A stretch of DNA of 64,000 bases from Moheibacter sediminis (GTDB lineage Bacteria; Bacteroidota; Bacteroidia; Flavobacteriales; Weeksellaceae). The translations under genes were made by a program, and so were the position numbers. Shown in pieces: positions 1-64,000 of the stretch. Location: NCBI RefSeq assembly GCF_900176425.1, contig NZ_FWXS01000005.1, forward strand, positions 225,376-289,375. The letters run 5' to 3'. The notes beneath the pieces were generated by a model that worked only from the letters and a program-made list of their open reading frames with translations, made no database searches and was not told the DNA's origin. Position 1 is the stretch's first letter, and each line of letters opens with the position of its first letter.

Positions 1-264
1 GCTTTTTTTGACGATATCATTTCCAATAGAATCCACTAAATTTCTGATTTGTGCATTTTTGCTCAAGCCTCCAAACTCAGCCGCCATTTGTGGCGCACTG
101 TTCATGCCGAGTGCAATTTCTTCTTGTTTGTTTAAACTGATGTATTGTTTTTCGCCCGTAATTTCATTCATTTCAGAAGATGAATAAAATTTAACCAGGG
201 AAAAAATTACGATTCCTGCTGCAATCAACAGTCTAAGGTAAAAACCGGTACTTTTATTTCTCAT
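1..264 (-). CDS. M48-like metallopeptidase, N-terminal part
   Basis: The gene runs off the left edge, so only the first 88 codons are visible, starting at the ATG complementary to 262-264. The product has a short basic N-terminus and one hydrophobic segment (about residues 9-24). A segment reading ISLNKQEEIALGM then leads into a stretch rich in Ala/Gly and Asn. That arrangement, a signal anchor followed by a QEEIALG-type segment, is typical of the start of Bacteroidota M48 family zinc peptidases that act in the cell envelope. The HExxH motif would lie outside the window, so the assignment rests on the N-terminus only. Confidence 0.5.
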   Translation of the reverse strand, partial: MRNKSTGFYLRLLIAAGIVIFSLVKFYSSSEMNEITGEKQYISLNKQEEIALGMNSAPQMAAEFGGLSKNAQIRNLVDSIGNDIVKKS

Positions 265-348
265 AATAAGGTTAGGATTAACTCTATCAAATGTACAAAA
301 ATTTAGGTATGAAATTTGTAAATTTGATTTTCAAAAAACTTCTATATT

Positions 349-840
349 ATGTCAAGTGAAATCATAGGTCTCGTGTTCTTTTTCGGAATGTTTATCATTC
401 TGATTGGAGGAATTCTACTCATTGCATTTGTCGCTGCACGCAGCCGTAAATCCAAACAAAATAAATTACTTAAAGAACTTCCTTCCGCAGCTGAATTTCA
501 TTCTTTCGTACGATACAACAGAGCGAGTGTCCAAGGGCAATTTCTGAAATTAAAAGCATTTGAAGGCAGCGGCGTATTTTATATTGTTGGAACGAAAGCT
601 ATTTTCAAAAGCACAAAAGGATATTATCATGAATTTGATATTTTGAATTCAAAAATTTTATGGGAAGGTGAAAATCTTGTAAATGGTTTGTTGAAATGGT
701 TCAGTATCAATGACGGAACTGAAAAATTATTCCTCAATGTAGAAACCGGAATGTTTATCTTCCATACAGGAGATGCCGGGAAAGCCACAACCAGAACCAT
801 ATTTGATAAATTAATGCTCATTCAGGCAGGTCATAAATAA
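349..840 (+). CDS. hypothetical single-pass membrane protein
   Basis: A 163-residue protein with a strongly hydrophobic N-terminus (about residues 5-30) followed by a basic RSRKSKQNK stretch, so the N-terminus is probably outside and the rest cytoplasmic. The soluble part is a mix of short beta-strand-like segments (SGVFYIVGTKAIFKS, TEKLFLNVETGMFIFHT), possibly a small PH-like or all-beta domain. I do not recognise the family. It stands alone, divergent from the M48-like gene and upstream of the ribosomal operon. A TAAATTTG box at 319-326 could be its promoter. Function unknown. Confidence 0.6.
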   Translation: MSSEIIGLVFFFGMFIILIGGILLIAFVAARSRKSKQNKLLKELPSAAEFHSFVRYNRASVQGQFLKLKAFEGSGVFYIVGTKAIFKSTKGYYHEFDILNSKILWEGENLVNGLLKWFSINDGTEKLFLNVETGMFIFHTGDAGKATTRTIFDKLMLIQAGHK

Positions 841-879
841 TTTTTTCAAATTTAATTAGGTAAAAAGATGTATAAACAC

Positions 880-887
880 TACATTTG
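880..887 (+). promoter_or_regulatory. -7 box of the rpsF operon promoter
   Basis: TACATTTG matches the Bacteroidota -7 consensus TAnnTTTG, 24 nt before the rpsF start codon. I see no clean -33 TTTG at the usual distance. It predicts a short 5' leader for the ribosomal operon. Confidence 0.5.
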
Positions 888-911
888 CAACCCAAATTAA
901 AAATTATATAA

Positions 912-1262
912 ATGACTCATTACGAAACTGTTTTCATTTTGACTCCCGTTCTATCTGATGCTCAGGTGGAGGAAGCAGTTAAAAAAGTAGAAGATTTCCT
1001 AAAAGAAAACAACGCGGAAATCGTAACCAAAGAGAATTGGGGCTTGAAAAAATTAGCTTACTCAATTCAGAACAAAAGAAATGGTTTTTACCATTTAACA
1101 GAATTCAAAACTGAAAACCATGATTTGGTTGCAGGTTTGGAATTGATGTACAAACGCGACGAGCGCATGCTTCGTTACCTTACTGTAAAGTTAGATAAGC
1201 ACGGTGTTGACTGGGCTGAAAAACGCAGAACAAAATTAAAATCACAAAAATCTAACGCTTAA
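912..1262 (+). CDS. rpsF: 30S ribosomal protein S6
   Basis: A 116-residue protein beginning MTHYETVFILTPVLSD, the characteristic S6 first strand. The conserved GLKKLAYSIQNKRNGFYH segment and the RDERMLRYLTVKL strand follow. S6 binds S18 and 16S rRNA on the platform of the small subunit. It is the first gene of the rpsF-rpsR-rplI operon and is separated from rpsR by 12 nt. Length and motifs are normal; the last ~20 residues are a basic tail usual for the family in this phylum. Confidence 0.97.
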   Translation: MTHYETVFILTPVLSDAQVEEAVKKVEDFLKENNAEIVTKENWGLKKLAYSIQNKRNGFYHLTEFKTENHDLVAGLELMYKRDERMLRYLTVKLDKHGVDWAEKRRTKLKSQKSNA

Positions 1263-1274
1263 AAATTTAGAGAT

Positions 1275-1577
1275 ATGGCTATAGATGACTTAGCAAAAAA
1301 AGCAGCAGAAGGTGGTGAAAGCGAAATTCGTTATTTATCACAATTAGATATACAGACACAAACGACTAAAAAATTCTGTCGTTTTAAAAAATACGGAATC
1401 AAATACGTTGATTATAAAGATCCAGATTTCTTATTGCAATTCGTAAACGAACAAGGGAAAATTCTTCCAAGAAGATACACAGGAACTTCTTTGAAATACC
1501 AGCGTAAAGTTTCAACAGCTATCAAACGTGCTCGTCACTTAGCTTTGATGCCGTTTATAGGTGACCAGTTAAAATAA
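1275..1577 (+). CDS. rpsR: 30S ribosomal protein S18
   Basis: A 100-residue protein with the S18 core: [25 protein letters not shown], then [18 protein letters not shown] and the basic helix [13 protein letters not shown]18 forms a heterodimer with S6 on the 30S platform, which fits its place directly after rpsF. The N-terminal ~25 residues are acidic and longer than in Escherichia coli S18, as is usual in Bacteroidota. rplI follows after 24 nt. Confidence 0.97.
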
Positions 1578-1601
1578 TAAAAAACCTAAAAGAGAAATAA
1601 A

Positions 1602-2249
1602 ATGGACATTATATTAAAACAAGATGTAGAAAATTTAGGTTTTGAATTTGAAATCGTTTCTGTAAAACCTGGATTCGCTCGTAACTTCTTGATTCCTCAA
1701 GGAAAAGCTGTTATTGCAACTGCAAAACAGAGAGAAGAATTGAACAAAACTTTAGAAACACGTAAAGCAGATGAAGCAGCTCTAATCGCAACAGCTACTG
1801 AAAAATCAGCAAAATTGACTGGTTTGGAAGTTAAAATCGAAGCTAAAGTAGGTGCGGGAGATAAATTATTTGGTTCTGTAAACAACGGAGATTTGGCAGA
1901 CGCTTTGAACAAAGCAGGTGTTGAAATCGAAAAGAAAAACATCAAAATCCCTGGAAATACTATCAAAAGAATCGGAAAAAACTCTGCTAAAATCCGTTTC
2001 CACAGAGAAGTTGAAGTTGATTTTGATTTTGAGGTTGTTGCTGACAAAGAATCTATTGAGCGTGCGGAAGCTGCTGCAAAAGCAAAAGCTGAAGTTGCAA
2101 GAATGGATGCTGAAAGACAAGCTAACGCTAACAAGTCTGAGGAATCTTCATTTAATTATGACAATCCTTTGTATGCAAAACCAAAAGAAGTAAAAGTTGA
2201 AGAAGAAGCTGCTCCGGCTGCTGATGCTCCAACTACTGAAGAAGCTTAA
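1602..2249 (+). CDS. rplI: 50S ribosomal protein L9 with long acidic C-terminal tail
   Basis: Residues 1-147 are a standard L9. The N-terminal rRNA-binding domain contains LKQDVENLGFEFEIVSVKPGFARNF and is followed by the linker helix and the C-terminal domain ending near EVEVDFDFEVV. The protein then continues to 215 residues with an Ala/Glu-rich, low-complexity tail of about 65 residues (AEAAAKAKAEVARMDAE..., later VKVEEEAAPAADAP). Usual bacterial L9 is about 150 residues. The tail is probably a helical/disordered extension found in some Flavobacteriia; its role is unknown. It is the last gene of the operon and is followed by a strong terminator. Confidence 0.95.
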   Translation: MDIILKQDVENLGFEFEIVSVKPGFARNFLIPQGKAVIATAKQREELNKTLETRKADEAALIATATEKSAKLTGLEVKIEAKVGAGDKLFGSVNNGDLADALNKAGVEIEKKNIKIPGNTIKRIGKNSAKIRFHREVEVDFDFEVVADKESIERAEAAAKAKAEVARMDAERQANANKSEESSFNYDNPLYAKPKEVKVEEEAAPAADAPTTEEA

Positions 2250-2272
2250 TTTTAAGTTTTCAATATAAATTT

Positions 2273-2299
2273 AAAGCCGCTCATTGAGTGGCTTTTTTA
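2273..2299 (+). terminator. rho-independent terminator after rplI
   Basis: The hairpin AAGCCgCTCA-TTGAGtGGCTT is followed by a run of T. It starts 24 nt after the rplI stop codon and closes the ribosomal operon. An upstream in-frame start for the next gene would lie inside this hairpin, which argues for the later ATG at 2345. Confidence 0.85.
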
Positions 2300-2344
2300 T
2301 TTAAATTATATTTATATTTGAACTCAATAACTAACCTCAATAAT

Positions 2345-3964
2345 ATGAAAAAAATTAAAGTGTTGCTGTTGTTTCTTTTTATAGGAATAGCCAACGGGCA
2401 GGTAACCAACAAAACCAATCCAAAAAGCTGGTCAAAAAACAACATTCCTCAGGCAGAAGTAAAAATCATGCCTTCATTTGATTTAGAACAAATTCACAAT
2501 GAAGACTTACAAAGACAAAACGAAATCACAAAACCTTATCGTTTCGGATATGGTTTCGAAACAAATTATGATTTGCAAAATTCAGGTTCATGGACAGATT
2601 TGCCAAATGGAGATAGAATTTGGCAATTGACGGTCAAATCAGAAAATGCTTTGACATTAAATTTTGTTTTGGAAAATTTCAATTTGGCTGAGGGAGCGGA
2701 ATTATATGTCTTCAATAAAACAAGAAATTCTAAATTAGGACCATTCACTTCTGTAGTTAACAATGACATCAAAACATTGAATACCTGGCCGGTTGAAGGT
2801 GAAGAAGTAACCCTCGAATTGTACGAACCTAAATCAGTAAAAGGATTGTCAACACTATCCGTCGCAAAGGTAGTCCACGGATACCGTTCAAAAGCTATTC
2901 AAAGATCTCCGGGCGATTCAGGTAACTGTAATTTCGATGTAGATTGTGCTATTGGTGATAATTTTGAATTCCAAAAGAAAGCTGTAGCAGAAATATTAGT
3001 TTCAGGAGGGACTGAATGGTGTACCGGAACTTTGTTGAACAATACTTCCGAAGACAAAACCCCTTACCTGATGACGGCAGATCATTGTTTTTCAAACTCT
3101 GTGGGTTCAACAGCCAATCTTGCATTTAGGTTTAACTGGAAATCTGACGAGCCGGAATGTCCTGGAAATACTACGAGTGTAGCACCTGATTTCTTACAAA
3201 CTTCTTACGGGGCTGTCGTGAAAGCAAAGAATTCTGATACTGACTTTTTCTTGGTTGAATTGGTCAATCCGATTCCGGAAGACTGGGATGTTGTTTTCGC
3301 AGGTTGGAGTAGAGCAGATAGCGCGCCGGAAGGTGTTACGGTGGGCATCAGTCATCCAAGTGGAGATTTGATGAAAATTGCTTTGAATGAAGACCCTGTT
3401 TTTCCAAGTACAAGTATGGATGAGAATTTCTGGGAGGTATCAGAGTGGGAATTGGGTGTAACTGAAGGTGGTTCTTCAGGCTCCGTATTGTTCAATGCGG
3501 AAGGGAAATTCATTGGAAACCTTTATGGGGGTTGGGCTGCTTGTAATGGAAGTACAACTAATGATGAATGGGATGCTTACGGACGTTTTGACCTTTCATG
3601 GACAGGTGGCGGAACTAACAATAATCGTGTGAGTAATTGGTTAGATCCACAAAATACCGACGTGATGGAATTGGATTATTTGTCTAACATTGATGAAATG
3701 TCTGTTTCTGATTTGAACGCTCAATCTTCTTATTTTAAAATTTATCCAAATCCGGCAACTGATTTTGTAAATGTAGAATTATTGGAAAGTGACAAAGCCA
3801 ATTATCAATTAATAGATATTGCCGGAAGACTGATCAAACAAGGGAAAATTGAAGCTAAGAAAAGTATGGTTTCATTATCAGGTTTATCAAAAGGAATTTA
3901 TATTTTGAAATTAACGGACGTAAATTCTAAAAAACAAACCTCAGCTAAAATAGTTGTAAAGTAA
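2345..3964 (+). CDS. T9SS-exported trypsin-fold serine endopeptidase (lysyl endopeptidase-like)
   Basis: I place the start at the ATG at 2345 (539 residues), because it gives a classic signal peptide (MKKIKVLLLFLFIGIANG-Q) and avoids the upstream terminator. A beta-rich propeptide (about residues 40-190) precedes the S1-fold catalytic domain. The putative triad is visible as His in LMTADHCF (about 246), Asp in DTDFFLVEL (about 299) and Ser in EGGSSGSVLF (about 377). Several Cys (CNFDVDCAIG, EWCTGTL) suggest disulphides as in Achromobacter-type lysyl endopeptidases. Residues from about 463 form a type A T9SS sorting domain (YFKIYPNPATDFVNVEL ... GIYILKLTD). The predicted product is a secreted or surface-attached protease; cleavage specificity is inferred only. 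Confidence 0.85.
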   Translation: MKKIKVLLLFLFIGIANGQVTNKTNPKSWSKNNIPQAEVKIMPSFDLEQIHNEDLQRQNEITKPYRFGYGFETNYDLQNSGSWTDLPNGDRIWQLTVKSENALTLNFVLENFNLAEGAELYVFNKTRNSKLGPFTSVVNNDIKTLNTWPVEGEEVTLELYEPKSVKGLSTLSVAKVVHGYRSKAIQRSPGDSGNCNFDVDCAIGDNFEFQKKAVAEILVSGGTEWCTGTLLNNTSEDKTPYLMTADHCFSNSVGSTANLAFRFNWKSDEPECPGNTTSVAPDFLQTSYGAVVKAKNSDTDFFLVELVNPIPEDWDVVFAGWSRADSAPEGVTVGISHPSGDLMKIALNEDPVFPSTSMDENFWEVSEWELGVTEGGSSGSVLFNAEGKFIGNLYGGWAACNGSTTNDEWDAYGRFDLSWTGGGTNNNRVSNWLDPQNTDVMELDYLSNIDEMSVSDLNAQSSYFKIYPNPATDFVNVELLESDKANYQLIDIAGRLIKQGKIEAKKSMVSLSGLSKGIYILKLTDVNSKKQTSAKIVVK

Positions 3965-3976
3965 CTAGAATGCAAT

Positions 3977-4009
3977 AAGAAAGCCACTCATCAAGTGGCT
4001 TTCTTATTT
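3977..4009. terminator. bidirectional terminator between protease gene and clpS
   Basis: The hairpin AAGAAAGCCACT-CATCA-AGTGGCTTTCTT lies between two convergent genes. A-rich and T-rich sides allow it to stop transcription from both directions. Confidence 0.8.
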
Positions 4010-4060
4010 AGAAAATTCAATTTTGGATTACTCTTGTCATTCGAAGAAGGATGAATCTCT

Positions 4061-4348
4061 TTATACGATTTCTGCGCTCAAACCGCGGTGTAGCAATTCC
4101 ACACACATCGGTTCAAGGAAATCAAAACTTCCGGATTTCACGTCGCATTTTCCTTTGTAATGAATGAGCCAGGTACACTGTTCCGCTTGTTCCACTGTAT
4201 GGTCACAGATTTCAATCAAAGATTCGATCACAAAATCAAAAGTATTTACATCGTCATTGTGCAAAATAAGAACTCTTTTTTCCTCTTCCGCAACCATCAC
4301 ATTTACTTCATTTTCCTCTTTCCAAAGAGGTTTTACTGAAAAATTCAT
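4061..4348 (-). CDS. clpS: ATP-dependent Clp protease adaptor ClpS
   Basis: A 95-residue ClpS. The signature LHNDDVNTFDFVIESL is followed by the helix with EQAEQCTWLIHYKGKCDVKSG and the conserved C-terminal HRGLSAEIV. ClpS delivers N-degron substrates to ClpAP/ClpCP and binds the N-terminal residue in a pocket that includes the NDD motif. I chose the ATG at 4346-4348; an upstream start at 4384 would overlap prmA and add non-family residues. It lies 5 nt after the prmA stop, so it is the last gene of tpiA-prmA-clpS. Confidence 0.95.
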   Translation of the reverse strand: MNFSVKPLWKEENEVNVMVAEEEKRVLILHNDDVNTFDFVIESLIEICDHTVEQAEQCTWLIHYKGKCDVKSGSFDFLEPMCVELLHRGLSAEIV

Positions 4349-4353
4349 TGGTA

Positions 4354-5184
4354 TTAATTTTTTATAAATCGGAGCGCAATCCATTCATTACGTTGTTTTT
4401 TTGAAACAAATTCTAAACCGTTTTGAGTACAAACTTCAACGATATCATCAAAATCAGTATCCAGTAAACCACTCAAAATCAATTCTCCTCCTGCAAAGTT
4501 AAGTACTTTTATGTATTGGGGAATGTCTGCAATCAAGATATTTCTGTTGATGTTGGCTATAATTGTATCAAACATCCTATCTCCCAACAGGCTTACATCG
4601 CCCAATCGGATGTTCAATTCAACACCATTTCTTTCTGCATTTTCATGCGAATTTTCAGTTGACCATTCATCGATGTCAATCGCTTCTGCATATTTTGCAC
4701 CGCGTTTTTTGGCAAGAATTGCTAAGATGGAAGTACCGCAGCCCATATCCAAAATAGCCTTTCCTTCAAAATCCAATTCCAAAATGTATTCCACCATTAA
4801 ATGCGTGGTTTCATGGTGTCCGGTTCCAAAAGACATTTTCGGCTGGATGATAATTTCGTAAGGAATTTCAGGTTTTATCGGATGAAATTCAGCACGGATA
4901 TAACATTCATCATTGACTATAATTGGCTGGAAACCTGATTCCCAAACCTGATTCCAATTGACTTGTTCGATTTCTGTTTTGATGTATTCAATTTTCGATT
5001 CATGCAGGACTTCAATCCTTTCCAAAACTTCATTTTCATCATCCAGATTCTTTCTCACATACGCATTCATACCATTGGTAGTGTCTTCAAAGCTTTCAAA
5101 TTCACATTCCGACAAAAGCGCTAAAAAAATATCACGCCAGGGTTCAACTGGCGTGATAGTAAATTTATATTCGATATAATTCAT
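4354..5184 (-). CDS. prmA: ribosomal protein L11 methyltransferase
   Basis: A 276-residue class I SAM-dependent methyltransferase. The N-terminal substrate-recognition domain (about residues 1-100) is followed by the Rossmann fold with motif I LDMGCGTSILAILAKKRGA, the acidic loop AIDIDEWSTENSHENA and the NPPY-equivalent TIIANINRNIL. The segment PKMSFGTGHHETT is diagnostic of PrmA, which trimethylates lysines of L11. It sits between tpiA (36 nt upstream) and clpS (5 nt downstream), a common Flavobacteriia arrangement. Confidence 0.95.
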   Translation of the reverse strand: MNYIEYKFTITPVEPWRDIFLALLSECEFESFEDTTNGMNAYVRKNLDDENEVLERIEVLHESKIEYIKTEIEQVNWNQVWESGFQPIIVNDECYIRAEFHPIKPEIPYEIIIQPKMSFGTGHHETTHLMVEYILELDFEGKAILDMGCGTSILAILAKKRGAKYAEAIDIDEWSTENSHENAERNGVELNIRLGDVSLLGDRMFDTIIANINRNILIADIPQYIKVLNFAGGELILSGLLDTDFDDIVEVCTQNGLEFVSKKQRNEWIALRFIKN

Positions 5185-5220
5185 TTCTGATTTTGATTAT
5201 GGTGCAAATTTACTCCATAA

Positions 5221-5979
5221 TTAATAACGGGCTTTGATAATCGTAGTGAAATCATCTAAATTTAATGAAGCTCCACCCACTAGCGCACCGTCGATGTCGT
5301 ATTGTTCAAAAAGATCGCGAGCATTTCCTGCATTCACACTCCCTCCATAAAGGATGCTCGTGGTGTTAGCAATAGAAATTCCATGTTCTGCACCGATGGT
5401 TTTACGGATGAAATCATGCATTTCCTGCGCTTGGTCAGGCGTGGCAGTTTTTCCCGTTCCGATTGCCCAAACAGGTTCGTAAGCAACAATCAAATCTTTC
5501 AGTTTATCAGGATCCTGGCGTTCCAAAGCCACTGTAACTTGCTCTTTTACTACGTCAAAATGTTTTCCAGCCTCTCTGTCTTCCAATTTTTCCCCGATAC
5601 AAAGAATCGGAGTCATCCCATGCTCGTAAAGATGCGTGATTTTTTTACCGATGTATTTGTCCTGTTCGTTGTGGTATTGTCTGCGTTCAGAATGACCCAC
5701 AATGCTGCAATTAATACCTATTGATTGAAGCTGTTCAGTTGAAACATCTCCGGTATAAGCTCCGTTTTCCATCGCAGAAACATTTTGTGAAGCTACACGG
5801 ATTTTACTGTTTTTCAAATCTTTTCCGATTTGATCCAAGTACAAATGCGTAGGTGCAATGATGATTTCGACAGATGGTTTATTGGCGTGAACCCACGTAT
5901 TTAAACGAAGTGCCAACTCTTTTGCTTGTGGAAATGTAAGGTTCATTTTCCAGTTTCCGGCAACGATTTTTCTTCTCAT
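5221..5979 (-). CDS. tpiA: triosephosphate isomerase
   Basis: A 252-residue TIM barrel with the expected active site: Lys in GNWKMN (about 11), His in VGHSERRQY (about 97) and Glu in VAYEPVWAIGTGKTA (about 167), plus the phosphate-binding YGGSVNAGNA and GALVGGASL near the C-terminus. It interconverts dihydroxyacetone phosphate and glyceraldehyde 3-phosphate in glycolysis and gluconeogenesis. It is first in the tpiA-prmA-clpS operon. Length is normal for the family. Confidence 0.97.
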   Translation of the reverse strand: MRRKIVAGNWKMNLTFPQAKELALRLNTWVHANKPSVEIIIAPTHLYLDQIGKDLKNSKIRVASQNVSAMENGAYTGDVSTEQLQSIGINCSIVGHSERRQYHNEQDKYIGKKITHLYEHGMTPILCIGEKLEDREAGKHFDVVKEQVTVALERQDPDKLKDLIVAYEPVWAIGTGKTATPDQAQEMHDFIRKTIGAEHGISIANTTSILYGGSVNAGNARDLFEQYDIDGALVGGASLNLDDFTTIIKARY

Positions 5980-6115
5980 AAAATTGTATAATTTTTAGGT
6001 TTAACTATCTAATTTGAACAGTCTAAATTTAGATGAATTTTATATGTTAAAAAAATCTAAATTGTAAATTTTTCAAAAGAAATGATAAAAATCTCTTTGT
6101 TAGTTACGGGCATCA

Positions 6116-7558
6116 TTATTCTATTTTTAATGTCAAATTATTATCCGGTGTTTGGTCGTTGTTCAATGCGTGTTTTGGTGATGTTATCCATCTAGAATTG
6201 TTGATTACAAATTTGAACTGGTATTCTTTATTTTTTTCAAATTGTGATTTTGGCAATTCAAGTTCAAATAAATTATTGCCTTTCACTACCATTTGAAATT
6301 TACTGTTTTCAGGATTCCAATCATTGAATGAACCTGCAACTGAAATATGATTTATCAAATCTGCATTTGCTTTTTGGTTATGTTGATATGTGAAAATTAC
6401 TTTGTCATTTGTTAATCTATAACCATAAACATTTTTTCTACTATTATTATTAGTTAGTAAATCATTAGCGATATGAAAAGTTGAATTGCTAAGAATTCTG
6501 TGTGTTTCCGGTCCGCTGATGTTCACCACTATACAAACTCCCAGATTTTGCTCCGGAAATACAGAAAACATAACCTGATTGCCATAAGCTCCTCCGTGTT
6601 TGTAAGCATATTTACCTAACTCGGAAATATAAATATTGTCCCAAAAATAACCAAACCAATTTTGTTTGCTGTTTTTAACGTTTCGTTGTGTTTCTTGTAC
6701 CGTTTTATTTTGACTTTCCAATTCAAATTGCAGAAATTGCATCAAATCACCCAAAGTTGATTTTGTTTGTAAACCTGATGAACCCCACAAATTACTAACA
6801 AAATGAGGCATTAAAATGTGATTGCTGTTATAACCATTAGCTAACTGCTCATTGGCATTTAAAGCAAATTTTGTATGGTTCATTTTTAGTTTTGACCAAA
6901 GATTTTCCCTTAGTAATTCTTCAAAAGGTTTTTCGTAAATATTTTCCAATATCAATCCCGTCAACTCAAGACTAGGATTACTATAAAGATACTTTGTTCC
7001 GGGAAGTGAGTCTAATTTTATTTTTTTAAGGTCTCTCAAAAAGTCAGGCTTAGTATAGTTTTTAGTTAATTCCACAAGTTTGAATGTTGTGCTATCATCA
7101 AAAGTTTTCATAATTTCTCTGTCATCCGGTAAAACGCTTGGAATTGCAGATTCATAAGAAATTAAATCATTGATGTGTATTGATTTTTCGTTAAATTCTA
7201 AATTCCTATAATCTCCTTTCAAATATTTCCTAATATCATCATTCAGATTGACCTTCTTTTCCAGAACAGCTTTTGCCAGTAAATACCCTGTCATAACTTT
7301 TGTGACTGAGGCTATTTCAAAGTAAGTATCATTATTGGCTTTGTTGGCTTTTCCTTTGTCAATTTCGCCATAATGTTTGGTGTAAATTTTCCCATTTTTT
7401 ACGATACCAATAGAAACCGAATATGCTTTTGATTCTAGAAGCAATGTTTCTGCATTTCCATCAATGATCGAATATATATCCTTATCTAGGTGTTTATTAT
7501 TTTGACTAAAAGTTGCTGTACTTATTAAAACCAAAAAGAAAAGGATTGTTTTACTCAT
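6116..7558 (-). CDS. beta-lactamase-fold serine hydrolase fused to a CBM48-like domain
   Basis: A 480-residue exported protein with a signal peptide (residues 1-19). Residues 25-365 are a class C beta-lactamase/PBP-like hydrolase with S84-V-T-K87, Y192-S-N194 and a K-H321-G-G motif in the place of KTG. Residues about 385-480 form a second, all-beta domain containing HISVAGSFNDWNPENSKF and a repeated ...YQFKFVINNSRW, which is the signature of CBM48/AMPK-type glycogen-binding modules. The hydrolase could act on small esters, peptides or cell-wall peptides; the carbohydrate-binding tail may target it to glycans. No operon partner: both flanks are over 100 nt. Confidence 0.8.
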   Translation of the reverse strand: MSKTILFFLVLISTATFSQNNKHLDKDIYSIIDGNAETLLLESKAYSVSIGIVKNGKIYTKHYGEIDKGKANKANNDTYFEIASVTKVMTGYLLAKAVLEKKVNLNDDIRKYLKGDYRNLEFNEKSIHINDLISYESAIPSVLPDDREIMKTFDDSTTFKLVELTKNYTKPDFLRDLKKIKLDSLPGTKYLYSNPSLELTGLILENIYEKPFEELLRENLWSKLKMNHTKFALNANEQLANGYNSNHILMPHFVSNLWGSSGLQTKSTLGDLMQFLQFELESQNKTVQETQRNVKNSKQNWFGYFWDNIYISELGKYAYKHGGAYGNQVMFSVFPEQNLGVCIVVNISGPETHRILSNSTFHIANDLLTNNNSRKNVYGYRLTNDKVIFTYQHNQKANADLINHISVAGSFNDWNPENSKFQMVVKGNNLFELELPKSQFEKNKEYQFKFVINNSRWITSPKHALNNDQTPDNNLTLKIE

Positions 7559-7665
7559 TTTGTTCTGGTTTAATTTTTAGGTTGTTTTTCTATGCTTACT
7601 GTTAGTGCAAAGATAACCGCAAAATGCAAAATTGACAGTACAAAGTTTGTGTTCGTAGTATAAAA

Positions 7666-8742
7666 TCAGTTCAACCTTACTTTCGGATCCAGAATCCCAT
7701 ACAATATATCCACCAATATATTAATGAATATAAAAACAGTAGCAATCACCAAAACCGCACCCATCACAACAGGTAGATCCAAAGTATTCAATGCGTTGAC
7801 GATTTCTTTGCCCAATCCGTTCCAACCAAAAATAAACTCAATGAAAACCGCTCCGGCAAGCATTGACGCAAACCATCCTGAAGTCGCAGTAATCACAGGA
7901 TTCAAGGAATTTTTCAAAGCATGTTTCCAAATTACTTTCCTCGAACTCAAACCTTTTGCATAAGCCGTTCTGATGTAATCCTGATTCAAGACTTCCAATA
8001 AAGAATTTCGCGTCAACTGCGTAATTACCGCCAGTGGACGAATCCCTAAAGTAAAAGCGGGCAGCACCAGATTTTTCAAAGTCAAATGTTTTCCTGCGCC
8101 TAAATCATCGATTTCATATAGACTTCCCGTCATCGAAAACCCGGTTATATCATGCAGCAAATACGCAAAGATATAAGCCACTATGATTGCCGAAAAAAAC
8201 GAAGGAATACTCATCCCAAAACTCGTGATTACCAAAAGACTTCTGTCAATCCAACTGTCCTTCACCAACGCAGACCAAATCCCTAAAAGGATTCCGATGA
8301 TAATCGCAAACGTAATCGCCGAAACTGCCAAAAGAATCGTATTGGGCAAAGTTTCTTTGATTATATCTGTAACCGTTTTTCCTTGTTTCTGAAATGAAGT
8401 CCGCATGTATGGATATTTCAACAAAACGGTTGCTTTTCCAACACTGAATAAATTTGCACCTTCATATTTTTCCGATTCAATCGATGTATAAGAATTTTCC
8501 GATTTGGAATGAATCGAAACAGGCGAGAGGTCATTTAGATAAAATAAATATTGTTTCCAAAGAGGTTGGTCGAGTCCCAGACTTTTTCGGATTTGTGCCA
8601 ATTGTTCAGGGTCTTCTTTCTGGTCGAGCATCATACGTGCAGGATCGCCGGGAAGCACTGTGAACAGGAAAAAGATAATCGTTATCACACCAAAAAGTGT
8701 AATCAATCCATAAAAAATTTTATTGGTGAGGTAACGTAACAC
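7666..8742 (-). CDS. ABC transporter permease, DppB/OppB family
   Basis: A 358-residue inner-membrane permease. An N-terminal TM helix with the usual FTVLPGDPARMMLDQK segment is followed by a periplasmic insert (about residues 50-120) and then five more TM helices. The coupling EAA loop is visible as RTAYAKGLSSRKVIWKHALKNSL. This family moves peptides or nickel together with a DppC-like permease, two ATPases and a binding protein. None of those partners is adjacent, so it is an orphan here; partners are presumably elsewhere in the genome. Confidence 0.9.
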   Translation of the reverse strand: MLRYLTNKIFYGLITLFGVITIIFFLFTVLPGDPARMMLDQKEDPEQLAQIRKSLGLDQPLWKQYLFYLNDLSPVSIHSKSENSYTSIESEKYEGANLFSVGKATVLLKYPYMRTSFQKQGKTVTDIIKETLPNTILLAVSAITFAIIIGILLGIWSALVKDSWIDRSLLVITSFGMSIPSFFSAIIVAYIFAYLLHDITGFSMTGSLYEIDDLGAGKHLTLKNLVLPAFTLGIRPLAVITQLTRNSLLEVLNQDYIRTAYAKGLSSRKVIWKHALKNSLNPVITATSGWFASMLAGAVFIEFIFGWNGLGKEIVNALNTLDLPVVMGAVLVIATVFIFINILVDILYGILDPKVRLN

Positions 8743-8770
8743 TTATTTATTTTGAATTAAGAATGATAAA

Positions 8771-9892
8771 TTAAAACGAACTCAAAATCTCTTCCGAGCT
8801 TGGAATCGGATTGTCATGGAATTTTTTTACAACCGTTCCTTTTTTCACAGTCATAATTCCCGGATTGTTTCTGATAATTGTTTTCAACTGCGTTTGATCT
8901 ACATAACAATAAGCAAATCCTGCATTTTCAATGTCTGAATTGGTTAAAACCGCAACATTTGCTTTTCCTTCCAATTCCTTATATAATTTATTCAAAATAT
9001 TGATTTCTTCAGCAGTCAATTTTTCTGCAAATGGAATCAGGAAAAACACAACTTTCTGCTCATTTAAGTAAAATTCCGTTTTGTCTTCGCCGTCACAATC
9101 CAAAATAAAATCGTGAATTGGCGGCTCATAACCGGCAGAAATTTGTTTACTTTCGGTTTTTTCTGAGTCCATTTCCCAAGGCGTTCCTTCCTCGTACCAT
9201 TTCACGTTGTCGGTATATTCAGTATCCGTAATTTGAACTACTTCTCCTGTTTTTTTATTTTTCATCGTATAAAGCACTTGGTATTTGGGTGGATCCAATC
9301 CCAATTCCTCCGCAGATTTCATCCCTTCCGTGATATTTTTTCCTTCTGCATAAGCTCTGAAATCGATGATAGGCAAATATTTAATTCCCGTAAATGCAAG
9401 CCATCCACACAAAAACAAAACCACCGCACTGATGGCAAAACTGACTTTAGATTTTTCAATCAGAGGTTTGATGTGTTTCTGTCCGATGAAAATAATGATA
9501 ATTAAAATTAACAAGAAAATGTCTTTCCAGAAGGATTGCCAAGGTGTCAATTTCATTGCATCTCCGAAACATCCGCAATCGGTAACTTTGTTGAAATAAG
9601 CCGAGTAAAACGTTAGGAAGGTGAAGAATACAATTAAAATCAACAAACTCCAATTCGTGAATTTCTTGAAAATTCCCAACAATAAAAATACCCCCAAAAT
9701 GATTTCAAAAATGCTGAAAAACGTAGCCTGAGGCAAAGCTAGATCATGTAAAAACTGAATGTTGAAAACGTCTGGCGCGAAATATTCTTCCAGTTTATAA
9801 CTAAATCCAATCGGATCAATTGCCTTTACAAATCCGGAAAGGATGAATATAATTCCGACAATTACTCTGCAAATCTGTACGATGTATTTCAT
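8771..9892 (-). CDS. DoxX/MauE-like membrane protein (BT_3928 family)
   Basis: A 373-residue protein with four N-terminal TM segments in about residues 1-140. The first carries VGIIFILSGFVKAIDPIGF, typical of DoxX/MauE-like proteins, and an extracytoplasmic loop has the TDCGCFGDAMKLTPWQSF motif with paired Cys. A fifth TM near residues 150-170 precedes a soluble domain that looks thioredoxin-like (VVFFLIPFAEKL, KANVAVLTNSD, GIMTVKKGTVV) but lacks an obvious CxxC. Possible role in quinone-linked redox or disulphide chemistry. It is the last gene of the operon DUF1599 - lipoprotein - this gene, 5 nt after the lipoprotein gene. Confidence 0.75.
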   Translation of the reverse strand: MKYIVQICRVIVGIIFILSGFVKAIDPIGFSYKLEEYFAPDVFNIQFLHDLALPQATFFSIFEIILGVFLLLGIFKKFTNWSLLILIVFFTFLTFYSAYFNKVTDCGCFGDAMKLTPWQSFWKDIFLLILIIIIFIGQKHIKPLIEKSKVSFAISAVVLFLCGWLAFTGIKYLPIIDFRAYAEGKNITEGMKSAEELGLDPPKYQVLYTMKNKKTGEVVQITDTEYTDNVKWYEEGTPWEMDSEKTESKQISAGYEPPIHDFILDCDGEDKTEFYLNEQKVVFFLIPFAEKLTAEEINILNKLYKELEGKANVAVLTNSDIENAGFAYCYVDQTQLKTIIRNNPGIMTVKKGTVVKKFHDNPIPSSEEILSSF

Positions 9893-9897
9893 TTTTA

Positions 9898-10500
9898 TTA
9901 TTTAATGTGAAGTGTATCCTTTCTAATTGTTTCTGGATTAACTTTTACGTTAGGATAGATTTTTTTTAATTCTTCAATATCTCTTTCAAAATTGTTTCTA
10001 TAAGCAACCCCATATTCATCTTTACCTGAATATTCATCAATTATTAAATTTCCAATATAGGTGATTTTTCCTTCTTCAGCTTCAAAAGGAATAGAAAAAC
10101 CACTGTAAACAGAGGAGAAGGAAGTGTAAGCACCTTGACCAAATAAATTAATATGGTAAATCTCATAAGATCCTTTTGGTCTTTTAAAAACTACCAAATA
10201 TGTTAAACCGTTATCCAGTTCACCTTTGTGTTTTGGTTTCCAAAGTAAATTGGGAACTAATGTGATTGTAGTACTATTACGTTCAACAATATCAGCATTA
10301 GTACTCATATTCGTAATTTCTACTTTATAATTTCCAAATCTTGCTCTTTCATTGAGAAATGTAATTGTTCCCACAATCAATCCAGATTGATTATTTTCAG
10401 AGAATGTCATGGGATTAGGTTGTACAATAATAGGTTGATTAGATGATGCACAGCTTTGAATCAAGAAAACAAGAATTAATAATGTGCTGATGATTTTCAT
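9898..10500 (-). CDS. hypothetical lipoprotein
   Basis: A 200-residue protein with a lipoprotein signal peptide (MKIISTLLILVFLIQSC, lipobox Cys at 17). The mature part is predicted beta-rich, with VGTITFLNERARFGNYKVEITN and KGSYEIYHINLFGQGAY. It ends in a KKIYPNVKVNPETI region. I do not recognise a named family. Its start overlaps the end of the DUF1599 gene by 4 nt (ATGA), so the two are translationally coupled. Confidence 0.65.
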   Translation of the reverse strand: MKIISTLLILVFLIQSCASSNQPIIVQPNPMTFSENNQSGLIVGTITFLNERARFGNYKVEITNMSTNADIVERNSTTITLVPNLLWKPKHKGELDNGLTYLVVFKRPKGSYEIYHINLFGQGAYTSFSSVYSGFSIPFEAEEGKITYIGNLIIDEYSGKDEYGVAYRNNFERDIEELKKIYPNVKVNPETIRKDTLHIK

Positions 10501-11042
10501 TTTCTTATTTTTTTAAGTAATATCAACGCAAAAACCCCATAATTAACCATGTCTAAATAATTGGCATCCAGTCCTTCAGAAACGATTGTTTTACCTTTGT
10601 TATCTTCAATTTGTTTGATGCGCAAAACTTTCTGCAAAATCAAATCCGTAATGGAACTCACACGCATTTCGCGCCAGGCTTCGCCGTAATCGTGGTTCTT
10701 GTTTTGCATTAATTGAATCGCTATATTTACTTGTTTATCAAATTCTTGCAATGATTTTTCTACATTGAAATCAATCTGATTGGCAATGCCACATTCTAAT
10801 TGAATCAATGCAATCAAGGAATAATTGATGATGCCGATGAATTCACTTTCTTCGCCTTCATCTATTTTTCGTTCAGAATTTTCTTGTAAACTTCTTATTC
10901 TGTTGGCTTTTATGTAAATTTGGTCGGTCAGAGAACTCATCCTCAAAATCCGCCATGCAGCACCATAATCCTGTAATTTCTTCTCAAACAATGTTCTGCA
11001 TTCAGAAATAACAGATTGATATTGCTCTAATGTTTTTTCCAT
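10497..11042 (-). CDS. DUF1599 family protein, two tandem copies
   Basis: A 181-residue protein made of two similar halves. The first contains LFEKKLQDYGAAWRILRMSSLTDQIYIKANRI; the second contains MQNKNHDYGEAWREMRVSSITDLILQKVLRI. The shared pattern K..DYG.AWR.MR.SS.TD matches DUF1599, a mostly helical domain related to MazG-type all-alpha NTP pyrophosphatases, so nucleotide binding is possible but unproven. It diverges from folP across 53 nt, a neighbourhood I know from other Flavobacteriia. Confidence 0.85.
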   Translation of the reverse strand: MEKTLEQYQSVISECRTLFEKKLQDYGAAWRILRMSSLTDQIYIKANRIRSLQENSERKIDEGEESEFIGIINYSLIALIQLECGIANQIDFNVEKSLQEFDKQVNIAIQLMQNKNHDYGEAWREMRVSSITDLILQKVLRIKQIEDNKGKTIVSEGLDANYLDMVNYGVFALILLKKIRK

Positions 11043-11095
11043 AACTTCGTTTCCGAACCAAAAATAGGGCTTACGTTTTAAATTACCATAAGATT

Positions 11096-11917
11096 ATGCA
11101 AATTAACTGCAAAGGAAAACTCGTAGATTTATCACAACCCAAAGTGATGGGAATTCTCAATATAACTCCTGATTCTTTCTATGATGGCGGAAAAAATATT
11201 GAAATCCAAAATGCTTTGAACCAAGTTGAAACTATGTTAAATCAAAGTGCAGATTTTGTAGATATTGGAGGAATTTCTACACGTCCCGGTTCAACTGAAG
11301 TTTCTGAAAATGAAGAATTGAACAGAGTCATTCCCATCGTTGAATCAATTTTAAAAGAATTTCCGGAAATTTTGATTTCCGTTGATACATATCGCTCCAA
11401 AGTTGCCAAAGAATCCATTCAAGCCGGAGCTGCAATTATTAATGATATTTCAGCCGGAAATCTGGATGAACATTTATTACAAACCGTTGTAGAATTGAAA
11501 GTTCCATACGTTTTGATGCACATGCAGGGAAAGCCGAAAACGATGCAGCAGAATCCGATATATGAAAATGTTGCGATTGAAGTCAATCAATTTTTTTCTG
11601 AGAAAATCAATGAATTGAAACAATTGGGAATCAACGACATCATTCTAGATCCCGGATTTGGATTTGGAAAAACGGTGGAACACAATTATGAATTGATGAA
11701 AAATTTAGATTTAATTGGATTCGATGAATTTCCTTTACTGGTTGGTGTTTCAAGAAAATCTATGGTCACCAGATTACTGGATTTAAAACCCTCAGAAGCA
11801 CTCAACGGAACGAGTTTGTTGAATTTTTACGCCCTTCAAAAAGGTGCAAAAATCCTGCGTGTTCATGATGTGAAAGAAGCAAAAGAAGCTATCAAAATTT
11901 GGGAAATGTTGCAGTAA
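11096..11917 (+). CDS. folP: dihydropteroate synthase
   Basis: A 273-residue TIM-barrel enzyme that condenses 6-hydroxymethyl-dihydropterin pyrophosphate with para-aminobenzoate in folate synthesis; it is the sulfonamide target. Signatures seen: MGILNITPDSFYDGGK near the start, DIGGISTRPGS, the ISVDTYRS strand, NDISAGN, and DPGFGFGKTVEHNYELM. Length is normal. It faces away from the DUF1599 gene and lies upstream of the SAM riboswitch and methionine genes, although a separate transcript for those is likely. Confidence 0.97.
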   Translation: MQINCKGKLVDLSQPKVMGILNITPDSFYDGGKNIEIQNALNQVETMLNQSADFVDIGGISTRPGSTEVSENEELNRVIPIVESILKEFPEILISVDTYRSKVAKESIQAGAAIINDISAGNLDEHLLQTVVELKVPYVLMHMQGKPKTMQQNPIYENVAIEVNQFFSEKINELKQLGINDIILDPGFGFGKTVEHNYELMKNLDLIGFDEFPLLVGVSRKSMVTRLLDLKPSEALNGTSLLNFYALQKGAKILRVHDVKEAKEAIKIWEMLQ

Positions 11918-11991
11918 TTCAAAAAAAACTTGCATTTTCTATTATTCTTAACCGATATTTGCAACTGAAAAGTTCAATGACTTACTGATAT

Positions 11992-12100
11992 GTTATCAAG
12001 AAAGGTGGAGGGAATAGACCCTGTGAAACCTTAGCAACCCTTTGCCAGTCAGAGAAGGTGCTAAATTCTACTCTTAATTTTTAAGTTGAGATAGATAGCG
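11992..12100 (+). ncRNA. SAM-I (S-box) riboswitch
   Basis: The conserved S-box core is present in order: TTATCAAGA, then GGTGGAGGGA with the kink-turn, GACCCTGTGAAACC, TTAGCAACC, and the downstream AAGGTGCTAAATTC segment. The P1 partner GATA lies near 12090-12095. SAM-I riboswitches bind S-adenosylmethionine and repress methionine genes. Here it sits about 125 nt upstream of the split methionine synthase and metF. I see no classic terminator hairpin in the expression platform (12100-12224), so the output may act on translation or through a non-canonical terminator. Confidence 0.93.
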
Positions 12101-12224
12101 AAAAATAATTTTCCATGCGGAGAATTTCCAATTTTCTTTTTAATATTTTGATTAAACCTCTGTGCACTTTGTATAAAACTTCGTGTCCATTGTGGTGAAG
12201 TTTTATTGATTTAATTAATTGAAA

Positions 12225-13232
12225 ATGAAGAAACCAAATATTGAATCCGAATTAGAAAAAAGGATTTTGATTCTCGACGGTGCGATGGGAACCATGTTAC
12301 AACGTTATAATTTTTCCGAAGAAGATTTCCGTGGAGAACGCTTTGCAGATTATCATTTATTCCTAAAAGGAAATAACGATTTGCTGTCCCTGACGCAGCC
12401 ACAAGCGATAGCGGAAGTTCATCGAGCTTACCTCGAAGCCGGAGCAGACATTCTCGAAACCAATACTTTTTCCGGAACGACAATCGCTATGGCGGATTAT
12501 GATATGCAGGATTTGGTATATGAATTGAATTTTGAATCGGCAAAAATTGCTAAAAAAGTAGCAGACGAATTTACTCAGTTAAATCCATCCAAACCCAGAT
12601 TCATAGCTGGAAGCATTGGACCGACCAATAAAACTGCAAGTTTATCGCCCGATGTAAATCGTCCAGAATTCCGAGGGGTTACTTTTGATGAATTGAGAAT
12701 TGCTTACAAACAACAAACGGAAGCTTTGATTGACGGTGGAATAGACATCATTTTGGTGGAAACGATTTTCGATACACTCAATGCCAAAGCAGCTTTGTTT
12801 GCGATTGATGAAGTTTTTGAAGAAAGAAATATCCAACTTCCAATCATGGTTTCAGGAACAATTACAGATGCCTCCGGACGTACACTTTCCGGACAAACGG
12901 TAGAAGCATTTTTGATTTCAATTTCGCACATTCCATTATTGAGCGTCGGTTTCAACTGCGCTTTAGGTGCGGATCAGTTAAAACCTTATTTGAAAAGATT
13001 ATCTGAAAATACAGAGTTTTTTGTTTCCGCTTATCCAAATGCAGGTTTGCCCAACGCTTTTGGAGAATATGACCAGACTGCAAAAGAAATGCAGGAATTG
13101 GTAAAAGAATATTTGGAAGAAGGATTAATCAACATTATCGGAGGTTGTTGTGGGACAACTCCGGAACACATAAAATTCATGGCTGAAGTCGCTGAACAAT
13201 TTCAACCACGAATTAAAAATCTCACCATTTAA
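12225..13232 (+). CDS. metH: methionine synthase subunit: homocysteine S-methyltransferase domain
   Basis: A 335-residue protein corresponding to the N-terminal homocysteine-binding module of MetH. It carries [47 protein letters not shown] and the zinc ligands in [11 protein letters not shown] and [12 protein letters not shown]. The ATG at 12225 is preferred over a TTG two codons earlier. The other MetH domains are in the next gene, which begins 1 nt after this stop, so the enzyme works as a two-subunit complex. This split is common in Flavobacteriia. Expression is expected to fall when SAM is high through the upstream riboswitch. Confidence 0.95.
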
Positions 13233-13233
13233 A

Positions 13234-15924
13234 ATGCAAAATAAACCCAATAGATATTTAAAACTTTCCGGTTTAGAACCTTTGGTTTTTACGCCCGATA
13301 AAAATTTCATCAATGTCGGTGAACGAACCAACGTTACCGGTTCACGCAAGTTTTTGAGATTAATTCGTGAAGAACAATACGAAGAAGCGCTAGAGATTGC
13401 GCGTGGACAAGTAGAGGGTGGTGCGCAAATCATCGACATCAATATGGATGAAGGGATGCTCGACGGTGTTCACTCCATGGTTACTTTTCTGAATTTAATT
13501 GTTTCAGAACCCGACATTTCCCGCGTTCCGATCATGATTGACAGTTCCAAATGGGAAATTATCGAGGCAGGATTACAAGTTGTTCAGGGGAAATGCGTTG
13601 TGAATTCCATCAGTTTAAAAGGTGGCGAAAAAGAATTTATTCACCAGGCAAAATTGGTCAGACGATATGGTGCAGCAGTGATTGTCATGGCATTTGATGA
13701 AGACGGACAGGCCGATACTTACCAAAGAAGAATTGAAATTTGTAAACGTTCCTATGACATCTTGGTCGATGTGGTAAAATTTCCACCTGAAGACATTATT
13801 TTCGATCCGAATATATTTCCCGTTGCGACCGGAATGGAGGAGCACCGCCGAAATGCGCTTGATTTTTTCGAAGCAACCAAATGGATTAGGGAAAATTTAC
13901 CTTATGCAAATATTTCGGGAGGTGTGAGCAACGTATCTTTTTCTTTTCGGGGAAATGATGTAGTGCGCGAATCCATTAATTCTGCATTTCTTTATCATGC
14001 GATTCAGCATGGAATGACAATGGGGATTGTAAATCCTGAAATGCTGGAAGTTTATGATGACATTCCCAAAGACCTTTTGGGTTACATCGAAGATGTTTTA
14101 TTCGACAGAAATGACGATGCTACTGAAAAATTATTGGAACATGCCGAAAGCATCAAAGACCAGAAAAAAGAAGGTGCTTCAGAAAATGAACTGTTGGCTT
14201 GGCGCCAATTGCCGCTTCAGGAAAGAATTACACATGCTTTGGTAAAAGGAGTTGACAGTTTTATCATAGAAGATACAGAAGAAGCACGTTTAGAAGCAAC
14301 GAAACCGATAGAAGTCATCGAAGGAAATTTAATGACAGGAATGGGAGTAGTCGGAGATTTATTCGGAAGCGGAAAAATGTTTCTTCCGCAAGTCGTAAAA
14401 TCTGCACGTGTTATGAAAAAAGCCGTTGCTTATCTGCAGCCTTTCATTGAAGCGGAAAAGAGTGGAAAGAAAGAATTTGCTGGGAAAGTCTTGATGGCAA
14501 CCGTAAAAGGTGACGTACATGACATCGGTAAAAACATTGTCAGCGTAGTTTTGGGTTGTAATAATTATGAGATTGTGGATTTAGGTGTGATGGTTCCACC
14601 GGAAAAGATCATCGCAGCAGCAAAAGAGCACAATGTCGATATCATCGGTTTGAGCGGATTGATTACACCTTCATTAGATGAAATGGTAACGCTTTCCAAA
14701 GAATTAGAAAAAAACAACATCCATGTTCCTTTGTTGATTGGTGGTGCGACTACTTCCAAAGCACATACTGCAGTGAAAATTGCTCCGAATTACCATTCTG
14801 TTGTTCATATTAATGATGCCTCCAAAGCGGTAACCGTTGTAGGAGATTTATTGAATGGAAATAACCAAACCTTCAAAGCACAAATCCGTGAGGAATATGA
14901 AAAACTTCGCGAACAGTTCCTCAAACGTGGTAAACAAAAAGATTATGTATCCATCGAAGATGCCAGGACTAACAAAACTCAAATTGATTGGAACAATTCA
15001 AAAATTACCAAACCCAATCATTTAGGAATTCAAATCATTGAAGATTTTGACATTACTCAATTGGAAGAATACATCGACTGGTCGCCATTTTTCAGAAGCT
15101 GGGACTTGCATGGAAGGTATCCTGATATTTTAAATGATGAATTGGTAGGTGAGAATGCAAGAGAATTATTCAAAGATGCACAGACCTTATTAAAGAAAAT
15201 TTTCGATGAAAAATTATTGCAAGCCAAAGCCATTTACGGTTTATTTCCTGCGAATTCAATCAATGATGATGACATTGAAATTTATGACGAATCCGGAAAA
15301 ATTTTAACCAAATTTCTGACATTGCGCCAGCAATCTAAAAAAGCAAAAGAAGGAATTCCCAACATTGCGCTTGCAGATTTCATTGCACCCAAAGCCACCG
15401 GAATCTCTGATTATATAGGCTGTTTCTGTGTTTGTACAGGATTCGGAACTGAAGAACTTGCCAAAGCTTACGAAGCCGCACACGACGATTACAATTCTAT
15501 TATGATCAAAGCACTTTCAGATCGTTTGGCGGAAGCATTTGCAGAATATTTACATAAAAAAATCCGTAAAGAAGATTGGGGTTACGATTCAGATGAAAAT
15601 TTATCGAACGAAGATTTGATTTCCGAAAGCTACAAAGGAATTCGTCCTGCGCCCGGTTATCCGGCTTGTCCTGATCATTTGGAAAAGAAAACCATTTGGA
15701 AATTATTAAAAGTTGAAGAAAACATAGGGGTTCAGCTTACAGAAAGTCTTGCCATGTGGCCTGCATCCAGCGTCAGCGGATATTATTTCGGAAATGAAGA
15801 AGCCAAATATTTCGGACTCGGAAAAATTACTTTTGACCAATTAAAAGATTACGCAAAACGAAGAAATATAAGCGAACAGGAAGCCGAAAAATGGCTAGCA
15901 CCCAACTTAGCAGATAACTTATAA
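13234..15924 (+). CDS. metH: methionine synthase subunit: pterin, B12 and activation domains
   Basis: An 896-residue protein carrying the remaining MetH domains. A pterin-binding barrel (about residues 20-300; [30 protein letters not shown]) is followed by the cobalamin cap helices (about 320-410) and the B12-binding Rossmann domain. That domain has the DxHxxG motif as [16 protein letters not shown] (about 426) and [13 protein letters not shown]. The SAM-dependent reactivation domain (about 560-896) contains [15 protein letters not shown]. It transfers the methyl of 5-methyl-tetrahydrofolate through cobalamin to homocysteine bound by the preceding subunit. It is followed by metF after 26 nt. 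Confidence 0.97.
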
Positions 15925-15950
15925 CACAAAGTGTATAACGCTCAACGCAA

Positions 15951-16907
15951 ATGAAAGTAACAGAACATATAAAAAACGCAAACGGTAAAACTCAATTTTC
16001 ATTTGAAATTTTACCTCCATTGAAAGGACAAAACATCCAGTCAATTTTCGATCATATTGATCCTTTGATGGAATTCAATCCGCCGTTCATTGACGTTACT
16101 TATCACCGTGAAGAATACATTTACAAAGAACAGGAAAATGGATTACTTAAAAAACACATCGTTAAAAAACGCCCGGGTACAGTTGGGATTTGTGCTGCAA
16201 TTCAAAATAAATACAAGGTAGATGCCATTCCGCACATACTTTGTGGCGGATTTACAAAAGAAGATACTGAGAATTTTCTGATTGATTTAGACTTTTTAGG
16301 GATTGAAAACGTTATGGCACTCCGTGGAGATGCCGTCAAAAATGAAACTTATTTCCGTCCCGAAAAAGAAGGAAATGCTTACGCAGGTGATTTGGTGGCA
16401 CAAATTCAAAGTATGAATCAAGGAATTTACCTCGATGACGAAATGCAAAATCCATGTCCAACCAATTTTTGCATCGGTGTGGCAGGTTATCCCGAAAAAC
16501 ATATGGAAGCACCCAATCTTGACAATGATTTACATTTCCTCAAAAAGAAAATCCAAAACGGAGCAACTTACATCGTTACACAAATGTTTTTTGATAATCA
16601 GAAATTCTTTGATTTTGTTGAAAAATGCCGCAAAGAAGGCATCGAAGTACCTATCATTCCGGGGCTTAAACCCATTACAACCAAATCACAAATCAATATG
16701 ATTCCACATCGTTTTCACATCGATTTGCCCGATGAATTACTCATAGAAGTTATCAAATGCAAAGACAACAAAGCGGTTCAAGAAGTAGGAGTTGAGTGGG
16801 CTATTCAGCAATCTAAAGAATTACAACAAGCAGGAATTCCCGTTTTGCATTATTATTCCATGGGTAAAAGCGAAGCTGTTAAAGCTATTGCAAAAGAGAT
16901 TTTTTAG
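15951..16907 (+). CDS. metF: methylenetetrahydrofolate reductase
   Basis: A 318-residue flavoprotein that reduces 5,10-methylene-THF to the 5-methyl-THF used by MetH. Seen: FSFEILPPLKG at the start (catalytic Glu in the FEILPP motif), FIDVTYHREE, a GIENVMALRGDAV segment, NFCIGVAGYPEKH and ATYIVTQMFFDN, with IPIIPGLKPI near the C-terminus. It is the third gene of the riboswitch-controlled metH(N)-metH(C)-metF unit. Confidence 0.96.
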   Translation: MKVTEHIKNANGKTQFSFEILPPLKGQNIQSIFDHIDPLMEFNPPFIDVTYHREEYIYKEQENGLLKKHIVKKRPGTVGICAAIQNKYKVDAIPHILCGGFTKEDTENFLIDLDFLGIENVMALRGDAVKNETYFRPEKEGNAYAGDLVAQIQSMNQGIYLDDEMQNPCPTNFCIGVAGYPEKHMEAPNLDNDLHFLKKKIQNGATYIVTQMFFDNQKFFDFVEKCRKEGIEVPIIPGLKPITTKSQINMIPHRFHIDLPDELLIEVIKCKDNKAVQEVGVEWAIQQSKELQQAGIPVLHYYSMGKSEAVKAIAKEIF

Positions 16908-17108
16908 ATAAAAGATTTCTTCTTACAAAGAAGCATTTGAACTTTCAGTTTCGGATATGAATGAAAATCTTTATTTTAAATTTATCTAATTCTTTTGAAT
17001 AAAGATGATTTTAGCAAATGGGTAATTAATAATCAATACTAGCTGATTCAAAATCATAATATTATTACGTTTTTTTTGTTTAAATTAGAGCGTCTCTAAA
17101 AATAATTT

Positions 17109-18356
17109 ATGAAAACCTTGACAACTATTTGTTTACTATTAGTATTCAATATCTTCGCTTATAGTCAATATTCTGAATTTAAAGTTTATGACAATGGTTT
17201 AATATATAGCCAACAGGCTATGAATAAGCTTGGAAGCATTGTAGATTCCTTGAATTTAAAATTTAAGAGCTGCGACCTCGATAAGAAGTTCTATTCGCAA
17301 CAACAAACTATAGGATATATAATAAAGTTGGATAGTGGCAATATAAAACAGGCAAAAAAAGACATTGATAATAAGATTTCAATTGAGGAATTCATAGATA
17401 AGTATCCCCAGGCCTCTGTTGAAAAAAACAATTTAATCATCAAGCGCAATATCGAAAATTATGAAGGTAAAAAAGCTGTTGAATTTGAGCATTTTGATTT
17501 GAAAAATAATTATGGATTTAGCATAGAGATAAGTGACTTATCTGCTTATAAAAATGATAGGATGAATTGGTGGCTTTATCAATATTATGAACAAAGAGAT
17601 TATATGGACGAGTCACTGGAAGCTTTTTATTTCCCAAATAAATTTGTTTCCATAGAATTGCCTCAAACCTATGGTATGATGGTTGGGTACAGCGATTGTT
17701 TAATTGATACCACTACAACTAAATTTAAAGAAAATGCTAAACAAGGCTGGGTCGATTTACCTAAAAACTGGACAAAATTATCTGATAAAAAGAAAACTAA
17801 ACTTCTTGATGAATTTAGGACAACACAAGTTATCGGTGGATGCAGCCAAGACACAAGTCCGAGAGATCATGCTATAAATATAGCATTGCTTTCTGCGGAG
17901 ACTTACAATTGGGGAATATTTTTGAAAGCACACCTGGATATCATGAATGATCGTTTTGACAGAGTTTCTGATGGAAGCTACGCTTGGGGAAAACGAAATA
18001 CTTATATAAAAGAATTAGAGGAGTTAGATATCAATGTACAGGATTTAATTTTAGGAATTTCATTCAGAATTGAAAATCCGGTAAAAAATCATTATTACGG
18101 AAGCATTGGCAGGCTTGGCAGGGCATTGTCAGAAACTAGAAATAATGAGGAAATAGAACAAACGATTCTATCAATAATTTCAGATAATAAATTAGATGAT
18201 TATAACCGCTTGTTATTTTTCTTTTTATTTAAGAATTACAATTATTATCTCGAAGATGAAATCATTAAGGAAAATAATTACCAAAGATTGCTAACAGCCA
18301 TAAATGATTTCCCTGAGCACTACAGAGAAAAGTTAAGTTTTCAATACCAAAAATAG
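17109..18356 (+). CDS. hypothetical exported protein
   Basis: A 415-residue protein with an N-terminal signal peptide (about residues 1-19). I do not recognise the family. The middle has a conserved-looking stretch with GGCSQDTSPRDHAINIAL and FDRVSDGSYAWGKRN, followed by a helical C-terminal half with Arg/Glu-rich segments (IGRLGRALSETRNNEEIEQ). Cys residues are few. It is a single gene with 201 nt of upstream noncoding sequence and is convergent with the MFS gene. There is no sorting domain at the C-terminus, so it is probably periplasmic. Confidence 0.6.
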   Translation: MKTLTTICLLLVFNIFAYSQYSEFKVYDNGLIYSQQAMNKLGSIVDSLNLKFKSCDLDKKFYSQQQTIGYIIKLDSGNIKQAKKDIDNKISIEEFIDKYPQASVEKNNLIIKRNIENYEGKKAVEFEHFDLKNNYGFSIEISDLSAYKNDRMNWWLYQYYEQRDYMDESLEAFYFPNKFVSIELPQTYGMMVGYSDCLIDTTTTKFKENAKQGWVDLPKNWTKLSDKKKTKLLDEFRTTQVIGGCSQDTSPRDHAINIALLSAETYNWGIFLKAHLDIMNDRFDRVSDGSYAWGKRNTYIKELEELDINVQDLILGISFRIENPVKNHYYGSIGRLGRALSETRNNEEIEQTILSIISDNKLDDYNRLLFFFLFKNYNYYLEDEIIKENNYQRLLTAINDFPEHYREKLSFQYQK

Positions 18357-18395
18357 AATAACAATTGCGATGTAATATTATATCCAGTAAAATTT

Positions 18396-19568
18396 TTACT
18401 TCAACCGATTTCTCTCATAAACCCCTTTCGAATTGAACCAATAAATAAAAAGTGCAACCAGACATGCTCCTGCAGTTATTAAATACATCATCGAAAACCC
18501 ATAATGGTCAGCCAAATAAGCACCCAACAGCATCCCGATTCCGATTCCCAAATCAAATCCCGTCAAGTAAGTTGAATTCGCAGTTCCGCGTTTTGAACTC
18601 GGTGCCATATTGATGTAAATCGTTTGCAAGGCAGGAAAAAGGGTTCCGTAACCAATCCCGATTAAAAATGCTGAAACGCAAAATGCATAAATGCTGTGCA
18701 GAATTGCAAACCCAAGAAACCCAATCGAAATAACAAGCAAAGCAGTCGCCATTACTTTATGGATATGACCTCTGTCCACAAATTTTCCCGAAGTCACTCG
18801 CGACAAAACAATTCCTCCCGCTAAAAACAAAAAGAAAATTCCCGCATTGTGGATTCCTGTTTGTTTTCCATACAACACTGCGAATGCAACCAAAGTTCCC
18901 CATCCAAATGAGATGAACAATTGATTGAAAAATATCGGCAATCCTTTCAATAATAAAAATCGGTCAAGCGACATCGTCGGGATTTTATCCAGTTTTTGCC
19001 TCACAGGAACTTTAATAAAACAAACCGCAATAATTGCCAAAAATCCCATGACCAATGCACAATTGATTAAAACCTGAAATCCATAAGAATCATAAATATT
19101 GACCGCGACAAAAGGCGCAATTGCCATCGCAATATTGGTGTTTACTCCGAAATATCCGATTCCTTCTGCGCGTCTGGATGCCGGAATAATGTCAATCGCA
19201 ACCGTATTGGCAGAAACTGTTGCCAAACCCCAAAACAAACCGTGTACAAATCGAAGTACAACAAAAAACATTACTGTCGTCGCAAAATAGTAGCCGAAAA
19301 AAGCAGAAATGAAAAGTGAAATTCCTAATAAAAACAAAGGCTTTCTTGCATATACGTCCACTACAAAACCACAAAATGGTCTGATAATCAGTAATGCAAC
19401 CGCATAAGAAGAAAGTACAATCCCGATTTGTGAAGGCTCAATTCCCAATTCATCGGCAAGGTAAATCGGGATAGTAGGCATCAGCAAATTGAACGAACAG
19501 GCAACCAGAAAGTTCCCAATACAGGCAATTACAAAATTTTTATTCCAGATTTTTTCTTTCTGTGGCAT
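18396..19568 (-). CDS. MFS transporter, drug/sugar efflux type
   Basis: A 390-residue protein with about 12 predicted TM helices. The ATG at 19566-19568 (MPQKEKIWNKNF) is preferred over an upstream TTG. The motif-A region between TM2 and TM3 reads RPFCGFVVDVYARKPLFLLG, close to the GxLaDrxGrkp consensus, and the second-half counterpart is GKFVDRGHIHKVM. The N-terminal half has VHGLFWGLATVSANT, as in multidrug-efflux subfamilies. The substrate cannot be told from sequence. No partner genes. Confidence 0.88.
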   Translation of the reverse strand: MPQKEKIWNKNFVIACIGNFLVACSFNLLMPTIPIYLADELGIEPSQIGIVLSSYAVALLIIRPFCGFVVDVYARKPLFLLGISLFISAFFGYYFATTVMFFVVLRFVHGLFWGLATVSANTVAIDIIPASRRAEGIGYFGVNTNIAMAIAPFVAVNIYDSYGFQVLINCALVMGFLAIIAVCFIKVPVRQKLDKIPTMSLDRFLLLKGLPIFFNQLFISFGWGTLVAFAVLYGKQTGIHNAGIFFLFLAGGIVLSRVTSGKFVDRGHIHKVMATALLVISIGFLGFAILHSIYAFCVSAFLIGIGYGTLFPALQTIYINMAPSSKRGTANSTYLTGFDLGIGIGMLLGAYLADHYGFSMMYLITAGACLVALFIYWFNSKGVYERNRLK

Positions 19569-19677
19569 TTCTCTAATTCGAAGTAAATTTAACAAGTTTC
19601 GGACAGATGAAAATCATTTGAAGTCCTTAATTTGAAGATATAATTTTTTAGCTAAATTCGTACCATAGTACACTTCT

Positions 19678-21957
19678 ATGAGAAAATTATTTTTGATACT
19701 AATTCCTTTCACTTTTATGAATTTGTCTGCACAGCAAAAAGATTTATTACCATACGTAAATACACTCATCGGAACCGAAAAAATGGGACATACTTATCCC
19801 GGCGCGACCGCACCTTTCGGATCGGTCCAACTCAGCCCCGATACTGATACGATTTCCTACGAATTAAATGGAAAGTATAACAAAGACGTTTATAAATATT
19901 GTGCTGGATACCGTTACGAAGACAAAACCATTGTCGGTTTCAGCCATACGCATTTCAGCGGAACGGGACATTCCGATTTGGGAGACTTTCTCGTGATGCC
20001 GACCGTCGGGGAGTTGAAAATGAATCCCGGGACAGCTCAAAACCCAGATAGTGGATTTCGTTCCAGATTTTCTCATGATGAAGAAATTGCGCAAGCCGGA
20101 TATTACAGCGTGAATTTAAAAGATTATAAAATTAAAGCAGAATTAACCGCCACCACCCGAACCGGATTTCATCAATATACTTTTCCAAAATCAAATAACG
20201 CGCATATTATTTTAGATTTGATGTCTGGAATTTACAATTATGACGACAAAACAGTTTGGACGTATGTGAGGGTTGTAAATGATTCTTTGATTACAGGTTA
20301 CAGACAAACAAACGGATGGGCTAGAACCAGAACGGTTTATTTTGCGATGAGTTTTTCCAAGCCTTTTAAAAATTATGGTCGAAAAGATTTTGATGCGACA
20401 CAAGTTTACCGTGGATTCTGGAGAAAATTTAACCAAAATGAAAATTTCCCTGAAATTGCAGGTAAAAAAATCAGAATGCACTTCGATTTCGATACCGAAG
20501 AAGGCGAAAAAATTCAAATCAAATTCGCTCTATCGCCTGTAAGCCAAAACAATGCTTTAGAAAATATGCAGAGTGAAATTCAGGGTTGGGATTTTGAAGC
20601 CGTGAAAAATCAAACACAAGCCGATTGGAACAAAGAATTAAACAAAATTCAAATCGAAGCTTCTGAAAATGACAAAACAAATTTCTATACTTCACTTTAC
20701 CATTCGTTCATCAATCCAACTACTTATATGGATGTAAATGGTGAATACAAAGGGCTTGACCAAGAAATCCACAAAGCAGATGGATTTACTCATTACACCA
20801 CATTCTCACTTTGGGATACTTATCGTGCTTTGCATCCGTTTTTCAACATCGTTCAGCCTTCGCGCAACAACGACATGGTCAAATCGATGATGAAACATTA
20901 CGAACAAAATTCACTCAAAATGTTACCGATTTGGTCGCATTATGCGAACGATAATTGGTGTATGAGCGGTTACCATAGTGTAACAGTCGTTGCAGACGCA
21001 ATCATCAAAGGAACTTTTGACGGAGATGCAAATATAGCTTTAGATGCTTGTATTGTGACCGCTAACAAAAGAAACTATGAAGGAATCGGCGATTATATCG
21101 ATTTAGGATTTATACCTGATGAACGAAACGGAACTTCGGTTTCCAATACTTTGGAATATGCTTATGACGACTGGGCGATTGCACAGGCTGCAATGAAATT
21201 AGGACGGATGGATGTTTATAATGAATTCATCAAACGTTCACAAAATTGGAGAAATAATTTTGATGAATCCATCACCATGATGCTTCCCAAAAAACTCGAT
21301 GGAACTTTCAGAAAAGAATTTGACATCAATGACACGCACGGACAGGGCTTCATCGAAGGAAACAGCTGGAATTACAGCTTTTTCGTACCTCATGATCCTG
21401 AAAATTTAGCAAAAGCAATGGGTGGTAAAAAGAAATTTACTCAAAAATTAAATACACTTTTTACGATGCATTTGCCGGATGAATTTTTTGCAGATACCGA
21501 AGACATCACACGTGAAGGCATCATCGGCGGTTATGTACACGGAAACGAACCGGCGCACCATGTGGCTTATTTGTACAATTGGTCTTCCGAACCATGGAAA
21601 ACACAGGAAACAGTAAGACACATTTTGGAAATGCAATACAAACCTACGCCTGACGGACTCGGCGGAAACGACGATTGCGGACAGATGAGCGCTTGGTATA
21701 TGTTTTCGGCGATGGGTTTTTATCCGGTTGCACCGGGAAGTGATTGGTATTCGCTGGGAAGTCCTTTGGTAGATAAAGCATCCATCAATTTAGAAAATGG
21801 AAAAACTTTTACGGTAGAATCAATCAACCAAAGCAAAGAAAATGTTTACGTCAAAAAAGTGGAATTAAACGGAAAGGAAATCAAAGATTATAAATTGAAA
21901 CATTCAGATATTGTAAATGGTGGGAAATTGGTTTTTTACATGTCTAAATCTAAATAA
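19678..21957 (+). CDS. GH92 family glycosidase (alpha-mannosidase-like)
   Basis: A 759-residue exported enzyme with a signal peptide (residues 1-18). An N-terminal beta-sandwich domain (starting LLPYVNTLIGTEKMGHTYPGA, with FGSVQLSPDTD and VGFSHTHFSGTGHSDLGD) precedes the catalytic (alpha/alpha)6 barrel. The barrel contains FSLWDTYRALHPFF, DDWAIAQAAMKLGR, EGNSWNYSFFVPHD and the C-terminal GNDDCGQMSAWYMFSAMGFYP. These are hallmark GH92 segments; the family consists of calcium-dependent exo-alpha-mannosidases of Bacteroidota that trim alpha-1,2/1,3 mannosides. No SusCD pair is nearby, so it is a stand-alone enzyme. Confidence 0.95.
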   Translation: MRKLFLILIPFTFMNLSAQQKDLLPYVNTLIGTEKMGHTYPGATAPFGSVQLSPDTDTISYELNGKYNKDVYKYCAGYRYEDKTIVGFSHTHFSGTGHSDLGDFLVMPTVGELKMNPGTAQNPDSGFRSRFSHDEEIAQAGYYSVNLKDYKIKAELTATTRTGFHQYTFPKSNNAHIILDLMSGIYNYDDKTVWTYVRVVNDSLITGYRQTNGWARTRTVYFAMSFSKPFKNYGRKDFDATQVYRGFWRKFNQNENFPEIAGKKIRMHFDFDTEEGEKIQIKFALSPVSQNNALENMQSEIQGWDFEAVKNQTQADWNKELNKIQIEASENDKTNFYTSLYHSFINPTTYMDVNGEYKGLDQEIHKADGFTHYTTFSLWDTYRALHPFFNIVQPSRNNDMVKSMMKHYEQNSLKMLPIWSHYANDNWCMSGYHSVTVVADAIIKGTFDGDANIALDACIVTANKRNYEGIGDYIDLGFIPDERNGTSVSNTLEYAYDDWAIAQAAMKLGRMDVYNEFIKRSQNWRNNFDESITMMLPKKLDGTFRKEFDINDTHGQGFIEGNSWNYSFFVPHDPENLAKAMGGKKKFTQKLNTLFTMHLPDEFFADTEDITREGIIGGYVHGNEPAHHVAYLYNWSSEPWKTQETVRHILEMQYKPTPDGLGGNDDCGQMSAWYMFSAMGFYPVAPGSDWYSLGSPLVDKASINLENGKTFTVESINQSKENVYVKKVELNGKEIKDYKLKHSDIVNGGKLVFYMSKSK

Positions 21958-22048
21958 TTATATGTTGTCATGCCGACAAACGAGGAATCTGTTTAATCAT
22001 GAATGAAATCATAAATAATTCTCGAGTTCGCTTGAATTGACTAGGAGA

Positions 22049-22417
22049 TTAAACCGAAGTAATCCACCAAATATTTCCAAACGGATCTTTGATTCCGGCT
22101 GAACGGCCATACTCTTTGTCTTCTATTTCCATAATGGATTCTGCACCATTGTCTAAAGCATATTGATAAACTTTGTCCGTGTTTTCAACATAGATAAACA
22201 TTCCGGCGTTGTTGACATTCCAGATTTCATTGGCACCGCCCATCATTATGGTTGAATTTCCAATTTTAATTTCTGCATGCATGACGCGGTGGTCTTCGTC
22301 CAAATGTTCTTCTAAAATCTGCGCATCAAAAACATTCAATGCAAATTTGATGAAACCTCTCACATCTTTCAAGATGAGGTAAGGCATAATTGTTTGGTGA
22401 TTTTTTGGAATTTCCAT
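22049..22417 (-). CDS. VOC (glyoxalase/PhnB-like) family protein
   Basis: A 122-residue protein with the beta-alpha-beta-beta-beta repeats of the vicinal oxygen chelate fold. It opens TIMPYLILKDVRGFIKFALNVFDA, continues VMHAEIKIGNSTIMMGGA, and ends GRSAGIKDPFGNIWWITSV, the last part being typical of PhnB/YdcJ-like members. The specific substrate is unknown. It is a single gene between GH92 and a lipocalin-like gene. Confidence 0.85.
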   Translation of the reverse strand: MEIPKNHQTIMPYLILKDVRGFIKFALNVFDAQILEEHLDEDHRVMHAEIKIGNSTIMMGGANEIWNVNNAGMFIYVENTDKVYQYALDNGAESIMEIEDKEYGRSAGIKDPFGNIWWITSV

Positions 22418-22503
22418 AATTGAGATTTTAGATATTAGACATAAGAAACAAGAATTCTAAATTTAATTAATTCCAACTAAGAACCATTAACCAACAAGCA
22501 GAT

Positions 22504-23235
22504 TTACTTTGCTTTTGTCATTTCAATTGTGTTGTAGCCTCCGGTTGTAGTAGTGAAAATCAATTTAGAATTGTCGCCAACCACTGTATAAATTGTATTT
22601 TCAGAAGCATCAATATTCAACTGAAATTTATCATCTAAAAACCAAGAACCTTCGCTTATCGTTGCACTTTCTCCGCCTGTGTATTCAGATTTTTGATAAG
22701 TATTATCCGCATTGAACACGTACCAAGTTTCTTCTTTTTGTTCGTCCGGTGTTTTTTCTGTGATGTCACCATCGTATCTTTTCAAATTGACCATCCATTT
22801 TCCTGAAGTCAAAATGGCTTCCGTTTGTTCGTTCGATTTTATTTTCGGGATAAAGACATAATGGATAAGTCCGATTTTAAATCCGCCGTTGTCCGCATAA
22901 TTCAACAAAAGTCCAATGTCACTGATTTCCTCAACGATAGCTTTGTAAGTGGAACCTCTTTCGGTAAAAGTGATAGCATTCGTTTCAGGATTATATCTCC
23001 ATTTTCCTTTATTTCGCCCCGTCATTTTATCAGGTGTTTCAAAACTGCCGTCGGCATTAAATTTCACCCAATTGCTTTGTATTGTTTCTTCTGCTTCCTC
23101 AGTGCGTTCACCTGCTTCGCTTATTTTGTAGGCAATGTTCCAAGTGTCGGCGGTGAGAAATTCTTCAACAGTTTGCGCTGATGCAACAATAGAAATAAAT
23201 ATAAATAGAATGAATGAAATAATCTTTTTTGTCAT
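22504..23235 (-). CDS. exported lipocalin-like protein with two repeats
   Basis: A 243-residue protein with a signal peptide (residues 1-20). It has two similar halves: LTADTWNIAYKIS ... WVKFNADGSFETP ... GKWRYNPETNAITFT, and LTSGKWMVNLKRYDGD ... WYVFNADNTYQKSEY ... GSWFLDDKFQLNID. The pattern of an opening W, a middle F-N-A-D and a later G-x-W matches lipocalin-like domains of Bacteroidota. A ligand-binding or inhibitor role is possible but not shown. Confidence 0.7.
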   Translation of the reverse strand: MTKKIISFILFIFISIVASAQTVEEFLTADTWNIAYKISEAGERTEEAEETIQSNWVKFNADGSFETPDKMTGRNKGKWRYNPETNAITFTERGSTYKAIVEEISDIGLLLNYADNGGFKIGLIHYVFIPKIKSNEQTEAILTSGKWMVNLKRYDGDITEKTPDEQKEETWYVFNADNTYQKSEYTGGESATISEGSWFLDDKFQLNIDASENTIYTVVGDNSKLIFTTTTGGYNTIEMTKAK

Positions 23236-23286
23236 AAATCAAAGGTATGGAATTTTGTTTTTGAGTTAGATGAATTTAAATTTAAA

Positions 23287-23325
23287 CAAAAACCTTGTCT
23301 GAATTGAAATTCATAACAAGGCTTT
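23287..23325 (-). terminator. terminator after the alcohol dehydrogenase gene
   Basis: On the minus strand AAAGCCTTGT and ACAAGGTTTTT form a stem with a loop of about 20 nt and a trailing T-rich tract, 18 nt past the stop of the dehydrogenase gene. Confidence 0.6.
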
Positions 23326-23342
23326 AGAATATTAATTTGGAT

Positions 23343-24404
23343 TTAATTTTTCAAACTCTGCATATCAATCACAAAACGATATTTTACATCGCTTTTGAGC
23401 ATACGTTCGTAAGCTGCATTGATGTCTTGCATATTTATCATTTCGATATCCGAAACGATGTTATTTTTTCCACAGAAATCAAGCATCTCCTGAGTTTCAG
23501 CAATACCGCCTATTACAGAACCCGCCACAGATTTACGTCCCAAAATCATAGGAACGGTATGCAGCATCGGCTCCAACGGTCCTAAATATCCCACCAAAAC
23601 CAAAGTTCCATTGATATTCAAAGTTGAAACATAAGGATTTACATCATGCACATACGGAACGGTATCAATAATCAAGTCAAATTTCCCTTGTACTGATTTC
23701 ATCTGTGCTGAATCGGTGGATATTATAATTTCATCTGTACCCAAAGCTTTTGCATCTTCCATTTTGCCGGGAGTACGTGAGAAAAGTGTAACGGAAGCGC
23801 CCAAACCTTTTGCTAATTTAATCGCCATGTGTCCTAATCCTCCTAATCCCACAACTGCAACTTTACTTCCTTCTTTTACGTTCCAGTAACGAAGCGGAGA
23901 CCATGTTGTAATTCCTGCACAAAGCAATGGCGCAGCTGCTGCTGCATCTAAATTTTCAGGAATTCTAAGCACAAACTCATCTCTTACCACAACTTTTTCC
24001 GAATAGCCGCCAAATGTGTGTCCACCCAAATGTGTGTCAGCACCATTGTAAGTTCCGGTGAAACCGTTGAGGCAATATTGTTCCAAATCCTGTGCGCAGC
24101 TGCTACAAGTTTTGCAAGAATCAACGATACAACCCACACCGACCAGGTCGCCTGATTTGAATTTATTTACCTGACTTCCTACTGATGTTACGCGTCCCAC
24201 GATTTCGTGTCCGGGAACGGATGGGTATTTGGTCCCGCCCCAGTCGTTTCTTGCGGTGTGAAGGTCAGAATGACAAACGCCACAATAAAGGATTTCAATC
24301 TCTACATCGTTGGGTGTAATGGTTCTTCGGTCAATTTGAATTTGTTCTAAATCTGCATCAGGAGCAGAAGTTCCAAATGCTTTTACTGGTATGATGCTGT
24401 TCAT
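23343..24404 (-). CDS. zinc-dependent alcohol/aldehyde dehydrogenase (YahK/cinnamyl type)
   Basis: A 353-residue medium-chain dehydrogenase. Catalytic-zinc ligands are in CGVCHSDLHTA and VPGHEIVGRV. The structural-zinc lobe has Cys in CIVDSCKTCSSCAQDLEQYC, and the coenzyme fold shows VAVVGLGGLGHMAIKLAKGLG. The sequence resembles NADP-preferring YahK/CAD-type enzymes that reduce aldehydes, although the residue that selects the cofactor cannot be confirmed by eye. It is an independent gene with its own terminator. Confidence 0.92.
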   Translation of the reverse strand: MNSIIPVKAFGTSAPDADLEQIQIDRRTITPNDVEIEILYCGVCHSDLHTARNDWGGTKYPSVPGHEIVGRVTSVGSQVNKFKSGDLVGVGCIVDSCKTCSSCAQDLEQYCLNGFTGTYNGADTHLGGHTFGGYSEKVVVRDEFVLRIPENLDAAAAAPLLCAGITTWSPLRYWNVKEGSKVAVVGLGGLGHMAIKLAKGLGASVTLFSRTPGKMEDAKALGTDEIIISTDSAQMKSVQGKFDLIIDTVPYVHDVNPYVSTLNINGTLVLVGYLGPLEPMLHTVPMILGRKSVAGSVIGGIAETQEMLDFCGKNNIVSDIEMINMQDINAAYERMLKSDVKYRFVIDMQSLKN

Positions 24405-24479
24405 TTTTTGATAATTTTGTTTAAAGGTAAGGAAAATTGCAAATCCCTTTTGCTAAGTTTAAGTTAGGATTTATGAGCA

Positions 24480-24908
24480 TTAATTCTTGTTGATTTGCAG
24501 ACTCTGTCTGCCTAATAATTGCCAGCGATTTTCTTCCCAAATCCAAACTTCCATCAGCCTCAAATCTATACTGAAATCATAAATATCATAAATTCCTGAA
24601 ACCTTGATGAAACGATAAACGATGTAAGAATTATCATCAATTTTCACAAATTCAGAATCATTTTTTTGTTCGATTTTAGCGTATTTGATAAATGATGAAG
24701 CCGTATTTTCTATTATTTTGGATTTGTCTTCCGTGAATCCGTTGGAATGTGTGACAGAAACATTTTCGTGTAAAATTAAATAGAGTTTAGCTGTATGTTT
24801 TTCTAGGAGTGATTCATCTAATTGCAGAATTTTATAAGATAATTCATCCAAAGATTGCGCATTTAAACTGAATGAAAATAGAAAAATTAAATAAAAAAAT
24901 GGTTTCAT
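24480..24908 (-). CDS. exported SnoaL/DUF4440-like protein
   Basis: A 142-residue protein with a signal peptide (residues 1-17). The mature part looks like an NTF2-fold domain: a helix (LSYKILQLDESLLEKHTAKLYLILHENVSVTHSNG) is followed by strands with DNSYIVYRFIKVSGIYDIYDFSIDLRLMEVWIWEENRWQLLGRQS, where the W.....W.L.gRQS ending is typical of DUF4440. It follows prmC by 3 nt and is probably co-transcribed with it. Confidence 0.75.
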   Translation of the reverse strand: MKPFFYLIFLFSFSLNAQSLDELSYKILQLDESLLEKHTAKLYLILHENVSVTHSNGFTEDKSKIIENTASSFIKYAKIEQKNDSEFVKIDDNSYIVYRFIKVSGIYDIYDFSIDLRLMEVWIWEENRWQLLGRQSLQINKN

Positions 24909-24911
24909 AAA

Positions 24912-25775
24912 TTATTGGTTAAAAGCTTTCAACATTCGGTAATTTCCTGAAATGTCCTTTTTTAATTCGACGAAATTAAAATGATTTTGAAATAATTCTT
25001 CGGTTTTTTGGGCTAAATTCTGATTTATTTCGACATAAATTTTTCCGTTTGGATTTAATTTTCCCTGAGCAAATTCGATAATTTTTTCATAAAAAATCAA
25101 ATCATTTTCATCGGGAACAAACAGGGCAGAAGCAGGTTCGAATTCAAGCACATTTTTAGCCATCGAATTTCTTTCAGAATCTGCGATATAAGGTGGATTA
25201 CTGACGATAATATCAAATTTTGGCAAAGCTGAAGAATCCATTTTGAGAAAATCTGAATGGATGAATTCGATTTTTGTTTGATGAAATCCTGCGTTATTTT
25301 TTGCTACTTCCAATGCTCTTTCAGAAAAATCTAAAGCTGATATTTCAGCACCAGGAAGATTTTTTTTCAAAGTAATTGGAATGCAGCCGCTTCCGGTGCC
25401 GATGTCGATAATCTTCTGCCCTTCGAAAAGTTCAGGGTGACGGTAATCGTTGATGATCCATTCGACCAATTCTTCGGTTTCTGGGCGAGGAATGAGGACA
25501 TTTTCATTGACGAAAAATTTCAAACCATAAAATTCAGTTTCACCCAAAACATATTGAAAAGGTTTGTGCGTTTTGAGTTCCATCAATTGAAAAATGAAAC
25601 GGTTTTTGTTTTGTTCGAATTCCGTCCATTCCTCATTCAAAGCAAGTTTCAGAATGGAAGCGGGTTTGTCCACAATTTTTTCTGCGAGCCAAAAGAAAAT
25701 CATATCGATTTCTGATTCGCTGTAAATTGAATTTAATTCTTTCTGGAATAAATTTTTGAGTTCGAGCAATTTCAT
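24912..25775 (-). CDS. prmC: peptide chain release factor N5-glutamine methyltransferase
   Basis: A 287-residue enzyme that methylates the GGQ glutamine of release factors. The N-terminal five-helix domain (about residues 1-90) is followed by the SAM-binding fold with KIIDIGTGSGCIPITLKKNLP and ALDFSERALEVAKNNA, and the diagnostic catalytic motif IIVSNPPYIADSERN. The linker with GETEFYGLKFFVNENVLIPRPETEELVEW is also typical. Length is normal. Confidence 0.96.
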   Translation of the reverse strand: MKLLELKNLFQKELNSIYSESEIDMIFFWLAEKIVDKPASILKLALNEEWTEFEQNKNRFIFQLMELKTHKPFQYVLGETEFYGLKFFVNENVLIPRPETEELVEWIINDYRHPELFEGQKIIDIGTGSGCIPITLKKNLPGAEISALDFSERALEVAKNNAGFHQTKIEFIHSDFLKMDSSALPKFDIIVSNPPYIADSERNSMAKNVLEFEPASALFVPDENDLIFYEKIIEFAQGKLNPNGKIYVEINQNLAQKTEELFQNHFNFVELKKDISGNYRMLKAFNQ

Positions 25776-25803
25776 CGTACCAAAATTAAGTATATAAAAT
25801 GAA

Positions 25804-25828
25804 AAAGGCCGTCACACGGACGACCTTT
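25804..25828 (-). terminator. terminator after the C1 peptidase gene
   Basis: Read on the minus strand, a 10-bp stem (AAAGGTCGTC / GACGGCCTTT, one G-T pair) with a 5-nt loop is followed by a T-rich tract. It closes the long signalling/protease gene train 20 nt after its last stop codon. Confidence 0.8.
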
Positions 25829-25848
25829 GAAATAAATTATGGAAACAA

Positions 25849-27045
25849 TTATTTCAGTTTCAAATTGAATACATTGTCTTTGAAAACTTTGTCGTATTCG
25901 ATAGTAAAACTTTTATTTTTATCTACTTCGATATCACCTTTTAAAACTCCGAAAATCATCGCATTTTTACCGTTTTTCTCCACGACACTTTTAGTGATGA
26001 TCTGGATATTGTGTTTTCCTTTTGACATCGGAACGTAGTTATGGTATTCTTTATTCTTTTCATTCATGTAAAAACGATAAGGTTCACCATCATCTACTTT
26101 TACATAAATTTCCTGATAGTTTTGCGTTTTTCCCAATTGGTCGATGAAATTAACCACCACTTTATCCGGGGAGATAGGTACCGGAATGATTTTGCTATCT
26201 TTCGAAGAAATGTCCACCCAAGAAGCCAATCCGATGTTGCAGGCATCATAACCCACCCAGCCGTAGCCTTTTTCACCCCAAAGCTCCCCCCAAGAATTTT
26301 TGATCAACCAAGCCTGAACGCTATCGTCCCACCCAACAATCGTGATGGCATGGTCCACTCCATATTCATTATTGCCACGAATGACACCTGTTTTGTAATC
26401 CAAAAAGTCATTGTTTCCTGAGAAAACTGCAGCGGAAACCGCACCGTATTTGATTATGGCAGCTTTTATGTCTTCGATTTTGTTTTTTGAACTCAACCAA
26501 TCTTCCGTTTCCAAAACGCCGTAGTTGATAACTTTCAATTCTAAAGGTTTGGCATCGGGCGCACAAGCGTCCTGATTAATGTAAGGAGAATTTGTTTCAT
26601 CTGTCAAAAACGCTGAACTGTCGTCGAGCAACCATGCAAAAACGGTTGAATACCAACCTCCGTTGGCACAATTTCCACCGCCTGAACAACCTAAAATCGA
26701 TTGCTCAGAAAGGTCAATGTATTCGCCGTGCTTCAATGCGTAATTCGATTCCATCGCAGCAACTGCACTGAAAGCCCAGCATGAACCACAAGTTCCCTGG
26801 TCGCGGACAGGAGTAACGCCTCCAATCTCTCTTAAATCTAATTTAGATTGGCTTACGTCTGCATAGTTTTTGAGTGTAGTTTCGTATAGTTTTTCTCCGG
26901 CTCCTATGAATTCAGATTTGAGCTTTTTGGTGGTTGCAACTTCCTTTTCGGTCGGCTTGTCAAATCCTGTTCCTTTGAGTTTGAAATCCTGGCTGAAAGC
27001 GATAGAGAAACTCAAAGCAAGAACTAAAGTGATTATATTTTTCAT
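25849..27045 (-). CDS. papain-like C1 family cysteine peptidase
   Basis: A 398-residue exported protein. It has a signal peptide (residues 1-18), a short propeptide, and a papain domain (about residues 68-275) with the oxyanion Gln83, nucleophile Cys89 in DQGTCGSCWAFSAV, His232 in GVDHAITIVGW and Asn250 in LIKNSWGELWGEKGYGWV. Residues about 280-398 are an extra beta-rich domain (VVNFIDQLGKTQNYQEIYVKVDDG ... HNIQIITKSVV) with no sorting signal that I can recognise. It is encoded 75 nt downstream of a chagasin-like inhibitor gene on the same strand, which suggests joint expression and possible inhibition in the same compartment. Confidence 0.9.
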   Translation of the reverse strand: MKNIITLVLALSFSIAFSQDFKLKGTGFDKPTEKEVATTKKLKSEFIGAGEKLYETTLKNYADVSQSKLDLREIGGVTPVRDQGTCGSCWAFSAVAAMESNYALKHGEYIDLSEQSILGCSGGGNCANGGWYSTVFAWLLDDSSAFLTDETNSPYINQDACAPDAKPLELKVINYGVLETEDWLSSKNKIEDIKAAIIKYGAVSAAVFSGNNDFLDYKTGVIRGNNEYGVDHAITIVGWDDSVQAWLIKNSWGELWGEKGYGWVGYDACNIGLASWVDISSKDSKIIPVPISPDKVVVNFIDQLGKTQNYQEIYVKVDDGEPYRFYMNEKNKEYHNYVPMSKGKHNIQIITKSVVEKNGKNAMIFGVLKGDIEVDKNKSFTIEYDKVFKDNVFNLKLK

Positions 27046-27120
27046 GTGCTTATTTTTTAATTGTTAATTTTTTGCCACATGGAATTCCGCATTAATGCTT
27101 CATTTCATGCTAAATAAGTT

Positions 27121-27468
27121 TTATTTGATTCTGATTTTTTTTAAATAATAATTTTCTGATGGTACCAATGAGTCTGGTTCGAAGCTTCTTTTTTTGATGA
27201 ATTGCAATTCAGTTGAACCCTCTTTGATTGCTTTTAATTCAAAAATTTTGTTTCGTTCGTTGAGTTGGGTTGTATCGTTGAAATAAGTTTCTTCGTATTC
27301 GTTGATGATGGTTACAAGCGAATCAGGCTTCATTTTCCAGACATAACCCCCCATTCCGTCTTTGTCCAATGAAACTTTAAATTCTTGATTTAATTTATAA
27401 GTTTCATACGCTGAACTGCATCCCGAACTTAGAATTGAGACTAATAAAATTGTTAAAAAATTTCTCAT
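27121..27468 (-). CDS. lipoprotein resembling chagasin (I42) cysteine-protease inhibitors
   Basis: A 115-residue protein with a lipoprotein signal (MRNFLTILLVSILSSGC, Cys at about 17). The mature part is a single small beta domain. DKDGMGGYVWKM occupies the place of the NPTTGYxW loop of chagasin-type inhibitors, followed by a hydrophobic strand IFELKAIKEGSTELQFIKKRSFEP, which resembles the GxGG and RPW loop regions. The match is by pattern only. A papain-like protease gene directly downstream supports an inhibitor role. Its start overlaps the end of the acidic repeat gene by 4 nt. Confidence 0.6.
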   Translation of the reverse strand: MRNFLTILLVSILSSGCSSAYETYKLNQEFKVSLDKDGMGGYVWKMKPDSLVTIINEYEETYFNDTTQLNERNKIFELKAIKEGSTELQFIKKRSFEPDSLVPSENYYLKKIRIK

Positions 27469-28382
27469 ATGTTGTCGGGTATATCGTTGAGGTCGATGTC
27501 ATCAAAGTCTTCATCATCTTCCCAATCTTCGGTTTCTTCCAATAATTCTCCGTCGTTTTCGAGTTCATAACCTGAATCGTCATCGATAAAAATTTCTTCG
27601 TCTGAATCGATGTATTCATTATTGATGATAATTTCTTCGGCAGAATCTTCATTCAAATCAATTAAAATATCGCCCGAATTGAGGTAAGCCATCATTTCTT
27701 CGTCGATTTCCAATTCTTCTTCTGAAATTGTAACTTCTTCAATCAAATTATCATCGATTCCCTGTTCGTTAAGGGTTTCTGCAGTTTCAGAAATTTCTTC
27801 CTCAAAAATTAAATTTTCCGAATCTTCTACAAATTCATCATTGATGATAATTTCTTCAGCAGAGTCGTCATTTAAATCAGAAAGAAATTCGTCGGAATTG
27901 AGATATTCCTGCATTTCTTCATCGATTACCATATTGGTTTCTTCCGAAGTAATTTCTTCAATTAAATTTTCATCAATTCCTTTTTCCTCTAAAATTTCTT
28001 CCGCTTTTCCTGTGTTGTCAATGATTTCCAATTCCTCTTTTTCTTCAGAAACAGCAGAATTTTCATTGATGATTTCAGGAGCTTCGGATTCGTTGATGAT
28101 AATTTCCGGAACAGGAAGACATTCCTCGACATCGATATTTTCCTGTAAAAAACCACCGAGCAATTTTTCCAATTCATCCGGAAGGAGATTTTTCCATTCT
28201 TCTTCGGAAATATCAATAACATTTTGGTAGGTTTCGTATGCGACATAAGCGCCGCCAAAAGCCGCCAAAGCTTTGAAAATGTTGTTGCGGTATTCATTCA
28301 GGACTTTAAGCTGTGGGACAGTGAGGCCTGTGAGCTTGAATTTTTTCTTGCCTTCTACGGGCATTAATACTGTATTGTCCAT
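27465..28382 (-). CDS. acidic tandem-repeat protein of the signalling cluster
   Basis: A 305-residue protein I do not recognise. Residues 1-60 are a folded-looking head (KKFKLTGLTVPQLKVLNEYRNNIF, then a small-residue segment ALAAFGGAYVAYETY that could be a short membrane or helix-packing stretch). The rest is extremely rich in Glu, Asp, Ile and Asn. Two tandem units of 73 residues are clear: each contains GID[E/D]NLIEE, then IDEEM...YLNS, then DSAEEIIIN. They correspond to DNA copies at about 27622-27840 and 27841-28059. The protein ends in an Asp/Glu run. Possibly a scaffold or FHA/kinase client; Ser/Thr are few. Confidence 0.65.
   Translation of the reverse strand: MDNTVLMPVEGKKKFKLTGLTVPQLKVLNEYRNNIFKALAAFGGAYVAYETYQNVIDISEEEWKNLLPDELEKLLGGFLQENIDVEECLPVPEIIINESEAPEIINENSAVSEEKEELEIIDNTGKAEEILEEKGIDENLIEEITSEETNMVIDEEMQEYLNSDEFLSDLNDDSAEEIIINDEFVEDSENLIFEEEISETAETLNEQGIDDNLIEEVTISEEELEIDEEMMAYLNSGDILIDLNEDSAEEIIINNEYIDSDEEIFIDDDSGYELENDGELLEETEDWEDDEDFDDIDLNDIPDNI
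27622..28059 (-). repeat. two tandem 219-bp coding repeats
   Basis: The segment beginning TTGATGATAATTTCTTC recurs 219 bp later with similar downstream sequence, giving two 73-codon units inside the acidic protein gene. Differences between copies are scattered, so the duplication is not very recent. Confidence 0.7.
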
Positions 28383-28475
28383 CTTGTTTTAGTATTGTGA
28401 AACGAATTTATGATGATTTGAATTGGTTTTATAATATTGTGTATCAAACTTTTAATTTGTTGTATGTAATGTGTT

Positions 28476-29024
28476 TTAACATATTTCTAAAATAGTTTGT
28501 CCGATCTTAATTGATTTTCCGATTTTTAAAATTAATTCATCATCGGGATTGATTTCTTTGTCTTCGATGTAAGTTTTGTTTAAACTTCCCAAATCCTGAA
28601 TCGTGACTTTTTGTGTTTTTGGATTTAATTTTAATTTGCAATGTTTTGATGAAACGAATTTGTCGGGAATGTTGATCCTTTGAAATTTCTTTTGATCTTC
28701 GTCCAAGAAAACTTCGCTTATCAATTCATTTCCGCGCCCGATGATGATGATCTCTTCATCCAATTTGATGAGGCGTTTAAGCTCTTCTTTGACATTTACT
28801 TTTAAATATAATTCATTGATAGAAGGTGCTTTGCTAGAAACCAATTCGGTTGCCGTCTTGAAATTATTATAAATGTCTTCTCTTATTTTCAGTACATTGA
28901 GTTGAATTTTGTTGCCGCATTTTGTACAAACATGAATTTTTTTCTCTTCATTTCCCCTGAACCAATCGGGAGAAATGCTGTTGATGGTTTCACATTTTTT
29001 ACATTTATAATTGAAATTTTTCAT
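28476..29024 (-). CDS. zinc-ribbon plus FHA domain protein
   Basis: A 182-residue soluble protein. Residues 1-42 hold a four-Cys zinc ribbon (YKCKKCETINS ... HVCTKCGNKIQ). After a helical linker, residues about 90-180 form an FHA domain with the motif IGRGNELISEV, then KFVSSKHCKLKLNPKT and DLGSLNKTYIEDKEI. These match the GR..., S..H and N-T conserved positions of phosphothreonine-binding FHA modules. Together with the kinase and PP2C genes upstream it is a likely reader of threonine phosphorylation. Confidence 0.88.
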   Translation of the reverse strand: MKNFNYKCKKCETINSISPDWFRGNEEKKIHVCTKCGNKIQLNVLKIREDIYNNFKTATELVSSKAPSINELYLKVNVKEELKRLIKLDEEIIIIGRGNELISEVFLDEDQKKFQRINIPDKFVSSKHCKLKLNPKTQKVTIQDLGSLNKTYIEDKEINPDDELILKIGKSIKIGQTILEIC

Positions 29025-29050
29025 TTTCTTATTTTAATAATTTGATGAAA

Positions 29051-29710
29051 TTATTTATTCCAACTGCAATTGCATTTCGGACATCCGCCGCGTTCTTTCC
29101 AAAATCCCCAGCTTTTGTTGATGAGTTCGTGTTCACATTTCGGGCAGAGAATTATTTTTGAATATTGTGCATGGAGAATTTCCAATTGGTTTTTCAGTTT
29201 CGTATCATTGGTTGTAAATGTCGCCAATATACCACCTAAAATTCCCGTCACAACCATCAAAGTCGAACGCAAAGTACCGTCAATAATTCCGTCAGGAAGG
29301 AAAAAAATTACCGCAATCATTCCCAATGTAATTCCGGCACGAATGAGAATTGGTTTTAATTTGTAGGTGTTTTTGAGTTTGGAAGATTTGGCATTGAATT
29401 CGTCGTAATATTCTTTAATTACATTAAATTCCTGTGTGAAATCAAGTTGGTTATTTCTTTTGAATTCTTTGATTTTTTGGTTCAATTCATTTGTGTCAAT
29501 CAGGAATTTTCCCAATAAAATTTTGTCCGATAAATTGATTTTTTTACTAACAATTTCGGTGTCGTTTACAGTTATTCCATTTGCGGAATCCATATCCTGA
29601 ATCGTCCAAATTCCCTGTTCGTCAATTTCAATCTGTGCATGAAAATTACTGACTGTCGGGTCGTCAATCACGTAATTATTGTTCTCGTTTCTTCCTATTT
29701 TGAATACCAT
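29051..29710 (-). CDS. FHA domain membrane protein with C-terminal zinc ribbon
   Basis: A 219-residue protein with the FHA domain at the N-terminus (residues 1-75: KIGRNENNNYVIDDPTVSNFHAQIEI, DMDSANGITVNDTEI). A charged linker and two TM helices (about residues 123-165) follow. The C-terminus holds a zinc ribbon with two CPKC pairs (ILCPKCEHELINKSWG ... GGCPKCNCSW). It has the same parts as its downstream neighbour in reverse order, with a membrane anchor added. It probably tethers phosphorylated partners to the inner membrane. Spacing to neighbours is 12 and 26 nt. Confidence 0.88.
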   Translation of the reverse strand: MVFKIGRNENNNYVIDDPTVSNFHAQIEIDEQGIWTIQDMDSANGITVNDTEIVSKKINLSDKILLGKFLIDTNELNQKIKEFKRNNQLDFTQEFNVIKEYYDEFNAKSSKLKNTYKLKPILIRAGITLGMIAVIFFLPDGIIDGTLRSTLMVVTGILGGILATFTTNDTKLKNQLEILHAQYSKIILCPKCEHELINKSWGFWKERGGCPKCNCSWNK

Positions 29711-29722
29711 AATTATTTCAAT

Positions 29723-30376
29723 TTAATACCACATAACTGCTTTTTTCAGCCTTTTGATATACAATGGACTGATGATTAATTCCAATTCATTTTTGGAATT
29801 TAGGTTAACTGAACTGCCTTTAATTTTGGAAACTTTATCGATGTTGATGATAAATGATTTTCCAATGCGTTGAAAATTGGGAGCCAAACATAATTTTTTT
29901 TCCAAAGCATTGAGCTGAAATGTGATTGTTTTTTTGAGTCCGGTGGAAAGAAAAATTGTGGTGTAATTTCCTTCGCCGATGCAATAACAAATGTCTTTGA
30001 TTTCGATGATGTCAACGCCTCCTTTGAAGTTGATTTTCAATTTTTTAGGTAATTCCTTATATTCGTGTTTGTACATCAATCTGTCCTGAAACAAAGTGAA
30101 ATTCGGGTACAATTCCATTTTGGGTAAATGCAGAAAATGAAGTAAATTAGCCTGCCAAGCCAATTTAGAAATTTCTATATTTTCAGAAACCAAAACAACG
30201 TTGAGCGGTAAATGTAATTGTGTGATTTTTCTTAGCAACAGACGGTTCTGTGCTGTATCGTTTTCGAGATAAATAAATGCCAATTCGTTAGCTACATATT
30301 TTTCTAAATTAATTAATTCATTTTTAATGATTTGGGTAAGTTGTTGGTTGGCGAAATTATAAAAACTATTTTCCAT
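29723..30376 (-). CDS. LytTR DNA-binding regulator with atypical N-terminal domain
   Basis: A 217-residue protein. Residues about 115-215 are a LytTR domain (VDIIEIKDICYCIGEGNYTTIFLSTG, ALEKKLCLAPNFQRIGKSFIINIDKVSKIKG). Residues 1-105 look like an alpha/beta domain in the position of a receiver (LAFIYLENDTAQNRLLLRKIT, LNVVLVSENIEISKLAWQANLLHFLHLP). I see no Asp in the place of the phosphoacceptor and no clear Lys/Thr pair. It may therefore respond to binding or Ser/Thr phosphorylation, not to a histidine kinase. Its start lies 3 nt after the Sel1 gene stop. Confidence 0.82.
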   Translation of the reverse strand: MENSFYNFANQQLTQIIKNELINLEKYVANELAFIYLENDTAQNRLLLRKITQLHLPLNVVLVSENIEISKLAWQANLLHFLHLPKMELYPNFTLFQDRLMYKHEYKELPKKLKINFKGGVDIIEIKDICYCIGEGNYTTIFLSTGLKKTITFQLNALEKKLCLAPNFQRIGKSFIINIDKVSKIKGSSVNLNSKNELELIISPLYIKRLKKAVMWY

Positions 30377-30379
30377 AGT

Positions 30380-31402
30380 TTAGCGATTTAACAAAGCTAA
30401 ATTGTCACACCCTGTTTGACTTCCGGCATCGCAGCCCTTTTTGTACCAAGATTTTGCTTTGGACACATCTCTTTCGACACCTTCGCCCACGTCGTACATA
30501 TAACCCAAGTTTGTCATTGCGTCTCCGTTTCCAACGTCAGCCCCTTTTCTATACCAATAAAGCGCTTCCGCAAAATTTTGTTTTGTGCCGTAACCATGTT
30601 GATACAAATAGCCTAAATTAGTTAATGCAACTGCATTATTGAGCTTTGCAGCTTCTTCGTACCAGTACTTTGCTTTTTCATAATCCTGACTGATTCCCTG
30701 ACCATATTGATACATATATGCGATGCTTGCCATTGCATTGGCGTTATTTTCATTGGCTTCAATGGCTTTAATATGCCATTCCAATGCTGTTATATAATCT
30801 TGGGTAACTCCCAAACCATTGCTGTATGCATACCCTAAATTGCTCATCGCGATGTCGTCACCCATATTGGCCGCCGTTTCATACATGTAAAGGGATTGTT
30901 CATAATTTTGACGAACCCCTAATCCATTCTGATACATATAACCTAAGTTTGTGAAGGCTGATGAAACTCCTTTTTGAGAGGCTTTGCTGTACCAATTGAA
31001 TGCTTCTTTGTAATCTTGCGTAACACCTAAGCCGTATTGGTAAAGATAACCCAGCGAAAACATATTTTCCGGACGGCTGTTGGTGTCGTATTTCAGAAAT
31101 TCAATAGCTTGTTTACTCAATTCATTTGACAATGTGAATTTGTTTAAGAGTGCACTAAAAAGTGCTTGTGTATAAAGGTCTAAACTCTTTTTGGACAAAG
31201 TTTGCGGGGTGATTTTATCTTTCTGGATCGCCACTGAAAAGTAGGTCAAGTTTGAAGTAAACCCTTTCTGGTCTCCTGTATTTGCGGCATTTAATGCATT
31301 ATTTAGGAAATCGATGTAATCATCTTCCTGTGCTGAAATCGAGAGTGGTAAGCTGATCAAGCAAATGAAGATTAATAATTTTTTGAATTGAAACGTTTTC
31401 AT
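30380..31402 (-). CDS. exported Sel1-repeat protein
   Basis: A 340-residue protein with a signal peptide (about residues 1-24), then a helical region and about six Sel1 (SLR) repeats of 36 residues in residues 110-335. Examples are LGYLYQYGLGVTQDYKEAFNWYSKAS and LGYMYQNGLGVRQNYEQSLYMYETAA. Such solenoids bind proteins. The predicted periplasmic location suggests it pairs with the extracytoplasmic part of the membrane kinase encoded just upstream. It is 28 nt downstream of the kinase gene. Confidence 0.88.
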   Translation of the reverse strand: MKTFQFKKLLIFICLISLPLSISAQEDDYIDFLNNALNAANTGDQKGFTSNLTYFSVAIQKDKITPQTLSKKSLDLYTQALFSALLNKFTLSNELSKQAIEFLKYDTNSRPENMFSLGYLYQYGLGVTQDYKEAFNWYSKASQKGVSSAFTNLGYMYQNGLGVRQNYEQSLYMYETAANMGDDIAMSNLGYAYSNGLGVTQDYITALEWHIKAIEANENNANAMASIAYMYQYGQGISQDYEKAKYWYEEAAKLNNAVALTNLGYLYQHGYGTKQNFAEALYWYRKGADVGNGDAMTNLGYMYDVGEGVERDVSKAKSWYKKGCDAGSQTGCDNLALLNR

Positions 31403-31430
31403 TTTTAAATTGTTTTTAGAAGAATATTAA

Positions 31431-33713
31431 TTATTGCACACAGTTTAGAAGATTTTTAGCTTCCGTTCCATTTGGATTGTATTTCAACGCATTTTTCAAT
31501 TTCGCTGAAACCTGAGACTGACAAGTTGAATTCGCTTTACAGCCTTCGCAGCCGTCAACGCTTACCATATTTTTTGCCCAATTCAGATCCTTGTTGTACT
31601 GAGCCATGTCGGCATCGCTGATTTTATTTTTGTTGTCTTCTTTTTTCGTATCCTTTTTAAAATCAGCGATTTTGTTTCTCGCATCTGAAACGTATTTACC
31701 GCCTGGATATTTGTTGATATAGTTTTGGTAAGACTTTTCTGTATTGGTTTTCTTTGCAGTATTCCAATCAGTTGTTTCTTTTTCGGAAGAAATCGTTTTG
31801 TTAAGTCCGTCGATGCGTTTTTTGATTTTAGTTCTTTCTGAAGCAGCATCAGCAGGAATTGTGCTCAATAAAGATTTGTATTGAGTAATTGACTGCGCAG
31901 CCGATTGTGCATCTTCATTGTTTAAAATATCATCAAATTTATCATTGAATTCAGATTTCCAATCCACGCTTGGATTTGTTGAATTCAAAGCTACAGTAGA
32001 ATCAGCAGTTACTTCAATCGGCATTTCAGCGATTATTTCCGAATTGTCAGCAATTGTATCATTTGCAATATGATTGTTATTTAAAACTTCGTTCTGATTT
32101 CCGGAGAAAATACCCATCGCGTACAAAATTCCTCCAATCGCGACCAAACCAACAACGGCAGCGACAATGACTCCATTTTTTGACTTTTTCTTCGGAATCA
32201 TTGCAGAAATCTCCTCTTGTTTTTGGGTTTCCACTTTCGGAGTTCCTACTTTTACGGGTTCTTCCCTTTTTACTTCCGGATTTTTTGGTGTTTCTAAAAG
32301 TTGCGTCGCTTCCGGCATACCGATGACTTCCGGTTTGGGTGCCGGAGGGATTGGCGTTGAAAGTAATTCTGTTTCGCCTTTTTCATCGATTAAACTTTGC
32401 GTGGCAGCAGCTTCCGCTTGTCTTTTTTCTTCTAATTTTAAATTAATTTTTTCCTGACAAAATTTAATTTTTTCATCAACTTCAGTTTTCTCAGGAAATA
32501 ATTCTTTGGCACTTGAAAAATAATCAATCGCCATTTCAAATTCCTCTGCCGAAGCCATATCTGAGCCTTTTTTGAAGAGGATATTGTATTCCTTATTTTT
32601 TCTTTCTAATTCAACTTCTTTTTTCAAATCGTCTTCCAATTTTAGTAAAGTTGAAGTTTTCAAAAATTCCTGCTGTGCAGATTTTATCTTATTAAACGCT
32701 TCGTGAACATTTTTATCAGCAATTAATTGATTGATTTTTGAAATTTGGATTTGATAATCATTTTCCTTCTTTAAATCTTTTTCAAATTCCTCCGCTGATG
32801 AATACCTTTCATTGTAAAAAGGCGCAATGGATTTGATGACAACCGCATCCAGATAATCGGTAACCGAAGCATCTTTTTTGAATTCCGAGGGAGGAATGAT
32901 TTTTTCGCGGCCTGTGCTGACCATACTGCTCAAAGGCGGTTTTTCACCCGTCAATAAATGGAACAAAGTCGCGCCCACAGCGTAAGTATCAAAAGTCGCA
33001 TCGAAGGACTTAAGATTATCAATGTCGCCTTGTTCGTTAGGTGAATAATGCTTTTTTCTTCCGGTTACGATTTGACTCGTTGTGGATGTGATATTATTTT
33101 GAACATTGTCGTAAGAAAGCGCCGAACCGAAATCGATTAAAATCGCATTGTCATTGCTTTTGTCAATCAAAACGTTGCTTGGGCTAATATCCAAATGGAG
33201 AATTTTTTTGTCAATTTTGGTATGGATGTAATCTACCGCATCTAAAATCTGAAAGATATATTTCAGCGCAGTTTCTTTGTCTAGAAATCCTTTTTCTTTG
33301 AGCATTTCTTCCAAATCGGTGCTATCGATGTAGTCCATCACCATGTAAGCTGTTTCGTTTTCATGAAAAATGTCGCGTGTACGGACTATATTTCGATGCT
33401 TTAGACCACGGATAGTTTTCCCTTCGTCGATTTGATTTTTTACAAGTTTCTGAAATTCAGTTTTTTTATCTACATTGGAAATGCTGATCAATCCCGTTTG
33501 CTCGTCACGATTGCAATAATCGTTGTAATATAATTCTTTTATGACAACCGTTTCGGGATTTCTTGCTTCTACAAATTCTTCCCCAAATCCTGATTGTTTA
33601 AAATAACCAATTTCTTCTGCCAGATAGGTAATTCCAAATCCACCTTGTGCAATGAATTTTGTTATTTTATACTGGTTTCGGTTGAGAATTGTTCCGTCTT
33701 TTAAAATGCTCAT
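31431..33713 (-). CDS. membrane eukaryotic-like Ser/Thr protein kinase
   Basis: A 760-residue kinase. The catalytic domain (about residues 15-320) has the Gly loop IAQGGFGITY (21-30), the ATP-binding Lys59 in VVIKE, HLD175 in HLDISPSNVLI in place of HRD, and D194-F-G. The P+1 region reads GRKKHYSPNEQ. A TPR-like helical section (about 345-430) and a Pro-rich stretch follow, then a single TM helix (about 516-537) and an extracytoplasmic part of about 220 residues. That part has repeated helices and a Cys-rich segment near the end (GCEGCKANSTC). The catalytic residues are complete, so it is probably active. It follows the PP2C gene by 29 nt. Confidence 0.92.
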   Translation of the reverse strand: MSILKDGTILNRNQYKITKFIAQGGFGITYLAEEIGYFKQSGFGEEFVEARNPETVVIKELYYNDYCNRDEQTGLISISNVDKKTEFQKLVKNQIDEGKTIRGLKHRNIVRTRDIFHENETAYMVMDYIDSTDLEEMLKEKGFLDKETALKYIFQILDAVDYIHTKIDKKILHLDISPSNVLIDKSNDNAILIDFGSALSYDNVQNNITSTTSQIVTGRKKHYSPNEQGDIDNLKSFDATFDTYAVGATLFHLLTGEKPPLSSMVSTGREKIIPPSEFKKDASVTDYLDAVVIKSIAPFYNERYSSAEEFEKDLKKENDYQIQISKINQLIADKNVHEAFNKIKSAQQEFLKTSTLLKLEDDLKKEVELERKNKEYNILFKKGSDMASAEEFEMAIDYFSSAKELFPEKTEVDEKIKFCQEKINLKLEEKRQAEAAATQSLIDEKGETELLSTPIPPAPKPEVIGMPEATQLLETPKNPEVKREEPVKVGTPKVETQKQEEISAMIPKKKSKNGVIVAAVVGLVAIGGILYAMGIFSGNQNEVLNNNHIANDTIADNSEIIAEMPIEVTADSTVALNSTNPSVDWKSEFNDKFDDILNNEDAQSAAQSITQYKSLLSTIPADAASERTKIKKRIDGLNKTISSEKETTDWNTAKKTNTEKSYQNYINKYPGGKYVSDARNKIADFKKDTKKEDNKNKISDADMAQYNKDLNWAKNMVSVDGCEGCKANSTCQSQVSAKLKNALKYNPNGTEAKNLLNCVQ

Positions 33714-33742
33714 TTTTGTTGTTTTTTAGTTTTGGCAGAATT

Positions 33743-34459
33743 TTATTGTGAAATTTTAATTACGATTGCTGTGAAATTATCGCTTGATTTTTCCCGGCAA
33801 TTATTTAGAATTAATTCCTGTAAATTTTCGATTGAATTATTTTCTAAGAAATTATTTTGGATGAACCCATCATCGATTCCTTCCAAAATTCCATCTGAAC
33901 AAAGCATGAAATAATCGTTTGTTTCTACAGAATCGATTTCATTTACATCTATATATGTATTGTTTTCAGAACCTTGAATCGCTCTTGTAATCTGATTTCT
34001 TTTAGGATGCGTCAGGGCTTCTTCAGGTGTTAAAAATCCACTCGCAACCAATTCATTTACAAAGCTATGGTCATTGGTTTGAAATAAAATTTCTCCGTTT
34101 CTGACATGGTAGACGCGGCTGTCACCGATGTGCCCTATAACTGCTTTTCCCGAAAATAGTTTTAATAAGGTTAGGGTAGTAGCCATACCTTTTGCGTCAG
34201 GATTTTGCATAGTGTATTCATCAAATTTTGATTCACATTGAATTAAAGTTTTTTCAATTCCTGTCAAAGAAAAATCGGATGTTGCAGATAAATATTCGGA
34301 AAAATATTCACATGCTTTACTGCTTGCTACTTCGCCTTTGTTACTTCCGCCTACGCCATCACAAACGAGGAATAACCCCGATTCTTGATCTGTGTAAAAA
34401 GAGTCTTCATTGTAAGGTCTTTTTCCGTCTTCTGAGATTGTAAAGTAGTTCGTTTTCAT
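33743..34459 (-). CDS. PP2C-type Ser/Thr protein phosphatase
   Basis: A 238-residue phosphatase with the PPM metal-binding motifs: RPYNED (14-19), VCDGVGG (32-38), GHIGDSRVY (109-117) and CSDGI (about 188). No regulatory or TM segment is present, so it is cytosolic. It is the first gene of the minus-strand signalling train and should reverse phosphorylation by the kinase encoded directly after it. No clean TAnnTTTG promoter was found in the 284 nt upstream. Confidence 0.93.
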   Translation of the reverse strand: MKTNYFTISEDGKRPYNEDSFYTDQESGLFLVCDGVGGSNKGEVASSKACEYFSEYLSATSDFSLTGIEKTLIQCESKFDEYTMQNPDAKGMATTLTLLKLFSGKAVIGHIGDSRVYHVRNGEILFQTNDHSFVNELVASGFLTPEEALTHPKRNQITRAIQGSENNTYIDVNEIDSVETNDYFMLCSDGILEGIDDGFIQNNFLENNSIENLQELILNNCREKSSDNFTAIVIKISQ

Positions 34460-34743
34460 AGATGTGGGTTAAAATTAGTGAAATTTAAAAATGCTTTGTT
34501 AAAAATTCTATGAAAAGATGGTTTTACTGTACATAATACTATTTTGGTCAAAAGTCCGTAATTTTTGAATGAAATAAAATACGACAAATGGCGTATTTTT
34601 TTGATTAGGAAATTAAATGTTTTGCGTGAATTAATTCAAGATTAAAATATAGAATTTTAACAATTAAAATGAATTTACAAATACAAATTGGTACATTTTT
34701 AGATTTAGGAAGAATTGTTTAATTCACTCAAAATTTATGCGCT

Positions 34744-34980
34744 ATGAATTTATTTGTCATTCAATCTGAAAAATTCTCTGATAATCATTTTTTTATAGTA
34801 GATGAAAACAATTTTCAAGAAAAAATTGTGAATAATAGTGTTCAGTACAGACGGCTTCAAACAGAAGAAGAATTAACAACACTTGAAATTTATCAAAATG
34901 GCGGAAACGAGAAATTTGAAATTATCAAGGGAAAGTCTTATGATTTTTTCATAGCATTGATCAAAAAAACATTTCGTTAA
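34744..34980 (+). CDS. small hypothetical protein
   Basis: A 78-residue protein without signal peptide or TM segment. It contains alternating polar and hydrophobic strands (HFFIVDENNFQEKIV, TLEIYQNGGNEKFEIIKGKSYDFF). I do not recognise it. It diverges from the PP2C gene and is followed by a convincing terminator, which supports it being a transcribed gene. Confidence 0.5.
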   Translation: MNLFVIQSEKFSDNHFFIVDENNFQEKIVNNSVQYRRLQTEEELTTLEIYQNGGNEKFEIIKGKSYDFFIALIKKTFR

Positions 34981-35005
34981 TTTTTAATGTGAAAAAGAAA
35001 TAAAA

Positions 35006-35033
35006 AAGCCGCTTAACTGCGGCTTCTTATTTG
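35006..35033 (+). terminator. rho-independent terminator after the 78-aa gene
   Basis: The hairpin AAGCCGC-TTAACT-GCGGCTT is followed by CTTATTTGTT, 25 nt after the stop of the small upstream gene. It also has an A-rich 5' flank, so it may work in both directions. Confidence 0.8.
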
Positions 35034-35047
35034 TTGTGAATCCTGAT

Positions 35048-35400
35048 TCAATATAGAACTGAACTAATTTCATACAAATCTGTAGAGTCAGAATTTGTCC
35101 AGCCGTATTGAGTGATTTCATTTTCATCGAAAGCAAAAAGTTTATTTTGGTAAATGATTAAATCTTTATAATTCTTATTGATAGAATGTACCAAAACGGG
35201 TTCTTCCGGATTTTCAATTGAGAATATTTTTAAGTCATCATCACAAACCAATAAATAATTACTGTGCGTTTTTGGCTCTCAATTCCAAATCAGCGTCAGA
35301 TCTGAATTCTTTTGCCAGTTTTAAATTGTGTTAAAAATAAAATTTTGAAGAATCCAATTCATTTTGAGTCAAATAATGATTGCCCAGTTTTGAATGAATG
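35048..35400 (-). pseudogene. degraded fragments: TPR-like piece and a beta-repeat C-terminus
   Basis: Two reading-frame pieces lie end to end on the minus strand. The upstream one (about 35400-35275) reads KLGNHYLTQNELDSSKFYF, a stop codon, then NLKLAKEFRSDADLELRAK, which is TPR-like. The downstream one (about 35280-35048, other frame) reads NYLLVCDDDLKIFSIENPEE and ends in a normal TGA; it resembles repeat units of LVIVD/beta-propeller-type proteins. The in-frame stop and frame change mark them as relics, possibly of two different genes. No intact start is seen. Confidence 0.5.
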
Positions 35401-35449
35401 AATTGTAATGATTTAATGAAACAGCTTAGAAATCAGATTTTATTTGAAA

Positions 35450-35620
35450 TTAAGTTTTGCTGTATTTCTTTTTTCTCCAAAAAATCAATGCGATTCCGAG
35501 AATCCAGAATCCGATGAACGGCACCAATAAATTAGTCATTCGCAAAGAAGATTTTTCGAGTTTAACTTTGGTTTCGTTCAGACTTGGAATTTCTAATTTC
35601 CGGTTTTTTAAATTTAGGAA
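35450..35620 (-). pseudogene. C-terminal fragment of a single-TM protein
   Basis: An open stretch of 56 codons with no start of its own reads RKLEIPSLNETKVKLEKS, then a TM segment (NLLVPFIGFWILGIALIFW) and a basic tail RKKKYSKT before the stop. It looks like the last part of a larger membrane protein whose upstream portion is missing. A resemblance to C-termini of gliding/ABC-associated proteins such as GldG is only a guess. Confidence 0.4.
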
Positions 35621-35673
35621 ATCCTATCGGAACTTGGCAATAAGATTTGCGATCAAAAAAAGCAATTCGTCCC

Positions 35674-35811
35674 ATGACTGCATTTCAAATAACAAACATG
35701 GATACCGGAGCAAGATATGATGGGAGACTTACCATAGTGGATGTTCATACAAAGGGATTTTGGAAATCCGATCCTGTGCAGGAATTTTACGGAATAAGGG
35801 AATTTAATTAA
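35674..35811 (+). pseudogene. short orphan coding fragment
   Basis: A 45-codon open frame (MTAFQITNMDTGARYDGRL ... FYGIREFN) that may extend upstream by about 10 codons without a start. It has a folded-protein composition but is far too short for a domain, and its surroundings are other fragments. Family not recognised. It is most likely the C-terminal relic of a transferred gene. Confidence 0.3.
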
Positions 35812-35897
35812 TAGTAACTCCCCATAAACACGGTTGCGGCAAACAGATTCTGTTAAGATGATAGCTCTGTTGAACGGCACGATCTTTAAACTCCTTA

Positions 35898-35940
35898 CTG
35901 TAAAAAATTTTCTTCATTTTCCTAAGTTAATTTTTTACAG
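35898..35940. repeat. 12-bp perfect inverted repeat
   Basis: CTGTAAAAAATT and AATTTTTTACAG are perfect inverted copies separated by 19 nt. AT-rich arms make a factor-binding site, a weak terminator or an element end all possible. No gene is directly attached. Confidence 0.5.
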
Positions 35941-35990
35941 CTTTATCATGAATTATTCTGTCCGAATAAAGGTAGCAAGATCATAATCTT

Positions 35991-36191
35991 TTGTGTTTAA
36001 AATGTTATACAATCCTGTTACGCTTTCCTTTCTCCTTTCTCTGCTGTGGTTTGTTACGCTTCCCCTCGCAAGACATTTTTCAAAAGAAAAAAAGGAAAAA
36101 AAGAAAGCAGAGGAATAGTGGGGTTACGAGGCGATGGGCGTGCTATAAGTCCCAAAAGGGTGGCAGCGCAGTAGACTTTTTAATCCTATAA
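35991..36191 (+). pseudogene. possible mobile-element primase fragment (CHC2-like)
   Basis: The last ~20 codons of this open stretch (RRWACYKSQKGGSAVDFLI) resemble the W-x-C/D...GKGG...I-DF pattern at the end of CHC2 zinc-finger primases carried by Bacteroidota plasmids and conjugative transposons. The upstream half is low-complexity polypurine and probably noncoding. Base composition is richer in G than the flanks. This is a weak call. Confidence 0.2.
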
Positions 36192-36298
36192 GGGGGTATT
36201 CACCTTATGAGAACTAAATAATTAAGTCGGCAGAACAATCCGTTTCCTAAGAAGTTTCAATTCTTTTGTTAACTGTTCCGTATGTCAACCAATTTCGA

Positions 36299-36478
36299 TT
36301 AATGTGTAAATTTGAAGGAATTATCTAAACATAATATCAAAACACATAGCCATTTGTCATTTTCTTTCTCATAAACATCTGTAATCCATTTGTCAACTTC
36401 TATTCTTTGTCCTTTTCAGGTTACGGTATTTTGTCCATGACTAGTATAAGGCAATGTCACCATAGACTTTAACCCGCT
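36299..36478 (-). pseudogene. SnoaL/NTF2-like gene remnant
   Basis: A 60-codon minus-strand frame reads SMVTLPYTSHGQNTVT, a TGA stop, then KGQRIEVDKWITDVYEKEN and DKWLCVL. The segment V.KG.R.EVDKW.TDVYEKEN.KWLCVL is typical of small SnoaL/DUF4440 proteins near their C-terminus. The internal stop and missing N-terminal half make it a pseudogene. Confidence 0.55.
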
Positions 36479-36493
36479 ATTTTTAAAAATAGC
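36476..36493. repeat. 18-bp perfect palindrome
   Basis: GCTATTTTT-AAAAATAGC is a perfect palindrome at the edge of the SnoaL-like remnant, about 70 nt upstream of the promoter of the next gene. It could be an operator or chance in AT-rich sequence. Confidence 0.4.
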
Positions 36494-36562
36494 TTGTTTG
36501 ATAAGTTTTAAAGTTAAGCAAGTTTAGACAGATAAACAGAATGAGTTAAATTAATAATTGGT

Positions 36563-36570
36563 TAACTTTG
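36563..36570 (+). promoter_or_regulatory. -7 box for the following T9SS protein gene
   Basis: TAACTTTG fits the TAnnTTTG consensus, 22 nt before the ATG at 36592. A -33 element is not clear. Confidence 0.45.
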
Positions 36571-36591
36571 TAGTATTAAAATACTTAGGTT

Positions 36592-38187
36592 ATGAAAACA
36601 ACGCTACGCTTTCTTTTTATATTCACCCTTACTTTTCTTACGCTTTTTAATCGGTCAAATGCACAGGTTTTACAGTGGTCGAATGTTTTTGATGTGCATT
36701 CAGCTGGGGGACTCGCGGGACTTACCCCAAATAGCCTAAGTGATAATATTGGGAAGATCTCTACCGTAGTGATTGAAAATGATACACTCAAACTATACCA
36801 AACCTCGGCAAGCGGAACAGTCACAAATAGCTATATCACAAACAAAAAGACCGAGGATAATTACACTCCACTCGTAAGAGTAGCAGGTGATCAACAGGCA
36901 TTAGTGTTTAAAGATAATCAGCTCCCCGCTTCTTTTTGGCTGCTTCAAACGGATGCTGATCTGAATGTGATAAGAGAGGATATACTTGAATTTCCTTCAG
37001 GAATGCCATTTATAGATGTTCAAGATCTTATTGAATATAATGGGGAGTTGTATCTTTCCTTTTTTTCACAACCGCTTCATTATCTGTGCAAAATAAATGA
37101 TGATAATACGCTGTCAGTTATTTATAGCGGAAATTATGAAATAGCTTTTGGAGTGGATCATATAATCCTTGATAACGGGAATATTGTCTTTTCGTATAAA
37201 ATTGGTAATGGCCATATCATCAGATGTGTATCAGTTGATAGCGGAGTGCTGGTCTGGGAACAAACCATAAAAACAGATCACGGATTTTTATTAGATTACA
37301 AGATTGTCAGAAATGAGAATATATTATATACTGTAGGTAGAGAAAGAGCCTGGGTTAATGGAGAGGGCAATGATAAGGTAATAATTTCATTTATTGACGT
37401 CTTTTCAGGAGCAATTTTGTTTCAGGAACCATTGGATCTTCCACCTTGCAATAACTGTGGCGCTGAACTTAATGATTTTTTATATAACACTGCAAATAAC
37501 CGTTTGTATCTAAGCTATGAGAGCGAAGTTCCTCAAGCTGCTATGTTCTTAATTGAGCTTGATGATCAATCAGCACAAATAATAAGTGCAAAAAATTTTC
37601 CTTTTGAAAGGGAAATAGAACCTTTTCAGCTTGATAAGCGTTCGGTTACTCATGTAAAACCTGATGGCAGTTTGGTTTTTATGTATAGATCGTATAAAAA
37701 TGCCACGGAGCAAATGAATTTATACATTACCCGGTTAAATTCCGAATTAGAGAGCCTTGGTACTTTTGAATTTCATGTAGAGGAACTGGAAAGTACGGAG
37801 CATCCCACAGATGTTTTAAGTTATGATGCCTCAAGGATATTGATTACGGGAGTTATACCGAACAAAGATCCAAGTATTTCGATAGAACGGGTCGGGTATT
37901 TTATGGCGATGATCGATCTGGGTGAGCTTCTTTCTACAGAAGATCCGGCAGGAACTTCTCAGGGAGTAGTGATCTATCCAAATCCTGCAAATAATAAAGT
38001 GAATTTTGTCGTTCCCGATGGTGTATATGAGCTCACAATTTTTGATAGTTTAGGCAAAATAACTCACAAAGAGAAAGTTACACAAAAGACGTTCGATATA
38101 GATGTCAGTTCCTATCAATCGGGGATCTACTTTGTCAATTTCTCAGGACAGCAAGGTGGATTCAATAAAAAACTGATCATAAGGTAA
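36592..38187 (+). CDS. secreted T9SS type A sorting-domain protein
   Basis: A 531-residue protein with a signal peptide (MKTTLRFLFIFTLTFLTLF..., residues 1-25). A large middle region of repeated beta strands looks like a propeller or YncE-like fold (for example DLIEYNGELYLSFFSQP and FLLDYKIVRNENILYTVG). A C-terminal sorting domain follows from about residue 458 (GVVIYPNPANNKVNFVVPDG ... YQSGIYFVNFSG ... KKLIIR). No catalytic motif seen. GC and codon choice are visibly higher and different from the flanking core genes. The gene ends directly against a truncated gene on the other strand, which suggests acquisition by recombination. Confidence 0.8.
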   Translation: MKTTLRFLFIFTLTFLTLFNRSNAQVLQWSNVFDVHSAGGLAGLTPNSLSDNIGKISTVVIENDTLKLYQTSASGTVTNSYITNKKTEDNYTPLVRVAGDQQALVFKDNQLPASFWLLQTDADLNVIREDILEFPSGMPFIDVQDLIEYNGELYLSFFSQPLHYLCKINDDNTLSVIYSGNYEIAFGVDHIILDNGNIVFSYKIGNGHIIRCVSVDSGVLVWEQTIKTDHGFLLDYKIVRNENILYTVGRERAWVNGEGNDKVIISFIDVFSGAILFQEPLDLPPCNNCGAELNDFLYNTANNRLYLSYESEVPQAAMFLIELDDQSAQIISAKNFPFEREIEPFQLDKRSVTHVKPDGSLVFMYRSYKNATEQMNLYITRLNSELESLGTFEFHVEELESTEHPTDVLSYDASRILITGVIPNKDPSISIERVGYFMAMIDLGELLSTEDPAGTSQGVVIYPNPANNKVNFVVPDGVYELTIFDSLGKITHKEKVTQKTFDIDVSSYQSGIYFVNFSGQQGGFNKKLIIR

Positions 38188-38385
38188 CCTGCATTTGCTT
38201 TCATAGTTTTCATAACCGATTGCATCTATTATTTCATTTAATATCCCTGCATTTCTGTTGTGCAACTCCTGCATTTCTTCATTATATCCATTGCTAAGTT
38301 GTCTGCTCTGTATAAGTTTGTCCAGCAGCGCTAAGTCTGTATTTTTCAGGTCAATTATTTTTTCAGCAATGCTACTATAATTCAT
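38143..38385 (-). pseudogene. truncated small helical protein (DUF6624-like N-terminus)
   Basis: The first ~60 codons read MNYSSIAEKIIDLKNTDLAL, DKLIQSRQLSNGYNEEM and LHNRNAGILNEIIDAIGY, which I believe matches the start of DUF6624-type proteins. After IGY the frame runs into sequence antisense to the 3' end of the neighbouring T9SS gene and stops. The family-specific rest is missing. The gene begins 9 nt after the OsmC stop on the same strand, so it was probably the second gene of that operon before the junction at about 38190-38210 cut it. Confidence 0.5.
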
Positions 38386-38394
38386 TTTCTGATG

Positions 38395-38862
38395 TTATCT
38401 TATTTTTACTTGCGGGTTGTGGTTTACCGGAAAATTCACTGAATTTGCTATAAAACAATATTCACGTGCTTTTTTATGCAGTTCAATGGCTTTCTCAATC
38501 ATTGCCTCATTACTTACCGTTACGACCGGATTCAATGTTACTTCTTTAAAATAACCGTTACCGTTCTGTTCTTCGACCATCACAGCATGGGCATTATCAG
38601 TATAGCTTTCTACTATCACATTATTTACCGAACAAAAATGCAGATACCACAGCATATGACAGGACGAAAGCGCAGAAACCAATAATTCTTCTGGATTATG
38701 TTTTGTTTTATCCCCCCGAAAAGCAGGGTCGGAAGAACCTTCAATCAAAGGTTTGTTCTCAACAATAATATTATGACTCCTTTCATAGTTTTTAAAATTA
38801 TCTGTTCCTGAACCTTTGTTTCCTGTCCATTCGATTTTTGAGTGATAATTATGCTCCATCAT
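38395..38862 (-). CDS. OsmC/Ohr family protein
   Basis: A 155-residue protein with the two conserved OsmC-family cysteines, in LVSALSSCHMLWYLHFC (first) and KKAREYCFIANSVNFPV (second). The opening is YHSKIEWTGNKGSGT. OsmC/Ohr proteins reduce organic hydroperoxides with the Cys pair. The subgroup here is the YhfA/OsmC-like one common in Bacteroidota. Two ATG codons in tandem at the start are equally possible. It is followed by the truncated gene above. Confidence 0.9.
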   Translation of the reverse strand: MMEHNYHSKIEWTGNKGSGTDNFKNYERSHNIIVENKPLIEGSSDPAFRGDKTKHNPEELLVSALSSCHMLWYLHFCSVNNVIVESYTDNAHAVMVEEQNGNGYFKEVTLNPVVTVSNEAMIEKAIELHKKAREYCFIANSVNFPVNHNPQVKIR

Positions 38863-38934
38863 TATTCTATAGGTATTTTTTAGACGACTTAGGTTGAAGA
38901 ATTTCCTAGCTTAAAAATACAAAAATATAAAGAA

Positions 38935-39102
38935 CTATCGGATGATTTCATCCATTTTTCCCATCCTGTTCCTCGGCAGCCCGATCTCATGTGCCTGCGG
39001 ATAGGGCTTTCGTTGGGTCATACTCACGTCTTCCCTGATCTGCCGGTGTGTATCGTATTCGTGTTGCTTGTCATGGGAATAGTGGAGATAATTTATTTCT
39101 CT
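38935..39102 (-). pseudogene. C-terminal relic of a mobile-element-like protein
   Basis: A 55-codon open frame ending in TAG, closed upstream by another TAG. It reads INYLHYSHDKQHEYDTHRQI, then REDVSMTQRKPYPQAHEIGL and PRNRMGKMDEII. The charged, Arg/His-rich composition and higher GC differ from neighbours and resemble the end of a conjugation or mobilization protein, but I cannot name the family. It sits alone in a 485-nt stretch (38863-39347) without an intact gene. The remaining part of that stretch shows only the hairpin repeat at 39255-39315. Confidence 0.35.
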
Positions 39103-39254
39103 CTACATTAAGATCAGGGAAACTATTGACTCGAAGCCCGTGTCATTCTTCACAAAAAAATAAACCAAGAAACTATAAAAACACATCCTAATATGAGTAT
39201 CAGGAATTGTACAAACCGCTGAATAATTTTAAAATTATCAATTAATGATTTAAA

Positions 39255-39315
39255 GTTGCAGACGCGGGACATTTCTGCCCCGCTTCTGTAACCTTGGGAT
39301 TGGGTTGATTAAGGT
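39255..39315 (-). repeat. hairpin repeat, copy 1 (terminator-like)
   Basis: Read on the minus strand: GTTaCAGAaGCGGG pairs with CCCGCgTCTGcAAC around a short loop, preceded by ACCTTAATCAACCC. It starts 33 nt after the stop of the C1q-like gene. A second copy with the same arms and the same flanking TTAATCAACC lies at 40177-40260. Confidence 0.65.
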
Positions 39316-39347
39316 TAGTCCGCGTTAAAATTCTTTAAAGCTCAAGA

Positions 39348-40046
39348 TTATATTTTATAAATGTTAAGAGATACTTTACTACTTGTCAATAAGCTAAGAT
39401 TCACTCCCCCTGTTTCTACGGCAAAAGTTATCGTATCCCCCTCATTAAGCTGGACAAGTGTATTAATGGTAGATGATGTAACAGGAACAGCAGCCAAGGT
39501 AACGGTTAGTACTTGTACCCGTACCGCATCAAAAAGTTTTTCTTCTATAACAGCATTGTTCTTTAGGATACCTAATTTCTTGCCGCCCAATAGTCCTAAG
39601 TCGATTCCTCCCGCAAGCTGAAATTCATAGCTTATAGAATAAATTCCTGTTTCCGGAACCGTATACACTCCCGTATTAAAAAGGTCCGGATCTCCTAATT
39701 TGGTATCTTCGTCCCCATTCAGATTTATTTTGCTCCAATTGGTTCCGGAAATCCCAAGGTTCAGGAGGTTCCAGCTTCCATTTTTAGCCGCCGCATATGC
39801 AGAACTGTTTTGAAGCAGGTCGTTTACTTTTATCCCTTTAATTTCATGATCTCCTGATAGATTTTCTTCTCTGACCAGAATTGAATAATCGGTTGTATTC
39901 AATTCCGATACTGTTTGAACATTTCTGATTTTTATATTTCCGTTTATATCCAGCATGGCCTGTGGGTCCTCGGTGTTGATTCCGACCTGGCCAAATGAAA
40001 AAGAAGAAATAATGAAAATCTTGAGTAAATAATAAGCTTTTTTCAT
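39348..40046 (-). CDS. secreted C1q/TNF-like protein
   Basis: A 232-residue protein with a signal peptide (residues 1-19) followed by VGINTEDPQAMLDINGNIKI. That GINT..P...LD..GN segment is common at the start of Bacteroidota surface and phage-tail-fibre-like proteins. Residues about 90-232 are beta-rich (TGVYTVPETGIYSISYEFQL, INTLVQLNEGDTITFAV), which fits a C1q/TNF jelly roll. There is no T9SS sorting domain. It is flanked by two copies of a hairpin repeat. Function unknown; an adhesive or structural role is plausible. Confidence 0.7.
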   Translation of the reverse strand: MKKAYYLLKIFIISSFSFGQVGINTEDPQAMLDINGNIKIRNVQTVSELNTTDYSILVREENLSGDHEIKGIKVNDLLQNSSAYAAAKNGSWNLLNLGISGTNWSKINLNGDEDTKLGDPDLFNTGVYTVPETGIYSISYEFQLAGGIDLGLLGGKKLGILKNNAVIEEKLFDAVRVQVLTVTLAAVPVTSSTINTLVQLNEGDTITFAVETGGVNLSLLTSSKVSLNIYKI

Positions 40047-40176
40047 ATGTCGTATTTTAATTAGTTTAGTTTAGATCGAATTAGTCAATTAAGATTTATT
40101 TTATACTTATCTCAGGCAGCTATTTTCTACCGTTGGTAAAGAATTCTTCCAGTATGTTTTTTCTACAGTGCAAAAA

Positions 40177-40260
40177 GTTACAGATGCGGGATAGAGTTTC
40201 CAATCATTTGGTTAGCTTTTAATCTATCCCGCTTTCTGTAATTTGATGGTTGATTAAAGT
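40177..40260 (-). terminator. hairpin repeat, copy 2 (terminator of the small lipoprotein gene)
   Basis: On the minus strand ATTACAGAaaGCGGGATAG pairs with CTATCCCGCaTCTGTAA across a 26-nt loop and is followed by CTTTTTG. It lies 27 nt after the stop of the 79-aa lipoprotein gene. Arms and 5' flank match the copy at 39255-39315. Confidence 0.6.
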
Positions 40261-40287
40261 AGCGACATGAGTTTCTTTATTTTTTTA

Positions 40288-40527
40288 TTAATATTTCCAA
40301 TGATCTCCATTTTTCACAGGGGGATCACCTTCTTTAGATGAAGGCATATTTATATCTCCTTCATTAATTATTAAGTTAGCATTTCTAATTTCTTCATCAT
40401 CAGATGCTGTTTTCTCAAATAATTCAGCCTTGGTTTTAAAACCGTCAACAAGTGTTAAATTGTCATCTTCCTGACAAGAAATCAATGACACTAGAATTGT
40501 TACTAAGAATGGGACAAACTTTCTCAT
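40288..40527 (-). CDS. small hypothetical lipoprotein
   Basis: A 79-residue protein with a lipoprotein signal (MRKFVPFLVTILVSLISC, Cys at 18) followed by a short, acidic, probably disordered chain (QEDDNLTLVDGF ... SSKEGDPPVKNGDHWKY). Family unknown. It is typical of small outer-membrane lipoproteins found next to T9SS or C1q-like genes in Chryseobacterium-like genomes. A 12-bp palindrome (CCCGGTACCGGG, 40570-40581) sits in its upstream region. Confidence 0.55.
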   Translation of the reverse strand: MRKFVPFLVTILVSLISCQEDDNLTLVDGFKTKAELFEKTASDDEEIRNANLIINEGDINMPSSKEGDPPVKNGDHWKY

Positions 40528-40647
40528 AATTAATTTAGTTTTTTTAGTTTTTAATTATTTGTTGTTTATCCCGGTACCGGGTTGTATGTTCTTAAGATTC
40601 GTCGAAATTAAACGTTAAGAGATGAATTTTAAAATACAATTTGGAGC

Positions 40648-40681
40648 TATTTATAAATCAAGACGTCTTGATTTATAAATA
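40648..40681. repeat. 34-bp perfect palindrome between divergent genes
   Basis: Both 17-nt arms are perfectly complementary about the centre 40664/40665; the core reads TCAAGACGTCTTGA and the outer parts are TTTATAAA-type AT-rich. It lies about 50 nt upstream of the -33 box of the TPR/AraC regulator and about 120 nt upstream of the divergent lipoprotein gene. It lacks a loop and a T tract, so an operator is more likely than a terminator. Confidence 0.6.
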
Positions 40682-40733
40682 AAGACAACAATAAAAACCT
40701 AGCAAACAGCCAACTATAAATGCAATAAGATTA

Positions 40734-40766
40734 TTTGGTTTGAACCTTGGATTTTAATTAAATTTG
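40734..40766 (+). promoter_or_regulatory. Bacteroidota promoter of the TPR/AraC regulator
   Basis: TTTG at 40734-40737 and TAAATTTG at 40759-40766 are spaced 21 nt apart, close to the usual 19. The start codon follows 25 nt downstream. Confidence 0.6.
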
Positions 40767-40791
40767 AGAAATAGTCACGTCCTTTTTAGCA

Positions 40792-42537
40792 ATGAAAATC
40801 CTAGAAAACATACTGTTTTATCTTTTTTTACTTGTGGGGAACATTCTGTTTGCCCAAAACCCGAAAATTCCGGTAAAAAATACATTTAAGGAGTTAAGAA
40901 GCCATTACGAAAATATGGAGGAAAACAACCAAAGGGCTCTACCTTTTGTAAATGCTTATCTGGAAAAAGCGAAAAAAGAGAATAATTATGACAAAATTAT
41001 TCAGGGATACCGGGATTTCATTTTTTTTTCCCCTAAAAGAGAGGATAAGCTTGTATATGCAGATAGTTGTATTAGCTATGCATTAAATTCTAAAAATAAT
41101 GAATTGATTAGTAAAGCCTATTTAGGAAAAGGAATTTTATATTATTTTTTTTATAAAAAGTACCAACCTGCTTTGGATAATTATTTAAAAGCATATCAAT
41201 ATTCAGAAAACATCGAAGACAAATATTTAAAAAATAGTATAATATATCATATAGGCGTTGTAAAAAGTTACCTTGGGTATTATGATGAAGCTTTGATGCT
41301 ATTTAATGAATGTATCACTTATTTTGAACCGTTAACTATTGCCGATATCCATCCTAATCTTGTCTTTAACAATCAAAAAGGTTATTTTAATAGCTTACAC
41401 CAAAAGATAATCTGTTATCAGCAGTTGGGTAACCACGTCAAAAGTGATTCCCTTATTCAAATTGGACTATCCACTCTACCACACTCTCAAGAGTTTGCTT
41501 TGGAAAAAAGTTATTTTCTAAAATCCAAAGCTGTTTCGAACTATTATAAAAATGATTTTAATTTAGCTATCATCTATTTCAATAATGCCTTACCAGAATT
41601 GAAAAAAATAAATGATTTTACCTGGTTTTCAGTTAGTTATTTTTATTTGGGGAAATGTTATCTGAAAACTCATAGAAAAAATCTTGCTATTCCCTACTTT
41701 ATGAAAGTAGATTCTATTTTTCAGAAAAATAAATTTATCCTTCCGCAAATTCGGGAAAATTATGAAATTCTGATACATCACTTCCATTCCGTAGAAAATC
41801 ATGAGCAAGAGTTACATTACACCAGGCAACTGCTGAAAGTAGATAGTGTCCTGAACAAAGATTTCAAATATCTATCTTCTAAAATGCATAAAGAATATAG
41901 TACAAAAGCGTTATTGAAGAAGCAAGAACAGTTAGAAAACCGCAATTCTATTGGATTCAATCTTTTAATTGCTGCTTCAGTCTTGACTTTCGTTTTGTTA
42001 ATCAATCTCATATATAGAAGTAAGAAAGAAAAAGAAATCCAACAAAAATATATTGAGTTAGAAAAACGAATCATAAAACAAAATAATCAGCGTATGAATA
42101 CAAATGTATCCATGATTATTAACCCAATCCAAAAAGGCAAAACAGAAAAGCCTGCTTACTTGATTGAAGAAATTTTACAAAAGCTGGAAAAGTTTGAACA
42201 AAATAAAGGATTCAGAAAAAAAGGATTGACCCAATCACAATTGGCCAAAAAATTTGAAACCAATACTACTTATCTTTCGCAGGTGATCAACGAGTACAAA
42301 ATGAAAAACTTCAACACTTATCTAAATAATCTGCGCATGAATTACATCACCCATGAATTATATCACAATCCTAAATACCTTGAATATACAATAGAAGCTC
42401 TTGCTGAGGATTGTGGGATATCTTCCCGGCAAAACTTTTCCGATCTTTTCAACGAGGTTAACGGAATTCGTCCTGCAGATTTTATAAGAAAAAGAAGAGA
42501 GTTAAGGCAAAAAGAGAGTTCGATTAGCTTAAATTAA
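40792..42537 (+). CDS. TPR-containing membrane AraC-type transcriptional regulator
   Basis: A 581-residue protein. It has an N-terminal signal sequence/anchor (MKILENILFYLFLLVGNILFA), TPR-like helical repeats (about residues 60-360), a TM helix (about 390-408: FNLLIAASVLTFVLLINLIY), a coiled linker, and a C-terminal AraC HTH domain (about 475-575). The HTH reads GLTQSQLAKKFETNTTYLSQVINEY and LAEDCGISSRQNFSDLFNEVNGIRPADFIRK. This is the one-protein sensor/regulator design common in Chryseobacterium-like bacteria. The ligand is unknown. A perfect palindrome upstream may be its autoregulatory site. Confidence 0.85.
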   Translation: MKILENILFYLFLLVGNILFAQNPKIPVKNTFKELRSHYENMEENNQRALPFVNAYLEKAKKENNYDKIIQGYRDFIFFSPKREDKLVYADSCISYALNSKNNELISKAYLGKGILYYFFYKKYQPALDNYLKAYQYSENIEDKYLKNSIIYHIGVVKSYLGYYDEALMLFNECITYFEPLTIADIHPNLVFNNQKGYFNSLHQKIICYQQLGNHVKSDSLIQIGLSTLPHSQEFALEKSYFLKSKAVSNYYKNDFNLAIIYFNNALPELKKINDFTWFSVSYFYLGKCYLKTHRKNLAIPYFMKVDSIFQKNKFILPQIRENYEILIHHFHSVENHEQELHYTRQLLKVDSVLNKDFKYLSSKMHKEYSTKALLKKQEQLENRNSIGFNLLIAASVLTFVLLINLIYRSKKEKEIQQKYIELEKRIIKQNNQRMNTNVSMIINPIQKGKTEKPAYLIEEILQKLEKFEQNKGFRKKGLTQSQLAKKFETNTTYLSQVINEYKMKNFNTYLNNLRMNYITHELYHNPKYLEYTIEALAEDCGISSRQNFSDLFNEVNGIRPADFIRKRRELRQKESSISLN

Positions 42538-42957
42538 AGTTCTCTCTCGATTGGTCTTCATTCAGAAAATGATTTACTACTCCTGAATATTGGGTACTGC
42601 CCTAACCGTTTTCCTGAGTAAGTAAAGAAACCGGATTTACGCCTTCTTAATTTTATAGAGAATTTGAAGAGTGATGCTTCTTGAGGGAAGTTGCAGAAAG
42701 CTAATCTAGTTATCAGTAACAAATTTTCCACCACAATAAAGAGTTTGTAATTAGGTCAATATCTATACTTTAAGTTGACCGAGATTTAACGATTTTAAAA
42801 GTTATTAAATGTCGAACTAAAGCGCTTGCAGGTCAAGTCGTTAATAATTTTAACCTGTTGATATACAGTTTTTTTATATTAAATTGTGTGGTATTTTTTT
42901 AAGTGTCACAGATTTGCCACAATAATTTTGAGTATTTTAGCGATAAGCAATAAAAAC
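42538..42957. other. noncoding stretch, no gene seen
   Basis: Between the TPR/AraC regulator and the tRNA-Arg terminator I see no convincing reading frame. Short AT-rich segments and scattered higher-GC bits (for example around 42818-42840) may be decayed sequence. This is where an element integrated at the tRNA 3' end would begin. Confidence 0.5.
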
Positions 42958-42993
42958 GAAAACCTGTAATCCTATTAGAATTGCAGGTTTTAT
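42958..42993 (-). terminator. terminator downstream of tRNA-Arg
   Basis: On the minus strand AAAACCTGCAAT and ATTACAGGTTTT form a 12-bp stem with one mismatch around a 9-nt loop, followed by CGTTTTTATT. It lies about 45 nt past the tRNA 3' end. Confidence 0.75.
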
Positions 42994-43035
42994 ACATTTT
43001 TAAGCTACTCTTAAGAGTAATTAATCAAGCCATTG

Positions 43036-43109
43036 TGATCCAATCAGGATTCGAACCTGAGACCTACTGCTTAGAAGGCAGTTGCTCTATCCAGCTGAGC
43101 TATTGGACC
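43036..43109 (-). tRNA. tRNA-Arg (anticodon TCT)
   Basis: A complete cloverleaf of 74 nt. Acceptor GGTCCAA pairs with TTGGATC (one G-T). The D arm is GCTC...GAGC. The anticodon arm is ACTGC-CTTCTAA-GCAGT, giving anticodon TCT. The variable loop is AGGTC, and the T arm is TCAGG-TTCGAAT-CCTGA. The discriminator base is A. The CCA end is not encoded. Its 3' end faces the accessory region at 35-43 kb. Confidence 0.97.
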
Positions 43110-43253
43110 CTTTTTATACCACCACTATTTGTGGAATGGGAGTGCAAATTTAGGCATTTATAACAATTAAGCAAGCTATTAGCTATATTTTTTATAATAT
43201 TTATTCGTAAATTAATTCGTGACTAAATAAAATCCCTCATTCGGTTTCAATTA

Positions 43254-45539
43254 TCAGATAATCAACAAAGTCTGTTTCAGTCCTTGTTGTACACAAATCC
43301 AAAAGAAATTGAAAAACGAGCGATCTTGGTTTCTATTAACAGGTTTTATCTTTTCCTCATGATATTTTTCACCAGTATTGGATTTCACCAAAAGATTGCC
43401 GACAGCCGAGAGCGTTTTTTGTTTTTCGCCGGTTTTCTTGTTGTAAAGTGTAACCTTGAGATTGTCATATTTTATCCCGAAATCTCCCGTTGCATTGACA
43501 TCGTTTCCCGTAAAGTTGAAACGAATTTCCTTCATATTTCCTTCTGCAGTAGCATGGAGATAAGGCTTGATAAATGGCGTCATTTTATTCGCGTCGAAAT
43601 TGAAAATACTTCCTTTGATGTTAAATTTTTCTGAACGATTCATAGGATTAAAGGTCCAAATTGCGGTCAATCTTGAATCGTTCATGAAATTGGTTTTGAT
43701 GTCGGCTTTCACATCCGGAACTGTTGATTTTTTATAACCACTGTAGATATTGTCAATTGAAGCATTGAAGTTGGCAAAGGTCAATTTCCCTGCACCTGTA
43801 CTATTTTCTGTTTCTTCTTCATATTCGACTTTTGAATTTTTTAAATTCAGTTTTTTAACTTCTAAAATGATGGGTAAATCTCTTAATAATTTGCTGTACA
43901 ATAATTTCTTTTTGGTATCGTCCGCCGGAATTTTACTTCGGTAAATATTGGCATTTGCAGTATTGATGTCAATTTTTGGGACTTTGAAAAACATATCTTT
44001 TCCTTCAAACCCCCAATTCATATTTTGCACATCAATTTTATTGGCAGAAAGTGTATATAAATCTGTTTCTTTTTTGAGTTGTCTTACAAATTGTGTGCGT
44101 GAAATTTTAGATTTCATTTCAAAATTACTCAAACTAAAATCTCCATTATTTAATGTGATTTTTTTTGCTTTGATGGAATAGATGTGATTGGGATTATAAT
44201 CAATCGAAGCTGCCGAAAGCCTTACATTTTGATAAGTAATTGGGATTTGTTCATAAAAAGTTTCAGGAGTCATTTGAATTCCAGCCATTTCGAAATTGAT
44301 ATGATTGACTTTCAGTAAATTTTGATTTTTGTTATGTTTATTTAATTTGTAAGTTCCATTTTCAATTTTCACATTTTTGACTTCGATGAAATCTTTGAAA
44401 TCCACTTTTTGAGCAACTTTCTTTACTGTTTCTTTTTGAACTACATAAGTTGTAATGGAAGGATTTTTTAACAGAACATTTTCGATAGAAAGTTTTTTAT
44501 TTTTTTGGTTTAATATTTTATCAATCTGAATGTTAATGTTTTGTGCATTTAATGAATTGCCGATTTTCAATTTAGAATTTCCTACCAAAACTTTTTGAAT
44601 GTCTAATTTGAATGGAATCAGATAACCCAAAGAATCTTTTTTTCGCTCATTTGTTTCTTTGTCATTTTTGACATTGATGTCAACCGAATCAAATTTCAAA
44701 ATACTTGCTCTGAAGTAAAATTCATCCGTTTTGTCATATCCCCAATCCAATCCTGTAAAAGTAACATTGGGGGCGGAAATGTCAGGCATCAATCTGTAAT
44801 TTAATTTTTTTGGATTGAGTTTCGCAATATTTTCTATGGAACTTATTTTGAAATTCTTCAGTAAAAATAAATTGTCATTGACTTTTAGTGAATTGGATTT
44901 CAATTCCTGCGAAGGGTTAATTTTATAATAAATGCTGTCACAAGTGAGTTGAAATGAAGTATAAGTAAAGGGAATGTCTTTTTCCAGTGTTCTTTCTGAA
45001 AGATTTACACCGCCGATTTGGATATCAATATTATTAATTTCCGCAAGTTTTTCCTGATTTTTATAACTTAATAATTTGAATTTTCCTTCATTAATTTCAA
45101 AATTACTGACATTGATGGAATTACCTAATTTTGAATTGTTTGGAGTCGTATCTTTTTTTTCAGGTTGGGTGTAAGTAATGTCCGGTTTGTTGATTTCAAT
45201 GCTGTAAGCACTCAAATCTTTTTTGGTAAGAAGTTTTATGAAATTTACCCCAACTACACTTATTTCCCCAATATTAGCGCTGATAACCAAAGGTATAGGT
45301 TGGTCATGGTCAGCTTTGGGCTTAATGGAAACTTTCTCTATTGAAATACTGCTGTTAAAAATTGAAAATCTTAAATCTTCAAATTCAAAATCATAAGCAG
45401 TATCATTTTTCTCTTTGATGATGGCAGGTAATTCTGATTTTATCCATTGATTTATTCCAATATTTAATGCAATTATTAAAATTAAAATTCCTCCTAACCA
45501 GTATATTACTTTTTTATAACGTTTGATTTCAAATTTCAT
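43254..45539 (-). CDS. AsmA/DUF748-like envelope protein
   Basis: A 761-residue protein with an N-terminal signal anchor (YKKVIYWLGGILILIIALNIGI, about residues 8-30) and a very long beta-rich extracytoplasmic body. Repeating themes are FEFEDLRFSIFNSSISIEKVS, ISVVGVNFIKLLTKKD, EINKPDITY and a late NFNASIDNIYSGYKKS. This layout matches AsmA/TamB-like bridge proteins, for which lipid transfer or outer-membrane assembly roles are proposed in other bacteria. A single gene downstream of a tRNA and upstream of the Ycf48-like gene. Confidence 0.7.
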   Translation of the reverse strand: MKFEIKRYKKVIYWLGGILILIIALNIGINQWIKSELPAIIKEKNDTAYDFEFEDLRFSIFNSSISIEKVSIKPKADHDQPIPLVISANIGEISVVGVNFIKLLTKKDLSAYSIEINKPDITYTQPEKKDTTPNNSKLGNSINVSNFEINEGKFKLLSYKNQEKLAEINNIDIQIGGVNLSERTLEKDIPFTYTSFQLTCDSIYYKINPSQELKSNSLKVNDNLFLLKNFKISSIENIAKLNPKKLNYRLMPDISAPNVTFTGLDWGYDKTDEFYFRASILKFDSVDINVKNDKETNERKKDSLGYLIPFKLDIQKVLVGNSKLKIGNSLNAQNINIQIDKILNQKNKKLSIENVLLKNPSITTYVVQKETVKKVAQKVDFKDFIEVKNVKIENGTYKLNKHNKNQNLLKVNHINFEMAGIQMTPETFYEQIPITYQNVRLSAASIDYNPNHIYSIKAKKITLNNGDFSLSNFEMKSKISRTQFVRQLKKETDLYTLSANKIDVQNMNWGFEGKDMFFKVPKIDINTANANIYRSKIPADDTKKKLLYSKLLRDLPIILEVKKLNLKNSKVEYEEETENSTGAGKLTFANFNASIDNIYSGYKKSTVPDVKADIKTNFMNDSRLTAIWTFNPMNRSEKFNIKGSIFNFDANKMTPFIKPYLHATAEGNMKEIRFNFTGNDVNATGDFGIKYDNLKVTLYNKKTGEKQKTLSAVGNLLVKSNTGEKYHEEKIKPVNRNQDRSFFNFFWICVQQGLKQTLLII

Positions 45540-45565
45540 AGGCTCAAGTTATGATAAAACTAAAC

Positions 45566-46594
45566 CTATTCAATTAGCATTCCAATCTTTCCATCGGGTC
45601 CCGCCATGTAAACTTTATTGCCGTTTTTTGCCCTTTGGCAAACGTTGAAACCTTCGGGCGAAATGTGTTTCCAATTTTTTCCTTTGTCCATTGAAATATC
45701 AACACCTGAAATTCCGCAGGCAACTGCTTTTGTTTTATCGATGATTGTTACACTACTTTTGTAGCCTTTCGGAGCAGCTTCAGGATAACTAAAAGTTGGG
45801 TTCTTAACACGGTTGTAATCAAATAAAATTAAATTATTTTCAGAAGATTCCGGATTCATATAATCTCCACCTACAATAATACCGTAATTTTCAAAAGAGG
45901 AATAATCAATACCGTTGGCACCGGAAGTTTCAGTTGTACCTTTTTTCAAAGATTGTTTAAAAGCAGGCTTTGAGTTTACAATAAAACTAGAAGTATTACC
46001 TCCGGATACCATAATAGATGTGGAGTCATTAATCATTTTAACATTGCTTCCACTTGCTGCGAAAAATGCCTCTCCGGCGCCCATGGGCGGATATTTATCT
46101 GTAGAAGAAATTTTTTCCCAAAGCTCACCTTTGTTATGAGTAACCAAAATATAAGGAAGGCTGTGTTCCACCGGATCACCTACCAGTATACCAATATTTT
46201 CATTTCTTTCATAAAAGTCCATGGCATCAAAAAATACGTTTGCATTTTCATCTTTGAAGACTTCGTACCAAGTATTGCCGCTATCCTTTGTTTTAAGGAT
46301 GACACCAGGAGAACCCACTGCCATAACAATTGCCGTTTTATAATCCCAAGCATGAATATCTCTGAAATCACGGTTTTCATAGCCTTTTGGATGCACCCAT
46401 TTGAATGCTTTTCCGCCATTGTAAGACATACCTACAGTACCTTTCGTGCCGCATACCCAAAATACGGAATTATCCAAAACTGATATTCCACGGAATGAAA
46501 CATCTGATTTTTCTTGGCTTAAGACTTTAATTTGCTGTGCATTTAGAAAAAAACCTAAAGCAATCAGTAACAAACTGAAATTTAATCTAGTCAT
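45566..46594 (-). CDS. exported Ycf48/BNR-like beta-propeller protein
   Basis: A 342-residue protein from the ATG at 46592-46594 (MTRLNFSLLLIALGFFLNA-Q signal peptide); a TTG five codons earlier is less likely. Repeats such as FWVCGTKGTVGMSYNGGKAFKW, MAVGSPGVILKTKDSGNTWYEVF and GVDISMDKGKNWKHISPEG carry the SxDxGxxW Asp-box pattern of sialidase-like or photosystem II assembly factor (Ycf48) propellers. In Bacteroidota such proteins are annotated as oxidoreductases without proof. Function unknown. Confidence 0.8.
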   Translation of the reverse strand: MTRLNFSLLLIALGFFLNAQQIKVLSQEKSDVSFRGISVLDNSVFWVCGTKGTVGMSYNGGKAFKWVHPKGYENRDFRDIHAWDYKTAIVMAVGSPGVILKTKDSGNTWYEVFKDENANVFFDAMDFYERNENIGILVGDPVEHSLPYILVTHNKGELWEKISSTDKYPPMGAGEAFFAASGSNVKMINDSTSIMVSGGNTSSFIVNSKPAFKQSLKKGTTETSGANGIDYSSFENYGIIVGGDYMNPESSENNLILFDYNRVKNPTFSYPEAAPKGYKSSVTIIDKTKAVACGISGVDISMDKGKNWKHISPEGFNVCQRAKNGNKVYMAGPDGKIGMLIE

Positions 46595-46789
46595 AAAATA
46601 TTTTTTCAATCTTTAAATTGTGTTCAAACACTTATTTAAACAGACTTAAGTAACGTTAGGGGAGTTGCTGTTGTCTTTTTTTACAATTTTGGGTCCAGAT
46701 TGTTTTTTTAGATCAGATAATTTTAGTTTTTATTATATTGAAAGTTTAGTGTTTTATAATTTTTTGTTAAAATTAGCATTTATTTTTGA

Positions 46790-47332
46790 TTATTGCAATG
46801 GTTTTATAATTAAAATTCCATTTTCATTAACAGATACAACTTGTATGAGAGTTCCGGTTTTTATATCGTGTTCAAAATCAGTGAGTGCTTCGACTTCTTT
46901 TACTGTTCCTTGTACCTTGATTTTCACTTTTCCTACTCTGGTTCTTAGTTTACCGACTTCTATAAAAACTTCTCCTTTAGAATTTAGATCATTTTTATAT
47001 TCGAGCGTACCGCCTTCTGTCATTTTTTTGACATAATAAAATAAACTTGTCATCACAAACATCATTACAATTCCGCTTATGAATGAAATAATTAGGGTAA
47101 AAATCAAATCGAATCCCTGGTATAAACTTGCAATTCCAACCCATCCGAAAATGGTAAAAAAAGCAAGACAATTTTTTAATTTAAAAAACTGAAAACCTGA
47201 ATTTAAATCCGGGATTGTTTTTATTCTTAGGCGATTCCCGATTAATACAATTAAGAAAACAACAGTGGAGACCACAGCTATTATCCAAAATAATTGTTCA
47301 GACCAAGTTAAAGTGTTGAACCACTCTAGCAT
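46790..47332 (-). CDS. NfeD-like membrane protein
   Basis: A 180-residue protein with three TM segments in residues 1-105 (LFWIIAVVSTVVFLIVLIG, CLAFFTIFGWVGIASL, IFTLIISFISGIVMMFVMTS). A C-terminal beta-barrel (about residues 115-180) follows, containing GEVFIEVGKLRTRVGKVKIKV and TGTLIQVVSVNENGILIIKPL, an OB-fold pattern as in NfeD. NfeD proteins usually partner with flotillin/stomatin genes; none is adjacent here. Role in membrane organisation inferred. Confidence 0.7.
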   Translation of the reverse strand: MLEWFNTLTWSEQLFWIIAVVSTVVFLIVLIGNRLRIKTIPDLNSGFQFFKLKNCLAFFTIFGWVGIASLYQGFDLIFTLIISFISGIVMMFVMTSLFYYVKKMTEGGTLEYKNDLNSKGEVFIEVGKLRTRVGKVKIKVQGTVKEVEALTDFEHDIKTGTLIQVVSVNENGILIIKPLQ

Positions 47333-47421
47333 ACATTGATTTTTTTCGCTTTCAGTAGTGCAAGTTAAGAAAATATTTTAATTTCGTTAACATTTTTGTA
47401 ATGTTTCGTTAACTAATTGTA

Positions 47422-48834
47422 TTAAAATTTATTTTCAACTCCCGCAGACTCAAGCATTAAATAGTGAATATCAGTATTTTTGATGAATGGTTTTAAATTT
47501 TCACTTCCAGGTCCAAACATTGCCAATTCGACATAATCTGCCGAGTGATCCATACTGATCCAGCCGACCGAATTATATTTTCTCTGGATTTCAGAATAGG
47601 TTTTGAAAGGTAATTTCTTGTAATTATATAAACCTTCTTCGCCTTTTTCCAAACCTGAATAATAAGATTGAATGTGTGTCGCATCTTCGTCTGTTAAAGA
47701 AATTCCATTTACCTGTTGGATTAAATCTTTGATTTTACTAGTGCTGTCTTCTGCGTGAATTTGGTTTAATAAATATTCATTGGTATGTGTATAATTCTGG
47801 ATACTGTCAAAACCATCATTAGCATTTTTCCCATAAATCACACCCGGATTGGCATTCCCGTGGTCAGTTGTGATGATTACCAAAGTGTTTTTGTCTTTTT
47901 CTGCAAAATCAATCGCCACTTTTACGGCTTCATCAAATGCAACCTGATCATAAATCAATCCTGAAATATCGTTGGCATGTGCTGCCCAATCTACTTTACC
48001 ACCTTCAATCTGTAGCACAAATCCTTTTGGATTAGATTTCATGCAGTCTATCGCTTTTTGTGCCATTTCTGCCAAAGTAGGCATTTGTTCCTGTAATTCT
48101 TTGGATGAATTTCTGTCGACTGTATAAGGCAAAGCATCATGGTCAAAAACACCTAACAAAGGTTTGTTGTCCGGTGCATTTTGGAGTTGATTTCTTGACT
48201 TGACTACTTTGTAACCTTTGTTTTCGTAGTCTTTATAAACGTTTTTTTTGTCTTCTCTTTTTTCTGAATTGAAATATTGGTCTCCACCACCCAAAAGTAC
48301 ATCGAAACCTTGTTTCAAATATTCTTCTGCGATTTCAGGCTGAGAATTTCTGCTGTCGTTACAAACACAAAAACCTGCAGGTGTCGCATGAGTAATGGTA
48401 ACTGTCGTCACACAACCTGCTTTTTTTCCTGCTTTTTTAAATTTTTGCCAGATGGGCATATTTGGTTTTCCTTCCGGACTTATATTCAACGAACCGTTTT
48501 TCACTCTAAATCCACCTCCAAATGCTGAACTTGCAGCAGCAGAATCCGTTACGATTGAACTTGCAGAAGCCGTATCCATCAATGCACGAGAAACTCTGTT
48601 GTCCTTGTAAAGCTGCATCCAATTGGAGCCTTTTCCTGTTTTCCTGTTCAGATATAAGTCTGCCATGTTAAGGGTTCCGGTGCTCATTCCGTCACTAATC
48701 AGCATGATTATGTTTTTGGCTGTGCCGCCTTTGTTTATAAAATCAACTTCCTTCCCAAAGATTTCAATCGGGGAAAGCATTGTTGCCCCGACTGTTGCAA
48801 GGCTTCCGTATTTGAAGAATTTCCTTCTGTCCAT
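47422..48834 (-). CDS. Tat-exported alkaline phosphatase
   Basis: A 470-residue enzyme of the PhoA-type superfamily. The N-terminus MDRRKFFKYGSLATVGATML carries an RRxFxK twin-arginine motif before a hydrophobic stretch. Metal and nucleophile motifs are LISDGMSTGTLNMA (first Asp), SIVTDSAAASSAFGGGF (nucleophilic Ser in TDSAAAS), QIEGGKVDWAAHAND and LVIITTDHGNANPG, plus SMDHSADYV near the C-terminus. A periplasmic phosphomonoesterase used for phosphate scavenging is expected. It is divergent from the metallophosphoesterase gene. Confidence 0.93.
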   Translation of the reverse strand: MDRRKFFKYGSLATVGATMLSPIEIFGKEVDFINKGGTAKNIIMLISDGMSTGTLNMADLYLNRKTGKGSNWMQLYKDNRVSRALMDTASASSIVTDSAAASSAFGGGFRVKNGSLNISPEGKPNMPIWQKFKKAGKKAGCVTTVTITHATPAGFCVCNDSRNSQPEIAEEYLKQGFDVLLGGGDQYFNSEKREDKKNVYKDYENKGYKVVKSRNQLQNAPDNKPLLGVFDHDALPYTVDRNSSKELQEQMPTLAEMAQKAIDCMKSNPKGFVLQIEGGKVDWAAHANDISGLIYDQVAFDEAVKVAIDFAEKDKNTLVIITTDHGNANPGVIYGKNANDGFDSIQNYTHTNEYLLNQIHAEDSTSKIKDLIQQVNGISLTDEDATHIQSYYSGLEKGEEGLYNYKKLPFKTYSEIQRKYNSVGWISMDHSADYVELAMFGPGSENLKPFIKNTDIHYLMLESAGVENKF

Positions 48835-48928
48835 CTCAATTTTTGTTTGGCGAAAGGTAAATATTTTGGAAAAAGATAAGCGTTAAATTTTGATTAATAA
48901 TTAACATTTTCTGTGACTGAATAGTCGT

Positions 48929-48936
48929 TAAATTTG
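48929..48936 (+). promoter_or_regulatory. -7 box for the metallophosphoesterase gene
   Basis: TAAATTTG fits TAnnTTTG, 18 nt before the chosen ATG at 48955. No good -33 box. Confidence 0.4.
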
Positions 48937-48954
48937 CAATTCAATTTTTATAGG

Positions 48955-50184
48955 ATGATGCGCTGGTTGTTGTTTTTTTTGTTTGCGGTTATAGTTGAGT
49001 GGTATTCTTTTCAGGCAGTCCGGACGGCTTTTGATAATAAATGGATTCAGAGAATTTATTTGCTATTTTCCTTTGTCGCATTGGCTTATATCATTTATTC
49101 ATTTACAAAATTTGACAGAAACACCGGTCAAAATGCCAACACATTGTTTACTTTGGGATTATTTCTTTTGATTTACATTCCCAAATTGGTGATTTCACTT
49201 TTCCTTTTGGGCGAAGACATTTTAAGACTTTTCGTAGGAACTTATCAGCATTTCACGCAATCAAAACCTGCAGAAGCATTTTTACCCGAAAGAAGAAGAT
49301 TCTTAAGTACACTGGCTTTGGGCATTGCGGCAATTCCTTTTGCATCAATTATTTATGGAATTTTTCAAGGTCGATACAATTATAAAGTTATCAAACAACA
49401 AGTATTTTTTGATGATTTGCCGGACGAATTTGATGGATTTACTTTGATGCAATTGTCTGACATTCATAGCGGAAGCTTTGACAATCCTGAAAAAATCAAA
49501 TATGGGATTGATTTGATCAATGAACAAGATTTTGATTTATTTGTATTTACAGGCGATTTGGTCAATACACATGGCTCTGAAATGGACAATTGGGTGGAAT
49601 TATTTTCACTTATCAAAAAACCTGAATTTGGTAAATATTCGGTTTTAGGAAACCATGATTACGGCGAATATGTCATTTGGCCGAGTGACAATGATAAAAC
49701 GCTGAATTTTGAATATATAAAAGGAATTCATCCAAAAATCGGATTCAATTTATTATTAAATCAAAATGTAAAAATTAAAAAAGGAAATTCAAAAATTAGT
49801 TTAATCGGTGTTGAAAACTGGGGAAAGGGATTTAAGCAGGCAGGAGATTTGAAGAAAGCTTCAGAAGGTTTAAATAAAGAAGATTTCAAAATATTGCTTT
49901 CGCACGATCCGTCACATTGGGATTTGGAAGTGAAAGAGCATCCGTTGAATTATCATTTGACTTTGAGTGGACATACGCATGGAATGCAGTTTGGAATTGA
50001 AATTCCGGGCGTTTTCAAGTGGAGCCCGGTGCAGTATGTTTACAGATATTGGGCGGGATTATACGAAAATGCGAGCCGATATATTTATGTAAACCGCGGA
50101 TTTGGATACCATGCTTATCCGGGGAGGGTAGGAATTTGGCCGGAAATTACTTTGATTGAATTGAAAAAGAAAGTTAATTCGTAA
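48955..50184 (+). CDS. membrane-anchored metallophosphoesterase
   Basis: A 409-residue protein from the ATG at 48955 (a TTG seven codons earlier overlaps the promoter box). About three to four TM segments occupy residues 1-125. The calcineurin-like catalytic domain has all metal motifs: LMQLSDIHSGSFD, FVFTGDLVNT, VLGNHDYGEY, LSHDPSHWDLEV and LTLSGHTHGMQFG. Such YkuE-like proteins act on UDP-sugars, lipids or nucleotides at the membrane; the substrate is unknown. It is followed by the DtxR-like gene after 9 nt, so co-expression is likely. Confidence 0.9.
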   Translation: MMRWLLFFLFAVIVEWYSFQAVRTAFDNKWIQRIYLLFSFVALAYIIYSFTKFDRNTGQNANTLFTLGLFLLIYIPKLVISLFLLGEDILRLFVGTYQHFTQSKPAEAFLPERRRFLSTLALGIAAIPFASIIYGIFQGRYNYKVIKQQVFFDDLPDEFDGFTLMQLSDIHSGSFDNPEKIKYGIDLINEQDFDLFVFTGDLVNTHGSEMDNWVELFSLIKKPEFGKYSVLGNHDYGEYVIWPSDNDKTLNFEYIKGIHPKIGFNLLLNQNVKIKKGNSKISLIGVENWGKGFKQAGDLKKASEGLNKEDFKILLSHDPSHWDLEVKEHPLNYHLTLSGHTHGMQFGIEIPGVFKWSPVQYVYRYWAGLYENASRYIYVNRGFGYHAYPGRVGIWPEITLIELKKKVNS

Positions 50185-50193
50185 TTTTGAAAA

Positions 50194-50847
50194 ATGAATT
50201 CATTTACTGAAGAAAACTACCTGAAAGCAATGTTCAATTTGTCCGAAAAATCCGGAGAAATTACTGTCAATGATTTAAGCAAATCTTTGAATATCAAAAT
50301 GCCGACAGTTAACAGTATGGTAAAGCGTTTATCAGCAAAAGGTTACATAAATTATCAGTCTTACAAACCGATTACTTTGACCGAAGAAGGACGTATGACT
50401 GCTTTGCTCATAATCAGGAAGCACCGATTGACAGAAATGTTTTTGGTCGAAAAAATGGGTTTTGGATGGGAGGAAGTGCATGAGGTTGCCGAACAAATTG
50501 AACACATTCATTCACCAAAATTCTTTGCGAAAATGGATGAAATGCTTGATTTTCCGACGGTCGATCCGCATGGTTCGCCGATTCCCGACAATTCTGGAAA
50601 CATTCAGCTAAAAAATTACAATCCTTTGAGCTTTTTTGGTAAAAATGATTTAGTGAAATTAGTTGCTGTCACACATTCCAATGAAGAATTTCTAAAATTT
50701 TTGAATTCTAAAAATTTACAATTAGATACGATTATCGAAGTTTTGCATAAAGAAGAATTTGACCAAACGATGACGGTTAAATTTTACAATCAAGAAATTA
50801 CTTTGAGCGAAAAAGTCACTGAAAAATTGTTGGTAGAAAAACAATAA
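50194..50847 (+). CDS. DtxR/MntR-family metal-dependent regulator
   Basis: A 217-residue regulator. The winged HTH (residues 1-65: TEENYLKAMFNLSEKSGEITVNDLSKSLNIKMPTVNSMVKRL) and the metal-binding dimerisation domain (about 70-140; LTEMFLVEKMGFGWEEVHEVAEQIEHIHSP with His/Glu ligands) are typical. A C-terminal FeoA/SH3-like domain (about 150-217) is present. It probably senses Mn or Fe. It is convergent with ccoG, with only 4 nt between stop codons. Confidence 0.92.
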   Translation: MNSFTEENYLKAMFNLSEKSGEITVNDLSKSLNIKMPTVNSMVKRLSAKGYINYQSYKPITLTEEGRMTALLIIRKHRLTEMFLVEKMGFGWEEVHEVAEQIEHIHSPKFFAKMDEMLDFPTVDPHGSPIPDNSGNIQLKNYNPLSFFGKNDLVKLVAVTHSNEEFLKFLNSKNLQLDTIIEVLHKEEFDQTMTVKFYNQEITLSEKVTEKLLVEKQ

Positions 50848-50851
50848 TTCT

Positions 50852-52297
50852 CTAATAAGGAGCCATAAAACTTGTCGTATAAGTATCGATACTTTTTCCA
50901 TTTTGGTCTGTGATTTCAAAAACTACTTTTTCCTTGTAGGAATTCAATTCTGTTTGTGGAATACTTACTGAAATTGTTCCTTGTTTCAATTCTCCTTTTG
51001 GAAGTTCAATCAATTGACTGTTTCCAATCACATTGATTTTTTCTCCTTTGTGAGATGATAAACCAATCTTAATTAGTTTCAAATCATTGGTTTTATTGAA
51101 CAAATTGTATTGATAATAATTTTCAACGTTGTTTTCAATCACTTTAAAATTTCTTCCCGGAACCTGTAGAAATTTAGCCTCAACATCATTTCTCACAAAA
51201 AGAAACGAAAATATAATTCCCGACAAAGCAATTAGACCTAAGGAAAATAAAACCATTTTGGGCGTAAAAGTGAAGTGTTTTTCTTCCTCTATATTTTCTT
51301 CGGAAGTATAACGAATGAGTCCTTTGGGTAAATGAATTTTTTCCATGACTTCATCACAAGCATCAATACAAGCCGTGCAGCCAACACATTCCATTTGCAA
51401 ACCATTTCTGATGTCAATTCCTGTTGGACAAACAACCACGCATTGCTTACAGTCAATACAATCACCTTTGTTAACTGCTTTTCGATCTTCATTTTTCCTA
51501 AAAGTAGCCCTTCCTGCAGACGATTCGCCACGTTTGAAATCATAAGCCACGACGATACTTTTTTTATCAATCAAAACGCCCTGAAGCCTTCCATAAGGAC
51601 AAACCAAAGTGCAAGCCTGTTCACGAAACCAAGCAAAAACAAAATAAAACAAAGCACTGAAAATCAGAAATGTGATGAATGTTTCGCTATGTCTGAACGG
51701 ACCTTCGGTGATTTGTTGGATCAATTTATCAGAACCCATCACATAAGAAAATAGAATGTTGGTAATGAAAAATGAAACCAAAGCAAAAGCGAACCATTTA
51801 GCAGTTTTTTTGATGATTTTTTCCTGATTCCAAGGCTGATTATCCAGTCTCATTTGCTTTGCGCGGTCTCCTTCGATGGCATATTCAATCTTTCTGAAAA
51901 CCATTTCCATAAATATAGTTTGAGGACATATCCATCCACAAAATATACGTCCAAAAACGGAAGTGAATACCAATATGAAAACGACCGTCGTGATCATTCC
52001 GATTGCCAACAGGAAAAAATCTGAAATGAAAAATGGAAATCCAAACAGGTAAAATTCAGTATTGAGAAAATCAAATTTAAAAATCGGATTGCCATTGGGC
52101 AATTTGATAAAAGGAATAATTGTCAGAAATGCCAGTAAGCCCCAACTCACTAAAGTTCTCCATTTGGTAAATTTTCCGGAAGTTTTTTTCGGATAAACCC
52201 ATTTTCGGGTTCCTTTTCTATCCATAGTCCCGAAGTTATTTCTGAATTCTTCATTTTCTTGTGAATTTTTTTTGGCTTCAATTGTATTGTTTTCCAT
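50852..52297 (-). CDS. ccoG: cytochrome c oxidase accessory protein CcoG
   Basis: A 481-residue membrane ferredoxin-type protein needed for copper insertion in cbb3 oxidase. I prefer the ATG at 52295-52297 (MENNTIEAKKNSQEN); two earlier codons (ATG 52306, TTG 52315) are also in frame. TM helices lie in the N-terminal half, with the conserved GWICPQTIFMEMVFRKIEY segment, then two ferredoxin clusters (CIDCKQCVVVCPTGIDIRNG and CVGCTACIDACDEV), a TM helix (about 360) and a C-terminal Ig-like domain. No ccoNOQP genes are adjacent. Confidence 0.93.
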   Translation of the reverse strand: MENNTIEAKKNSQENEEFRNNFGTMDRKGTRKWVYPKKTSGKFTKWRTLVSWGLLAFLTIIPFIKLPNGNPIFKFDFLNTEFYLFGFPFFISDFFLLAIGMITTVVFILVFTSVFGRIFCGWICPQTIFMEMVFRKIEYAIEGDRAKQMRLDNQPWNQEKIIKKTAKWFAFALVSFFITNILFSYVMGSDKLIQQITEGPFRHSETFITFLIFSALFYFVFAWFREQACTLVCPYGRLQGVLIDKKSIVVAYDFKRGESSAGRATFRKNEDRKAVNKGDCIDCKQCVVVCPTGIDIRNGLQMECVGCTACIDACDEVMEKIHLPKGLIRYTSEENIEEEKHFTFTPKMVLFSLGLIALSGIIFSFLFVRNDVEAKFLQVPGRNFKVIENNVENYYQYNLFNKTNDLKLIKIGLSSHKGEKINVIGNSQLIELPKGELKQGTISVSIPQTELNSYKEKVVFEITDQNGKSIDTYTTSFMAPY

Positions 52298-52414
52298 TCT
52301 TTTCATTCCTTTCAAATCATCAAGATTTGTTTACAGGAACAAAATTAAAGACATAATGGTAATTGACTGCGGTAAGGAAAATTGAATCTATGGTACTTTT
52401 TATGGATTTGACTT

Positions 52415-53302
52415 TTATTTGTAAAATTTTTTTCTGAAAACTTCCGGCGTTATTTGGGTTGATTTTTTGAAGAATTTCACAAAGTATGAAGTGTCTTGGA
52501 AATTGAGATTATAAGCAATTTCACTCACTGATAAATCAAAATTAATCAACAATCTTTTGGCTTCCAAAATGATTCTGTTTCGGATAAATTCTCCGGCGGA
52601 AATGCCCGTTAATTCTTTACAAATAACATTCAGATGATTAGGTGTTATGTGTAATAATTCTGCGTAATATTTTGGTAATCTGATGTTTTTGAAATTTTCT
52701 TCAATCAGGTTTTGGAATTTTTTTAGGGTAATAGAATTTTGTTTTTGTTTCTCTGGAATTTCAATTTTTGTCGGGAAATATCTTCCTGTCAAAGCAAAAA
52801 TTTCAAGCAATTTTAATGCAAGAATCAGATTGGAATAAGTTTTTTCTTCTTTCATTTCATCTAACATTTCTTCAAAAATAGAAGTGATTTTCTCCACTGA
52901 AATTTTGTCCAATTGAAAAGTTTGATTTTTTAATTTCGGCGAATTAAAAAATGGAAATTGCTGTAAAATATTGGAATGGATGGAAAGCCAATCAAAAAAA
53001 GTATCGGAAAAATTGATCACATAACCCTCGATTTCAGAATCAAAAAACCATTGGTGTACCTGAGAAGGATTCATGAAATAAATGGTTCCATTTTCAATTG
53101 GAAAATATTCAAAATCAATGAGGTGATTGCCTTTTCCTTTGGTGAAAAAAGCAACGTGGTAATAATGATGTCCATGTACAGAATTCAGGTGCGGATTGCT
53201 GACTAAGTATCCTTCGAAACGGTCAATATTCAACATTTCATTCGGGATTTTATCGGCAATCAAATTGACAATGTCAAAAGTCGGATACGCATGGTCTGTC
53301 AT
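52415..53302 (-). CDS. AraC family transcriptional regulator
   Basis: A 295-residue regulator. The N-terminal cupin-like sensor (HGHHYYHVAFFTKGKGNHLIDFEYFPIENGTIYFMNPSQVHQW) is typical of AraC proteins that bind small ligands. The C-terminal double HTH (about residues 190-290) reads LPKYYAELLHITPNHLNVICKELTG and SVSEIAYNLNFQDTSYFVKFFKKSTQITPEVFRKKF. Target genes unknown; it is divergent from mnmE. Confidence 0.9.
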   Translation of the reverse strand: MTDHAYPTFDIVNLIADKIPNEMLNIDRFEGYLVSNPHLNSVHGHHYYHVAFFTKGKGNHLIDFEYFPIENGTIYFMNPSQVHQWFFDSEIEGYVINFSDTFFDWLSIHSNILQQFPFFNSPKLKNQTFQLDKISVEKITSIFEEMLDEMKEEKTYSNLILALKLLEIFALTGRYFPTKIEIPEKQKQNSITLKKFQNLIEENFKNIRLPKYYAELLHITPNHLNVICKELTGISAGEFIRNRIILEAKRLLINFDLSVSEIAYNLNFQDTSYFVKFFKKSTQITPEVFRKKFYK

Positions 53303-53342
53303 TTTGTAAAGTTAGCAAATTGATATAATGGTGAGAAAGAGA

Positions 53343-53370
53343 TTTGTTCTTATAAATTGAACTAATTTTG
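53343..53370 (+). promoter_or_regulatory. promoter of mnmE, near-leaderless
   Basis: TTTG (53343-53346) and TAATTTTG (53363-53370) with a 16-nt spacer. The ATG follows 4 nt after the -7 box, so the transcript would have almost no leader if this is the promoter used. Confidence 0.4.
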
Positions 53371-53374
53371 CAAA

Positions 53375-54763
53375 ATGATTCAAAACGATACGATTTGTGC
53401 AACTGCAACCGCTCAGGGAGTCGGAGCTTTAGGGATTATACGTGTTTCGGGGCAAGAGGCGATTTCTATTTCCAATGAAATTTTCAAAGGAAAAGATTTA
53501 ACAGAAGTTGCCTCGCATACTGTCAATTATGGATTCATTGTGGACTCAAAACTCAAAACTCAAAACTCAGAAACTGTAATAGATGAGGTCATGATTTCCG
53601 TTTTTAAAGCACCAAAAACTTTTACAGCAGAGGATTTAGTAGAGATTAGTTGTCATGGCTCGCCTTATATCCAACAACAAATTGTAGAATTATTAATCAA
53701 AAATGGTGCAAGGTTGGCTTTGCCAGGAGAATTTACGCAACGTGCATTTTTGAATGGAAGGATTGATCTATCTCAAGCCGAAGCGGTTGCTGATTTGATT
53801 GCTGCAGAAAATAAAGCTTCACATGAAATTGCTTTGAATCAAATGCGTGGTGGAATTTCTTCAGAACTGCAAGTTTTACGTGAGCAACTCATTAATTTTA
53901 CAGCATTAATTGAATTGGAGCTCGACTTTTCGGAAGAAGATGTAGAATTTGCCAATCGTCAGGAATTGAAAGAATTAGTGTCAAGTATCAAGACAAAAGT
54001 AACAGGATTACTAACGACGTTTGAATACGGAAATGCCATCAAAAATGGTGTTCCCGTTGCTATTATCGGAAAACCCAATGCAGGGAAATCGACTTTATTG
54101 AATTCGCTTTTGAATGAAGAACGCGCAATTGTTTCGGATATTCCCGGAACCACGCGTGATACGATTGAAGAAACGTTGGTCATCGACGGTATTACTTTTA
54201 GATTCATCGACACGGCAGGAATTCGTGAAACGGTGGATACGATTGAAGCAATTGGCGTGGGAAAAGCAAAGGAAAAAGTGAATTCTGCGAAAATTGTAAT
54301 TCATTTGTACGAAGAAGATTTAGATATTTTGAAAGAATTGAAACCGATTTTAGAAGACAAAATAGTATTCAATCTTTTGAGTAAAATTGATAAAAATGAT
54401 TGGGCAAATGACCGTTATGAAATGAGTTTGTTGAAAAATTATCCTAATTATCATCATTTTGGAATTTCAGTGAAATCAGGGTTTAATTTAGATTTATTGA
54501 AACAAAAATTAGTGCAATCCATTAAATCCGGGATTGATGAAAACGCCGTCATAATCACCAATATGCGCCATAAAGAAGCTTTGCAAAATGCTTTTGAATC
54601 TTTAGAAAATATAGCATCCGGAATGCGAATCGGATTGACTGGAGATTTGTTGGCATTTCATCTTCGTGAAACTTTAAAACACATAGGCTCTATTACAGGA
54701 CAAATTGATGTAGACAAGGATATTTTAGGGACTATTTTTGGGAAGTTCTGTATCGGAAAATAA
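53375..54763 (+). CDS. mnmE: tRNA modification GTPase MnmE (TrmE)
   Basis: A 462-residue GTPase that with MnmG modifies U34 of certain tRNAs. The N-terminal tetrahydrofolate-binding domain (residues 1-118) starts DTICATATAQGVGALGIIRVSGQEA. Helical parts flank the G domain with G1 IIGKPNAGKSTLLNSLL, G2/G3 DIPGTTRDTIEE and FRFIDTAGIRET, and LSKIDKND. The C-terminus ends GTIFGKFCIGK, the K-binding Cys motif. The last 18 nt plus stop form the left attachment site of the adjacent island. The reading frame is intact after integration. Confidence 0.97.
   Translation: MIQNDTICATATAQGVGALGIIRVSGQEAISISNEIFKGKDLTEVASHTVNYGFIVDSKLKTQNSETVIDEVMISVFKAPKTFTAEDLVEISCHGSPYIQQQIVELLIKNGARLALPGEFTQRAFLNGRIDLSQAEAVADLIAAENKASHEIALNQMRGGISSELQVLREQLINFTALIELELDFSEEDVEFANRQELKELVSSIKTKVTGLLTTFEYGNAIKNGVPVAIIGKPNAGKSTLLNSLLNEERAIVSDIPGTTRDTIEETLVIDGITFRFIDTAGIRETVDTIEAIGVGKAKEKVNSAKIVIHLYEEDLDILKELKPILEDKIVFNLLSKIDKNDWANDRYEMSLLKNYPNYHHFGISVKSGFNLDLLKQKLVQSIKSGIDENAVIITNMRHKEALQNAFESLENIASGMRIGLTGDLLAFHLRETLKHIGSITGQIDVDKDILGTIFGKFCIGK
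54746..54763. other. left attachment site (attL-like) in mnmE 3' end
   Basis: The last 18 nt of mnmE (codons for F-C-I-G-K-stop) recur at 60868-60885 with 15 of 18 identical positions. All three differences are synonymous third-position changes. This marks the boundary of a 6.1-kb insertion. The 3' end of trmE/mnmE is the known target of SGI1-type tyrosine recombinases. Confidence 0.85.
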
Positions 54764-54857
54764 TCGATGAAAACAACAGAAAGAATCGGAAACAAAATAC
54801 AATGAAAATCAGATAGTTGCAAACATTTATTTTGCTGATGTTTTCCCATTTTTGTAT

Positions 54858-54919
54858 TTTGTGTCAAAATTTTTGAATAGATTTAGGCACAAATTCCTTT
54901 TTTGTGCCAGTTTGTGCCA
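54858..54919. repeat. arm-type recombinase repeats, left end
   Basis: TTTGTGTCA at 54858-54866, TTTGTGCCA at 54901-54909 and again at 54911-54919, and an inverted near-copy GGCACAAA at 54886-54893. The same 9-mer recurs inverted at 60822-60830 near the right end. Clustered at both ends of an integrative element, they are good candidates for accessory sites bound by the recombinase or excisionase. Confidence 0.55.
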
Positions 54920-54997
54920 AATAATAAGGTTTGTAAATTGAAAGAAAGTGGATTTGTCCGCTTATGTCCATTTAAAGTATGCCTATGTCTGTTTATT

Positions 54998-55390
54998 ATG
55001 ATTTCAGCCAACAAAACATATCACAAAATTTGTCTGTTTTGCAGAAAGGAATTTGAAGCACAAAAGAGAACGACTAAATTTTGTAGTCATCAATGTGCTT
55101 CAAGGGCGTACAAAGTGAAAACCAGACATAAATTGGATTTAGAAGTGAATTTTGAAGATTATGTAAAGAGAGAACTTCAATTACACACCGATTTACTCAA
55201 TCAAATACAGACAACTTTAAGTGAATTATTATCATACCAAAAAATCGGTTCTCGAAAATTTATAACGCCTGCTGAATATTGTAAATTGAATGGTATCAGC
55301 AGAAAAACGTTACATCGTTATATTAAAGAAGATATGGTAATAGCAAAGAAAATAAGTAGTCGTAAATATTTAATTCAATCGGATATATGA
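54998..55390 (+). CDS. zinc-finger/HTH DNA-binding protein, excisionase-like
   Basis: A 130-residue protein from the ATG at 54998. Residues 10-35 hold a Cys-rich knuckle (KICLFCRKEFEAQKRTTKFCSHQCASRAYK) and the middle is a short coiled helix (VKRELQLHTDLLNQIQTTLSELL). The C-terminus is a MerR/excisionase-type HTH (FITPAEYCKLNGISRKTLHRYIKEDMVIAKKI). Its last 4 nt overlap the recombinase start (ATGA), so they are coupled; a role in directing excision or repressing the recombinase is likely. An upstream in-frame ATG at 54902 would add a non-conserved 32 residues. Confidence 0.75.
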   Translation: MISANKTYHKICLFCRKEFEAQKRTTKFCSHQCASRAYKVKTRHKLDLEVNFEDYVKRELQLHTDLLNQIQTTLSELLSYQKIGSRKFITPAEYCKLNGISRKTLHRYIKEDMVIAKKISSRKYLIQSDI

Positions 55391-56463
55391 AAGTAAAAAC
55401 GTATTTAAGAACGGCAAAAGACGGTAAAAGTCTTATCTATGTTGATTATTCTGTCAATGGCAAAAGACAAAGAAAGAAAACAGGAATGTTTTTGTATGAC
55501 CGTCCAAAAAATATTCCCGAAAGAGAGCACAACAAGCAGACTTATGTTTCTCAATTAACGCTAAAAATTCAGAATAACGAATTGGGTATAAAAACGCCTA
55601 AGCATAAAATCAAAGACTTTGTAGTTTATTTTGAACATTTGACCCAACAAAGAGAAAACACAGAAAAGAATTACAGCACTTGGAAATCAGCGTTAAAACA
55701 TTTGAAAGAATTTTATTCTGACGGATTGAAATTTAGCGATTTAGATATTAATTCGTTAGAACAATTTTCACATTATTTAACCGATGTGAAAAAGTTAAAA
55801 ACGTCTTCTGCCAATAATTATTTCAATGTTGTTTTGCACGGTGTTCACGATGCTTTCAGAGATAGAATGATTGATATTGACTATGCAGAATATGTAAAAG
55901 CACCAAAAATAGAGCAAGCTGTAAGAGTTTATCTGACAGAAGATGAGATACTAAAACTCGAAAATGCACATTGCAAAAATCTGTTGTTGAAAAAAACGTT
56001 TTTGTTTTCGTGCAGAACAGGAATGTCTTTTACTGATGTGAAAAATTTAGAATGGCAACACTTCAAAAAAGACCACGACGGAAATTATTTTATAGCATTC
56101 CACAGAAAGAAAACCAAAGGTCTGCAATACCACCCGATTACAAAAGAAGCAAAAGATTTGTTGGGCGAATCAGGAAAACCCGATGAAAAAATATTCAAAG
56201 ATTTGCGTTACAATAGTTGGATGAATATAATTTTGAAAGAATGGATGTTTCAGGCAGATATTAAAAAACCGATTACGTTCCATTGTGCAAGACACTCGTA
56301 TGCAACACTTTTACTGCACAAAGGTGCTGATATAACCGAAGTGAAAGAATTATTGGGTCACGAAGATTTGAAAACAACAATGAGATACGCTCACGTTATG
56401 GATTCAGATTTGAGAAAAGCGGCAGAACTGATAAAATTCAATTCCAATCAGACAAACGGGTAA
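55387..56463 (+). CDS. tyrosine recombinase (site-specific integrase)
   Basis: A 358-residue enzyme with an Arm domain (residues 1-75), an SAM-like core-binding domain (about 85-175: VVYFEHLTQQRENTEKNYSTW ...) and a catalytic domain. The catalytic set is complete: R210 in SCRTGMSF, a Lys near 242, H299-x-x-R302 in FHCARHSYATLLL, H325 in LLGHEDLKTT and Y334 in TMRYAHV. It is of the Bacteroidota integrative-element type and should act at the mnmE 3' end. Intact and probably functional. Confidence 0.93.
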   Translation: MKVKTYLRTAKDGKSLIYVDYSVNGKRQRKKTGMFLYDRPKNIPEREHNKQTYVSQLTLKIQNNELGIKTPKHKIKDFVVYFEHLTQQRENTEKNYSTWKSALKHLKEFYSDGLKFSDLDINSLEQFSHYLTDVKKLKTSSANNYFNVVLHGVHDAFRDRMIDIDYAEYVKAPKIEQAVRVYLTEDEILKLENAHCKNLLLKKTFLFSCRTGMSFTDVKNLEWQHFKKDHDGNYFIAFHRKKTKGLQYHPITKEAKDLLGESGKPDEKIFKDLRYNSWMNIILKEWMFQADIKKPITFHCARHSYATLLLHKGADITEVKELLGHEDLKTTMRYAHVMDSDLRKAAELIKFNSNQTNG

Positions 56464-56550
56464 ATTTGAGTATAAAATTATCATATAATTAAGTGGATAA
56501 AATGACGCAAAGACACGAAACAAAAGGAATGCTGAACGCTTGTTTTATGA

Positions 56551-56949
56551 GTGAAAAAAGCATACTTTCCTGCATCGATGATTATTTATACAATCAGGCA
56601 GATACAAAGCAATTCTGATACTCAAAATGAAAAACCAATAATTTATACAGCGATTGAAAAAGAAGCGGTTTTTAAAGGTGGAGACAGCAAATTAAATCAA
56701 TACATTTCTCAACATCTCAATATTCCCGAGTCAGCACACAATTTTTCAGGTAAAGTGATTGTAAATTTTGTCGTTAATGAAGACGGTTCTGTGAGTAATA
56801 TAGAAATTAAACAGACTATTCCTATTGAATTGAAAAATGAGATTGAAAAGTTATTTAAAAATATGCCGAATTGGACACCTGCAAAATCAGAAGGAAAAAA
56901 TGTAAAAATGAGAAAAATTTTTCCCGTTTTATTTTCGGGAAATGAATGA
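56551..56949 (+). CDS. TonB C-terminal-domain protein
   Basis: A 132-residue protein, with GTG start at 56551 or ATG at 56578. Residues about 35-125 match the TonB C-terminal domain (AVFKGGDSKLNQYISQHLNIP, KVIVNFVVNEDGSVSNIEI, MPNWTPAKSEGKNVKMRKIFPV). It has no TM anchor or Pro-rich linker, so it is not a complete TonB; a soluble or secreted partner, or a cut-down gene, is possible. It sits between the recombinase and the cargo promoter, with 87 and 127 nt gaps. Confidence 0.65.
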   Translation: MKKAYFPASMIIYTIRQIQSNSDTQNEKPIIYTAIEKEAVFKGGDSKLNQYISQHLNIPESAHNFSGKVIVNFVVNEDGSVSNIEIKQTIPIELKNEIEKLFKNMPNWTPAKSEGKNVKMRKIFPVLFSGNE

Positions 56950-56998
56950 TTTACCTTATTGTAATAGTACGAAATCTTTTCAAATATTATTTAAGAAA

Positions 56999-57030
56999 CA
57001 AAATAAAGGGTATTTTCCCTTTTTTATTTG
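56999..57030. repeat. inverted repeat overlapping the cargo promoter
   Basis: AATAAAGGG and CCCTTTTTTATT are inverted copies around TATTTT. The right arm covers the -33 TTTG of the following promoter. It could be the terminator of the TonB-like gene, an operator for the HTH-ImmA/IrrE protein, or both. Confidence 0.5.
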
Positions 57031-57057
57031 AAAAAGCAATTTAATTCCATATATTTG
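57027..57057 (+). promoter_or_regulatory. strong Bacteroidota promoter of the cargo operon
   Basis: TTTG (57027-57030), a 19-nt spacer and TATATTTG (57050-57057) are an ideal match to TTTG-N19-TAnnTTTG. The start codon follows 19 nt downstream. Confidence 0.75.
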
Positions 57058-57076
57058 CAGGGTAAATTCTCTTTTT

Positions 57077-58270
57077 ATGGAAAATGTAGATATAAATAAA
57101 TTACTGAAATCTATTTTTTCAGAAGAGTCAAATATCAATATTAAAGATGTTTTTGAGCAAAAACTTTTAGAATACAATATAAGTAAAACAAAAGCATTAA
57201 AACTTCTCAATATTGATAAAGACGTATTTGAAGAAATTATAAACGGAACTGCAAAGCAACCTAATTTAATTCACGTTGTTAAAATAGCGGAGTTTATAAA
57301 TTATGATGTCAATGAATTTATAAAGATAGTTCTGAAAAATCAGAGCATAGATAATATTGCTTCTATTGAAAATGCCCGAAAAGCAACTTTTATCGTTAAG
57401 AATTTTGATGTAAAAAGGCTAACTAAATTAGGTTTTTTTGATAGTAAAGATGATACAGACGAATTAGTCAATAAAGTTCTTTCGTTTTTTGGATATAAAT
57501 CTATAAAAGAGTTTGAAGAACAGCTTGACGAGCCATTGTATAGTCGCACAAAAAAGAATTTTTCAGACAAAATGAAAGATTTTTGGATAAAATCGGCTTA
57601 TCAAACATTCAGAGTTATAAATAATCCTAATGAATACAATAGAGAACGATTAAAAGAGCTTATTGTAAAAATCAAACCATATTCACAAGATGTTAGAGAT
57701 GGTTTATTTACTGTCTGCAAGGCACTTTACAATATTGGGGTTACTGTAATTTTTCAAAATTATTTATCTACAACACAGATTAGGGGAGCAACCTTTGTTA
57801 TAAATAATAAGCCCTGTGTGGTAATTACGGATTTTAATAAAAAATATCCAACACTTTGGTTTACTTTATTACACGAGTTACACCACATTTTATTTGATTA
57901 TGATTTGATAGAAACTAATAGTTTTCATCTAACAGGGGACAATGATTTATTTCTAATTGAAGAAAAAGCAGATTCTTTTGCAAGAGAATTTTTCTTTTCA
58001 GAAGATAAGTTTCACTTCATAAGAAGATATGTTAATAACCCTTATATGGTTTCAAAGTTTGCGAAAGAAAATGAAATTCACGAATCTATTGTTTATTCAT
58101 TTTTTGCGTGGTATCAAGATAAATTATACGGAAAAAATTATCACGCAGCATATAAAGAATTTTATCCTGATTATAACCACGCAATTAAAAAGCTGAATCC
58201 TATTACTTGGGATAATGAGAGTATTGCGGTGGCGAGCGAAAAAATAAAGTCTGTTTTAGAAATTAAATAA
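57077..58270 (+). CDS. HTH plus ImmA/IrrE-type zinc metallopeptidase
   Basis: A 397-residue protein. Residues about 30-85 look like an XRE-type HTH (LLEYNISKTKALKLLNIDKDVFEEIINGT ... VVKIAEFINYDVNEFI). A helical spacer with a KIKPYSQDVRDGLFTVCKAL segment follows, then the peptidase domain with HELHH (266-270) in LLHELHHILFDYD and the third ligand in EEKADSFAREFFF. ImmA/IrrE peptidases cleave repressors in phage, mobile elements and the Deinococcus IrrE damage response. It is the first cargo gene, separated from the next by 11 nt. Confidence 0.88.
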   Translation: MENVDINKLLKSIFSEESNINIKDVFEQKLLEYNISKTKALKLLNIDKDVFEEIINGTAKQPNLIHVVKIAEFINYDVNEFIKIVLKNQSIDNIASIENARKATFIVKNFDVKRLTKLGFFDSKDDTDELVNKVLSFFGYKSIKEFEEQLDEPLYSRTKKNFSDKMKDFWIKSAYQTFRVINNPNEYNRERLKELIVKIKPYSQDVRDGLFTVCKALYNIGVTVIFQNYLSTTQIRGATFVINNKPCVVITDFNKKYPTLWFTLLHELHHILFDYDLIETNSFHLTGDNDLFLIEEKADSFAREFFFSEDKFHFIRRYVNNPYMVSKFAKENEIHESIVYSFFAWYQDKLYGKNYHAAYKEFYPDYNHAIKKLNPITWDNESIAVASEKIKSVLEIK

Positions 58271-58281
58271 AAATATACAGA

Positions 58282-58830
58282 ATGGAAGATAAAAATAAAA
58301 AAATTAAGAAAGAGCAAGGGGTATCACAAGCTGATATAGAAAGATTAGAACTTTTGCAAAAAGCCAATGAGAAAGTTGGAAAACAATTATCTATTAATTC
58401 GGAAACTGGTAATATTGAAGAAATTAATGAGTTAAGAGAATTAATAGGAAAAGAATTTGACAATCCCGAAGAAAAATATAGAATATACTACAATGGGATT
58501 AGAAAACTTTTAATGGATTTTCTTCCAAAAGGAAAAGATTTTAAGGAAGTCAGAGATATAATCTATGATGAAAAAAACATCTTTCTAAACTTGGGAAAAC
58601 GTAAATCTGACAATAATGGTGTAAGAAAGTCTGACGGTAGAATGACTTATCAACCTGTTATGAATGAAATCTTGGATATTATCGTGCAATGGGTGGGAGA
58701 ATCTCAAAATCCGTTTGACATATATCGAGCATTTTATGAGCTAAATGAAAAGCACGGATACGGACACGAAGAATACGATAAATCTGCTTTAAGCGTAGCA
58801 AAAGCTATGTTGAAGTTAAGTGAAAAATAA
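58282..58830 (+). CDS. 182-aa protein of unknown function in the cargo operon
   Basis: A mostly helical, soluble protein of 182 residues. The N-terminus is charged (KNKKIKKEQGVSQADIERLELLQK), the middle has IYYNGIRKLLMDFLPKGKDF, and the C-terminal part reads NPFDIYRAFYELNEKHGYGH. No TM or metal motif seen. I do not recognise the family. Placement between the ImmA/IrrE peptidase (11 nt upstream) and the NTPase (22 nt downstream) suggests a substrate, regulator or adaptor for one of them. Confidence 0.65.
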   Translation: MEDKNKKIKKEQGVSQADIERLELLQKANEKVGKQLSINSETGNIEEINELRELIGKEFDNPEEKYRIYYNGIRKLLMDFLPKGKDFKEVRDIIYDEKNIFLNLGKRKSDNNGVRKSDGRMTYQPVMNEILDIIVQWVGESQNPFDIYRAFYELNEKHGYGHEEYDKSALSVAKAMLKLSEK

Positions 58831-58852
58831 TTAAAAGAATCTTCCCTTTTCT

Positions 58853-60676
58853 ATGAAAAACAATTATATCGAAGATGTTTTCAGTGATTATTTGAAAACA
58901 GAAAAAACAAATTATGCTTTGCTTATTAATGGTACTTGGGGAAGTGGTAAAACGTATTATTGGAAAAATATACTTGCAAAACTTGCAGAAGAAGCCAAAT
59001 TAACGCCTATTTATTTATCGCTTAACGGTATAAGCAAGATAGAAACATTAGATTATCAATTAAAAATTAAGCTAATACCGTTTCTTAACAAATTAGATAT
59101 AAAAAATAGTGCTTCGATTGGTAAATTGTCAAAAAATGCTCTTTTTCAATGGGTAAAGGGAAAATGGGGTATTGATGCAGAAGAACTAATAAAAGATGTA
59201 GATATTGATTTAACTTTATTCTCAAAAAATGTTCTTTGTTTTGATGATTTGGAAAGGTGTAAAATTCCGCTATCAGAAGTTTTGGGATATGTAAATAACT
59301 TTGTTGAGCATAAAAATTCCAAAGTCATTTTTTTGTCAGATGAAAGCAAAATACTTGATAAAGATGAAAACTATAATTCAATAAAAGAAAAAGTAGTGGG
59401 GCGGATTTTAAATTTTAAAAATAATTTGTCCGATTCTTTTCCATTGCTTTTTGAAAAATATATTGACACTAATCCTGAATTTTATGCTTTCCTGAAAGAA
59501 AAAAAAGAATTCATATATAGTCTATTAACAGAATACAAGCAAGAAAATTTAAGAAACATAGCATTCTATCTTGAAAGTCTGAATAAAATATATCCTTTCA
59601 TAAAAAATCACGCCAATTATTCTGATGAAGTATTATTGTTCACGCTTATTATTACTCTTGAATTTAAAACAGGGAATTTAACATCAAATGACTTTGAAGA
59701 TTTTAAAGGGTATGACGATATTAATTCTGCTTTTTCGCTGTTTAATTTTTCGCAACTTCTAAATGACAACCATTCTAACAACGAAGCCAAAAAAGAAGAA
59801 CCTAAATCAGAATTAGAATTATTCCACGAAAAATATCTACAAAATAATATTTCTATTTATTGTTTTTATCCGTCAATATACCAGTATATTTTAACAGGTT
59901 ATCTTGACACTGATAAATTGTCAAATGAATTAACATCAAGATACCCAATAGAAATACCAAAAGAAACAACTGCATTCAGAAAATTACTCAACTACAATTT
60001 TAGACATTTACCAAATGATGAGTTTACCGAACTTTTTAGTGAGGTTTTAGAACACTCAAAGAATGGTAAATATAGTATCTATGATTATTTACAGATTTCT
60101 AACTTTTTCAATTATTTTTCCAATAATAAGTTAATTAACCTATCACTTCAAGAAATTCAAGAAGTATTATCTAATGGAATCAATATAGCTAAATTAAGGG
60201 AAGAAAGTGATAAAAGACTTTATGATTCTATTTTTCATTTCGGAACGAAAGATTATGACCAAGTTATTGTTGAATTGATAAAAGAAGCCCATAAATCAAT
60301 TATTGCAAAAAAAGAGAAAATTAAAGTTAATAAACTTATAATTGCTCTTTCAGAAGATAATAGCGAATTGGTTACTGATATATTTAGCGAGTATCAAGTT
60401 AGGAAAGAGTTGTTTGAATTGTTAAAGCCCGATGAACTATTTAATGCTTTACAATCTATAAAAAATGAAACACTCTCTGAATTTAATCTATTATTAAGTG
60501 ATAGGTATAAGTCGGTTAATATTAAAGACTTTTTAAGTTCGGACTTAGCATTTCTTGAAGAATTAAACTCTTTGATAGTGAGAAAATTAAACAACAAGAA
60601 AAGTTTTCAGGTTCAAGATTTACTTTTTAAAGAGTTATCTCATACAATAGATGAAATTTGTAAAAAACTAAGGTAG
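58853..60676 (+). CDS. KAP-like P-loop NTPase
   Basis: A 607-residue protein with Walker A NGTWGSGKTYY (26-36) and Walker B NVLCFDDLERCKI (about 125-137), followed by a FLSDESKI sensor-like strand. This spacing and the DDLERC motif are typical of KAP/STAND-like P-loop NTPases. The C-terminal two-thirds are helical and poorly conserved (a sensor or effector part), with an Asn/Glu-rich loop near residue 310. No TM insertion is seen, unlike many KAP proteins. KAP NTPases occur in bacterial defence loci such as Qat (QatA). It is the last gene of the island. Confidence 0.85.
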   Translation: MKNNYIEDVFSDYLKTEKTNYALLINGTWGSGKTYYWKNILAKLAEEAKLTPIYLSLNGISKIETLDYQLKIKLIPFLNKLDIKNSASIGKLSKNALFQWVKGKWGIDAEELIKDVDIDLTLFSKNVLCFDDLERCKIPLSEVLGYVNNFVEHKNSKVIFLSDESKILDKDENYNSIKEKVVGRILNFKNNLSDSFPLLFEKYIDTNPEFYAFLKEKKEFIYSLLTEYKQENLRNIAFYLESLNKIYPFIKNHANYSDEVLLFTLIITLEFKTGNLTSNDFEDFKGYDDINSAFSLFNFSQLLNDNHSNNEAKKEEPKSELELFHEKYLQNNISIYCFYPSIYQYILTGYLDTDKLSNELTSRYPIEIPKETTAFRKLLNYNFRHLPNDEFTELFSEVLEHSKNGKYSIYDYLQISNFFNYFSNNKLINLSLQEIQEVLSNGINIAKLREESDKRLYDSIFHFGTKDYDQVIVELIKEAHKSIIAKKEKIKVNKLIIALSEDNSELVTDIFSEYQVRKELFELLKPDELFNALQSIKNETLSEFNLLLSDRYKSVNIKDFLSSDLAFLEELNSLIVRKLNNKKSFQVQDLLFKELSHTIDEICKKLR

Positions 60677-60821
60677 AAATATATAAATTCCATAGATTTT
60701 AAAATTTGATAATATCAAATGATACTATCAAGCACTTGATTTATATTATATTTTTACGGAGAATAATTTTTCCGATTTTTGCACATATTTTCGCTTATTT
60801 AGCTAAGTTTTGTTACAGATT

Positions 60822-60830
60822 TGACACAAA
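60822..60830. repeat. arm-type repeat, right end of the island
   Basis: TGACACAAA is the inverted copy of TTTGTGTCA found at the left end, 38 nt before the right attachment repeat. Confidence 0.45.
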
Positions 60831-60867
60831 TACGCTCGTAATGCTGATTAAATCATACTATTGCATA

Positions 60868-60885
60868 TTTTGTATCGGGAAGTAA
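60868..60885. other. right attachment site (attR-like), duplicate of mnmE 3' end
   Basis: It encodes F-C-I-G-K-stop in frame like the end of mnmE, with 15 of 18 nt identical; three synonymous third-position changes separate the two copies. The preceding codons (C-I) do not continue mnmE, as expected for a site-specific crossover within the repeat. Confidence 0.85.
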
Positions 60886-60893
60886 GAATGTAA

Positions 60894-61052
60894 AAAAAGC
60901 TTTTAAGGCCCTATCAACTGCTTCATAAAGGAAATCGATTGGATGAAAATGGAAAAGAAACTCATCTTCGAGAGTTTGAATGCTTGGGAAGAGAAATTGT
61001 TTGTTTAACAACCAAGATAGGATTTCTTTATTTAGCAGAGTATTTAGGGTAA
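60894..61052 (+). pseudogene. short orphan coding fragment after attR
   Basis: A 52-codon open frame without a start (KLLRPYQLLHKGNRLDENGK ... GREIVCLTTKIGFLYLAEYLG) begins 9 nt after attR. It looks like the C-terminal end of a real gene but I do not recognise it. It may be a relic of an earlier insertion at the same site or of the gene originally downstream of mnmE. Confidence 0.35.
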
Positions 61053-61060
61053 TTCATAAA

Positions 61061-61088
61061 GAAAAACCACTTCTTTGGGAAGTGGCTC
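61061..61088 (-). terminator. terminator of the FG-GAP/T9SS protein gene
   Basis: On the minus strand GCCACTTC-CCAAA-GAAGTGG is followed by TTTTTC, 25 nt after the stop at 61113. Confidence 0.85.
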
Positions 61089-61112
61089 TTAATTAGTGAT
61101 TTATCGGTAAAT

Positions 61113-63770
61113 TTACTTTACCAGGAACTTGAATGATTTAGTTTCTTTGCCGAGTTGTACATTTAATATATAAGCGCCGCTTGGATAAGAGGTGACATTT
61201 ACTTTCAGATCCGATACGTTTTTGACTGACTTAGTTTCTATCAACTGACCCATTGTATTGTAGATTTGGTAAGATGATGGCTGTTTTGAACTGTTTCCTG
61301 TATTGATATTCAAATAATCTTTTACGGGATTTGGATAAATGCTAAATTCAGAAACATTTAAATCATCAGAAGCAAGAAAAGCAGAAGAAGTACATTCTGA
61401 AATACTTACACATCCGTAAGCATCTGTAATGATAACTGCATAATAACCTTCCGTCTGTGGTGTAAACGACTGCCCGGTTGCTCCTGCGATTGGTTCATTG
61501 TTGTTGTTACAATCAATCCACTGATAGGTTGCACCCGCTCCATTATAATCTGCTGTCATCGCTTCTCCTGACACAGTGATGTTTAAATCAATCGGAATAC
61601 AAACTGTGATACATGCAGAAGTACTTACACAACCGAATTCATCTGTGATTTGTACGGCATAGGTTCCACTTTGAGAAGCAATAAACGCTTGGTTAGTTGC
61701 ACCATCAATAGGAGCATTTTCATCATCACAATTTATCCACTGATAAGCAGTTCCTCCAGCATATAAAGCTGTAAGCGTGTTGCCCTGAACCTGAACATTT
61801 GTGTTTACACCCAAACAAACCTGAACGCATTCTGAAAAAGTTTCACATCCGAAGGCATCAGATACTCTAACTTTATAATTTCCACTTTCCACAGCAATGA
61901 ATTGCGGTAAATTAGCGCCTTGTATTTCTTCATTATTGGTACAATTTATCCATTGATAAGAACCGTCATTTCCGCTGTAAGAAGCTGTAAGAGTAGTTCC
62001 TTGTTGTGCGACAGAAACTTCTGCAGCGATACAGAAATCAAAACAATCAGATATACTTACACATCCAAATGTGTCTGTAATCTGAACAGAATAGCTTCCG
62101 CTTTGAGTTGGATTGAAAGTCTGCGAAGTAGCTCCTGCAATCGGTCCATTTTCATTGGAACAATCCAGCCATTGATAAGTAATTCCTTCTGAGGTATAAT
62201 CAGCCGTTAAAACGGATTCGTTATTAGTGATATTAACTTCTACCACCAAACAAAAATCTACACATTCTGAAATACTTACACATCCGTTTGTTCTTGTAAT
62301 TTGAACGGCATAAGTTCCGCTTTGCGTGGGTGTGAAAGTTTGGGAAGTGGCTCCTTCTATAATTGCATTTCCATTGTTACAATCCAGCCACTGATAAGTA
62401 GCTCCTTCTTCCGTGAAATTCGCTGAAATTTCCGTTTCTTCCGAAGTAACAGAAGTATCTGTATTACATAAAAGGTATGTATAGGCCGCTCCTATTTGAT
62501 AGGTAGGTGAACTAAAAGTATCGGTTACATTTGCGCTTTCGGAGTAAGCACCAATTATCGCATATTCACCATTTAAATGAATGCTGCCACTAAATCGAGC
62601 ATTGGCATGTCTGGCGGATGCTACTATTTTTTGTTGTTCTTCCCAAATCCCATTTACATTTTTGAATAAATAAGCAGCTCCTGCATTGTTAAAAGAATTT
62701 TCTCCATTTTGATCTGTTTTTGCATTTATGCTTCCAACAATTAGAAAATCTCCGGAAGCACTTACTACAGAACCAAATCGATTGCTTAATACTCTATCTG
62801 ATGCTACTATTTTTTGTTGATAGCTCCAGCTACCGTTTTCTTTTTTATAAATATAAGCAGCTCCTGCCTGAGTTATTTCATTCTCTCCATTTACATCCGT
62901 GCTATTTAAAAACGCCCCGCTAATCAAATATTCACCATTTAATGTAATTGCTCTACCGGTATAATCTCCAGCCTCCAGTCCTGTCAATATCTGTTTTTCC
63001 TGCCAAACTTCACCTTCCAGTTCAAATACATAAATCTGTCCTCCAACATCTTCCTTATCTGCACCAACAATGATGGTATTTCCTGATATATCTACCGCAC
63101 TTCCAAAGAAAGCATTTCGAAAGGGTGTCGATGCTAACAGTTTTTGTTGTTGTATCCATGAACTTCCATTTCTTTTGAAAACATAGGCTGCTCCTATGTC
63201 TCTTCCCTGATCCTGATCTATGTCTTCTCCAGTTGCACCAATCACGATATAATCTCCATCAATAGCTATTCTTCCACCAAAATATTTTGTAGGAGTACGA
63301 TCTGCAGCCACTATTTTCTGTTGTTGTACCCATGTTTCTCCCACACGTCTGAAAATATATACAGAACCTGCGTCTTCCATTGTATTGGCTCCATTGGCAT
63401 CCTCATCTTCTACCTTTGCACCCGCCACGATATAATCACCATTTATAGCTACTGCCTCCAACCCAAAATTATCATTTTCGGATCTGTCATTCGTAATCAG
63501 TTTTTGTTTGAAAACCCAATCATTTCCTTCTTTTTTATAAACATACAAAGAACCTGCTCTAGGGATGTTTCCATTTCCATTTACATCTGTTCCATTACTC
63601 GGTGCTGCAATTACAGCCCAATCACCTTCAACTGCCACAGCATCTCCAAATCTGTCGTATTTAACTGCATCATTTGCTGTAAACCTGTCTAATTGAAGTA
63701 GATTTTGCGCATTTGTGCCAATACAGCAGCAAAAAAATAAAGTAATTAATAAAATAAATCTGTTTGTCAT
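61113..63770 (-). CDS. large secreted T9SS protein with FG-GAP-like and Ig-like repeats
   Basis: An 885-residue surface protein with a signal peptide (residues 1-21). Residues about 25-430 contain around seven FG-GAP-like repeats of 55-60 residues (for example KYFGGRIAIDGDYIVIGATGED, GAAYVFKRNGSSWIQQQKLL), a beta-propeller pattern. Five Ig-like units of about 75 residues follow (about 435-800), each with TYQWLDC or a variant, Q.F.....G.Y.V.I, then GCVSIS.C. The last ~75 residues are a type A T9SS sorting domain (FSIYPNPVKDYLNINTGN ... YPSGAYILNVQLGKETKSFKFLVK). Likely an adhesin or matrix protein. Confidence 0.88.
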   Translation of the reverse strand: MTNRFILLITLFFCCCIGTNAQNLLQLDRFTANDAVKYDRFGDAVAVEGDWAVIAAPSNGTDVNGNGNIPRAGSLYVYKKEGNDWVFKQKLITNDRSENDNFGLEAVAINGDYIVAGAKVEDEDANGANTMEDAGSVYIFRRVGETWVQQQKIVAADRTPTKYFGGRIAIDGDYIVIGATGEDIDQDQGRDIGAAYVFKRNGSSWIQQQKLLASTPFRNAFFGSAVDISGNTIIVGADKEDVGGQIYVFELEGEVWQEKQILTGLEAGDYTGRAITLNGEYLISGAFLNSTDVNGENEITQAGAAYIYKKENGSWSYQQKIVASDRVLSNRFGSVVSASGDFLIVGSINAKTDQNGENSFNNAGAAYLFKNVNGIWEEQQKIVASARHANARFSGSIHLNGEYAIIGAYSESANVTDTFSSPTYQIGAAYTYLLCNTDTSVTSEETEISANFTEEGATYQWLDCNNGNAIIEGATSQTFTPTQSGTYAVQITRTNGCVSISECVDFCLVVEVNITNNESVLTADYTSEGITYQWLDCSNENGPIAGATSQTFNPTQSGSYSVQITDTFGCVSISDCFDFCIAAEVSVAQQGTTLTASYSGNDGSYQWINCTNNEEIQGANLPQFIAVESGNYKVRVSDAFGCETFSECVQVCLGVNTNVQVQGNTLTALYAGGTAYQWINCDDENAPIDGATNQAFIASQSGTYAVQITDEFGCVSTSACITVCIPIDLNITVSGEAMTADYNGAGATYQWIDCNNNNEPIAGATGQSFTPQTEGYYAVIITDAYGCVSISECTSSAFLASDDLNVSEFSIYPNPVKDYLNINTGNSSKQPSSYQIYNTMGQLIETKSVKNVSDLKVNVTSYPSGAYILNVQLGKETKSFKFLVK

Positions 63771-63795
63771 AATGTGTTTTTAATTTTCTAATATG

Positions 63796-64000
63796 TTATG
63801 TTTTAATTGTAATATGCCCATTAATTTTCTCACCTGATTCCAATGTGATGATATACCAATAACTACCACTTGGAAGCGGCTGGTTATTGTACTTCCCGTC
63901 CCAAGTGAAGCTCGATTCGATCATCCTGTCCACGAAGATCTTTCCGTACCGGTCAAAGATCTGAAGCCTCGTATTGGGATAAACTTCCAGTCCTCTCAGC
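63796..64000 (-). CDS. T9SS type B sorting domain, C-terminal part of a larger protein
   Basis: Only the last 67 codons are in the window; the 5' part lies beyond the right edge. The visible end reads LEVYPNTRLQIFDRYGKIFV, then WDGKYNNQPLPSGSYWYIITLES and a terminal INGHITIKT. The Y-P-N, F-D-R-Y-G-K and WDG...PSG-YWY pattern is the gliding-motility-associated (CHU_C, type B) sorting domain. It is upstream of, and on the same strand as, the large T9SS protein, with 25 nt between them, so they may be co-transcribed. Confidence 0.88.
   Translation of the reverse strand, partial: LRGLEVYPNTRLQIFDRYGKIFVDRMIESSFTWDGKYNNQPLPSGSYWYIITLESGEKINGHITIKT

Follow-up and report, generated by a model that had tools for sequence, protein, structure and literature searches.

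We found that two neighbouring genes, here called pep and p182, form a tight pair that recurs across genomes inside a portable block of DNA, and that the three genes of the locus in the window (the whole stretch of 64,000 nucleotides analysed) are genuine but not a conserved trio. The explanation that best fits the data, to which we assign a probability of about one half, is that the pair is a self-repressing repressor-protease cassette that puts the next gene under stress control, here the gene for a predicted anti-phage KAP NTPase. The control that keeps anti-phage genes off until they are needed is far less known than their action. If the explanation is true, the pair would represent a portable control unit for Bacteroidota defence genes, complete with operators, promoter, repressor-protease and partner. 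The literature searched, to which subscription journals and preprints mostly did not belong, contained no description of pep together with p182, of the paired sites or of the portable double-operator block.

The three genes and the pep-p182 pair

The locus consists of three co-directional open reading frames separated by gaps of 11 and 22 bp. The first, pep (57077..58270, + strand), encodes a single 397-aa chain in which an HTH-type domain is fused to an M78 (CapP/IrrE-type) peptidase. The M78 motif set is intact, and H266, E267, H270 and E295, which make up the HExxH motif and the downstream acidic residue, are invariant in 55/55. The top structural match of pep was CapP, and the PADLOC model PD-Lambda-2_B was matched at 5e-20. 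The second gene, p182 (58282..58830, + strand), encodes a conserved helical partner of no known family, which matched none of the toxin and antitoxin families searched and no PADLOC model. The third gene (58853..60676, + strand) encodes the KAP NTPase, which matches PADLOC PDC-S49, a single-gene defence candidate, over its full length (residues 2-606, 6e-77). In Qat gene sets, QatB, QatC and QatD are found beside the NTPase, and none of these three was matched by the six element proteins scanned. The three close genes headed by an HTH-peptidase fusion, as described in an earlier reading made from the sequence only, are real. That reading did not recognise the combination as a named system. The NTPase matches the catalogued candidate PDC-S49, and what is conserved is the pair together with a double palindrome unremarked earlier.

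To determine how often the genes occur together, 84,980 species genomes were scanned for close relatives of p182, which yielded 32 named loci. In 31 of these, pep (43-98% identity) immediately precedes p182, and in the sole locus where it does not (L033) p182 is truncated. Among 395 genomes of the phylum, p182 was present in 12 and adjacent to pep in ten, the match lying at a contig end in the other two (L040, L045). Later draws of 349 and 251 genomes, some of them drawn again, contained p182 in six and three genomes, with pep adjacent in those examined. Searching 390 genomes for pep gave 12 strong matches (E 3e-62 or better; the next at 1e-14), and p182 adjoins pep in ten of these 12 genomes. 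In the remaining two, what occupies the p182 slot resembles a P63C-domain protein, with 40% and 32% identity. Such a P63C-type protein replaces p182 in G424, G163 and five Hymenobacter plasmids (L059, L062, L063, L064 and L065; PF10546), and in these plasmids AAA/PDDEXK, TIR, P-loop NTPase or reverse-transcriptase genes were also observed within a few kb. None of 33 p182 members matched Pfam P63C, and hhalign of p182 against P63C returned a probability of 0.35%.

Paired palindromes and the block that carries them

Upstream of pep, the palindromes AGGGTATTTTCCCT (distal operator candidate, 57007..57020, + strand) and AGGGTAAATTCTCT (proximal operator candidate, 57059..57072, + strand; 52 bp from the distal one, start to start) bracket a predicted promoter, TTTG-N19-TATATTTG (57027..57057, + strand), which we take to follow the Bacteroidota-type consensus. 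A strong promoter had been claimed for this region; a sigma-70 scan was close to chance (40 found vs 35.4 expected), but the Bacteroidota-type sequence is present. We further compared the upstream regions of 57 loci, a set from which the duplicates L111 and L112 were left out and which includes close relatives. Of the 57 loci, 39 have a TAnnTTTG box at this place, 14 have a relaxed version of it and four have neither. When sites were chosen by symmetry only, they were spaced 52-54 bp apart in 34/57 loci, and exactly 52 bp in 24, and scoring the pairs by symmetry plus likeness raised the 52-54 bp class to 45/57. Leaving aside 11 plasmid-record or P63C-type loci, one of which shows this spacing, the latter proportion was 44/46. 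The palindrome pair of the window itself failed to beat its 60 shuffles, as did the pairs of 20/57 loci.

Distal and proximal sites, again chosen by symmetry only, resembled each other more within a locus than between loci (8.63 vs 6.60 of 14 bases; 0/2000 permutations). The same was true of the 26 loci whose sites are divergent from AGGGTA (8.15 vs 5.82; 0/5000 permutations). For example, TCTCAAAACTGAGA is present twice in both L108 and L109, TTGAAAWWTTTCAA twice in L107, and a AGGTAAATTTACCT-like site twice in L110 and L037. The genome of the window contains three exact matches to AGGGTAWWTWCYCT, two of which are the palindromes described here. Sites that match within a locus and diverge between loci are expected if pep recognises both and changes along with them, and pep likely binds both palindromes. 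As operators vary between branches yet match within a locus, there may be many mutually independent versions of the cassette across Bacteroidota, and the paired sites make the cassette idea directly testable.

The pair and its palindromes lie within a block of ~1.84 kb, which begins at the upstream palindrome, ends with the p182 stop and is found at unrelated genome positions with differing third genes. In 19 pairwise DNA comparisons, with edges that are approximate as they were taken from BLAST ends, the right end of the shared block was at most 51 bp from the p182 stop in 17, and its left end coincided with the distal palindrome, 76-87 bp upstream of pep, in 11. The two comparisons without a right edge were L014/L015, in which the entire region is common, and window/L002, which carry the same element. 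The blocks of three Sphingobacterium loci share 89-93% identity, and what follows them is an 81-aa gene, AbiTii or DUF2806.

Several surroundings of the pair were also recorded. In marine Flavobacteriaceae, the pair is flanked, in the manner of an integron-type cassette, by repeats with RYYYAAC ... GTTRRRY ends (L005 5110-5260, 7262-7340 and 12019-12097; L009 ~6600-6715), which by integron core site rules we presume to be attC-like. A transposase-like gene, IS1595-like by eye, is located directly 5' of the pair in L106 (2041-2996), L108 (12197-13093) and L109 (3226-4140). In L008 (from 8565), a 263-aa frame without an ATG contains the end of the block or begins right at it, which gives the impression of an insertion into the start of a host gene.

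Genes behind the block and their possible control

The third gene was surveyed in 38 loci, of which 37 have a next ORF of at least 100 aa (ATG starts only). In 11 of the 37, this gene is on the same strand and within 50 bp. It encodes the KAP NTPase in the window and L002, two copies of one element; a SIR2-like protein in L018 (19.1 of 24.5 bits in Pfam, below the cut-off); AbiTii in L020; a DUF2806 protein in L021; a 316-aa protein without assigned family in L022; an N-terminal part of AbiH in L026; a Crp-like protein in L028; MgtC in L014 and L015; and, in L105, a type I methyltransferase followed by specificity-sized and restriction subunits, counted here by its stop-to-start gap of 26 bp. 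Six of the 11 are of defence type (KAP twice, AbiTii, the AbiH part, SIR2-like and type I R-M). Six further loci have a same-strand next gene at 86-484 bp, namely a cytosine methyltransferase (L005), HEPN_AbiU2 (L017), a type IIG enzyme (L107) and three others (L006, L019, L024). Because an attC-like repeat sets the L005 methyltransferase apart, it was counted as a neighbour rather than an operon gene. No nearby same-strand third gene was found in 20/37 loci. A control with the nearest upstream genes, which counts families only, gave 70 upstream vs 162 downstream over 37 proteins each, a result compatible with a special downstream side as well as with an ordinary one.

According to the mechanism that we propose, pep would occupy both palindromes and hold the promoter shut, perhaps via looping. 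A phage- or damage-linked stress signal would then activate the CapP/IrrE-like peptidase of pep, and the activated peptidase would remove the repressor, either itself or sister molecules. Derepression would allow p182 and the NTPase to be made, with the NTPase as effector. The weakest step is the role of p182, for which our best guess is a regulatory partner, either a sensor or a protease substrate; that it is the cassette's own default effector is less likely. Control of this kind would account for the fusion of the two domains, the pairing of the sites, the sharp edges of the block and the replacement of one third gene by another. The link to defence that had been suggested earlier, with the NTPase as likely effector and the peptidase as likely controller, is supported as an inference, and a system specific to the trio is not supported.

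It is also possible, though in our view somewhat unlikely, that the pair needs no further gene and acts as a toxin-antitoxin-like or abortive-infection unit of two genes, in which pep or p182 is toxic, and that this mobile unit merely settles beside other defence genes. The pair may indeed be self-sufficient, because so many loci have no third gene nearby. These solitary pairs misfit a pure controller and are better matched by a pair that does something by itself, an effector being an optional addition. Moreover, pep proteins of solitary loci are 93-98% identical (L003/L004, L007/L008/L016 and L009/L010) with an invariant M78 site, and the HTH-peptidase fusion of PD-lambda-2, the component that pep matches, was toxic when tested alone and was rescued by its partner (accessible text of PMC9519451). 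However, the third gene begins 9-26 bp after p182 in several loci, which leaves no room for a promoter, third genes differ between loci with near-identical pairs, and p182 matched none of the toxin or antitoxin families searched. It is the many solitary pairs that keep our estimate for the repressor-protease cassette at about one half and leave a self-contained unit as the lesser possibility.

Controllers of adjacent immune operons and HTH-peptidase fusions are already known, and the new features would be the partner p182, the two matched sites and the portability of the block. CapH and CapP are separate genes for an HTH repressor and an M78-type peptidase, with activation by single-stranded DNA and cleavage of the repressor. 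Our locus shares with them a predicted HTH repressor and an M78-type peptidase with its motif, located near diverse immune genes, and CapP is the protein that pep matches best in structure. It differs in that pep is one fused chain, that the partner is p182 (or P63C), that the palindromes are mostly 52-54 bp apart and that the mobile block is sharply bounded. A position before an immune operon is seen in the window and several relatives, and 20/37 loci have no same-strand third gene nearby. The accessible part of PMC13373217 describes CapH and CapP as controllers of adjacent immune operons. The same text lists CapW/BrxR among such controllers, and also CapK and CapS, two genes upstream of diverse immune operons whose repressor binds two regional sites. 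This arrangement resembles the gene pair and the two predicted sites described here, but CapK and CapS are a kinase and a STAS-domain repressor, unrelated to pep and p182. RptR, in the part of PMC12255303 available, heads a defence operon and represses itself, its promoter region contains several palindromes, and it is associated with type I R-M; all of these have counterparts here, if pep represses itself as we infer. In contrast to pep, RptR is small and helical and has no peptidase, and its sites are 6-bp, closely spaced repeats.

PD-lambda-2 shares the HTH-peptidase fusion, its component B, with our locus. However, the six element proteins scanned included no HigB-like component A, and upstream of pep lies the TonB_C gene. 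Component C was likewise lacking, as p182 and the NTPase matched no other PD-Lambda-2 model. The COG2856-Xre family, for which three-component toxin-antitoxin-like modules were predicted in 2009, also consists of HTH-Zn-peptidase fusions in operons with other genes; the partners there are RelE and PIN, and the accessible text of PMC2701414 contains no p182, paired sites or cargo exchange. PDC-S49 corresponds to the third gene over its full length, but it is a single-gene candidate whose relatives elsewhere occur without the pair. More tentatively than the cassette itself, we propose that the pair may belong to a further class of immune-operon controller, made up of a single-chain repressor-protease, a p182 (or P63C) partner, a looping double operator and a portable ~1.84-kb block that makes the downstream gene infection-inducible. 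If true, the block could serve as a marker for finding new defence genes, with the 316-aa gene of L022 and the DUF2806 gene of L021 as candidates.

The integrative element and the distribution of the NTPase

The three-gene locus is carried by an element of ~6.1 kb at the 3' end of mnmE. The final 18 bases of mnmE, where its reading frame ends (attL, 54746..54763, + strand), are repeated with four differences at 60868..60885 (attR, + strand), and both copies encode FCIGK-stop. Besides the trio, the interval contains genes for a 162-aa protein with a zinc-ribbon-like N-terminus and weak excisionase-type HTH matches (54902..55390, + strand), a tyrosine integrase (55387..56463, + strand; Pfam Phage_integrase, 4e-19) and a TonB_C-domain protein (56551..56949, + strand). 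An integrase flanked by duplicated mnmE ends identifies this as an mnmE-integrated element and confirms the mobile element postulated in the sequence-only reading, whereas the accompanying statement that there was no other obvious cargo is not confirmed, given the TonB_C-domain gene. Furthermore, the attR copy equals the mnmE end of a same-genus genome (G002) over 19/19 bases, and no second mnmE-end copy was seen there in the 10.5-kb stretch downstream of mnmE. The 90% DNA identity shared by the window and L002 breaks off at 60881, in the attR copy.

Control of the transfer of such an element by the pair, in the manner of an ImmR/ImmA-type lysogeny switch and not for defence, is very improbable. 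The promoter and paired sites point to the pair's own operon, and the integrase is located upstream, not behind the operators, and outside the shared block; an integrase-like match was found in few pair loci (L017, L032, L041).

Least probable of all is that the three genes jointly form a specific defence system, as the sequence-only reading proposed. All three are adjacent, co-directional and highly identical in the window and L002, within a 4.3-kb stretch of 90% DNA identity, but the NTPase follows p182 in only one of the 32 named loci (L002). Among the 395 genomes, 12 contain p182 and 12 the NTPase, with the window's own genome as the only overlap, and KAP relatives elsewhere have different neighbours, without the pair. 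A lack of co-occurrence in other genomes had been named beforehand as grounds for refuting the trio, and by these counts the trio is largely refuted.

A distant KAP relative on a Paenibacillus plasmid (L131, 3239-5752) is located 15 bp after an annotated putative phage abortive infection gene. In a same-genus genome (G005, L133), the mnmE 3' end carries a similar integrative element. Its left part resembles that of the window, with 124- and 360-aa ORFs like those found here, the former apparently homologous to the 162-aa element protein, and other ORFs (263, 99 and 292 aa) lie where the window has the trio. Elsewhere in the window, a SAM riboswitch (RF00162) was observed at 11990-12101 on the + strand.
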